Below, piece after piece: positions 1 to 40,117 of a stretch of 40,117 nucleotides of DNA (within the stretch, counting starts at the first letter, position 1; the number at the start of each line of letters is the position of its first letter). The translations under genes were made by a program, and so were the position numbers. The stretch lies in assembly GCA_020850355.1 (NCBI GenBank), contig JADZEX010000053.1, forward strand, positions 1 through 40,117, given 5' to 3'. Under the pieces are notes generated by a model that saw nothing but the letters and a program-made list of their open reading frames with translations, searched no databases and was not told the origin of the DNA. The DNA comes from Fimbriimonadaceae bacterium. Its GTDB lineage: Bacteria; Armatimonadota; UBA10988.

Positions 1-291
1 GAGTTCGGCCACGGCGGTGTCGACCATCGCCTGAGCCGCGGCGGGTTGGCTGAGGTCGCCCTCAAACTCGGCAGCGCGCTGACCCCAGGTGCGGCACTCG
101 GCAGCGACGGATTCCGCGGCCAGCGGCTCGTCGAACTCGGCCCAGGCCCGCAGATCGATGTCGGCCACCAGCACCTTGGCGCCGAGGCGGGCCAGCCGGT
201 GGCAGTAGGCCCGGCCCAGGCCGCGGGAGCCACCGGTGACCACGGCGACCTTGCCGCGGAGCTTCGGTTCGAGCGGAGTCAGATCCAACAT
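1..291 (-). CDS. SDR-family oxidoreductase, N-terminal part (cut by window edge)
   Basis: Partial gene: the ATG is at 289-291 on the minus strand and the frame stays open to base 1, giving 97 residues. It starts [20 protein letters not shown], and the NAD(P)-binding motif TGGSRGLG lies at residues 19-26, followed by an acidic residue at the end of beta-2 (VADID), which suggests NAD preference. This is the Rossmann start of a classical short-chain dehydrogenase/reductase; the Ser-Tyr-Lys active site lies outside the window. It follows the complete SDR gene at 304-1083 with a 12-base gap, so it is the last gene visible in an ABC-F/isomerase/SDR/SDR run. Two adjacent SDRs beside a sugar isomerase-like protein suggest sequential oxidation or reduction of a sugar or sugar acid, but the substrate is unknown. 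Confidence 0.88.
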
Positions 292-303
292 GCCGGGCTC
301 TCC

Positions 304-1083
304 TCAGCGGGCGGTCCAGCCGCCGTCGACGAACAGGGTGGTGCCGGTGACGTAGCTCGCCGCGTCGCTGGCCAGATAGAGCGCTGCGCCGCGGATCTCC
401 GGCAGCTCGGCCCAGCGGTTCAGCGCCGTCAGACCGACCACCGCCGCGGCGCGCTCCGGCTGCTCCAGCAGCGGCAGGTTCATCTCGGTCAGAAACGGTC
501 CCGGGCAGATGGCGTTGCAGCGCGCCCCCGAACCGGCCCACTCCAGGGCAAGGGTCTTGGTCAACCCGATCACCGCCGCCTTGGACGAACAGTAGGCCGA
601 GCGCTCGGCGAGCCCGACCGCGCTGAGCGCCGAGCCGAGGTTGATCACGGACCCGCTGCCCTGGGCCTTGAAGTGCGCGGCTACGGCGCGGCAGGCCAGC
701 CAGGTGCCGGTGAGGTTGGTCTCGACCACGCGCTGAAACTCCGCCAGGGCGAACTCCTCGATGGGGTGCCGGATGTTGATGCCGGCGCTGTTCACCAGGA
801 TGTCCAGTCGGCCACACTTCGTGAGCGTCCACTCGACCATCCGCGCGACGTCGGCTTCATCGGTGACGTCGGCGACGCAGGGATGGCAGGTCTGGCCGCT
901 GGCTGCGCTGAGCTCGGAGGCGGACGCAGAGGCAACGGCGGCGTCGCGGCCGGCCAGCACGCAGGTCGCACCAGCCTGCGCGAAGCCGAGCGCGATGGAC
1001 TTGCCGAGCCCGCGCGAGCCGCCGGTGATCAGGGCGACGCGGCCGTCGAGGCGGAACAGATCGAGGACGTGCGGCTGACTCAC
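304..1083 (-). CDS. SDR-family oxidoreductase (gluconate 5-dehydrogenase-like)
   Basis: A 259-residue classical short-chain dehydrogenase/reductase, full length for the family. The cofactor motif TGGSRGLG is at residues 20-27, NSAG at 98-101, and the catalytic residues fit Ser151, Tyr164 and Lys168 (YCSSK). The C-terminal VTGTTLFVDGGW is the usual SDR ending. The overall look is closest to the gluconate 5-dehydrogenase/2-deoxy-gluconate 3-dehydrogenase group, so a sugar-acid or keto-sugar substrate is likely; this is inference. The start is GTG at 1081-1083, overlapping the stop of the upstream isomerase gene by 4 bases (GTGA), so the two are translationally coupled. No membrane segment or signal peptide is visible; it should act in the cytoplasm. 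Confidence 0.92.
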   Translation of the reverse strand: MSQPHVLDLFRLDGRVALITGGSRGLGKSIALGFAQAGATCVLAGRDAAVASASASELSAASGQTCHPCVADVTDEADVARMVEWTLTKCGRLDILVNSAGINIRHPIEEFALAEFQRVVETNLTGTWLACRAVAAHFKAQGSGSVINLGSALSAVGLAERSAYCSSKAAVIGLTKTLALEWAGSGARCNAICPGPFLTEMNLPLLEQPERAAAVVGLTALNRWAELPEIRGAALYLASDAASYVTGTTLFVDGGWTAR

Positions 1084-2042
1084 CAGGCATCTCCCAGAAT
1101 GGCGCGCAGCGCGCCGACACTCTGCACCACGCGCTCCTGCTCCCAGGCCGCGAGGCGCTCCAGGTCACCGGTCTCCCACGGCGTGCGCCACTCCCCGCGG
1201 CTGGCGCGTTGCTCCCGCAGGCGCAGCACCGGCAGCAGCTCGGTGACGTCGCGTGGCGGGTAGCCGGCCCACCAGTCGTCGCACAGCAGCCGCACGTGGC
1301 GGGCGTCCAGGGCGGGCAGCTCCAGACTGCGGGAAAGGTCGGGCCGGTCGGCCAACAGCGCGAAGAGCGCCGCGAAGTCGACCACCCCGTAGCCGGACGG
1401 CGCATGCACCAGCCGCAGGCCCTCGGGGGTCGGGAAGAGGTGGTAGTCCTTGCAGTGCAGGTGCACCAGCCGCGGTTTGACGCGCTCGGCGAAGGCCAGC
1501 ACATCCTCCCCGACGGCCAGCGGGTTGCCGGTGTCGAGGGTGATGCCGACCCGCTCACTGCCAGCCCGCTCGCACAGCTCCAGGAGGTCCCAACTGGTGG
1601 CGTCCTGGTGATTCTCGATCCCCAGCCGCAGGTCGTAGCGCTCCAGCTCGGGTGCCAGCGCACGCAGTTCGGCGACGGTCCGGTCGAGGTGCTGTCGCCA
1701 GCCGGCCAGGCCGAGCGTGCGGCGGTCACCCTCCAGCAGGCGGCTGACCGTGCAACGCACCAGCCGTGCCCCGACCGCGGCCGCCGCAGCGAACTCCTCA
1801 CGCCAGCCTTCGAGGATGTTGCGCCCAGCGATCACCGGCGTCAGCCCGGCGCGCTCGCATCGCTCGCGGAAGCGCGGCACGACCTCCGGCGGCAGCATCG
1901 CGGCGGGCAGCTCGACGCCGTCGAAGCCCAGCTCCTCGACGAAGTCCAGCAGTTGGTCCAACGTCCAGGGCCGCGGATTGGCCCGTGCCGGGTCGCGGGT
2001 CAGACCAAGGGTGTAGACCAGGCCATAGACGCAGAGTCGCAA
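1080..2042 (-). CDS. Sugar phosphate isomerase/epimerase family TIM barrel
   Basis: A 320-residue xylose-isomerase-like (AP endonuclease 2 family) TIM barrel. Four metal ligands expected for the family can be placed: Glu143 (GIENHQ), Asp170 (LDTGN), His196 (HLHCKD) and Glu241 (LELP). Members isomerise, epimerise or eliminate keto-sugars using a divalent metal; the substrate cannot be read from sequence. The start is TTG (2040-2042), giving MRLCVYGLVY; it is supported by a CAGGAAG ribosome-binding site at 2048-2054 and the absence of an upstream ATG. The gene lies 75 bases after the ABC-F gene and overlaps the next SDR by 4 bases, so isomerase and SDRs are probably made together. A second, only distantly similar family member lies at 29106-30140. 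Confidence 0.9.
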   Translation of the reverse strand: MRLCVYGLVYTLGLTRDPARANPRPWTLDQLLDFVEELGFDGVELPAAMLPPEVVPRFRERCERAGLTPVIAGRNILEGWREEFAAAAAVGARLVRCTVSRLLEGDRRTLGLAGWRQHLDRTVAELRALAPELERYDLRLGIENHQDATSWDLLELCERAGSERVGITLDTGNPLAVGEDVLAFAERVKPRLVHLHCKDYHLFPTPEGLRLVHAPSGYGVVDFAALFALLADRPDLSRSLELPALDARHVRLLCDDWWAGYPPRDVTELLPVLRLREQRASRGEWRTPWETGDLERLAAWEQERVVQSVGALRAILGDAW

Positions 2043-2117
2043 GACGGCTTCCTGGCGGTACCTTCGCCGCGCCGCGCCGAATCCCTGTCGCCGCCGGCCG
2101 GCTGGGGCGTAGCGCGG

Positions 2118-4121
<2,004 letters not shown>

Positions 4122-4130
4122 GACGGCGCG

Positions 4131-4158
4131 ATTATCCCACGAAGCCGCCGCCGGTCAA
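4131..4158 (-). promoter_or_regulatory. Sigma70-like promoter of the ABC-F gene, near-leaderless
   Basis: On the minus strand a -35 box TTGACC (4158-4153) is followed by a 16-base spacer and a -10 box GATAAT (4136-4131). Only 9 bases separate the -10 box from the ATG at 4121, so the transcript would start at or within a few bases of the start codon. No Shine-Dalgarno sequence fits in that space. Confidence 0.6.
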
Positions 4159-4169
4159 GCCGCGCCGGC

Positions 4170-4198
4170 TTGCGATCGGCGGCGCGCTGCGGTACAAC
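4170..4198 (+). promoter_or_regulatory. Sigma70-like promoter of the rhamnogalacturonan-lyase-like gene
   Basis: TTGCGA (4170-4175), a 17-base spacer and TACAAC (4193-4198) lie upstream of the ATG at 4216. The same -10 hexamer, TACAAC, occurs in the promoter at 35184-35212. A GGGAG ribosome-binding site is at 4205-4209. The element is divergent from the ABC-F promoter just beside it. Confidence 0.45.
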
Positions 4199-4215
4199 CA
4201 GCGCGGGAGCGTCCG

Positions 4216-7200
4216 ATGCGCCTCTGCGCCCTGTTGCTGCTGCTGCCGGCCAGCGCGGCCGTCAATGTCGGCCTGACCGTCCAGAACCCCAGCGGCCTGC
4301 CGGCGACGGCCTGGCCGGTCACCACCGGCGTGCCCTTCGCGCCCGGGGTGCTGCGCGACGCTGCGCAACTACGGCTGGTCGACGCCGCGGGCCGCGAGGT
4401 GCCGGCGCAGATCGTCTGCAACAGTCGCCACTTCGACGGCAGTGTCCGCTGGGTGCTGCTGGACTGCCAGCTCGACCTCCCGGCGGCCGGTCGCGCGTTG
4501 CGGCTGGAGGTCGGGCCGGGGGTCAGCCGGCAGGAGCCCACGGGGATCCGCGTGACGCCCGGTCCGGACACCCTGGCGGTCGACACCGGGGCGCTGCAGG
4601 TGACCTTCGACCGGCGGCGGGGCGGGGTCTGGAGCAGCCTGCGACGGGGTGGGGCAGAGCTGCTGTCGCCGGCCGCCGCGGGCGCCTACTTCGTCAGCGA
4701 TGTCGGCGAGCGCTTCGCCGCGGCAGCCGACGCGCAGGCCACGGTCGAGGTGGAGCTGGCCGGGCCGCTGCGGACCGTCGTCACCACCCGTGCCTGGTTC
4801 GTCAACGCCGCGGGCCGTCGCGAGGGGCAGGTGATCGCGCGGCACCACTTCCACGCCGGCCAGAGCACGGTCCGCCTGGCGCTGACCTGGGTGCAGACCG
4901 CCGACAGCCGTCAACTGCGCTTCCGTGACCTCGGCTGGCGCCTGCCGCTGCCGTCGCGCGAGGCCCGCTTCGTGTTGGCCGATGGCCAGAGCCTGAGCTT
5001 GCCGAGTGGGCCGCAGGCCGGGCTGGTGCAAGAAGACTGGGACCGCTACCGGCTGCTGACCGGCACCGCCCCGCCGACGGCTCAGCCGCTCGGGCTGGTT
5101 CTCGCCAGCGGGCCGGCGGCGCTCTGTGGGCTGACCGTCCGCGACTTCCGGCAGCAGTTTCCGAAGGAGCTCTCCGTCGCGCCCGATGGGCTGACCTTCC
5201 ACCTCTGGCCGGCCCACGGCCGCGCCAAACCCGGGCGTCGGGTCGACGACGCCAACCTGCAGTACCTCTGGTTCGCGCACGAGGGCGAGCTGCTCGACTT
5301 CCAGCCGCCCGCCGCTTTCGTCAACCACCAGCAAGGGCTCAGCGACAACGACTACCGCTACCTGCGCTCGTCGGCCAACGCCAATGCGATGGGTCTGGCG
5401 AAGACCTTCGACTTGCTGCTGACCTTCGCGCCTCCGGCCGCCGCGCCCGACGCGGCGATCCGCGAGGCCCGCCTGTTCCAAGATCCACCCGCGGCGCTGG
5501 CCGACCCGGCCTGGCTCTGCGACTCCGGTGTGTTCGGTCAACTGCAGCCCGCCGACGCAGCGCGCTTCGGGCAGTACGAGACCCTGATTCGCGACAACTT
5601 CGACGCCGAACGGCGCCTGGAGGCGTTCACCCGCGACTACGGGATGTGGAACTGGGGCGACAGCCACACTTCCTGGAACACCGCCACCCGACGCTGGTCC
5701 GACGCCTACCGCTGCTGGCGCAACACCCACCACGGCGCACCGCGGGTGCCCTGGCTGCTCTACATCCGCTCCGGCGAGGTTCGCTACCTGCGCTATGCCC
5801 AGCGCAACACGCGCCACGTGCTGGACCTGGACTTCTGCCATTACAGCACCCCCGAGTTCGAGGCCTTGGAGTACCCCCAGGGTAAGCTCAAAGGGGCGCT
5901 TAACGACTACAAGGGCATCGTCCATTGGCACAGCGGCAACCGGCTGATGGACTACAACTCGATGACCGACTTCGCGCTCTGGTACTACCACCTGACCGGC
6001 GACCGCTGGGGGCTGGAGGTCGCCACCGACTGGGGCGAAGCGGTCGAGGCCAAGTTCACCCAGCCCTTCGGGTCGCGCTCCGGCACGGGCACCATGTCGG
6101 CGCTGATCGACCTCTACACCGAGACCCACGACGAAGGCTACCGACCGATCATCGAGGCCTTCTTCACGCATCTCACCACCAAGGTGCAGAACCACGGGCA
6201 GGACGTCAAATACAGCGACCATGTCCTGAGCTACTGGCCGCAGTACAAGGACCAGGTGATCCCCGTCGGGGCCTTCCCCGAGTGGGAGAACTACGCGCCG
6301 TGGATCGAGCGTTACTGGGACCTCACCCACAGCGAGCCGGCGAAACGCGCGCTGCTGGCCTGGGCCGACGCCTACCTCGCCGGGTTCGGCGACATGACCT
6401 CGCTGTGGGGCACCAAAGAGTACCTCAACGTGCTGGGGTACGCTTACCTGGTGACGCGCGACCCGAAGTACCTCGGGCGGGGCGTCTGGGAGCTGGACCG
6501 CGTCGCCGCCAGCGTCAACCGCGACGACGAGTTGCTGCGCGGGCTGATCATGACGGGCCAGGTGTCGCTCAGCGGCTATGTCATCCAGCGGCTGCCGACG
6601 TTTCTGAAGGCGCTGGCGGTCCACGGCCAGCCGGTCGCGCCCGATCCGTTGCTGGCGAGCAGTCCCGGCTTCCAGCTCCTCTTCGAACGGACCCGGCCGA
6701 CCATCGACGGCCAGGCGACCAAGATCGAGACCACCGCCTGGCTGCTGTGGGAGGCGACCGACCAACCGTTCACGATCCGGGCGGGCACCAGCCACACCTA
6801 TCCCGAGCGCACCTACCTCTTCCGTGTGTTGGGCCCGGACGGCGGCGAGCTGCACCGCGAGACGGCCCGCGTGCCGCAGGGCGAGCGCGAGTTCTCGCAG
6901 CGCGTGCCGGCCGATGGCCGGACCGGCGTCTACCGCTGCGAACTCGGCGGCGAGGGCAGCTTCGGCCGCGTGATGGCCCCGGTCCGCAGCGAGCCGGAGC
7001 TGCCGGTTGCCTACCCGCTGGCGAACCGCCTGCTGCCCTGCGAGGGCGCCCGCTACTGGTGCTGGGTCCCGCCCGGCGCCAGGCAGGTGCGGCTGCACCT
7101 GGCCCCGGTCAACGGCGGCGCGGTGACCCTGCAGGCCACCTCGCCCGACGGCCAGACTCGGCGGTCCGCCAGCAGCGTCGCCGGCGAGGCCGAGACGGTC

Positions 7201-7365
7201 TTGACGATCCTGCCCACCGCGCCCGGGGGGCAGTGTTGGGAGCTGATCCTGGCCGGCTCCCCCGCCGCCGTCCGCCTCACGGCCGACGGCGCGGCGGTGC
7301 CGCAGATGCTCTACGGCGGCGCCTACCCGCCGGCGGTCTGCGCAGCGCTGGGGGAGGGGCGGTGA
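4216..7365 (+). CDS. Exported PcRGLX/YetA-like protein (exo-rhamnogalacturonan lyase-like)
   Basis: A 1049-residue protein. I start it at the ATG preceded by GGGAG at 4205-4209; the frame is open further upstream (to 4120), but only this start gives a clean signal peptide (MRLCALLLLLPASAA). The mature N-terminus has the RIFT-barrel pattern of the PcRGLX/YetA family (VPFAPGVL, then SVRWVLLD). A beta-sandwich follows (to about residue 440). Next comes an alpha/alpha-toroid region (about 440-800) rich in aromatic and acidic residues, such as DYGMWNWGDSH near 474. About 230 further residues (from about 816) are beta-rich and look like added carbohydrate-binding-type domains. Characterised relatives release unsaturated disaccharides from rhamnogalacturonan I. 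The lyase activity here is inferred from family likeness; secretion is well supported. Confidence 0.82.
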   Translation: MRLCALLLLLPASAAVNVGLTVQNPSGLPATAWPVTTGVPFAPGVLRDAAQLRLVDAAGREVPAQIVCNSRHFDGSVRWVLLDCQLDLPAAGRALRLEVGPGVSRQEPTGIRVTPGPDTLAVDTGALQVTFDRRRGGVWSSLRRGGAELLSPAAAGAYFVSDVGERFAAAADAQATVEVELAGPLRTVVTTRAWFVNAAGRREGQVIARHHFHAGQSTVRLALTWVQTADSRQLRFRDLGWRLPLPSREARFVLADGQSLSLPSGPQAGLVQEDWDRYRLLTGTAPPTAQPLGLVLASGPAALCGLTVRDFRQQFPKELSVAPDGLTFHLWPAHGRAKPGRRVDDANLQYLWFAHEGELLDFQPPAAFVNHQQGLSDNDYRYLRSSANANAMGLAKTFDLLLTFAPPAAAPDAAIREARLFQDPPAALADPAWLCDSGVFGQLQPADAARFGQYETLIRDNFDAERRLEAFTRDYGMWNWGDSHTSWNTATRRWSDAYRCWRNTHHGAPRVPWLLYIRSGEVRYLRYAQRNTRHVLDLDFCHYSTPEFEALEYPQGKLKGALNDYKGIVHWHSGNRLMDYNSMTDFALWYYHLTGDRWGLEVATDWGEAVEAKFTQPFGSRSGTGTMSALIDLYTETHDEGYRPIIEAFFTHLTTKVQNHGQDVKYSDHVLSYWPQYKDQVIPVGAFPEWENYAPWIERYWDLTHSEPAKRALLAWADAYLAGFGDMTSLWGTKEYLNVLGYAYLVTRDPKYLGRGVWELDRVAASVNRDDELLRGLIMTGQVSLSGYVIQRLPTFLKALAVHGQPVAPDPLLASSPGFQLLFERTRPTIDGQATKIETTAWLLWEATDQPFTIRAGTSHTYPERTYLFRVLGPDGGELHRETARVPQGEREFSQRVPADGRTGVYRCELGGEGSFGRVMAPVRSEPELPVAYPLANRLLPCEGARYWCWVPPGARQVRLHLAPVNGGAVTLQATSPDGQTRRSASSVAGEAETVLTILPTAPGGQCWELILAGSPAAVRLTADGAAVPQMLYGGAYPPAVCAALGEGR

Positions 7366-7388
7366 GGCGGGCCGCGGATGGGCGCGCG

Positions 7389-7417
7389 TTGCCTGGCCTG
7401 GCGCGTGGTGCTAGACT
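7389..7417 (+). promoter_or_regulatory. Sigma70-like promoter of the small-protein/HEPN-like cassette
   Basis: TTGCCT (7389-7394), a 17-base spacer and TAGACT (7412-7417) lie between the lyase-like gene and the two-gene cassette. They are followed by a GGTGGAGG-type ribosome-binding site (7422-7429) and the ATG at 7436. This gives the cassette its own transcription start, separate from the sugar gene upstream. Confidence 0.5.
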
Positions 7418-7435
7418 CACAGGTGGAGGCCAGTG

Positions 7436-7756
7436 ATGCAGCCAACCCTGGAGCAGGCCGCCCGCGAGCTGGCCACGGCCCATCGCGCGGTGGTCGGCGA
7501 TGACCTCAAGGTCTACGAGATTGCCGACGACGGCACCGACGAGATCCGCCTCGTGGAAGTCAGCGACGCCTTTTTGCCGACCGGTGAAGTCTGGCCGATC
7601 ACTTTTGGTGCCGACCGACAGATTCCATACCGCACCACCGTGGTTCAACTGACTCGCGCCGAGTGGGCGCAGGTGATCGCCGGCGAGCCGACGATGCGGC
7701 TGCCCACCGGCTGGCAGGTGGAGCGTCATCGGGAGCTGAACGGTGACCGAAGCTGA
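7436..7756 (+). CDS. Small protein of unknown function, partner of the HEPN-like protein
   Basis: A 106-residue cytoplasmic protein with no recognised domain. An in-frame GTG directly precedes the ATG (7433); the ATG is preferred because GGAGG at 7425-7429 sits 6 bases before it. Visible features are a helical N-terminus (residues 1-20) and a central strand-rich stretch (LKVYEIADDG, IRLVEVS, EVWPITFG). The C-terminal half has a Trp-containing segment (TRAEWAQVIAGE) and ends LPTGWQVERHREL. The last 14 bases overlap the start of the HEPN-like gene, so translation is coupled. The G+C content is lower than in neighbouring genes (63% in bases 7621-7680, counted by hand). A regulatory or antitoxin-like partner role is possible but unproven. 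Confidence 0.8.
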   Translation: MQPTLEQAARELATAHRAVVGDDLKVYEIADDGTDEIRLVEVSDAFLPTGEVWPITFGADRQIPYRTTVVQLTRAEWAQVIAGEPTMRLPTGWQVERHRELNGDRS

Positions 7757-8270
7757 GGCGCTGCTGGCGCAGGGCCTCGCCGACTTGCGGACGTTCCGCG
7801 CAATGCTAGAGCAGGACCGGGCGCAGGTCGCCGAGTGCGAGGTGCTGCACCTGCTGCAAATGGCGGGCGAGAAGCTGGCGAAGGCCATCTTGTATGCGTT
7901 GGATCCCGACTATCGGCGCAGCGGTCCGGACCGCCGCCTGTCGCATGTCTCGCTCTCCAAACTGGCGATCGCCCTCGGCGGCCGGCGTCGGGTCTGGCAG
8001 GCGCTGCCAATCGATCCCGACAAGCTGAGTGGCTGCCTGCGGCAGTTCCACCCCTGGTATGAGCAGATCGAACGCCTCCACCCGCAGGTGGCGCGCGGCG
8101 GGCCGAACGTCGAGTACCCCTGGGCCGACACCGCACGCTGGATGCCGCCTTGTGACTACGACTTCGGCCTGCTGGCCCGCCTCCGTCGTGGCGAGGGGCG
8201 CCAGTCGCTGCGCTTCCTGGAACGCCTGGCGGCCGCGGTGCCGGTACTGCTGGCGAACGAGGCAGCCTGA
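7743..8270 (+). CDS. HEPN-like helical protein of unknown function
   Basis: A 175-residue, mostly helical protein starting at GTG 7743, inside the end of the preceding gene. Residues 36-50 (HLLQMAGEKLAKAIL) and 67-75 (SHVSLSKLA) match the pattern of prokaryotic HEPN domains, where an AxEKxxKA helix is followed by a His-x-x-x-x-L segment. The RX4-6H ribonuclease motif of toxic HEPN proteins is not evident, so catalytic activity is doubtful. The second half carries a motif, PNVEYPW (121-127), then PCDYDF, which I take to be a diagnostic block of this subgroup. The partner is not a MNT nucleotidyltransferase, so this is not a standard HEPN/MNT pair. G+C is low locally (62% in 7861-7920). Confidence 0.8.
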   Translation: MTEAEALLAQGLADLRTFRAMLEQDRAQVAECEVLHLLQMAGEKLAKAILYALDPDYRRSGPDRRLSHVSLSKLAIALGGRRRVWQALPIDPDKLSGCLRQFHPWYEQIERLHPQVARGGPNVEYPWADTARWMPPCDYDFGLLARLRRGEGRQSLRFLERLAAAVPVLLANEAA

Positions 8271-8335
8271 ACCGTCGCGCCACGACGCCTGCATGCCCCG
8301 CAGTCCGTGCCGGATGGCGGCGCAGCGACAGGCCT
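8271..8335. other. Convergent intergenic spacer
   Basis: This 65-base spacer separates the HEPN-like gene (plus) and the UROD-like gene (minus), which run towards each other. I see no hairpin with a T tract and no further ORF. Confidence 0.5.
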
Positions 8336-9451
8336 TCAGGCCCCCACCACCTCCCGCCACCGGTACATCGCCACCACATTCTGCAGCGGCACGTCCTCCA
8401 GGATGCAGTGCGCCGCCGACAGGATGTAGCCACCGTCGCGGCCCAGCACATCGACCAGCGTGGCGGTGGTCGCGGCGACCTCGGCGGGGGTGCCGTGGGG
8501 CAGCAGTTCCTGCGTGTCGACACCGCCCCAGAACGCCAGCCGGTCGCCGAACGCCGTCTTGAGGCGCTCCGGCTCCATGTTCGCGGCGCGCGGCTGGATG
8601 GGGTTGAGGATCTGCATCCCGGCCTGTAGCAGATCGGGGATCAGCTCGAACACCGAGCCGCAGGTGTGGTGGAAGAACCAGCAGTCGGTGTAACGGCGCA
8701 GATCGGCCACGCGCGCGGCGAAGTAGGGGATCACCAGCTCGCGGAACATCGTCGGCGAGAGCATCGGGCGGGTCTGCATGCCGAAGTCGTCGCCGCTGGT
8801 GGTGAGGTGTAGCCAGCGGCCGACGGCACCGTAGTAGCGGGTGTTGACCCGCCGCTGGTAGTCCAGGATGATCTGAAAGAAGCGGTGCACGAACTCGGGG
8901 TCGCCGGCCAGCCGATAGAGGAAGTCGTCGAAGCCGCACATCCAGCAGCCCAGCTCGAAGACCCCGTAGTAGGGGTGGCGGCCGACCACCACGTAGGGCG
9001 TCTGCTCGCGCAGGTACTGCGCGCGGGCCGCCAGGTTGGCCAGCAGGTCGGGATCCAGGCGGTCGGGATCAGGCCAGGGGTAGTGCTCCAGATCGGCCAA
9101 CGTGGCGCCGGCCAGGGGGCGGCCGACGGCTTCGTAGTGGTGCCCGTTGTGGCGGTAGCCGATGCCCCAGGCGTCGACGATTTCGGTGTCGGAGACCCGC
9201 CGCGCCAGGTCGTTGGCGGGCGTCAGCACCCCGCCGACGCAGCGAAAGTCGATCTCCAGGGCCTGCAGTACGGCTTCGTCGAGCGCCGCCGCGTCGTCGC
9301 CGGCGGGCAGGCCGAGTAGGGGGGCGAGCGCCCGCGGGCCTCCCTCGAGGCCGGTCATGTCGGTCGAGGCCAGGTCGAGGGGTGGGCGGTCGACGGCGCG
9401 ATGGGCCATCGTCAGCGCCAACCGCTCGCGCGGGGTGAGCGTGTCGGCCAT
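8336..9451 (-). CDS. Uroporphyrinogen decarboxylase-family protein (MtaA/CmuA-like methyltransferase)
   Basis: A 371-residue UROD-superfamily TIM barrel, starting MADTLTPRERLALTMAHRAVDRPP, the usual beginning of this family in glycan-degrading bacteria. It has His262-x-Cys264 (HHTCG) and Cys349 (AAHCI), the HxC...C zinc ligands of methylcobamide:thiol methyltransferases of MtaA type, so methyl transfer is more likely than haem synthesis. The ORF stays open upstream into the GH127 gene, but that part is a shadow; the ATG at 9451 is the family start. It lies 2 bases after the GH127 stop and ends the six-gene run. Such proteins are common beside glycoside hydrolases; handling methyl groups from O-methylated sugars is a reasonable but untested idea. 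Confidence 0.88.
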   Translation of the reverse strand: MADTLTPRERLALTMAHRAVDRPPLDLASTDMTGLEGGPRALAPLLGLPAGDDAAALDEAVLQALEIDFRCVGGVLTPANDLARRVSDTEIVDAWGIGYRHNGHHYEAVGRPLAGATLADLEHYPWPDPDRLDPDLLANLAARAQYLREQTPYVVVGRHPYYGVFELGCWMCGFDDFLYRLAGDPEFVHRFFQIILDYQRRVNTRYYGAVGRWLHLTTSGDDFGMQTRPMLSPTMFRELVIPYFAARVADLRRYTDCWFFHHTCGSVFELIPDLLQAGMQILNPIQPRAANMEPERLKTAFGDRLAFWGGVDTQELLPHGTPAEVAATTATLVDVLGRDGGYILSAAHCILEDVPLQNVVAMYRWREVVGA

Positions 9452-9453
9452 CG

Positions 9454-11367
9454 TCAGGCCTGCCCCGCGTCCGGCAGCCAGACCGCCATCTGCCCGACGC
9501 CGCGGTTCTGCCACAGGGCGTAGGGCACAGCCGTCAAGGCCACCTCTTCCCAGGCTGGCGGCGTACTGCGGTAGAGCTCGCCCGACCACGAGACCCTCCG
9601 GCGACCCTGGCCGCGCAGCACGGTGACGCCGCCCAGCAGGTCGGGGCACCACTCCGCGGTCAACTCGCCGACGGGCGCCAACTGGTCGACGCCGGGGCCG
9701 TTGTCGAGCTCCTCCAGGCAGTACAGCAGCGGACCGCGGAACAGCGCCACCCGGCCGTTGTCCTCGCGCACCTCGGGCTTGGCCCAGACTCGCCGCGGGA
9801 GCAGCGGCAACGTCAACACGGCGGTGGCCCCGGCCGGCAGCGGCGGGGTGGTGAGGTAACCGCTGGCGTCGGCCACGGCCGGGCACGGCGCGCCGTCGAC
9901 CGCCAGCGTCGCCCCGGCGGCCCAGGCCGGGATCCGCAGCCGCAACGGCAGGCCGGCGGCGGGGGCGGCGAGCACCTGCAGCCGCACCTCGCCCTCCCAG
10001 GGATAGGCCGTGCGGACGGCCACCGTGGCCGGCGCGCCGGCGACCGTGGCGCGGATCTCGCCATTGACGAACAGGTGCACCCACAGGGCGCCCTGGCCCA
10101 CGGCCGCGACGTACTCGCCGAGGCTGGTCAGCAGCCGGGCGATGTTGGGCGGGCAGCAGGCGCAGCCGAACCACTCCTGGCGCTCGACGGCAAACGAGCC
10201 CTGGTGCCGCTGCGGGTCGGCCAGCAGCGGATTGGCGTAGAAGAAGCGCCGCCCATCGAGCGAGATGCCGCTCAGCGCGCCGTTGTAGAGGGCCAGCTCC
10301 AGCACGTCGGCGTAGCGGCGATCGGGCTCGAGCTGCAGCATCCGATGGGCCCAGAAGACGAGGCCAATCGCCGCGCAGGTCTCGGCGTAGGCGGTCTGGT
10401 TGGGCAGGTCGTAGCCGCTGGTGAAGCGCTCGCCGTGCCCGCTGCTGCCGACCCCGCCGGTGACGTACATCTTCTGCTCGGTGACATCGGCCCAAAGCGC
10501 GTGCAGCGCCGCCAGCAGGTCCCGGTCGCCGGTCTCGGCCGCTAGGTCGGCCATGCCGCTGTAGAGGTACATCGCCCGCACGGCGTGCCCCTCGGCGGTG
10601 GTCTGCTGCCGCACCGGGAGGTGGCTTTGGTTGTACTCGTGCCGCGGGCCATACCACGGCGCCAACGGCTTCTGATCGCGCTCGGCCGCCTCCAGGTCGA
10701 AGTAGTGCGGCTGCGCGCCGCGCTCGTCGATGAAATAGGCGGCCAGGTCGCGGTAGCGCGGCTCGCCGGTGGCGCGGAAGAGCTTGATCAGCGCCAGCTC
10801 GACTTCCTCGTGACCGCAATACCCCCGCCGCTGGCCCTCGCCGCGGCCGAAGACCGTGCCAATGTAGTCGGCATAGCGCGCCAGACAGTCCAGCAGTCGG
10901 CGGTCGCCGGTGGCGGTGAAGTGCGCCACGGCGGCCTCCATCAGGTGCCCGGCGCAGTACAGCTCGTGCCAGTCGCGGAGGTTGCTCCAGCGTTTCTGAG
11001 GCTCGACCACGGTGAAGTGGACGTTGAGGTAACCGTCCGGCTGCTGCGCCGCGACGACCAGGGCGATCACCTCGTCGAGTTGGGCCTGCAGCGCCGTGTC
11101 GGGCTGCACCGCGAGGCTGTAGGCCGCCGCCTCGATCCACTTCGCGACGTCGCTGTCCCAGAAGATGTGCGGCGGGTTCGGATCGCCGTCGCGCCAGGCC
11201 AGCCGAAATGCGTCGATCCGTCCGGTCTGCTGGCACTGCTGGTACTCGAGCGGCAAGGTCACGGCCCGGGTGGTCGCCAGGCGCGGGCCCCAGAACCCCG
11301 CGGCCACCGTGACGTCGCGCCAACTGACCGGCACCAGCCGTCGAGCACCCGTTGCCATCGTCGCCAT
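9454..11367 (-). CDS. GH127 family beta-L-arabinofuranosidase-like hydrolase
   Basis: A 637-residue member of glycoside hydrolase family 127 (DUF1680). The family removes beta-L-arabinofuranose, or related sugars, using a zinc-bound cysteine nucleophile. The four ligand residues are visible: Glu329 and Cys331 (AETC), and Cys404 and Cys405 within CACCPPN (402-408). An alpha/alpha barrel occupies roughly residues 20-430 and beta-sandwich domains follow. There is no signal peptide, so it probably acts on imported oligosaccharides. Two close ATGs exist: 11367 abuts GGGAG, while the ATG three codons on (11358) has better spacing (9 bases) and may be the true start. It lies between the DPPF methyltransferase and the UROD-like gene. 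Confidence 0.93.
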   Translation of the reverse strand: MATMATGARRLVPVSWRDVTVAAGFWGPRLATTRAVTLPLEYQQCQQTGRIDAFRLAWRDGDPNPPHIFWDSDVAKWIEAAAYSLAVQPDTALQAQLDEVIALVVAAQQPDGYLNVHFTVVEPQKRWSNLRDWHELYCAGHLMEAAVAHFTATGDRRLLDCLARYADYIGTVFGRGEGQRRGYCGHEEVELALIKLFRATGEPRYRDLAAYFIDERGAQPHYFDLEAAERDQKPLAPWYGPRHEYNQSHLPVRQQTTAEGHAVRAMYLYSGMADLAAETGDRDLLAALHALWADVTEQKMYVTGGVGSSGHGERFTSGYDLPNQTAYAETCAAIGLVFWAHRMLQLEPDRRYADVLELALYNGALSGISLDGRRFFYANPLLADPQRHQGSFAVERQEWFGCACCPPNIARLLTSLGEYVAAVGQGALWVHLFVNGEIRATVAGAPATVAVRTAYPWEGEVRLQVLAAPAAGLPLRLRIPAWAAGATLAVDGAPCPAVADASGYLTTPPLPAGATAVLTLPLLPRRVWAKPEVREDNGRVALFRGPLLYCLEELDNGPGVDQLAPVGELTAEWCPDLLGGVTVLRGQGRRRVSWSGELYRSTPPAWEEVALTAVPYALWQNRGVGQMAVWLPDAGQA

Positions 11368-11409
11368 CTCCCAGCGCTGCCAGGTTCCGGCTGCCCTGGG
11401 GACCTCCTG

Positions 11410-11898
11410 CTACGGCACGGCGACGTTGCTGTAGAGCTCGATCTGGTTGCGCTCGCTGGGATCGACGGTCGCATAGCCCAACCGCCAACCCGTCGGCCGG
11501 AGGTTGAAGCCGGCCAGGGAGTGCAGCAGACGGGCCTGGCGTCGAACCACGAAGGAAACCGCCAGGGGCTGCTGCGGGTCGTGGTTGGCCAGCATCTGCA
11601 ACGCTCGCCGCAGAACGACCAGACTGATCGAGAAGAACGGCGGATCGCAGACGATCAGGCCGAACTGCCGGTCCAGCCAGCGCGGGCGGTGGAGGTCATA
11701 GCGCACGAAGCCCGGCAAGTCGGCGAAGCGCTCGTCGATGTCCAGCACCGTCGCCGCGACGCCGCGTTGGTGCAGCACGCGGCCGAGCAGCGGCGCGCAG
11801 AGCAGCGCCGGGTGGGCGAACCCGGCCACCCAGGTCGCCAGGGCGTCGAGGGTGGCCGGGTCGAAGAAGTACTGCTCGCGGTCGTGCCGTTCGCGCAT
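11410..11898 (-). CDS. DPPF-motif methyltransferase, EEF1AKMT1/EFM5-like
   Basis: A 162-residue protein. The order of motifs is that of the 'probable N6-adenine methyltransferase' family (PF10237), whose eukaryotic members EEF1AKMT1/EFM5 methylate lysine on elongation factor 1A. It has QYFFDPATL near the N-terminus, an acidic VLDIDERFAD at 51-60 (end of beta-2, SAM ribose contact), FVRYDLHRP, and the catalytic CDPPFF at 84-89. The start ATG (11896-11898) shares one base with the DUF1080 stop (TGATG), a classic coupled arrangement. At 162 residues it is compact for the family. Its target, protein or nucleic acid, is not evident. Its place inside a glycan operon is odd. Confidence 0.78.
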   Translation of the reverse strand: MRERHDREQYFFDPATLDALATWVAGFAHPALLCAPLLGRVLHQRGVAATVLDIDERFADLPGFVRYDLHRPRWLDRQFGLIVCDPPFFSISLVVLRRALQMLANHDPQQPLAVSFVVRRQARLLHSLAGFNLRPTGWRLGYATVDPSERNQIELYSNVAVP

Positions 11899-12737
11899 CA
11901 CAAAGCCGGCGGAGCTGGCGGCAGCGCAGCGTGCTCGTCGTAGGTGTGCAGCGGCCGGATCCAGAGGTTGCGGTACCGTACCGGATTGCCATGGTCCTGC
12001 AGTTGCAGCACGCCGTCTTGCTGGGTCCCGGCCAGGTCGACCGCGTGATGCAGCAGCACGCCGTTGTGGATCACCGACAACCGCGCCGGCCGGACGACCT
12101 TCTTGTCGGCGTCCAGTTGCGCCACCTCGATGATCAGGTCGTAGGTCTGCCACTCGCCGGGCGGTCGGCAGGCGTTGACCAGCGGCGGGTACTTGCCGTA
12201 GACCGCGCCGGCCTGGCCGTCCGGGTAGGTGTCGTTCTGGTAGCTGTCGAGCACCTGCACCTCGCCGAAGCCGAGGAAGAAGACGCCGCTGTTGCCACGA
12301 CCTTGGCTGCTGCCCTTCACCTCGGCGGGGGTCGCCCACTCGAGGTGGATCTGCGACGAGCCGAAGCGGTCGCGGGTCTGGATGGCGCCGGTCTTGGCGA
12401 CCACCTCGGCGTAGCCGTCCTGGATTTTCCAGCCCGGCTCCTGCCCCGGCTTGCCCTGCACCTCCCACTTGCTCCAGTCGGTGCCGTTGAACAGCACCAC
12501 CGCGTCGGATGGCGGCTGGCCGGCCGCGGCCGCCGTGGAGGCGGTGCCCGGCTGAATCACCTCCGGCCGCGGCCGCTTGCCGTCGTGGGCCCGGTAGACC
12601 CCGCCCGGGGTCAGCGGCGGCTCCGGCCTGGTGGCCGCCGGCGGGGCCTGCGCCACCGCCGCGCCGGCCACGCCGAGGCTCGCGCCGACCGCCAGGCGCG
12701 TCACGAAGTCGCGCCGGTTGACCGTCGTCTCACTCAC
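11898..12737 (-). CDS. Tat-exported DUF1080 (3-keto-disaccharide hydrolase) protein
   Basis: A 279-residue protein starting at GTG 12737 after GAGGAGAAGG. It has a twin-arginine signal (NRRDF at 7-11, then a mild hydrophobic stretch ending AVAQA), a Pro-rich linker (about 30-75), and one DUF1080 (PF06439) concanavalin-like jelly roll. The family marks are VVLFNGTDWSKWE, GNSGVFFLG, EVQVLDSYQNDTYPDGQAGA and PGEWQTYDL. Known members hydrolyse the glycosidic bond of 3-keto-glycosides. Export by Tat, shared with the Gfo/Idh/MocA protein two genes upstream, suggests that sugars are oxidised and cleaved outside the cytoplasm. It overlaps the downstream methyltransferase by one base. Confidence 0.9.
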   Translation of the reverse strand: MSETTVNRRDFVTRLAVGASLGVAGAAVAQAPPAATRPEPPLTPGGVYRAHDGKRPRPEVIQPGTASTAAAAGQPPSDAVVLFNGTDWSKWEVQGKPGQEPGWKIQDGYAEVVAKTGAIQTRDRFGSSQIHLEWATPAEVKGSSQGRGNSGVFFLGFGEVQVLDSYQNDTYPDGQAGAVYGKYPPLVNACRPPGEWQTYDLIIEVAQLDADKKVVRPARLSVIHNGVLLHHAVDLAGTQQDGVLQLQDHGNPVRYRNLWIRPLHTYDEHAALPPAPPAL

Positions 12738-12759
12738 GACCTTCTCCTCGCTGTCGAGC

Positions 12760-15372
12760 CTACTCGCCGAGCTCGTACTTCAGCCCGGCCAGCGCGCTGC
12801 CGTCGCGTTTGGCGATGCGCAGGCTGGCCGACCAGTCGCCGCCGCCGTTGGCGATCTTCAGCAGCAACTCGTTCCAGCCGGCCTCCAGCAGCACGTCGAC
12901 CTTGTCCTCGCCGAAGGTGTGCCCCCGCGGGACATCCTTGGCGTGGACCTCCTTGCCGTTCAGCCAGACCTTCGCCCCATCGTCGCTGCCCAGCTCCAGC
13001 CGCGCCTCGGTGCGTTCGGCCAGGAAGACCCGCGTGCGCAGATAGCCGCAGCGGTTGTCGCCGCGCAACGGCATCGCCTGGAAGTCGACCAGCCCGCCGC
13101 CCTTGACCTGCGGTGTCGGCACGACGGTCCAAGTCGCCGGCGTGTTGGGCTTCTCGGGGGCATAGGCGGCATTGAAACGGTCGCCGGCGTCGACGCCGTA
13201 AGGGCCGCTGACCTGCCAGCAGGAGACCCGCTCGCCGTAGCCTTGGAGCAGGTCCACGTACTGCTGCAGCTTGCCCTTGAGGTCGGCGTCGGCGGTCTTC
13301 TCGACGGCCTTGCGGAGCGCCGGCAACATGTCGTCACGGAACGCCGCGCCGACTTGCCCGGCGGCGAAGAAGAGCGTCTCGCCGGCCATCGGCGCCAGCG
13401 CCGGGTCGTCCAGCAGGCCACCGATCTGCGCCACCGCGGCAGCCGACGGGATGGTCCCGAGTTGCCGCAGGACCTGCCGCTTCTCGCCATCGCCGGCGGC
13501 TTTGGCCTGCGCCTCGCGACAGGCCGCCAGGGCGGCCTCCTGCCCAGCTCGCCGCCCATGGGCCACTTGCAGCCCGACATAACAGGCCAGCGCGGCGATC
13601 CGCACGCGGGCCTCGGTCGAGGTCTGCAGCACCTTTAGCGCATCGGCCGCGGGGGCCGCGTCCGGCCACTCGGCGAGGCCCTCCAAGACCGTGATCTGCG
13701 TGTCGGCGTCGCCGGCCAGCCCGCTCCGCAGAGCCGGCAGCGCGGCGGCGTCGCCGCTTTGAGCCAGCAGCCCCAGCAGCAGCCCGCGGCGGTCCGCGGC
13801 GACGGCGGCCAGCGAGGCCTGCAGCGGCGCCGACCGCTCGGCCGGCGTGGCGACCTGCGGCAGGAGCTTGCGCACGACATCCGCCGCGGCCTCGGCGCCG
13901 GTCGCGTCCAACGCCACCAACAGCCGGCAGACCGCGGGCAAATCCCCCGGTCCGGCCAGCGCGGCGAGCGCGCGGGCTGCCTCCGCGGCCACCGCGGGCG
14001 GCAGCTTCTCTTGCAGCAGCCCCAGCACGGCGGCCGCGCCGTCGCGCGCCTGGCGCAGCGCCACCGCCTGCAACAGCGCCACCGCCAACGGCGGCTGGCT
14101 GTCGCGGATCAGCTTCATGATGGCGGCATCGACCCCCGCCCCGCGCAGCCGCGCCAGGGCGTTGCGGGCGGCCTGCGCCACCGGCGTCGCCCCGCCGCGG
14201 GCCAGCGTGCCGAGGTCCGGCACCACCTCGACGCCGCCGATCGCCGCCAGGGCATTGGCCGCGGCGACCTGCACCTCGGCGGTTGGGCTGCTCAGCAGCT
14301 TCACCACCGCCGGCGCGGCGGCCGGGTCGGCCCGCTGCGCCAGGGCGCCCAGCAGCACCACCTGGGCGGCCGGCTGCAGGTCACCCAGCTTGGCGGCAAA
14401 GGCCCGGCTGACCTGCGCGCCGGGCAGATCGCCGACCAACTGCGCGGCCACCGTGGCGGTCTCGGCGTCGGGCGAACCGAGCGCTGCCAAGACCAGGTCG
14501 ATGGCGCCTTCGCCCAGCGTCACCGCCAGCCCGCGGAGCGCCGCGAGGCGCACCCGGGGCGGCTCGGCCGGCACGTACAGCGCCCGGAAGATTCGCTCGG
14601 CGAGGGGCCGCTGCCCCTTCTTGGCGATCCGCTCGGCGGCCAGCAGCAGGGCGTCGTCGACCGCCGGTCGGCAGGTCGCCTGGGCCGTCCCGCGAGCTTG
14701 TTGCAGCGCATCGGCGGCAGCGCCGTCGGCCGTCCGCGCGAGAGCCGCCGCGGCCGCCTGCACCACGGCGTCATCAGCGTGGGCCAACAGCTTCGCCAGC
14801 ACCGGGGTGGCGGCCGGGTCGACGCGGTAGCCCAGACCATTGAGGTAAGCAACCTGCTGCGCGGTTGTGCCGGAGGCGGCCAGCCGAGCCCGGAGCAGCG
14901 CACTGGCGGCGGTGCTGGGGTTGTTCTCCAAGCACAGCCGCGCCTGCTCGGCGATCCGGGCATCGCCGTCGTCGAGCAGCTTGGCGACGGCGTCGACCAC
15001 TTCGTCGCGGCCGCAGTTGGCCAGCAGTTGCAGCAGCCACTGCCGCGCCCGCCAGTTGGTGGCCGGGCCCAGCAGGCTGGCGTAGGCCGCCGCCACGCCG
15101 GCGCGTTGCGCCTCGGCGTCGGGGCGGGCCGCCTGGTGGGCGATCTGCTCCAAGGCGTTCTTCGGCCCTTGGCGCTTGCCTGGATCCTCGTCGGCCATTG
15201 CCGCCGCCAGCGGCGTCGCCACGGCAGTGGCGACCCGCTGCCACTCGGCCGCGTCGCGCGCGGGCGCCGTCTCGGCGCCGGTCAGGTGCTTCGTCCAGAG
15301 CGCCAGGTCGGCATCCTGCGCAGCCAGGGGCAGCGCCAGGAGCAGCAGCGGTAGACAGCGTCGCCAGATCAT
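12760..15372 (-). CDS. Secreted HEAT-repeat protein with C-terminal sugar-binding-like domain
   Basis: An 870-residue exported protein starting MIWRRCLPLLLLALPLAAQ at the ATG at 15372, which has GGGAGG 5 bases upstream. Most of the chain (about 100-700) is Ala/Leu-rich helical pairs of HEAT/PBS type (for example DPAAAPAVVKLLSSPTAEVQ), which build a protein-binding solenoid. From about 710 comes a beta-rich jelly-roll domain with the signature DDGAKVWLNGKEVHAKDV and WNELLLKIANGGGDW. This is typical of the galactose-binding-like or PA14-like modules found in PVC and Armatimonadota proteins. It lies 19 bases after the Gfo/Idh/MocA gene and 22 before the DUF1080 gene. A scaffold that holds exported enzymes or glycans is my inference. 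Confidence 0.88.
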   Translation of the reverse strand: MIWRRCLPLLLLALPLAAQDADLALWTKHLTGAETAPARDAAEWQRVATAVATPLAAAMADEDPGKRQGPKNALEQIAHQAARPDAEAQRAGVAAAYASLLGPATNWRARQWLLQLLANCGRDEVVDAVAKLLDDGDARIAEQARLCLENNPSTAASALLRARLAASGTTAQQVAYLNGLGYRVDPAATPVLAKLLAHADDAVVQAAAAALARTADGAAADALQQARGTAQATCRPAVDDALLLAAERIAKKGQRPLAERIFRALYVPAEPPRVRLAALRGLAVTLGEGAIDLVLAALGSPDAETATVAAQLVGDLPGAQVSRAFAAKLGDLQPAAQVVLLGALAQRADPAAAPAVVKLLSSPTAEVQVAAANALAAIGGVEVVPDLGTLARGGATPVAQAARNALARLRGAGVDAAIMKLIRDSQPPLAVALLQAVALRQARDGAAAVLGLLQEKLPPAVAAEAARALAALAGPGDLPAVCRLLVALDATGAEAAADVVRKLLPQVATPAERSAPLQASLAAVAADRRGLLLGLLAQSGDAAALPALRSGLAGDADTQITVLEGLAEWPDAAPAADALKVLQTSTEARVRIAALACYVGLQVAHGRRAGQEAALAACREAQAKAAGDGEKRQVLRQLGTIPSAAAVAQIGGLLDDPALAPMAGETLFFAAGQVGAAFRDDMLPALRKAVEKTADADLKGKLQQYVDLLQGYGERVSCWQVSGPYGVDAGDRFNAAYAPEKPNTPATWTVVPTPQVKGGGLVDFQAMPLRGDNRCGYLRTRVFLAERTEARLELGSDDGAKVWLNGKEVHAKDVPRGHTFGEDKVDVLLEAGWNELLLKIANGGGDWSASLRIAKRDGSALAGLKYELGE

Positions 15373-15392
15373 CTCAGCCTCCCGTCGCTCTG

Positions 15393-16682
15393 CTAGACAT
15401 CCAACCGCCACGGCGCGCGGCGGGGGCGGTCCATCATGCGGATCGCCTCGGCGTCGCCGACAATCGTCTTCTGATCGGGGTCCCAGGTCAGCTTGCGGCC
15501 CAGCCACCAGGCGAGGTTGCCGAGGTGGCAGACGGTGATCGTGCTCTCGCCGATGGCCACATCACAGATCGGCCGCTGGCGGTTGCGGACGCAGCGCAGG
15601 AAATCCTCGTGGTGGCCGGGGCTCTCATAGAGGTGGACCTCACTGGCGCCGATGGGGTCGGCCATGATGCTCTCGGGGTAGGTCTTGAGGTAGCCGCGAT
15701 TGACCTCGACCTTGCCCTCGGTGCCTTCGAAGAGCACCCCGTTGCCGCCGCCGCCGTGGGTCAGCGTGATGCCGTCGTCGTAACGCATCACCAGCTTGCG
15801 GTTCGGAGTCAGGTTCGGCGGCAAGATCTCGACCGGCCCACTGAGATCGCGGCCGAGGCCCCATTGGGCAATGTCGAAGTGGTGGTTGCCCCAGTCGGTC
15901 ATCGCCCCGCCGCTGTAGTCGCGGACCTGTCGCCAGCCGCCGCCGTAGTTGCCCGACGAGCGCTCGAAGTTGTACTCCGCCCAGGGCGCTGGCCCGAGCC
16001 ACAGGTCCCAGTCGAAGCCTTCGGGAATCGGCTGCGCCGGGAACTCCTTCGGGCCGGAGGGCCCGCCGACGTTGACGTTGACGTTGGTGACCTTGCCGAT
16101 CCGGCCGCTGCGGACCATCTCACAGGCCAGCCGGAACTCCCGCGAGGAGCGCTGCTGGCTGCCGAGCTGGAAGACCCGGTTGTAGCGCCGCATCGCCGCG
16201 TGCATCGCGTGGGCCTCGCGAATCGTCAAGGTCATCGGCTTTTCGCAGTAGATGTCCTTGCGGGCCTTGGCCGCCTCAATCGCGATCAGCGCGTGCCAGT
16301 GGTCCGGGGTGGCGATGCAGACCAGGTCGATGTCGTCGCGCGCCAGCACGGCGCGGAAGTCGTTATCGGCCGCGCAGCCCTTGAAGGTGCCGCTGGCGGT
16401 CTGGCTGGCGTAGCGCTGCTCGGTCTGGGTACGGCAGCGGTCGCGAACGTCCTGCCGCACATCGCAGCAGGCGACCACCTGCACATCGGGCCGGCCCAGC
16501 CAGGCGCCGAGATGCCCGCCGCCCATGTTGCCGATGCCGATCATGGCCAGCGTCAGCCGGTTGCTCGGCGCCGGGCGACCACCTTGCCCCAACGCACTGC
16601 TCGGTACGAAGTAGGGTGCGGCGACCGCGGCGGCTGTCGCCCCCACGAAACGCCGCCTCGAAACGCCGGGTGTCTTGACCAT
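15393..16682 (-). CDS. Tat-exported Gfo/Idh/MocA-family oxidoreductase
   Basis: A 429-residue NAD(P)-dependent sugar oxidoreductase. The N-terminus is a Tat signal (SRRRFVGATAAAVAAPYF, residues 8-25). The Rossmann motif GIGNMGGGH follows at about 49-57, the conserved Lys motif EKP at 147-149, and WGNHHFDIAQWG holds the family His-x-x-Asp. A Tat signal on this family means it folds with its cofactor before export, as in glucose-fructose oxidoreductase and outer glucoside 3-dehydrogenase-like proteins. Start: ATG 16682, where GAGG sits 7 bases upstream. It is the first gene of the six-gene run ending at 8336 and is divergent from the DUF6785 gene. Oxidation of a glycoside at C3 ahead of the DUF1080 hydrolase is the likely role, by inference. 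Confidence 0.9.
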   Translation of the reverse strand: MVKTPGVSRRRFVGATAAAVAAPYFVPSSALGQGGRPAPSNRLTLAMIGIGNMGGGHLGAWLGRPDVQVVACCDVRQDVRDRCRTQTEQRYASQTASGTFKGCAADNDFRAVLARDDIDLVCIATPDHWHALIAIEAAKARKDIYCEKPMTLTIREAHAMHAAMRRYNRVFQLGSQQRSSREFRLACEMVRSGRIGKVTNVNVNVGGPSGPKEFPAQPIPEGFDWDLWLGPAPWAEYNFERSSGNYGGGWRQVRDYSGGAMTDWGNHHFDIAQWGLGRDLSGPVEILPPNLTPNRKLVMRYDDGITLTHGGGGNGVLFEGTEGKVEVNRGYLKTYPESIMADPIGASEVHLYESPGHHEDFLRCVRNRQRPICDVAIGESTITVCHLGNLAWWLGRKLTWDPDQKTIVGDAEAIRMMDRPRRAPWRLDV

Positions 16683-16779
16683 CTGGTACCTCTTCGGGCT
16701 CCTGCCGCCAGCCTGACTTCGCGCGGCCGTCCGCAGTTCCTCTTGCAGGGAGCCTTTCACCTGCGGCCAACTGCGCGAC

Positions 16780-18711
16780 GTGTCCCAAGCCACCCCGCCA
16801 ACGTCGGACGTTCGCCCGCGCGCCCGTGCGCTGCTGGTCGGTCTGCTGCTGCTGCCGCTGAACGCCTTCTGGCTGGTCCAAATGGAGATGGGCCGCGCGG
16901 GCGGGCCGTACCCGACCACCTTTTCGCTGTATGCCAACGTCGTCTTCCTGCTGGTCGGCCTGACCGCCCTCAATGCCCTGCTGGCTCGCCTGCGGCCGGC
17001 CACCGCGTTGACGCCGCTGGAGCTGTTGGTGGTCGCGGCGATGCTCAGCATCGGCTCTTCGATCAGCAGTGTCGATTTCCTCGACGTGCTGGTCCCGATG
17101 CTCGGCCACCCGACCCGCTTCGCCGACGCCTCCAACAACTGGGCCACCAAGATCCTGCCCTACCTGCCGCCCGGCTATGTGGTCCGCGACGCGGAAGCGC
17201 TGCGCGGCTGGTATGAGGGCAACGCCACCTGTTACGACCCGCGGGTGCTGCGGGCCTGGCTGCCGGTGGTGACCTACTGGAGCCTCTTCGCCCTGGCCTT
17301 GCTGGGCGCGATGCTGGCGCTGGCCAGCCTGCTGCGCCGGCGCTGGGTCGAACAGGAGCGGCTGGCCTTTCCGCTGGTGATGGTGCCGCTGGCGATCTGC
17401 GACCCGGCGACCGGCTTCTGGCGCCAGCGGGCGCTCTGGCACGGGCTGCTGGTGGGGGCCGGCGTGACGCTGCTGAACGGCGTGCAGTCGTTCATCCCGG
17501 CCGCGCCGCACTTTCCGGTGAAGTACGTCGACCTCGGTCCGCAGTTCAGCAGCCCGCCCTGGAATGCCCTCGGCTGGACCCCAGTCTCGATGTACCCGTT
17601 CGCCATCGGGCTGGGGTTTCTGCTACCCGTCGACCTGCTCTTCTCGTGCTGGTTCTGCTACCTCTGGTTCAAGCTGGAGCGCCTGGCGGGGGCCTATCTC
17701 GGTCTGACCGGCGCCGTGCCGCGCTATCCCTATGTCGAGGAGCAGTGTGCCGGCGCCTACTACGCTGTGGCGCTGGCCGCGGTCTGGACCGGGCGCCACT
17801 ACCTCGGCTGGATGCTGCGCCAGGTCCGCCAGCCCGGTACGGCGGACCGCGCCGAGCTGCTGGGCTACCGCGCCGCGCTGCTGCTGCTGCTGGTGTGCGT
17901 TGGCTACCTGGTGGCCTGCTTCCGCCACGCCGGGTTGCCGCTGCAGATCGCCGCGGCGGGGTTCGCGCTCTACTTCCTGGTGGTCCTGGCCTGCGCCCGG
18001 ATGCGGGCCGAACTGGCCCCGCCGGCGCATGATCTGCACAACGCCGGCCCGGAGCGGCTGCTCACCACCTTCTTCGGCCCGCGGGCCTTCAAGCCGCGCG
18101 AGCTGACGGTGCTGACCTACTTCTTCTGGTTCAACCGCGCCTACCGCAGTCTGGCCATCGCGCCGCAGGTCGAATCGCTGAAGATTGCGGAGCGCCAACA
18201 GGTCGCGCCGCGGGTCTTCCTGGCGCCGCTGCTGCTGGCGGCGGTGGTCGGGGTGCTGGTCGGGTTCTGGGCGCACCTGGACCTTGGCTACCGCTGGGGC
18301 GCCTCGTCCAAGATGGCTGGGCACATGGCCTGGTTTGGCACCGAGGCGTTCCGCCGCCTGGATAGTTGGCTGTCGGCGCCGTTGAAGCCCGACCTGCCGG
18401 CCTGCGGCGCGCTGCTGGCCGGCGGGCTGCAGGCGCTGCTGTTGCAGGCGGCGCGGTTGCGCTGGGCGGGCTGGCCGTTCCACCCGTTGGGGCTGGCGGT
18501 GGCCGGCAGCTACAGCATCGGAACCACCTGGCTGCCGCTGTTGGTGGCCTGGCTGATCAAGGTCAACGTGATGCGTCACGGCGGCGTCAAGCTGTACCGC
18601 CGGCTGCTGCCGTTCTTCATCGGTCTGGTGCTGGGTGACTACCTGGCGGGCTGCACCTGGCCGCTGGTCGGCTGGCTGCTGGGGGTGCCGACCTCCAGTT
18701 TCCAGCAATGA
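16780..18711 (+). CDS. DUF6785/DUF6784-type polytopic membrane protein
   Basis: A 643-residue integral membrane protein with about 12-14 hydrophobic segments, starting right after a basic N-terminus (residues 15-35, LLVGLLLLPLNAFWLV). Length and motifs (GGPYPTTFSLYANVVFLLV, FPVKYVDLGPQFSSPPW, GAYYAVALAAVWTGR) match the DUF6785/DUF6784 family seen in glycan-degrading Armatimonadota and PVC bacteria. Function is unknown; a transporter is likely from topology. The start is GTG 16780, and I see no Shine-Dalgarno sequence in the 20 bases before it, so initiation may be leaderless. It is divergent from the six-gene run, with 97 bases between. A sugar or oligosaccharide substrate is a guess from context. 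Confidence 0.83.
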   Translation: MSQATPPTSDVRPRARALLVGLLLLPLNAFWLVQMEMGRAGGPYPTTFSLYANVVFLLVGLTALNALLARLRPATALTPLELLVVAAMLSIGSSISSVDFLDVLVPMLGHPTRFADASNNWATKILPYLPPGYVVRDAEALRGWYEGNATCYDPRVLRAWLPVVTYWSLFALALLGAMLALASLLRRRWVEQERLAFPLVMVPLAICDPATGFWRQRALWHGLLVGAGVTLLNGVQSFIPAAPHFPVKYVDLGPQFSSPPWNALGWTPVSMYPFAIGLGFLLPVDLLFSCWFCYLWFKLERLAGAYLGLTGAVPRYPYVEEQCAGAYYAVALAAVWTGRHYLGWMLRQVRQPGTADRAELLGYRAALLLLLVCVGYLVACFRHAGLPLQIAAAGFALYFLVVLACARMRAELAPPAHDLHNAGPERLLTTFFGPRAFKPRELTVLTYFFWFNRAYRSLAIAPQVESLKIAERQQVAPRVFLAPLLLAAVVGVLVGFWAHLDLGYRWGASSKMAGHMAWFGTEAFRRLDSWLSAPLKPDLPACGALLAGGLQALLLQAARLRWAGWPFHPLGLAVAGSYSIGTTWLPLLVAWLIKVNVMRHGGVKLYRRLLPFFIGLVLGDYLAGCTWPLVGWLLGVPTSSFQQ

Positions 18712-18776
18712 CCACACCGTGGCGGCCGGCGGCGCCATACTGAGAAGTCAGCCGGAGGGCCACAGGGAGGCGGTCG

Positions 18777-19916
18777 ATGGGCCGACAGCCGCCGCCGGGA
18801 GCGGTACGCCGAGCGCAGTGGATTGGACTGGCGGCCGTGCTGCCGTTGCTGCTGGCCGGGGGCTGGGCGGTCCGCCAGGAGGTCACGGCGGCCCGCCAGC
18901 GCGCCGCCGCGGCGCCCACCACACGGCGGCCCGAGGGCGCCCGCGGGCGTCCCTCGCAGGGGCTGCAACTGGCCGCCGACCCGGCGCTCAGTGGGGTCCT
19001 GCGCCCGCTGATTCCTGGCTTCAGCGAGATCTGTTTCGCCTCGCTGCAGGTCGGCTTCCACCCGCTCCACGAAGACCTGCCGCGGTTGCCCTTCGACCGG
19101 CGGCAGAGCCTGGTGGCCGCCTGGCTGACCACCGACCCGGCCTGGCGCACGAGCTTTCGCGCGGCCGCCGCGCGTCAGGGATTGCCGGCCGACCTGCAGC
19201 CACGGGCGACTGTGATCGGCAGCACGCGCCTGGTCTGGCTGGCCCGCCGCGAGCAGGCCGCGGTGCTCCGCCGACTGCTCGCCAGCCGCCTCTGGCGGGG
19301 CCGCTCGTGGGCGCTGCTGGCCGCGCTGGCGCAACGCGGCTGGGGGCCGCTGGGGGGCCGCCCCGAGTGGGGCCGCCCGCGACTGCTGCTGGCGCCGGCC
19401 GGCCACGGCTGGACCGCCGACAGCGCTCCGGCGCTCTGGTCGGCCGAGCAGCCCGCCGGCCCGGCCGGCGCGCCCCACCGGCTCTGGCAGACCATCCAGC
19501 CGCTGGCCACCGCCCGGCCGGGCGAGACGCGCAAGGCGCTGCGCGCGCTGCGGGCGGAGCCCGCCGACGGCGACCTGTACGTCGGCGCCGAAGCCGAGGC
19601 CTGGCAGGCGCTCCGCGAGACCGCCAGCGGGCCCGCGCTGGGCGTCGCCTACCCGCAGCCGACGGTGGCCAGTGAGCTCTACCTGGTGACGGTCGGGGGC
19701 GGCTTCCCGTCGGTCTCGGCCGCCGCCACCGCCGAGGCGCTGGGCAACTACCTGCGCACCCCGGCCGCCCAACGGCGGCTGCTGCAAACCAGTGGCCTGC
19801 GGCCGGTGCTGCCCGCGCTACAACCCGCACTGACCGCCGCCTGGCAGCCGCACGTCGCCGCCGGGCTGCGCCTGGCGCCAGCCACGGTCCGCCCGCCCGC
19901 GTTAGCAGAACATTAG
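18777..19916 (+). CDS. Membrane-anchored substrate-binding-protein-like, diverged tandem paralogue 1
   Basis: A 379-residue protein with one N-terminal membrane segment (about 15-32, WIGLAAVLPLLLAGGWAV) and an outward-facing domain. Start: ATG 18777 with AGGGAGG 6 bases upstream. It is a diverged copy of the next gene. Shared blocks include RGWG...PEWG (about 195-203) and a C-terminal GLRPVLP followed by an AAGLR segment, as well as a similar run at its hydrophobic anchor. The N-terminal lobe, which in the partner begins with a solute-binding YYERSARGW block, is reworked here (GFSEICFASLQVGFHP), so ligand binding may be lost or changed. No permease or ATPase gene is nearby, so it is unlikely to serve a standard ABC importer encoded here. 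Confidence 0.78.
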   Translation: MGRQPPPGAVRRAQWIGLAAVLPLLLAGGWAVRQEVTAARQRAAAAPTTRRPEGARGRPSQGLQLAADPALSGVLRPLIPGFSEICFASLQVGFHPLHEDLPRLPFDRRQSLVAAWLTTDPAWRTSFRAAAARQGLPADLQPRATVIGSTRLVWLARREQAAVLRRLLASRLWRGRSWALLAALAQRGWGPLGGRPEWGRPRLLLAPAGHGWTADSAPALWSAEQPAGPAGAPHRLWQTIQPLATARPGETRKALRALRAEPADGDLYVGAEAEAWQALRETASGPALGVAYPQPTVASELYLVTVGGGFPSVSAAATAEALGNYLRTPAAQRRLLQTSGLRPVLPALQPALTAAWQPHVAAGLRLAPATVRPPALAEH

Positions 19917-19931
19917 CAATGCGGTCGCACA

Positions 19932-21191
19932 ATGACGGTGGAGTTGCAGATGGCGACCGACGCAGGCGGCGGACGGACCAACTGGGGGGTGACCCTGGGT
20001 TGCATGGCCCTGGTGCTGGTCGGCGGGCTGCTGCTGGTACGCGATTTCCAAGGCCGCGCCAACCGGGCTGGCGGGAGTCGTCCGAGCGATCCGCTGGTCA
20101 CGAGCGAGCCGGCGGCCCAGCACGAGCCGGCTGCGCCGCCGGCCTCGCAGGAGCCGCTGGGCAAAGGCCAGCGGCTGCTGGTCTACTACGAACGCAGCGC
20201 CCGCGGCTGGATCGAGGAGGCCGCCAACGAGTTCAACCGCCAGCACGACGGGCGCTGGCAGGTCGAACTCTCGGCGCAGCCTTCGCGCGGCGGCAAGCAG
20301 GACATTCTCTACGGTAAGGCCGAGCCGGTGCTGTGGGGTCCGGCCGACGCCTACTGGATCGAGAAGCTGGAGCGCGACTGGCGCAGCCAGGGACACTCCG
20401 GCGACCTGATCCGCGAGAGTGAGACCATCGCCCAAACGCGCCTCGTGCTGGTCACCTGGACCGACCGCGCGGCGGTGCTGCAGGGCCTGATGCAACAACC
20501 GGCCTACCGCGGCCAGACCTGGAAGCTGCTGGCCGACCTGGGCGCCCGCGGCTGGGGCGCGGTGGCCGGCAAGCCGGAGTGGGGCGACCTGAAGCTGCTG
20601 CACTCCCAGCCGACGCTCAGCAACTCGGGCCAGACCGCGCTGTGGCTGCTGCTGGCGGAGCTGCGCCGCGCCACACCGGGTCTGCCCGCCACCGCCGCCC
20701 TGCTGCGGCAACGTCTGGACGCCATCGAGGGCGCGGTGCAGGACTACCCCGAGACCACCAGCAAGGCCCTGGAGGCTTTCTTCAGCGCCGGTCCCGGCGC
20801 GGTGGATATCTGCCTGGCCTACGAGGCCAACGCCGTGAAGCAGCTCAAGGCCGGCGCCAGCAGCGCCGACTTCGCGGTGCTCTACCCGAGCCCGACCAGC
20901 AGCGAGGAGCTGCCGCTGGCGCTGCTCGACCGCGGCAGTCTGGACCCCGACCTGGCAGCCGGCGGGCGCGCCTTCGTGGCCTATCTGCGCTCGCCCGCGG
21001 TGCAGGGCCGCCTGCTGGCGGCGACGGGCCTGCGGCCGGTGCTGCCCGAACTCCGCAGCGACGTCACCAAGACCTTCGAGACCTGGGCGGCGGCCGGCCT
21101 GCGCGTGGAGACGCCGCTGGCCCGGCGACCGCCGGCCGCCGACATCGACGCGCTGCTGTACCTCTGGCACCAACGGCACGGCGGCGGGTAG
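19932..21191 (+). CDS. Membrane-anchored extracellular solute-binding-like protein, paralogue 2
   Basis: A 419-residue protein with a membrane anchor (about 18-36, WGVTLGCMALVLVGGLLLV), a Pro/Ala linker to about 78, and a periplasmic-binding-protein type 2 fold. Features are LLVYYERSARGWIEEAANEFNRQ, GPADAYWIEKLE, and later VDICLAYEANAV, as in sulphate/molybdate-type or generic extracellular solute-binding proteins. An ATG at 19950 has a better ribosome-binding site (GGTGGAG, 6 bases before) and may be the true start, giving 413 residues. It is the better conserved member of the tandem pair and ends just before the palindrome and promoter of mutS2. With no transporter genes alongside, a sensing role is as likely as uptake. 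The hybrid kinase downstream could be a partner, but nothing in the sequence proves this. Confidence 0.82.
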   Translation: MTVELQMATDAGGGRTNWGVTLGCMALVLVGGLLLVRDFQGRANRAGGSRPSDPLVTSEPAAQHEPAAPPASQEPLGKGQRLLVYYERSARGWIEEAANEFNRQHDGRWQVELSAQPSRGGKQDILYGKAEPVLWGPADAYWIEKLERDWRSQGHSGDLIRESETIAQTRLVLVTWTDRAAVLQGLMQQPAYRGQTWKLLADLGARGWGAVAGKPEWGDLKLLHSQPTLSNSGQTALWLLLAELRRATPGLPATAALLRQRLDAIEGAVQDYPETTSKALEAFFSAGPGAVDICLAYEANAVKQLKAGASSADFAVLYPSPTSSEELPLALLDRGSLDPDLAAGGRAFVAYLRSPAVQGRLLAATGLRPVLPELRSDVTKTFETWAAAGLRVETPLARRPPAADIDALLYLWHQRHGGG

Positions 21192-21206
21192 GCCAGCGCG
21201 CTGGCC
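21191..21206. promoter_or_regulatory. Perfect 16-bp palindrome at the mutS2 promoter
   Basis: GGCCAGCGCGCTGGCC reads the same on both strands. It begins at the last base of the upstream stop codon and ends 8 bases before the TATACT -10 box of mutS2, where a -35 box would lie. It could be an operator or the stem of a short transcript end; there is no T tract. Confidence 0.4.
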
Positions 21207-21214
21207 CGCTGCGG

Positions 21215-21220
21215 TATACT
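21215..21220 (+). promoter_or_regulatory. mutS2: -10 box TATACT of mutS2, leaderless arrangement
   Basis: TATACT is a 5/6 match to the consensus and is separated from the ATG at 21227 by only 6 bases (GTCGCC). Transcription would start at the A of the ATG, giving a leaderless mRNA. There is no Shine-Dalgarno sequence before this start, which fits. No clear -35 box is seen. Confidence 0.6.
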
Positions 21221-21226
21221 GTCGCC

Positions 21227-23587
21227 ATGGACGCCCACGCGCTGGAGGTGCTGGAGTTTGACAAGGTCCGCGCCCTGCTGACCGCGGGCGCGGCGTCGGA
21301 GCTTGGCCTGGAGGCGATCGCCGCGCTGGCGCCGGCGACCGACCCGGACGGGGTGCGGACCGCGCTGCAGGCGACCACCGAGGCGCGCCGGATCCTCGAC
21401 AGTGGGCACGACCTGCCCCTCGGTGGACTGCACGACCTGCGCGACCTGGTGCGGGCGGTGGGCATCGGCCAGGTCGCTGACGGCGGGGAGCTGCGGCGGG
21501 TCGCCGAGACGCTGCGCTGCGTCGAACGGGTGCAACGCTTCCTGGCCGACCGCGCCGAGCTGCCGCTGCTGGCCGACCTCGGGGCGCAGTTGGTGCCGCT
21601 GCCGGAGCTGGCCGCCGAGTTGGAGCGCTGTCTGACCGACGAGGGCGAGCTGGCCGACGCCGCCTCGTCCGAGCTGCGGCGCGCGCGTCAGGCGATCCGC
21701 GAGGTGCAGGCCCGGCTGCAGCACGCCCTGCGCCGGATCCTGGCCGACCTGCCGGGCGACCTGGCGGCGCAGGACGCCGTGATCACCCTCCGCGAGGGGC
21801 GGTACTGCGTGCCCATCAAGGCCAGCCACCAGGGGCAGTTTGCCGGGATCGTCCACGACCGCAGCCAATCGGGCCAGACCGTGTTCGTCGAACCGGCCGA
21901 GGTGGTGCGGCTGAACAACGATCTGCGCGAGGCCCAACTGGCCGAGCGCGACGAGGTGCAGCGCCTGCTGGCGTGGCTCTCGCGGCTGGTCGGCGACGCC
22001 AAACCGCACCTGCAGCTTGACCTGCGGCTGTTGACGCGGCTCGACCTGATCCGGGCCAAGGGCCGGCTGTCGGTGCGGCTCCGGGCGGTCGCCGCGGAGC
22101 TCGACGAGAACGGCCACACCGACCTGCGGGTCGCGCGGCACCCCTTGCTGGTGGCCCAGCTCGGCGAGCGCACCGTGCCGCTGTCGCTGGAGCTGGGTGC
22201 GGCGCACTCGACGTTGCTGGTGACTGGTCCCAACACCGGCGGCAAGACCGTGACCCTGAAGACCGTCGGGCTGTTGACCCTAATGACCCAGGCCGGGCTG
22301 CATATTCCCGCCGACGCAGGCAGCCGGGTCGGTCTCTGCCGCGACGTCTTTGCCGACATCGGCGACGAGCAAAGCCTGGAGCAGAGCCTGTCGACCTTCG
22401 GCTCGCACCTCAAGCAGATCGTGGCTATCTTGCGGGCGGCGGGGCCGGGCGACCTGGTGCTGCTCGACGAGATGGGCGCCGGGACCGACCCGGCCGAGGG
22501 TGCGGCGTTGGCCGAGGCGGTGCTGGGGGCGTTGCACCAGCGCGGCTGCCGGGTCGTCGCGACGACCCACCACGGCTCGCTGAAGCACTTTGCCTACCAG
22601 ACGTCCGGCGTCGAGAACGCCAGCGTCGAGTTCGACCGGGGCAGCCTGGCGCCGACCTGGCGCCTGCTGACCGGCATCCCCGGCGCCAGCCACGCCTTCG
22701 ACATCGCCCGGCGGTACGGCATGCCCGACGAGGTGGTCGCCACGGCGCGCGGGCTGCTGCCGCAGGAACACCACGACGCCAGCGAGATCATCACGGCGAT
22801 GCAGGCCAGCCAGCAGCGCATTCACAGCGAGGTCCAGGCCGCCGAGCACGAGGCCGCACGGGCCAGCCACCAGCGGCGCGAGCTGGAGCGCGAACGCCAG
22901 CGCCTGCGCGACCTGGAGCGCGAGATCCGCGAGACCGCCCAACGCGACGCCGCCCGCCTGTTGGCCCAGGTGCAGCGCGAGGCCGATGAGATTCTGACTG
23001 CCCTGCGCCGCGCCGAACGCGAGGGCAAGCCGACCGAGCAGGCGCGGCAGCAGCTCCGCCGGCTGCAACAAAGCGCCCGCGAAGCACGCACGACGCAGGC
23101 CAGCGCGACCGCCACGCGGCCGGTGGCGCCCGCGGCGGCCGGCGCGCCGGCGCTCGGCGACACGGTCGAGGTGCTGCGCCTGGGTGTCAACGGCCAGGTC
23201 GTCAGCGTCGCGGCCGATGGCCAACTGGAGGTCCAGGTCGGCGCGATGCGCATGGCGGTCGAGGCCGCCGAGGTGGTGTTGCGGCAGAAGCGCCAGGCGG
23301 TCGCCCCGCCCGCCGGACGCCGGGTGATCAGCAGCCCGGCCGCCGACCTCGAGCTCCACGTCCGCGGCCAGACCGTCGATGACGCGTTGCTGGCGGTCGA
23401 CCGCTACCTCGACCAGGCGATCTTGTCCAACCTGCCAGAGGTGCGGATCGTCCACGGCAAGGGCACTGGCACGCTGAAGCGCGTGATTCAGGACTATCTG
23501 CGGCGACATCCGCATGTCACGGGCTTCCAGCATCCCCCGGAGAACATGGGCGGGGCCGGCGTGACGGTGGCCCGACTGGACCTCTGA
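21227..23587 (+). CDS. mutS2: MutS2, ribosome-rescue/anti-recombination ATPase and Smr nuclease
   Basis: A 786-residue protein, the normal MutS2 length. It begins MDAHALEVLEFDKVRALL, with a lever and clamp region rich in helices. The ATPase has Walker A GPNTGGKT (334-341), LLDEMGAGTDPAEGAAL, and the DEQSLEQSLSTFGSHL signature. A long coiled coil (roughly 520-620) leads to a KOW-like beta domain and a C-terminal Smr domain with LELHVRGQTVDDAL and HGKGTG (743-748). MutS2 lacks the mismatch-reading domain of MutS; it splits or rescues collided ribosomes and limits recombination. The first Smr motif reads LELHVRG in place of the usual LDLHG. The gene appears to be transcribed leaderlessly from TATACT. 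Confidence 0.96.
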   Translation: MDAHALEVLEFDKVRALLTAGAASELGLEAIAALAPATDPDGVRTALQATTEARRILDSGHDLPLGGLHDLRDLVRAVGIGQVADGGELRRVAETLRCVERVQRFLADRAELPLLADLGAQLVPLPELAAELERCLTDEGELADAASSELRRARQAIREVQARLQHALRRILADLPGDLAAQDAVITLREGRYCVPIKASHQGQFAGIVHDRSQSGQTVFVEPAEVVRLNNDLREAQLAERDEVQRLLAWLSRLVGDAKPHLQLDLRLLTRLDLIRAKGRLSVRLRAVAAELDENGHTDLRVARHPLLVAQLGERTVPLSLELGAAHSTLLVTGPNTGGKTVTLKTVGLLTLMTQAGLHIPADAGSRVGLCRDVFADIGDEQSLEQSLSTFGSHLKQIVAILRAAGPGDLVLLDEMGAGTDPAEGAALAEAVLGALHQRGCRVVATTHHGSLKHFAYQTSGVENASVEFDRGSLAPTWRLLTGIPGASHAFDIARRYGMPDEVVATARGLLPQEHHDASEIITAMQASQQRIHSEVQAAEHEAARASHQRRELERERQRLRDLEREIRETAQRDAARLLAQVQREADEILTALRRAEREGKPTEQARQQLRRLQQSAREARTTQASATATRPVAPAAAGAPALGDTVEVLRLGVNGQVVSVAADGQLEVQVGAMRMAVEAAEVVLRQKRQAVAPPAGRRVISSPAADLELHVRGQTVDDALLAVDRYLDQAILSNLPEVRIVHGKGTGTLKRVIQDYLRRHPHVTGFQHPPENMGGAGVTVARLDL

Positions 23588-23654
23588 TTCGCTAGCGCGG
23601 CGCGCGCCGACATGACAGAATGGTTCAGAACGACGGCCGACATGGGGGTCAGCC

Positions 23655-26600
23655 ATGGTGGAAGCAGCGCAGGTCGTGGCGTGGCTGCCGACGGCGGCGG
23701 TGCGGGAGGCGGTCGCTGCGGCGTGGCCAGCCGCCGCAGACCTGGCGCCGCTTGCCCCGGTGGCCAGTTGGGACGACCTCACCGCGGTCTTGCGAGCCGG
23801 CTGCGGTGACCTGGTGCTCGGCGCGGCGGACCTGCCCGAGGCTGGGACACTGCCCGTCCGCCTGCGCGACGCCGGACTCGACCAGGCGGTGATCCTGGTG
23901 GGGACCGGCGACGACGCCTGGTATGCCGCCGCCCTGGACGGCGGCATCGCCGAGTGCGTGGCGCCGGACCAGCCGCAACGGCTGGTCGCCGTGGTCCGCC
24001 GCGAGCTGGCTCGCAGCGCGCAGCAACGGGCGGAACGGGCTGCGCTGACGCAATCTGTCCAGCTTCTCGACCACTCCGCCACCAGCCTGGCGGTGGTTGA
24101 CGAGAGCGGGCAGATCGTCTGGGTCAACGCCACCTGGCGGGCCCTCACTCCCGACGCCAGCGCTGCCGCGACCTGTGAAGGAGCGAACTACCTGGCGGTC
24201 TGCGAAGCGGCCAGCGGGCCCGACGTGGAGGACGCCCGCCGGGTCGCGGCACTGCTGCGGCAGGTCCTGGCCGATGAGCGACCCACCGCCGACTTCGAGT
24301 ACGCCTGCCACTCGCCCGGCGAGCAGCGCTGGTTCGTCGGCCGGATCGTCCGGCTCCCCGGCCCCGGCCCGGCGCGCGCCCTGGTCGCCCATCACAACGT
24401 CACCAGCCGGCGCGCCGCGGCCGAGGCCCTGGAACGCAGCGAACGGCGCTACCGCGAGCTGGTCGAGAACGCTGGCGAGGCGATCTACGTGATCCAGGAC
24501 GGCCAGCTCTGTTTCGTCAACCGCGCCGCCGCCGACCTGTTCGGCTTGCGGCCCGAGGAGATGCTGGGGCGGTTGGCGACCGACTTCGTCCCGCCGGAGC
24601 TGCGGTCCGACAGCCGCACCTGGCAGGACCAGGTCCTGCAGGCACTCGCGCAGGTCAGCGGGGGGTGCCAGGTGGACACGCCGGCTGGGCGGCGCTGGCT
24701 GCGGATCAACGCCGTGCGGATCGAGTGGGAGGGTCGTCCGGCCACGCTCAACTGCGCCGCCGACGTGACGGCCGAGCGGCTGGCCAGCGACGCCTTGCGG
24801 GCTAGCGAAGCGCGCTGGCAGTCGCTCTTCGACGATGGCGCGATCCCAGTCTGGGAAGAGGACTTCGGCGGTGTCAAGCGGCTGGTCGAGCAGCTCCGGG
24901 CGGCGGGCGTGACGGACTTCGAACGCTATCTGCTGCACCACCGCGACGACCTGGTAGCCTGCGCCGCGGCGGTGCGCGTGGTCAGCGCGAACCAGGCCAG
25001 CCTCGACTTCTTCGGCGTCGGCAGCCGGGACGATCTCCTGGTGGCGCTGCCGGCCTACTTCACCGACCAGGCCTGGCGCTGCTTCGCTGGTGAGGTCGCC
25101 GCGCTGGCCAGCGGCGCGACGCGCTACGAGGGCGAGTTCCGGATCCGCGACCAGTTTGGCGTGGAGCGCCTGCTGGCGCTGCGGTTGGCGGTGCCGCCGG
25201 ACTGCCGTGAGACCTGGGAGCGGGTCCTGGTGTCGTGGGTCGACCTGACCGCCCGCGCCGCCGCCGAAGAGGCGCTCCAGCAGAGCGAAGAACGGCTGCG
25301 GCTGCTGTTCGACCAGGCGCCGCTGGGGATGACCTGGACCGCGCTCGACCTGCGGCTGCTGCGGGTCAACGCCGAGTTCTGCCGCTTCCTGGGGCGCAGC
25401 GCGATGGAGCTCAGCGGTTGCCTGGTTGATGCGCTGACGCACCCAGACGACCGGGCCTTGCACCACCAGGGAGTCGCCCGGCTGCTACGCGGCGAGGTGG
25501 AGTTGTTCCAGACCGACAAACGCTACCTGCGGTCCGACGACAGCACGGTCTGGGGACACCTTCGCGTGCGCCTCTTGCGCGACCTGGCTGGCGAACCGCT
25601 GGCGCTGTTGTCGACGATCGAGGACATCACCGAGCGGCGGCGGCTGACGGCGCAGTTGCAGGAGGCGCAGCGGGTCGAGTCGCTCGGGCGGCTGGCGGGC
25701 GGGGTGGCCCACGACCTCAACAATCTGCTGACACCGATTCTGGGCTACGGCCAACTGCTGCAGCACGACTTGCCGCTGGACGATCCGCGGCAGGCCGACC
25801 TCCACGATGTGGTCCAGGCCGCCGAGAGTGCGCGCGACCTGACGCGCCACCTGCTGGCCTTCGGTCGCCGACAGGTGCTTGACCTCCAGCCGCTCGACCT
25901 GGCGCAGTTGGTGCGGCACTTCCGGCCGTTGCTGCGGCGCGCGCTGCGCGAGGATGTGCAGCTCGAACTCGACCTGCCGCCCGGCCTGCCGGCGGTCCTG
26001 GCCGATGGCCGGCAGATGGAACAGGTTCTGATGAACCTGCTCCTGAACGCCCAGGACGCGCTCCCCGAGGGCGGCTGGATCCGGATCACCGGCCGGGTGC
26101 TGGCACCGCCTGCGACCGCCGCCAGCGAGGTTGAGCTGACCGTCGCGGACAATGGCGTCGGCATGGACCCCAGCACGCTGGCGCGGGTCTTCGAGCCGTT
26201 CTTCACGACCAAACCGCCAGGCCATGGGACCGGGTTGGGCCTGGCCACCTGCCACGGCATTGTGACCCAGCACGGCGGGCAGATCCGCGTCGACTCGGCC
26301 CCCGGGGCGGGGACCCGCGTGATGGTCCAACTCCCCACCACGGCCGTCGCGCTGCCGGCCAGCGAACCCGCGCCGCCGGTCGACCGGCCGGAGCCGCTCC
26401 GGCTGCGCGTGCTGGTGGTCGACGACGACGCGGCGGTCGTCCGCCTGACCGCCCGTGCGCTGCGGCAGGCTGGCCACGAGGTCCGCACGGCGCTCGGCTC
26501 CGGACCGGCCCTGGAGCTGTTGCAGGATCGCGGGGTGCCGGTCGACCTGCTGTTCACCGATGTCGTGATGCCGGGCCTCAGTGGCCGGCAGCTCTACGAG

Positions 26601-26765
26601 CAGGCCCGGGAGCACCGCCCGGCGCTGCGGGTGCTGTTCATGTCGGCCCACAGCGACGAGGTCGTGGCGCACCGCGGCGTGGCTCAGGAGCGCCTGCAGT
26701 TCATCGCCAAGCCGTTCGACGTGCCGACGATGCTGCGGGCCATCGCCGCGGCGGTCGCCTTCTGA
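23655..26765 (+). CDS. Soluble hybrid histidine kinase: pseudo-receiver, four PAS, HisKA, HATPase, receiver
   Basis: A 1036-residue cytoplasmic sensor kinase without membrane segments. In order: a receiver-like domain lacking the phosphorylated Asp pattern (about 5-120); PAS domains at about 133-250, 258-370, 375-525 and 535-660; the HisKA helix with His686 (GGVAHDLNNLLTPILGY); an ATP-binding domain with MNLLLNAQDAL, DNGVGM and GTGLGLA; and a C-terminal receiver with LVVDDD and phospho-acceptor Asp969 (LLFTDVVMPG). The third PAS has a long insertion (FDDGAIPVWEEDFGG...). The HDLNN form is typical of kinases with internal or orphan receivers. No DNA-binding output is present, so phosphate must pass to a protein encoded elsewhere. 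Start: ATG 23655 with GGGGG upstream. Confidence 0.94.
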   Translation: MVEAAQVVAWLPTAAVREAVAAAWPAAADLAPLAPVASWDDLTAVLRAGCGDLVLGAADLPEAGTLPVRLRDAGLDQAVILVGTGDDAWYAAALDGGIAECVAPDQPQRLVAVVRRELARSAQQRAERAALTQSVQLLDHSATSLAVVDESGQIVWVNATWRALTPDASAAATCEGANYLAVCEAASGPDVEDARRVAALLRQVLADERPTADFEYACHSPGEQRWFVGRIVRLPGPGPARALVAHHNVTSRRAAAEALERSERRYRELVENAGEAIYVIQDGQLCFVNRAAADLFGLRPEEMLGRLATDFVPPELRSDSRTWQDQVLQALAQVSGGCQVDTPAGRRWLRINAVRIEWEGRPATLNCAADVTAERLASDALRASEARWQSLFDDGAIPVWEEDFGGVKRLVEQLRAAGVTDFERYLLHHRDDLVACAAAVRVVSANQASLDFFGVGSRDDLLVALPAYFTDQAWRCFAGEVAALASGATRYEGEFRIRDQFGVERLLALRLAVPPDCRETWERVLVSWVDLTARAAAEEALQQSEERLRLLFDQAPLGMTWTALDLRLLRVNAEFCRFLGRSAMELSGCLVDALTHPDDRALHHQGVARLLRGEVELFQTDKRYLRSDDSTVWGHLRVRLLRDLAGEPLALLSTIEDITERRRLTAQLQEAQRVESLGRLAGGVAHDLNNLLTPILGYGQLLQHDLPLDDPRQADLHDVVQAAESARDLTRHLLAFGRRQVLDLQPLDLAQLVRHFRPLLRRALREDVQLELDLPPGLPAVLADGRQMEQVLMNLLLNAQDALPEGGWIRITGRVLAPPATAASEVELTVADNGVGMDPSTLARVFEPFFTTKPPGHGTGLGLATCHGIVTQHGGQIRVDSAPGAGTRVMVQLPTTAVALPASEPAPPVDRPEPLRLRVLVVDDDAAVVRLTARALRQAGHEVRTALGSGPALELLQDRGVPVDLLFTDVVMPGLSGRQLYEQAREHRPALRVLFMSAHSDEVVAHRGVAQERLQFIAKPFDVPTMLRAIAAAVAF

Positions 26766-26932
26766 CCAACGTCCTGCCACGCCGTCGTTCACAGGTCGGT
26801 AACAGCCAGGCGCGCCGCGCAGCGTATCTACCCAAGACGGCCTCGCGCCACCGGGCAGGCCCCGGCGCCGGCGCGGCGAAACGAATCGCTGGACTCCTTG
26901 GTTGATCTGCGGTGAGTGGGAGGACGGGCACG
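26766..26932 (+). other. 167-base intergenic region before the Clp-like gene
   Basis: It contains no ORF with coding character. A weak TATCTA near 26825 could be a -10 box but lacks a matching -35. I see a short GC-rich palindrome (CCGGCGCCGG) but no T tract, so no terminator is called. A GGGAGG ribosome-binding site lies at 26918-26923. Confidence 0.35.
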
Positions 26933-29101
26933 ATGGCGGCGACGGACGGACCGGCGGTGACGCCGCTGGCGCGAGCCTACCTGGCGACGGTTGAACGGCT
27001 CTTCGAGAGCGATCCCTGCCCGCACCTGGGCGTGCAGCACTGGCTGCGCACGCTGCTGGTGAAGTACCCGGCGCTGCTTCCGGCGCTCTCGCCGCAGTGC
27101 GACCTGCTGCTGGAAGAGGTCAACGTGGCCCTCGGCCGGCGCGAGCCCGGCCCCGCGCTGAGTGCCGCCACGCTGGTTGAGCAGGCGCTCCCCCGGATGC
27201 AGAGTCGGGGCACCGCGGCGGTGGACCTGGACGACCTGGCGGCGGCGGTGCTGGTTGCCGCCGGCTGGCAGCTCGGCGCCGACCCGGCGCCGGCGGCGGC
27301 CGTGGTGGCCAGCCTGGGCAGTGTGGCGGCGCCGTCGGCCAGCGCGCCGGGCTACGACAGCGTGGAGCCGCTGGGCGAGACGTTGCGGCAGTTCGCCGTC
27401 GACCTGACCGTCGCCGCCCAGGCAGGCGAGCTGGCGCCGGTGGTCGGGCGCGACGACGAGATTCAACTGGTGATGGAGGTGCTCTGCCGCACCACCAAGC
27501 GCAACCCCGTGCTGGTCGGCCCGGCCGGCGTCGGCAAGACCGCCATCGTTGAAGGGCTGGCCCAGCGGCTGGTCCGTGGCGAGGTGCCTGACCTCCTGCG
27601 GGACCGCCGGCTGCTGTCGCTGCCGGCCGCCAGCCTCTCGGCCGGCGCGCGGATCGTCGGTGACCTCGAAGCCCGGGTGCAGGCGGTGCTACGCGAGGCC
27701 GAAGCGGTCAACGCGATCCTCTTCATGGACGAGATTCACACCGCCGTGGGGGCCGGGGCCGCCTCCAGCCACCCCACTGGCGATGTCGCCAACCTGCTCA
27801 AGCCAGCCCTCGCCCGCGGCGCCATCGCCCTGATCGGCGCCACCACCGACGGCGAGTACCGCCGCTTCGTCGAGCCCGACGCGGCGCTCGAACGGCGCCT
27901 GCAGCCGGTCCGGGTGAACGAGCCGACGCTGGCCCAGACGCTGGTGATCCTGCGCCGCACGCGGGACCATTTGGTCGCCAAGCGGCAGGTCAGCGTGTCG
28001 GACGAGGTGCTGGCGTGGCTGCTCGACTTCAGCAGCCGCACGATGGCCAACCGCTTCTTCCCCGACAAGGCGATCGACCTGCTGGAGCAGTGCCTCGCCC
28101 ACGCGCTGGCGCGGTCGGCCAAAGAGGTCACCCTCGACGACGCCACGGCCGTGGCCCAACGCGTCGTCGGCATGCCCACCGAGCCGACCCAGCGGATCGC
28201 CGCGCTGTCGGCAGTGCTCGGCGAGCAGGGCTTGGTGACGGCCAGCGAGGCGACCGATCTGGAACGCCGCCTGCAGGTGACCCTGCGCGGGCTGGACCTG
28301 CACCCCAGCCGTCCGAACGCGGTCGTGCTGGCCGTCGGGCACGCCGCCGTGCAGGCTGGGATGCTCGCCGCCGGTATCGCCGAGGCGCTCTTCGGCAACG
28401 CCGAACGGGTGGTGCGGATCGATCTCGCCGGCCTGACCGAAAACCACTCACTGAGCAGCCTGATCGGCTCCGGTCCGGGCTACGTCGGGTACAGCGACCA
28501 GTTGCCGCTGCACCAGGTCGCGCAGACGCCGTGGTGCGTCCTGCTGCTGACCGACTTCCACCTCTGCGCCTGGGAGGTCCGCAGCTACCTCACCACCGCC
28601 CTGGCAGCCGGTTACTGCACCCTCGCCGACGGGCGCCGGGTCTACCTCTCGGATGCGCTGATCTTGCTGACCGCCGGATTCGGCGAGCAGGAGACCACCG
28701 CCGTCGGCTTCCGCCAGAACACCACCGCCGCGCCGGTCGATCTGCGGCAGCAGCTTGCCAAGCAACTGACGCCAAGCCTGCTCGAGCAGATCGACGTGAT
28801 CCTGGCCGGGCCGGACGAGAGCCTGGCCGACAACCAGGCGAAGGCCACGCGCCGGCTGCTGACCACCTTGGCCAGCCGCTACGCGGCACAGCGGCTGGAG
28901 GTCGTTTGGGACAACTCGCTGGTCGCCTGGCTGGCCCAGAAGACCATCGGCGCGCCCGGCCCGCGGAGCAACGAGCGGCTGCTCGAAGAGCAGGTCGCCC
29001 CGCTGTTGATCGCCCACCTGCCCGGCTCGCAAGCCCCGCTGGTGCAGGTCCTGGTGGCGGTCGACGAGCAGGGCAAGGTGCAGGTGCGACGCCACGAGTA
29101 G
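26933..29101 (+). CDS. Clp/Hsp100-like AAA+ protein with an inactive second ATPase domain
   Basis: A 722-residue ClpA/ClpC-like protein. The ATG at 26933 is preferred over GTG 26912 because GGGAGG lies 9 bases before it. An unusual N-domain (about 10-110) precedes D1. D1 is intact: GRDDEI, Walker A GPAGVGKT (196-203), Walker B ILFMDEIHT with Asp266 and Glu267, and an ERRLQP arginine-finger segment. D2 keeps the GPGYVGY pore region, but its P-loop position reads GHAAVQAG (469-476), so the lysine and following Ser/Thr are gone, and the Walker B reads LLLTDFHL (Thr540, Asp541) instead of DE. D2 should therefore not hydrolyse ATP. The linker is short, unlike the ClpB M-domain. No ClpP-docking loop is evident. 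It stands alone 167 bases after the kinase gene and converges on the isomerase gene. Confidence 0.9.
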   Translation: MAATDGPAVTPLARAYLATVERLFESDPCPHLGVQHWLRTLLVKYPALLPALSPQCDLLLEEVNVALGRREPGPALSAATLVEQALPRMQSRGTAAVDLDDLAAAVLVAAGWQLGADPAPAAAVVASLGSVAAPSASAPGYDSVEPLGETLRQFAVDLTVAAQAGELAPVVGRDDEIQLVMEVLCRTTKRNPVLVGPAGVGKTAIVEGLAQRLVRGEVPDLLRDRRLLSLPAASLSAGARIVGDLEARVQAVLREAEAVNAILFMDEIHTAVGAGAASSHPTGDVANLLKPALARGAIALIGATTDGEYRRFVEPDAALERRLQPVRVNEPTLAQTLVILRRTRDHLVAKRQVSVSDEVLAWLLDFSSRTMANRFFPDKAIDLLEQCLAHALARSAKEVTLDDATAVAQRVVGMPTEPTQRIAALSAVLGEQGLVTASEATDLERRLQVTLRGLDLHPSRPNAVVLAVGHAAVQAGMLAAGIAEALFGNAERVVRIDLAGLTENHSLSSLIGSGPGYVGYSDQLPLHQVAQTPWCVLLLTDFHLCAWEVRSYLTTALAAGYCTLADGRRVYLSDALILLTAGFGEQETTAVGFRQNTTAAPVDLRQQLAKQLTPSLLEQIDVILAGPDESLADNQAKATRRLLTTLASRYAAQRLEVVWDNSLVAWLAQKTIGAPGPRSNERLLEEQVAPLLIAHLPGSQAPLVQVLVAVDEQGKVQVRRHE

Positions 29102-29105
29102 CGGG

Positions 29106-30140
29106 TCAGGGGTGGCCGCAGCCCAGGTTGGCGGGCCGCGTCACCTGGCCGCGGTCACGCAGGCCGAGGCGGGTCAGCAGCTCTTGCAGGTAGGCCGCCC
29201 CGGCGCGGAGTCGCGCGTCGACTTCATCGACGTGGGGGATCTGCTCGTACTCCACGGGCTGCGGCAGCCGGCCGCTGCGCATCGCCTCTTCACAGCGCCA
29301 GGCGAGCCGCAACACCGCCGCCAGCTCTTCGCGCGTCAGGTCGGGGTGCAGGCGGAGCCAGTGCGGCTCGAAACAGTGGAAATAGAACAGCCACTTGTGG
29401 TCTTCAATCGACAGCGGCAGGTCGGGCGAGAACTCCGCCAGGACCGGCAGGATCACCTCCCAGTTGAGCATCCCGCGCCCCGGCGGCAGCGACTGGCGTC
29501 CGTAGCCGCGGTCGGTGAAGAACAGCGCGCCGTCCTTGAGGTGCGTCAGATGCACGTACGGCGCGGCGCGCCGGGCCGCCAGCACGGGGTCTTCGCAGTG
29601 GCACAGCACGTTGGCGGTGTCGAGGCAGATCCCCAGCACATCGGGGCCCAGGTCTTCGATCAGCCGGACCAGCTCGAAGGTGGTGCAGTCGCCGTGGGTC
29701 TCCAGGTTGATGCGACAGCCGTGCTGCCGCAGCAGCGGGGTCAGCGTCCGCAGGAACGCCGCGCTGTCGGCCAGTTGCTGCGTCCACGGCACCGCGTGCA
29801 GGTAGCGCTCCTCGCCACCGCCGAGCGAGGCGTGCAGCTCGTGCCAGCCGACCGCCGCGGCGGCGGCGATCTCGGCGCTCAGCAGCCGCCGGTGCTCGTC
29901 GGCTGCCAGCGCCACCAGGTGCGGGTTGCAGGAGTGCGAAAGCGAGACGTGGGTGTACATCCCCAACGCCTCGGCCTGATCGCGCAGCGCCGTCAGGGCG
30001 CCGGCATCGAGCTGCGGCGAGAGCCCCCGCAGCCCGCCGAACTGGGCGCCCTCCAAACCACGCTGGTGCAGCCAGTGGAGCTGCTCCGAGGGCGTCAGCC
30101 GCAGGTCACGCAGCGTGAAGGTGTCGCAACCGACGCGCAT
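29106..30140 (-). CDS. Sugar phosphate isomerase/epimerase family TIM barrel
   Basis: A 344-residue xylose-isomerase-like TIM barrel starting MRVGCDTFTLRDLRLTP at the ATG at 30140, with GAGGAGAA upstream. Metal ligands fit Glu147 (NLETHG), Asp174 (LDTAN), His200 (HLTHLKD) and Glu246 (SIEDHKW). A substrate-side loop at 204-224 (LFFTDRGYGRQSLPPGRG) is longer than usual. The about 90 C-terminal residues are helical and end PANLGCGHP. It lies 11 bases after a Gfo/Idh/MocA gene; this pairing, oxidoreductase plus TIM-barrel isomerase, recurs in keto-sugar pathways. It converges on the Clp-like gene with 4 bases between stops. The substrate is unknown. Confidence 0.91.
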   Translation of the reverse strand: MRVGCDTFTLRDLRLTPSEQLHWLHQRGLEGAQFGGLRGLSPQLDAGALTALRDQAEALGMYTHVSLSHSCNPHLVALAADEHRRLLSAEIAAAAAVGWHELHASLGGGEERYLHAVPWTQQLADSAAFLRTLTPLLRQHGCRINLETHGDCTTFELVRLIEDLGPDVLGICLDTANVLCHCEDPVLAARRAAPYVHLTHLKDGALFFTDRGYGRQSLPPGRGMLNWEVILPVLAEFSPDLPLSIEDHKWLFYFHCFEPHWLRLHPDLTREELAAVLRLAWRCEEAMRSGRLPQPVEYEQIPHVDEVDARLRAGAAYLQELLTRLGLRDRGQVTRPANLGCGHP

Positions 30141-30151
30141 CGGCGTTCTCC

Positions 30152-31315
30152 TCAGCGGTCGCGGGTGGCGCCGTGGTCGATGTGGTAGTCGGGCTGCCGG
30201 GCCGCCGTGAGACCGCGCAGGTTGGCCGGCATCCCGCTGGGGTTCCAGGGCTGCGGGTCGAGCGGCAGGGCAACCGTTTGGCCGGTCTCGACCGAACGGT
30301 AGGCCGCCTCGGCCACTTCCACCGTGCCGCGGCACTCGCGCCCGCTGGTCAGAATCGCCGCCGGCTCGCCGCGCAGGAGCTTCACCCACTCGGCCAGGCA
30401 GCGCTGGTGGCCACCCCAATCGCCCGCGGGCACGGCCACGAAGCCATCGCAGACAGCCTCGCCAAAGCGCTCGCGAGCCGCCTGGTTGTCGCGGTCGTGA
30501 ATCCGCACGAAGGTCCCGCGGCCGTCGACGCGGTAGGCCTCGCCGCTGCTGCCGCAGACCTGGACCATCTCGTACCACAGCCGATTGGCGCCCTGGTGCG
30601 AGCGGGTCCACCAGTTGATCGACAGCTCCGCGAGCGCCCCCGACGCCATCTGGCCGACCACCACGCCGGCGAACTCGCCCTGCATCCGCTCGGGTCGTAC
30701 CGCGGTCAGGCAGGTCACGCGCGCCACCTCGCCGCCGTACCAGCGCAGGGCGTCGATCTGGTGGGTCAGGCAGGACATGATGCAGCCGCCCCCGATGCCG
30801 TCGCGCCAATGGGCCCAACTGCTCGGCGGAATCACGACATCCTGGTTGTGGTCGAGCTTCCAGAAAAAGATGTCCCCCAGCCAGCCGGTCTCGACGATCC
30901 CCTTGAGGGCCTGCCACTCGCCGTGGTAGCGCCGGTCATGGCAGACCGTTAGCGTCACCCCGGCGGCGTCGCAGGCGGCAATCATCTGGTCGCACTCGGC
31001 GATGTTGCGGGCCATCACCTTCTCGGTGATCACATGCTTCCCCGCCGCCGCCGCGGCCAGCGTGGCCGGCAGGTGCAGGTGGTGCGGCAGGATGATGTCG
31101 ACCCCATCCACATCCGGCCGCGCCAGCACCTCGTGGTAGTCGGCGACGATCGGCACGTCGCAGCCCGCGAGTTGCCGGATCGCGGCGTGCCGGGCCGGCT
31201 CGGGCTCCGCCACGACCACCACCTCGCAGGCCGCCCCGAGCTGGCGATAGGCCGGCAGATGTGCGCCGAGGATGCCGCCTCCGCCCAAGATACCGATCCG
31301 TGCCGGTCGCTCCAT
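30152..31315 (-). CDS. Gfo/Idh/MocA-family oxidoreductase with EKV in place of EKP
   Basis: A 387-residue cytoplasmic sugar oxidoreductase. The Rossmann loop is GGGGILG (11-17). The catalytic lysine motif, EKP in nearly all family members, reads Glu98-Lys99-Val100 here. His185 and Asp188 (CLTHQIDALRW) fill the usual HxxD position, and the C-terminal beta-sheet domain is complete. The lysine itself is kept, so activity is probable, with altered backbone next to the nicotinamide. Start: ATG 31315, with GGGAGG upstream. It is 19 bases after the large hydrolase gene and 11 before the isomerase, as part of one operon from the 35184-35212 promoter. Confidence 0.92.
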   Translation of the reverse strand: MERPARIGILGGGGILGAHLPAYRQLGAACEVVVVAEPEPARHAAIRQLAGCDVPIVADYHEVLARPDVDGVDIILPHHLHLPATLAAAAAGKHVITEKVMARNIAECDQMIAACDAAGVTLTVCHDRRYHGEWQALKGIVETGWLGDIFFWKLDHNQDVVIPPSSWAHWRDGIGGGCIMSCLTHQIDALRWYGGEVARVTCLTAVRPERMQGEFAGVVVGQMASGALAELSINWWTRSHQGANRLWYEMVQVCGSSGEAYRVDGRGTFVRIHDRDNQAARERFGEAVCDGFVAVPAGDWGGHQRCLAEWVKLLRGEPAAILTSGRECRGTVEVAEAAYRSVETGQTVALPLDPQPWNPSGMPANLRGLTAARQPDYHIDHGATRDR

Positions 31316-31334
31316 GGTCTGCCTCCCGAGACAC

Positions 31335-34300
31335 CTATCGCCGTGCCAGTTCGCGCTCCAGCCAGGCCTGGGCCGCTGCCAGGCCGGCGGCATCGCCTAG
31401 TAGGATCGGCGTGCCGACCAGTGTTGCATCGGCCGTCAGCAGCAGCTCCTCGCCGCGGCGGTTGACCGCCGGCTGGTCGAGCCGCTGCCAGCGCCCGGCG
31501 CGGATCTCGCCGGCGGCGGTCAGCGGCGTCCAGCCGGGGCTCCGCAGGCGCAGTTCGCCGGGCGCCAGGGGCAGCAGCAGCAGACTGCGCGAGGCCGCCA
31601 GGTCACGGTCGTCGAGCGCCAGCCAGAGCGCCGGGCCGCTCGCCAGCGCGGCGCCGGCGAACTGGGCCGGGCCGTGGGTCAAGACGGCGCGGACACCGGT
31701 GGTCGACCGGATCAGCAGCCCGGCCTGGTTGGCCGCCACGGGCAACTGCCCGCCGGCCAGGCCAATCGTCCGGGCGGTGCCCCAGTTGGTGACACTCCAG
31801 AGCGCCAGGCCATCAGCCGCCGGGAGCCGGAAGGTGTGGATGTCGGGGTCGTCCGGAGTCACCGGCAGCCGCGTGGCGCCGGCCGCGGCCAGCCACCGGG
31901 CGTAGCCCTCGCGCAGCCGGTCGGCCGGTCCGAGTTCGGCCGGCTCGGGGACGAACCAGACGCGACCGGCACCGACCTCGGCCTGCACTGGAGCGGCCCC
32001 GCTAGCCGCCACGGAGAATGGGTCGCGGGCCGGCTGCGGCGGCAGGTTGAGCTGCCCGTAGCGCGCCTCGCGGGTCGGCCGCCGCCCAGCGTCGTAGCCC
32101 AGTCCGCCCGACACGTAGAGCTGGCCGCCGCGGTTGACCCAGGCCCGCACGGCCTCGAAGGCGGTATCTTCGGGACAGTAAGGCAGCGGCCAGAGGATCT
32201 GCCGGACGGCCGCCGGAATCTGCCGCAGGTCGTTTTCGTGCAGCACGCAGAACGGTGTTTGCAGACCGAGCAGCGTTTCGAAGACGCCGGTCAGCGCGCG
32301 GTCGAACTCGTTGAACCGCGGCCCGAGGCGCTGCGAGTCGGGCAGCAGCACCGCCAGGGCCGGCAGCTCGTCGCGCGGGGCGACCAGCCGGCTGGCCCAG
32401 GTGATCGCCCGAAACTCAGCCAACCACGGCCGCGGGACGCCGTCGGCGCGGAACAGGCCCCACGGGAAGACCACGTCGTCGTAGTCGCGCCAGCACCAGT
32501 TGGCGGCGAAAGCGCCGCCCATCCCGAGGGTCGTCGCCAAGGTCGTGGCGAAGCGGTTGGCGTCCTCGCCGCGCTTGTCGCCGTGGCCGCCGGCGGCGCG
32601 GTGGTTGTGCGTGCTGACCGACCCGAACTCGCCGAGACTGAGTCCCTGGCCGTACGCGCGGCGGTCGATCCAGGCCAGCGAGGCGGCGAACTGCCGGGCC
32701 GGGTCGTAGCTGTGCTGGTTGCTGAAGGTCAGCCGCGCCGCGCCGTTGACCTTGTCGGCGTTGTGGCGCATCTGCAGGTAGCCGACGGTGACCGCCGCGT
32801 CGGGGTCGCCCTCGCGCAGACCGGCCAGGTTGGCGGCCACCCAGCGGTCCAGCAGCCAGGTCCGGAACTGCTCGGTCAGCACCGCCCGCTGGTCGTCCCA
32901 GCCGCCGCTGCCGGGATGGGTCAGCAGATGCTGCTCGGCGGTCAGCCCCAACGCCTCGCGGGCCGCCGCCAGGGTGCCAAAGCGCGCCGTCAGAAAGGTG
33001 TCGCAGAGCGCCAGCACGTGCGGCTCGGGGGGCTTGCCCCAGTTCACCGACGGCTCGTTGGAAACATCCCAGATCAGGCCGGGGACGTCCTTGTAGCGGG
33101 CCGCCCAGAAGCGGTTCCAGGTGCGCTGCGCGGCCAACTGCTCGTCGCTCAACGAGACGCCCATCCAGTCATGGGCGCAGAGCAGGATCACCACGCCCTG
33201 CTGTTGCGCGGTCTGGACGATGGCGTCGGTCTGCTGCACCAGTCTGGCCGGCGGCGGCGCGGCGAGCAGCACCGGATTGCGCTCCGGAGGCGTCCCGGCC
33301 GCGTCGCGGGAGTGCGTCGAGAAGTGCAGGATGCGCCAGACCACGAAGCCCTGGTCGCGCAGGTTGGCGAAGTCGTCGGCCCAGGTCGCCGGGTGTTCCC
33401 GCAGCGTGGCCCACATCAGCCCGGTCTGGTTGGTGCCGCCCAGGAAGACCGGCCGGCCGCCCAGTTCGAAGCGGTTGTTGCGCCAGACCAGCCGGGCGCC
33501 GCTGGCCACCACCGCCGGCTGCGTCTGGCAGTACCCACTGCGCACGGCACCGCCCGCCGCGAACTGACTCAGGGCGGCCTCGACGGGCACCACCGCGGCG
33601 TTGGCCGGCGCGGCCGGCAGCGTCACCGTGACGGGCTGCTGCTGCCCGGCTGCCACGGTCACCGGCTGCCGTGCCGGCGGCTGGCCCGCCGGTCCGACCG
33701 CCACGGTCACGGTCCGCGGCTGGCGGCCGCGGTTGCGGACCTGCACGGTTGCCCGCACCGGCTCGCCCGGCTGGACGGTGACCGGGGTTAGCGTCAAGCT
33801 GTGGACGAAAGTCCCCGCGACCAGCGCCTCGACGGCCTGCAGCAGCGGCGCCGGGCCGAACATCGTGGGCGCAAACAGGTTGTGGCTGCTGACGCCGAAG
33901 GCACCCCAGGCGGCGCCGGCGAAGGGGCCGGCGAACAGTTGACAGACCACCCCCAGGGCGCCGCGCGGTCGGCCGAGGCGATCGTAGGTCTGGCCAATCT
34001 TCCAGCTCTCGCCGTGCGTCGTCGGGAAGACCGGGCTGTTCTCGCCAGCCAGGCTCTGCGCCGCCCAGCCGGCCAGCGGGGCCCGCACGCGGCGCTCGCC
34101 GACCATGGCGTGGTCGACCAGCTCCAGCGTGTCCCGCGGATCGAACAGCCCGATCCGGTCCGCCGGCAGGGCCATCGTGTCGCCAGGCTTGCCGATCCGG
34201 CTGTTGAGCAGCGCGTCGGGCCGGCCGGTGTCGACCTCGCGGGCCAGCAGTTCGCTGCCGACCGGCACCCAGCCGTCACCCGACCAGGCCTGCGGGTCGT

Positions 34301-35162
34301 CGAAGGCGTAGCCACCGACGGTCAGCAGCGCGCCGCCAGCGTGCAGATAGGCCAGCAGGTTCTCGCGCAGTGCTGCCGGCCAGGCGGGGGCCGGGAGCAC
34401 CACCAGGTCGACCTGTCCGCGCTGCAGGCGCTGCGGATCGGCCAGATCACCGGCCCTCGCCAGCGTCACGCCGTAGCCCGCGGCGGTCAGGGCCTGCCTG
34501 GCCGCGGTCAGGTCCAGCGCCCCGGCGGTCCGCGGCAGCGCCGGCTCGTCCAGCAGCACCACGTTGCCCTGCGCGCCCGCGGTCACCTCGAAGCGCTCGC
34601 TCCGCGGCAGCGACGCGGTGGCGCGGTCGGTCGCGACGACCCAGGCCAGGTCGTCGATCACCACCTCCAGCGGCGCGTTGTTGACGCCGAGGTAGATCCG
34701 GTCGGCCGCCAGGAAGCCGCGCCGCCGGTCGCCGCGCGGATCGTGATGGAACGAGCCGACCGGCACCCGCACGTCGAGCCAGGTGTTGCGCGGCGCGGCC
34801 GCCAGGGGCTGGTCGCCCGGCCGCACCGCTGCCAGCCAGCCATCGCCATCGGGCTCAAAGAGCCAGACGAACAGCCCGGCATCGCCTTCAGCCTGACGGA
34901 CCTGCAGCCGAAACTGCACCGCCAGCGCCTCCGGCGGCACCTGCACCGCGTGGACGACGTTGCCCCAGGGCGAACCGCCCCCGGGTCGGAAGGTCAACCG
35001 CAGCGCCCCCGGCGGGCTGCTGACGACGGTCCGCTCGGCCGCGAAACTGAGCCCGACGCCTCCGTCCTTGGCGAGCGTCCAGCCGGTCAGGTCGGCAAAG
35101 GTGTCGATCGGCTGGAGCACTTCCCCAGCGGTCAGCAGCGGCAGCCACCACAACGGAACCAC
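31335..35162 (-). CDS. Large secreted GH-A-clan glycoside hydrolase, multidomain
   Basis: A 1275-residue secreted enzyme starting at GTG 35162 (MVPLWWLPLLTAG signal; GGAG just upstream). An N-terminal jelly-roll, CBM-like domain (about 20-190) comes first. A Rossmann-like, glutaminase-type domain follows (about 195-330; VVLPAPAWPAALRENLLAYLHAGG), then a beta-sandwich with CARDB-like features (about 440-540). The catalytic TIM barrel has acid/base Glu703 in WDVSNEPS and likely nucleophile Glu845 in SLGEFGS, the two strand-end glutamates of clan GH-A (GH5/GH39-like). Another glutaminase-like segment (about 960-1070) and C-terminal beta domains follow. The exact GH family is not clear from sequence alone. 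It is the first gene of an operon with Gfo/Idh/MocA and isomerase genes. Confidence 0.87.
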   Translation of the reverse strand: MVPLWWLPLLTAGEVLQPIDTFADLTGWTLAKDGGVGLSFAAERTVVSSPPGALRLTFRPGGGSPWGNVVHAVQVPPEALAVQFRLQVRQAEGDAGLFVWLFEPDGDGWLAAVRPGDQPLAAAPRNTWLDVRVPVGSFHHDPRGDRRRGFLAADRIYLGVNNAPLEVVIDDLAWVVATDRATASLPRSERFEVTAGAQGNVVLLDEPALPRTAGALDLTAARQALTAAGYGVTLARAGDLADPQRLQRGQVDLVVLPAPAWPAALRENLLAYLHAGGALLTVGGYAFDDPQAWSGDGWVPVGSELLAREVDTGRPDALLNSRIGKPGDTMALPADRIGLFDPRDTLELVDHAMVGERRVRAPLAGWAAQSLAGENSPVFPTTHGESWKIGQTYDRLGRPRGALGVVCQLFAGPFAGAAWGAFGVSSHNLFAPTMFGPAPLLQAVEALVAGTFVHSLTLTPVTVQPGEPVRATVQVRNRGRQPRTVTVAVGPAGQPPARQPVTVAAGQQQPVTVTLPAAPANAAVVPVEAALSQFAAGGAVRSGYCQTQPAVVASGARLVWRNNRFELGGRPVFLGGTNQTGLMWATLREHPATWADDFANLRDQGFVVWRILHFSTHSRDAAGTPPERNPVLLAAPPPARLVQQTDAIVQTAQQQGVVILLCAHDWMGVSLSDEQLAAQRTWNRFWAARYKDVPGLIWDVSNEPSVNWGKPPEPHVLALCDTFLTARFGTLAAAREALGLTAEQHLLTHPGSGGWDDQRAVLTEQFRTWLLDRWVAANLAGLREGDPDAAVTVGYLQMRHNADKVNGAARLTFSNQHSYDPARQFAASLAWIDRRAYGQGLSLGEFGSVSTHNHRAAGGHGDKRGEDANRFATTLATTLGMGGAFAANWCWRDYDDVVFPWGLFRADGVPRPWLAEFRAITWASRLVAPRDELPALAVLLPDSQRLGPRFNEFDRALTGVFETLLGLQTPFCVLHENDLRQIPAAVRQILWPLPYCPEDTAFEAVRAWVNRGGQLYVSGGLGYDAGRRPTREARYGQLNLPPQPARDPFSVAASGAAPVQAEVGAGRVWFVPEPAELGPADRLREGYARWLAAAGATRLPVTPDDPDIHTFRLPAADGLALWSVTNWGTARTIGLAGGQLPVAANQAGLLIRSTTGVRAVLTHGPAQFAGAALASGPALWLALDDRDLAASRSLLLLPLAPGELRLRSPGWTPLTAAGEIRAGRWQRLDQPAVNRRGEELLLTADATLVGTPILLGDAAGLAAAQAWLERELARR

Positions 35163-35183
35163 GGCCGGTCTCCGGGCGGGCTG

Positions 35184-35212
35184 GTTGTAGCATGGTCGGC
35201 GGCGGGTGTCAA
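35184..35212 (-). promoter_or_regulatory. Consensus sigma70-like promoter of the large-hydrolase operon
   Basis: On the minus strand TTGACA (35212-35207), a 17-base spacer and TACAAC (35189-35184). The -35 box is a perfect consensus, and the TGA stop of the TOPRIM-like gene (35211-35209) lies inside it. The predicted start is near 35177, about 15 bases before the GTG at 35162. This separates the hydrolase operon from the nuclease/TOPRIM-like pair upstream. Confidence 0.7.
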
Positions 35213-35769
35213 AGGGCGGTGGGACGAACGAAGTCGCCCGCTTCGCGCAAGGTGTGCAGGGCCTGGATCAGCTCCAGGCAGAAGCCGGTCTGCCGTAACT
35301 CGGCCAGCACGTCGGGCTCAGTATCCAGGATCCGTAAGAGTCGCTCGGGACCGCTCGCGAACCGCGGGTTCAGCAGCCCCAGCGCCTCCCCAGGTTGTAG
35401 TGACGCGAACCGCCTGGCGATCGGTGTGTCGAGCGCCGGCAAGTGGCGCTGGACAAAGACCGGCGATTCGAGGTAGCAGGCAGCCATCTCAGGGACCGCC
35501 AGCACCACGGCCAGTTGGTCCGGTCGGCCCTCCGCCAGCGCGCAGATCCCACGGCGTTCGTGAGCGGCTGCAGCCACGTCGGTGGTCCCGGCATCGACCA
35601 CCAACAGCACGCGCTGTTCGCGCAGCACCACTTTGCTGATCGCCCGCGAAACGGCGTCCGAACGAGTGCCGCAGGCGATCATCTCAAGGCCGGCTGCCAG
35701 CCCTCCCAGGAGGCGCTCCAGAAGGCCGCGGTCGGATTCGGAGGCGCAGAGGACGAAGAGGCCATTCAT
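35209..35769 (-). CDS. Degenerate TOPRIM-like protein, partner of the PD-(D/E)XK protein
   Basis: A 186-residue protein of unknown function. Its N-terminus, LFVLCASESDRGLLERLL, and RVLLVVDAGTTD (53-64) resemble a TOPRIM fold of OLD/RloB or DUF3226/DUF4276 type, where the strands read VEGxSD and VVDADxxD. Here the first catalytic Glu position reads Ala (CASESD) and the DxD reads Asp59-Ala-Gly61, so metal binding would be lost. A later VPEMAACYLES (92-102) matches the family block usually written VPExEaWlLaD, also lacking the Glu. It starts at ATG 35769, 6 bases after the nuclease-like gene. It could act as a structural or sensing partner of the nuclease. The TOPRIM assignment is pattern-based and needs a profile search. 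Confidence 0.72.
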   Translation of the reverse strand: MNGLFVLCASESDRGLLERLLGGLAAGLEMIACGTRSDAVSRAISKVVLREQRVLLVVDAGTTDVAAAAHERRGICALAEGRPDQLAVVLAVPEMAACYLESPVFVQRHLPALDTPIARRFASLQPGEALGLLNPRFASGPERLLRILDTEPDVLAELRQTGFCLELIQALHTLREAGDFVRPTAL

Positions 35770-35775
35770 GAGTCG

Positions 35776-36450
35776 TTACCCCGGTAGACGGTCGCTGGGA
35801 CCGCAGTCTTGCCACTCCGCGAGGTTTGCATCGGGCACGCCTTTGTCGACAGCTTGCCGGTACTTCCACAGCAGGCCAGCCACCAGCCCGCCGCGTTCAG
35901 GATGCTGCAGCGCCGTCTCGATGTCCTGACTGGTCCAGAGGAGCACCGTGATTGGCGCCAGGCTCCGCGAGAGCACCCGACACGGCTGGGTGAAGCCCGC
36001 CGGGCTGAACACCGCGCCAATCACGCCCGCCGGCCGCCGCATCAGGCGAGCCACCAGCTTCGCCACCGGCTCGATGTCACTCTCGACAGCACGGCTCTTG
36101 GTCTCAAAAAGGCAGGACAAGGGCGGCAGGTGCACTCCCCCGTCGATCTGCTCCACTGCCCGGCTGCTCCCAGCTCCGACCGCATCGGCCTCGCTCACGC
36201 CGAAGGGCCAAACAACCCGCGAAGTCGCGCTGCTCAGCCAGCTCATCCCGGCCGCACCGCTGCTGGCTGCCGGCCCCAGGTCAAGCTCGAACCCGCGGAC
36301 GATCAAGAACTCCAACAGCACCGCCGGGTCTGCGCCAGGAGCGCCGCCGGGTGCTGGCCTCGACGCGGCTACCGCCACCCGTACGGCGTCCAGAACCTGC
36401 GCGTGGTCGCGACAGCGCTGCACCGTCTGGTAGTACTCGGCCGCTCTCAT
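35776..36450 (-). CDS. PD-(D/E)XK nuclease-like protein
   Basis: A 224-residue protein. Start: ATG 36448-36450; the frame is open upstream to 36606, but those codons are Pro/Gly/Arg-rich and look non-coding. Asp103 (EQIDGG) is followed after 12 residues by Glu116-Thr-Lys118 (LFETK), the D...ExK core of the PD-(D/E)XK fold, then VAKLVARLMRRP and GVIGAVFSPAGFT, which match the alpha-beta part of a restriction-endonuclease-like domain. An N-terminal helical region (1-55) precedes it. Residues 199-210 (QAVDKGVPDANL) form a conserved-looking tail. No methyltransferase is nearby, so it is not an ordinary type II system. It forms an operon with the TOPRIM-like gene. G+C is lower here (58% in 36061-36120, 67% in 35461-35520). 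Confidence 0.75.
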   Translation of the reverse strand: MRAAEYYQTVQRCRDHAQVLDAVRVAVAASRPAPGGAPGADPAVLLEFLIVRGFELDLGPAASSGAAGMSWLSSATSRVVWPFGVSEADAVGAGSSRAVEQIDGGVHLPPLSCLFETKSRAVESDIEPVAKLVARLMRRPAGVIGAVFSPAGFTQPCRVLSRSLAPITVLLWTSQDIETALQHPERGGLVAGLLWKYRQAVDKGVPDANLAEWQDCGPSDRLPG

Positions 36451-36574
36451 CCACCTGCCCCGCCCTGGTGGGTACGGCGCTCGCGGGCCGGCTCCTCTCA
36501 TGGCCAGGCGACCATCGCCAGCAGGATCCCGCTCCCGCCCCGCGAACCACCTTTTCGGAGGTCCAGTCCCGCCC
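36451..36574. other. Divergent spacer between nuclease-like and GHMP kinase genes
   Basis: A 124-base spacer holding the upstream regions of both divergent genes. GGAGG at 36557-36561 serves the kinase start. No convincing -35/-10 pair is seen for either direction. Confidence 0.4.
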
Positions 36575-37681
36575 ATGCTGACGCCAGCCGAACGGTATGC
36601 CGGCATCTACCCGCTCTTCCGTGGCGAAGCCGCGCTGGGACCGGACGAGGCGATTCTGGCGCGAGCGCCGATGCGCTGGATGTGGACGGGCTGGCGGGAT
36701 GTCGCGCGCGGTGGGGGCGGCGACTGCTCCAATGCGGCGGTCACGGCCTACGCCTTCGCCACCATCCAACGCGGCGCCGATCCGCATCTGGTGCGGCTGG
36801 TCGCGACCGATGTCGGGATCGACCTGCGGCTGCGGCGGGAAGACATCCTGCGGCCGCCCGACCCGCGCGAGCCGCACGCCCTGTTGCGGGCGATGATCCA
36901 CGCCGCCAATCCGCCGCTCGGGCTGGAGTTGGCCTGCACCGCCAAGGGGATCCCCGCGGCAACTGGCCTGGGTACCTCCGCGGCGCTGGCCGTGACTCTG
37001 GTGCGGGTGCTGGCCGAGGCGGCCGGGCGCAGCCTGTCACCGTCCGAGCTGGTCTACGCCTCGCGGTTGCCCGAGACGCACCTGCTGGGCCTGAGCTGCG
37101 GCTTCCAGGATCAGGGCGCGGCCGTCCAGGGCGGGCTCGGCAACTACCGCACGGCCTTCGACGGGGCCGCCGAGGAGGTCGAGCTGCTGCCGTTGGCGGC
37201 TCCCGAGGACCTCATCGACACCCTCGATGCGGGCCTGATCGTGGTCGACTTCGGCAAGCCCCACAGCTCGCATGTCGCGCACCTGGGGGTCTTCGAACGG
37301 CTCCAAGAGGGCCATCCCGACTCCGTCCGGGCCTTCGAGCTGTTGGCCGCCGCCGAGACCGCCTACCAGGCCGCCCTGGCGGCGGGCGACTTCGACGCCT
37401 TCGCGGCGGCGCAGAACCTGACCTGGGAGGCGCAGGGACTGCTGCATCCTGAGATGGTCCTGCCGATCATGCGGGACGTGGTCGACATGAGCCGCGGCCT
37501 GGGCGTGCGGGCGGCCAACGTCAACGGTGCCGGGATGGGTGGCACCGTCACCCTGCTGGCCGAGCCCGACGCGGTGGGGCGGGTGATCCGGGCGCTGCAG
37601 GCGGTGCAGGGCGTGCAGTTGCTGCAGGTCGGCATCGAGCGCCGCGGCGTGAAGTGCTGGCGGCGACGACGACAGGGGTAG
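36575..37681 (+). CDS. GHMP-family sugar kinase (HddA/fucokinase-like)
   Basis: A 368-residue GHMP kinase. Motif 1 is GGGGDCSNAA (46-55), motif 2 is PAATGLGTSAA (127-137; the phosphate-binding loop) and motif 3 is NVNGAGMGG near 315-323. The catalytic Asp lies in GFQDQ (about 176-180), a form shared by D-glycero-D-manno-heptose 7-phosphate kinase and the fucokinase half of FKP enzymes. Start: ATG 36575, with GGAGG 13 bases upstream, a little far. It is 6 bases ahead of a Gfo/Idh/MocA gene and a GH29 fucosidase. L-fucose or another deoxy/hexose sugar freed by the fucosidase is a plausible substrate; heptose is the main alternative. Confidence 0.87.
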   Translation: MLTPAERYAGIYPLFRGEAALGPDEAILARAPMRWMWTGWRDVARGGGGDCSNAAVTAYAFATIQRGADPHLVRLVATDVGIDLRLRREDILRPPDPREPHALLRAMIHAANPPLGLELACTAKGIPAATGLGTSAALAVTLVRVLAEAAGRSLSPSELVYASRLPETHLLGLSCGFQDQGAAVQGGLGNYRTAFDGAAEEVELLPLAAPEDLIDTLDAGLIVVDFGKPHSSHVAHLGVFERLQEGHPDSVRAFELLAAAETAYQAALAAGDFDAFAAAQNLTWEAQGLLHPEMVLPIMRDVVDMSRGLGVRAANVNGAGMGGTVTLLAEPDAVGRVIRALQAVQGVQLLQVGIERRGVKCWRRRRQG

Positions 37682-37687
37682 GGCAAG

Positions 37688-38647
37688 ATGGCGGCCATCC
37701 GAGCGGCGGTGCTGGGGTGCGGGGCGATGGCCAACCGGGTCCACTACCCGGCGCTGGCCGACCTCCCGGAGATCGACGTCGTGGCCTGCTGCGACCTCGA
37801 CCCGGCGCGCTGCCGCGAGACCGCCGAACGCTGGCAGATCCCCGCGCAGTTTGCCGACTATCGGCAGATGGTCGAGCAGACCGCGCCCGACGTGGTCTAC
37901 GCCATCGGCCAGCCGCACCAGCTCTACGACGCCTGGGTCTGGCTGCTGCAACAGGGCCGGGCGCTGTTCATCGAGAAACCACTCGGGCTCAACCTGCACC
38001 AGGCGCGGGCGTTGACCTGGCTGGCCGAGCGGCACGACTGCCTGACCCAGGTCGGCTTCCAGCGCCGCTGCTGCCCGCTGTTGGTGAAGCTCCGCGACGA
38101 ATGCCTCGCCCGCGGCCCGCTGACCCACGTCGTCTGCCGCTTCTACAAGTGCGACGCCCGGCCCTTCGTCGGTCCGCGCGACCATCTGCTCGACGACAGC
38201 GTGCACGGCCTCGATACCCTGCGCTGGCTGGGCGGCGAGGTGGTCGCCATTCATAGCCAGTGCCGGCGGGTCGGCACCCCCGACATCAACTTCGTCGCCG
38301 CGCTGTTGGAGTTCGACACCGGCGTCACCGGCGTACTGCTGAACAGTTGGACCAGCGGCCGGCGGATCTTCGACGTCGAGCTGCACGCCCCGGCGATCTG
38401 CGCCGAGATCGACCTGGAAGGCCTCGGCACGGTCTACGCCGACGGCGACACGACCGGCGTGGCCTGGCACACCCACGACGTCGCCGGCAGTGATCAGTTC
38501 TACATCCACGGCGGCTTCCGGGCGAAGCACGCGGCCTTCGCGGCGCAGTTGATCGCTGGGCAGCCCGGCGGCTCTTGCTTCCGCGATGCCTTGCGCACGA
38601 TGGAGTTGGCGGAGCGCATCCTGGCGCAGGACCTGCTGCACGGGTGA
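37688..38647 (+). CDS. Gfo/Idh/MocA-family oxidoreductase
   Basis: A 319-residue cytoplasmic sugar oxidoreductase. It has a Rossmann motif GCGAMANRVH (10-19), catalytic Lys in EKP (96-98), and His173/Asp176 (SVHGLDTLRW). It is short for the family because the C-terminal domain is trimmed. Several cysteines (QRRCCP, CRFYKCD) are unusual but show no clear metal pattern. Start: ATG 37688, with a weak GGG before it. It lies 6 bases after the kinase and 16 before the fucosidase, so the three genes form one operon. It probably oxidises or epimerises the sugar that the fucosidase and kinase handle. Confidence 0.91.
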   Translation: MAAIRAAVLGCGAMANRVHYPALADLPEIDVVACCDLDPARCRETAERWQIPAQFADYRQMVEQTAPDVVYAIGQPHQLYDAWVWLLQQGRALFIEKPLGLNLHQARALTWLAERHDCLTQVGFQRRCCPLLVKLRDECLARGPLTHVVCRFYKCDARPFVGPRDHLLDDSVHGLDTLRWLGGEVVAIHSQCRRVGTPDINFVAALLEFDTGVTGVLLNSWTSGRRIFDVELHAPAICAEIDLEGLGTVYADGDTTGVAWHTHDVAGSDQFYIHGGFRAKHAAFAAQLIAGQPGGSCFRDALRTMELAERILAQDLLHG

Positions 38648-38663
38648 GACGAGAGGGACGGAC

Positions 38664-39944
38664 ATGAGTACGGGTATCGCCCGCTTCGGCGACGGCCGCG
38701 ACTGGTTCTTCGAAGCTCGCTATGGGCTGTTCATCCATTGGGGCCTGTATGCCATCCACGGCTGGCACGAGCAGGAACAGTGGCGCGGCCGGGTGCCGGC
38801 CGCCGAGTACGTCAAGCTGCAGGCCGCGTGGAACCCCACCGCCTTCGATCCCGACGCCTGGCTGGATCTGCTGGCCGAGGCTGGGATGCGCTATCTCTGT
38901 GTGACCACCAAGCACCACGACGGGTTCTGCCTCTGGGACACCCAACAGACGCCGTTCAACACGATGAACACCCCCTACGGCCGGGACATCATCGGGCAAC
39001 TGGCCGCCGCCTGCCACCGCCGCGGGGTGCCGCTCTGCCTCTACTACAGCGTCGCCGACTGGCACCAGCCGAACTACCCGAACCTCGGCCGACACCACGA
39101 ACTGGCCGCGCCGAAGCCCGGGGACGAGCCCGATTGGGACCGCTACATGCTCTTCCTGAAGGCCCAGGTGCGCGAGCTGTGCAGCAACTACGGTGAGCTG
39201 CACGGCTTCTGGTGGGACATGAACGTCCCGGAGCATCTCGACGAGTCGGTCAACGCGCTGATCCGCGAGTTGCAGCCGCAGGCCGTGATCAACAACCGCG
39301 GCTTCGATCCGGGCGACTTCGGAACCCCGGAGCGCGACTATGAGCAGGACCCCGCCCGCAGCTTCGACACCCCGGTCGAGGCCTGTCAGTCGGTCGGCCT
39401 GGAGAGCTGGGGCTACCGCGCCGAGGAGAGCTACTACACCGACGGCCACCTGCTCCGCAGCCTTGACCGCTACCTGGCCCGCGGGGCCAACTACCTGCTG
39501 AATGTCGGCCCCCGAGCCGATGGCAGCATCCCGCCGGAGAGCGCGGCGATCCTGCGCCGCCTCGGTGCCTGGAAAGCCGCGGTTGGCGAAGCCTTCACCG
39601 CCACGCGGCCGGCGTCGCACCTCGTGCCGAACCCGCAACTGCTGCTGACCGCCCGCGACCGCACGCTCTACGTGCACCTGGTCGGCCCAATCGGCGACAG
39701 CGTCAAGCTGAAGCCGCTGACCACTGCGCCACTGCGCGCCACGCTGCTCAACGACGGCCGGCCAGTCGCCTGGGCCACCAACCTGGCGCCTACCGACCAC
39801 CTCGACCAGACCGGCTACCTCCGCCTCTGCGGCCTGCCGGCCAACGAGTACGCCAACAGCGTGATGGTGATCAAGCTGGAGTTCGCCGAGCCGCTCCAAG
39901 GTCCGCCGACTGCCACGACCGGCGACGACCTCCGCGTGCGCTGA
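38664..39944 (+). CDS. GH29 alpha-L-fucosidase
   Basis: A 426-residue GH29 enzyme. The fold begins WFFEARYGLFIHWGLYAIHG (FIHWG at 23-27), with HHDGF at 84-88, YYSVADWH near 127-134, and the nucleophile Asp185 in FWWDM, the position of the usual WFD motif. NYLLNVGPRADGSI is the family's C-terminal barrel signature. The beta-sandwich after residue 310 is present but short. No signal peptide is visible, so it acts on imported fucosylated oligosaccharides in the cytoplasm. It removes alpha-linked L-fucose from glycans. Start: ATG 38664, following GAGAGGGACGG. It is the third gene of the kinase/oxidoreductase/fucosidase operon. Confidence 0.95.
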   Translation: MSTGIARFGDGRDWFFEARYGLFIHWGLYAIHGWHEQEQWRGRVPAAEYVKLQAAWNPTAFDPDAWLDLLAEAGMRYLCVTTKHHDGFCLWDTQQTPFNTMNTPYGRDIIGQLAAACHRRGVPLCLYYSVADWHQPNYPNLGRHHELAAPKPGDEPDWDRYMLFLKAQVRELCSNYGELHGFWWDMNVPEHLDESVNALIRELQPQAVINNRGFDPGDFGTPERDYEQDPARSFDTPVEACQSVGLESWGYRAEESYYTDGHLLRSLDRYLARGANYLLNVGPRADGSIPPESAAILRRLGAWKAAVGEAFTATRPASHLVPNPQLLLTARDRTLYVHLVGPIGDSVKLKPLTTAPLRATLLNDGRPVAWATNLAPTDHLDQTGYLRLCGLPANEYANSVMVIKLEFAEPLQGPPTATTGDDLRVR

Positions 39945-40008
39945 GGTCCAGCGGGCGGACCAGGGATTCTGCTGCGCGGCTCGCCTGACTGGGTGCATGT
40001 CAGATCCT

Positions 40009-40028
40009 GGGGCCGTCGGGACGGCCCC
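40009..40028 (+). terminator. GC-rich hairpin after the fucosidase gene, possible terminator
   Basis: GGGGCCGTC and GACGGCCCC form a perfect 9-base inverted repeat (or 8 pairs with a CGGG loop). It lies 65 bases after the fucosidase stop. There is no T tract after it, so classical intrinsic termination is uncertain. Confidence 0.45.
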
Positions 40029-40046
40029 GGCGGTGAAGCTAATGGG

Positions 40047-40105
40047 CACGGAGCGGAGTCCTAACGGATAGAGCACTACCTCCCCGAAAGGACACCCGCT
40101 CCGTG
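40047..40105 (+). promoter_or_regulatory. Long hairpin enclosing a possible ribosome-binding site and GTG start
   Basis: CACGGAGCGG (40047-40056) pairs perfectly with CCGCTCCGTG (40096-40105). Inside, GTCCT (40058-40062) pairs with AGGAC (40089-40093), so the stem is extended with a small bulge. The right arm ends in GTG (40103-40105), and AAAGGA lies 10 bases before it. This would make a leader that can hide its own start. It may instead be a structural RNA cut by the window edge. Confidence 0.4.
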
Positions 40106-40117
40106 GAAGATCGAGAC
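40103..40117 (+). CDS. Possible start of a gene cut by the right edge
   Basis: A GTG with a ribosome-binding-site-like AAAGGA 10 bases upstream opens a frame reading MEDRD to the window end. Five codons cannot be tested for coding character. The start sits inside the hairpin at 40047-40105. Confidence 0.2.

Follow-up and report, generated by a model that had tools for sequence, protein, structure and literature searches.

A conserved gene pair of an Mrr-type nuclease and a TOPRIM-like partner in Armatimonadota, probably a small two-part nuclease system

Background

Mrr-type nucleases are recognised by the catalytic fold of Mrr_cat (PF04471) and by a D-(E/Q)xK motif, and glutamine is common at the E/Q position of these enzymes. 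TOPRIM domains known from bacterial immunity are nucleases fired by ATPase sensors, as in the OLD family (Gabija GajA and the class 1-3 OLD proteins; PF20469, DUF3226) and in PARIS, where the ATPase AriA works with the separately encoded TOPRIM protein AriB. The AriB Toprim mutant E26A no longer causes tRNA-dependent ribosome stalling (PMC12409363), and a TOPRIM domain deprived of a catalytic acid is therefore not expected to cleave. For BREX-related systems it has been proposed that catalytically dead nuclease domains are kept for sensing (PMC12839542).

Here we analysed a pair of genes in a Fimbriimonadaceae bacterium. The window, that is the whole stretch of DNA under analysis, is an entire contig of 40117 bases from an assembly totalling 6.67 Mb. 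The features of the pair are:

35776..36450, minus strand: nuclease gene, ATG start, 224 aa; Mrr_cat-like PD-(D/E)XK protein with E47, D103 and E116-x-K118
35770..35775, minus strand: gap of 6 bp between the nuclease stop and the TOPRIM start; relatives mostly have a 4-bp overlap instead
35209..35769, minus strand: TOPRIM-like partner gene, ATG start, 186 aa; E9->A, D61->G and E96->A, with D13 and D59 kept

The pair resembles each of the described systems in part. The nuclease has the catalytic fold and motif of Mrr, and its relatives score above the Pfam cut-off, whereas the window protein itself falls below Pfam detection, is accompanied by a TOPRIM gene dedicated to it and has no reported Mrr_N domain. 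The partner shares its fold with the OLD-family TOPRIM, the C-terminal regions of OLD proteins being its five best PDB matches, and its intact relatives share the OLD motifs; unlike those proteins it stands alone with neither an ATPase domain nor an ATPase gene, is coupled to an Mrr nuclease and has lost catalytic acids. As in PARIS, the TOPRIM protein is encoded by a separate gene adjoining its partner, but that neighbour is a nuclease, an AriA-like ATPase is absent, and a single weak AriB match (0.0071) was obtained among the relatives. Among the models of the defence library, the TOPRIM relatives matched HEC-01B (6e-7) and MAD4 (PADLOC mad4, about 6.6e-6 to 1e-5; NCBIfam NF047734) best, whereas the window protein matched neither and lies outside any multi-gene defence neighbourhood; HEC-01 was compared by its HEC-01B component alone. 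The BREX-related systems offer a precedent for an inactive nuclease domain kept as a sensor, although in them that domain is an REase fused to a helicase, whereas in the present pair the inactive domain is a TOPRIM protein with its own gene and the REase next to it looks active. Neither PADLOC nor the literature within reach of our search, which covered a minority of subscription papers and preprints, describes a stand-alone TOPRIM protein coupled to an Mrr nuclease without an ATPase, and the search returned no papers on DUF3226, HEC-01 or MAD4.

The locus and its neighbours

A sequence-only reading of this DNA had described two adjacent minus-strand genes 6 bases apart (36450-35776 and 35769-35209), with no ATPase and no methyltransferase beside them, and both statements hold. 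A longer nuclease ORF of 276 aa (start 36606) is probably an overextension, since the relatives align from the ATG at 36450. The neighbours of the pair in the window are metabolic genes: a Gfo/Idh oxidoreductase and a 1275-aa cellulase/apiosidase-like (GH-like) protein are encoded downstream, and a GHMP kinase, another Gfo/Idh oxidoreductase and an alpha-L-fucosidase are encoded divergently. The window pair has no ATPase gene beside it, nor do the ORFs viewed around five related loci (L011-L015) include one, and the window flanks lack the cognate methyltransferase that a type I-III restriction-modification nuclease would have. Defence genes were likewise absent next to the pair, in the window and in the relatives' loci viewed, so the suggested enrichment near such genes was not seen there. 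Scans around the locus for promoters, terminators and repeats gave nothing above chance, and a tRNA search around it found none. Elsewhere in the window (26912-29101, plus strand) lies an AAA/ClpB-like double ATPase with a weak PADLOC match to PDC-M37B (4.9e-9); it adjoins a PAS histidine kinase-response regulator hybrid and is probably ordinary.

The pair had also been read as an acquired module of lower local G+C. The lower G+C is real but mild: overall values are 0.67-0.70 in the pair and 0.71-0.76 in most of the surrounding DNA, with an equally low value at 38600-39500. GC3 is 0.80 in both genes and about 0.89-0.93 in the neighbour genes, a mild sign of different ancestry. Furthermore, the GHMP-kinase locus lacks the pair in three genomes of the same family (G214, G215 and G216), in G214 the pair is located elsewhere than in the window, and the two genes flanking the window pair are not neighbours of each other in relatives. 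The mildly lower GC3 and the pair-free GHMP-kinase loci thus lend weak support to a recent acquisition, and the different position in G214 together with those loci fits mobility, of which it is no proof.

The nuclease subunit

The first gene product had been credited with the D(103)...E-x-K(116-118) core of restriction-like nucleases, and this assignment was confirmed. Its motifs read EQID103GG and FE116TK118, with E47 as the glutamate of the preceding helix. In the full-length alignment with relatives, E100-Q-x-D103-G and K118 are invariant, and motif position 116 is occupied by E or Q. The window protein itself has no Pfam or PADLOC match and its relatives match no PADLOC model, but direct homologues exceed the Mrr_cat cut-off of 21 bits (Leptolyngbya 36.2 bits, Rhizobium 26 bits), and a profile built without the window sequence recovers the window nuclease at E 2.5e-42, whereas none of 2000 shuffles does better than E 0.28. 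A PDB sequence search with the nuclease alignment gave no meaningful match. For the AF2 model (pLDDT 76.8, with the loop 83-102 just before the catalytic D poorly modelled) the best Foldseek matches in the PDB were the restriction enzymes MspJI, HindIII and the BspD6I nickase, MspJI, the match that bears on type IV (modification-dependent) restriction, ranking first but with a low TM-score (0.28). The Mrr_cat-matching relatives and the restriction-endonuclease fold match bear out the PD-(D/E)XK assignment, and judged by homologues and model the window nuclease is probably a member of an Mrr_cat subfamily. More distant plasmid Mrr nucleases (Roseomonas, Sinorhizobium, Sulfobacillus) have no TOPRIM partner annotated next to them, which indicates that the TOPRIM association marks a subfamily.

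The fold search also returned repair nucleases (2vld, EndoMS) and the pair lies among metabolic genes, as would suit a role in DNA repair or DNA processing instead of defence. We regard such a role as very improbable, as the profile match is to Mrr_cat, and repair genes are not usually so patchily distributed, borne on plasmids or fast to diverge as this pair.

Other Mrr-type genes were encountered in the phylum. One Armatimonadota contig (L026 1498-3012, minus strand; G122:C3) encodes a 504-aa fusion of a retron-type RT (PADLOC RT-TIR_XII, 7e-119, residues 16-337) with a C-terminal Mrr_cat domain (3.2e-5, residues 360-468); RTs related to it carry TIR, protease or TOPRIM effectors, and the protein is possibly an unlisted retron effector fusion. 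In another (L027 431-3389, minus strand; G191:C56) a gene for a 323-aa Mrr-like nuclease lies between type I specificity-subunit-like and TIR-domain genes. The window's own genome has on a different contig (L038 and L039; G000:C81) two separate DNA-methyltransferase-like ORFs, each with an Mrr_cat-type domain at its end.

The TOPRIM partner

The window TOPRIM-like protein itself matches no family and no PADLOC model. Its homologues weakly match DUF3226 and OLD-like_TOPRIM, and a profile built without the window sequence scores the window protein at E 2e-13 (best of 2000 shuffles, E 0.38). A PDB sequence search with the TOPRIM alignment yielded no meaningful match. In the AF2 model (pLDDT 82.4) strands and helices alternate in TOPRIM order, and the top five PDB matches of the model are all TOPRIM domains of OLD nucleases (E 2e-3 to 8e-3, probability 0.99-1.00), with modest TM-scores of 0.44-0.47. 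Model and matches agree with the TOPRIM assignment of the sequence-only reading. A match of this protein (P0002) in a further genome (G043, locus L004) was set aside as probably due to chance: it is short (residues 99-142 in the C-terminal part, 45% identity, E 1.4e-4) and falls in a DUF1549/1553-like protein ('RFASLQPGEALGLLN').

The acidic catalytic positions had been read as changed, and in the window they are: the motifs are LCA9SESD13, D59AG61TTD and PEMA96A, where intact relatives have VxE9GxxD, DAD and PxxE96. We infer that E26 of AriB corresponds to the motif glutamate lost in the window. The residues at TOPRIM positions 9/13/59/61/96 are:

Window: A/D/D/G/A
G275: E/Y/N/E/A
Leptolyngbya (two copies): D/D/D/D/A
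Rhizobium: E/D/D/D/A
G039, G047 and G214: E/D/D/D/E, all intact

Heavy motif loss occurs only in the window and G275, three more sequences show partial loss, and the motifs are intact in three lineages, a pattern that rests on about eight pairs. Consequently, the proposal of a catalytically dead TOPRIM stands for the window copy, in which three acids are lost, but not for the family, since 3/8 sequences keep every motif residue. One of these is G214, which belongs to the same GTDB family as the window and is its sister in the nuclease tree (support 90/88), and therefore the loss in the window looks lineage-specific. The nuclease D and K are invariant, whereas the TOPRIM acids have been lost from some pairs and are intact in the rest; what the TOPRIM subunit retains throughout is therefore most likely a non-catalytic role. 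At the level of these sequences, this suggests that the conserved role of the subunit is largely one of control, binding or assembly.

The retention of all TOPRIM motif acids together with the nuclease motif in G039, G047 and G214 might also reflect an ancestral double nuclease, in which both subunits cut, at two targets or on two strands, and lineages like that of the window came to rely on the Mrr site alone. This seems improbable to us, given that 5/8 TOPRIM sequences are without at least one motif acid and the gene pairs nevertheless persist.

Conservation and distribution of the pair

The sequence-only reading had named a failure of the two genes to be kept together in other genomes as grounds for rejecting it, and they are kept together. 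Among 291 Armatimonadota genomes, strong matches to the nuclease subfamily were found in five (the window's own genome G000, G039, G047, G214 and G275), and strong TOPRIM matches in exactly the same five, always adjacent, on the same strand and with the nuclease first. The plasmid TOPRIM gene lies beside the nuclease in 3/3 records (two Leptolyngbya plasmids and one Rhizobium plasmid), and the pair is co-conserved across three phyla. The gene junction is a 4-bp overlap at three loci (L013, L012 and L014), an overlap of 23 bp at another (L015) and the 6-bp gap in the window. Thus the two genes are a real, conserved module. Weak and partial matches that were unpaired among the matches listed (TOPRIM in G176 and G087, nuclease in G084 and G226) were left uncounted. 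A search of genome contigs with the window TOPRIM protein gave no match, the A1 search returned only three Armatimonadota (Armatimonadetes MAGs), all already found, and a further search for relatives within the phylum added nothing. Viral contigs and phage records held no match to the pair, so that phage carriage is unsupported.

Some copies are broken. In G047 the nuclease is split and a TGA lies within the TOPRIM gene. The pair on plasmid3 of a Leptolyngbya strain (L016 4983-6021) has an open TOPRIM frame but a nuclease gene disrupted by a frameshift and stops; this strain also has an intact nuclease, about 70% identical to the broken one, on its plasmid1.

Such broken copies raise the question of decay, namely that an active pair was acquired, that the TOPRIM catalytic site was lost first and that selection on the window locus has since become weak or ceased. 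The very long TOPRIM branch of the window (3.5 changes per site, against 1.5 for the nuclease), the intact TOPRIM of the sister G214 and the sporadic occurrence of the pair (5/291 genomes) point the same way. Nevertheless, both window ORFs are of intact full length with coding-type codon-position GC, the nuclease has kept all of its catalytic residues, the model of the TOPRIM fold has good confidence, and partial TOPRIM loss recurs where the ORFs are intact (G275, Rhizobium, Leptolyngbya plasmid1). We therefore consider decay unlikely.

Slightly less likely still is an arrangement akin to toxin-antitoxin systems, in which the Mrr nuclease would be a self-toxic DNase and the TOPRIM protein its cognate inhibitor, stabilising plasmids or islands. 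Two small coupled genes, presence on plasmids, the lack of a modification enzyme and a TOPRIM protein needing no catalysis would all suit it, but the effector precedes the putative inhibitor, a less usual though known order, and a full TOPRIM catalytic site in relatives is unexpected for a pure inhibitor.

Proposed function

The recurrence of the pair in a number of unrelated bacteria makes it probable that the two genes form a small nuclease system that is so far undescribed and whose target is perhaps foreign DNA. The reading we prefer, with a probability of about one half, is one two-subunit nuclease module, an Mrr effector with a TOPRIM partner in a non-catalytic role, most likely restricting the foreign DNA of phages or plasmids. 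The Mrr-type PD-(D/E)XK subunit would be the metal-dependent effector that cleaves DNA, and the TOPRIM subunit, produced in concert from the ORF that follows, its dedicated partner, which would bind the nuclease in a complex and control or target it. The partner may hold the nuclease inactive or assemble it, and/or may bind a nucleic acid or nucleotide ligand and thereby release it. As there is no host methyltransferase, control would have to lie with the TOPRIM partner, or the system would have to recognise DNA that is modified or foreign in some other way. The case for a role in defence against mobile elements is indirect and draws on the kinship of the domains, the small size of the module, its carriage by plasmids, its patchy occurrence and its fast divergence; in addition, the TOPRIM relatives match the defence models HEC-01B and mad4, and distant Mrr nucleases of the phylum occur next to HsdS-like and TIR genes or in fusion with a retron-type RT. 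Against it stand the absence of defence genes next to the pair at the loci viewed and the lack of a PADLOC match for the nuclease.

More tentatively, and with the odds against it, the pair could represent a widespread, undescribed class of two-gene immune nucleases without an ATPase: a TOPRIM pseudoenzyme, its nuclease fold repeatedly turned into a sensor or regulator, would control an Mrr-type nuclease. If so, the TOPRIM fold would be revealed in a controlling role, in a protein that has repeatedly shed its own catalytic acids and whose neighbour is a distinct, active-looking nuclease. At about 1.2 kb the module is very small, and the idea is directly testable with two proteins and point mutants.
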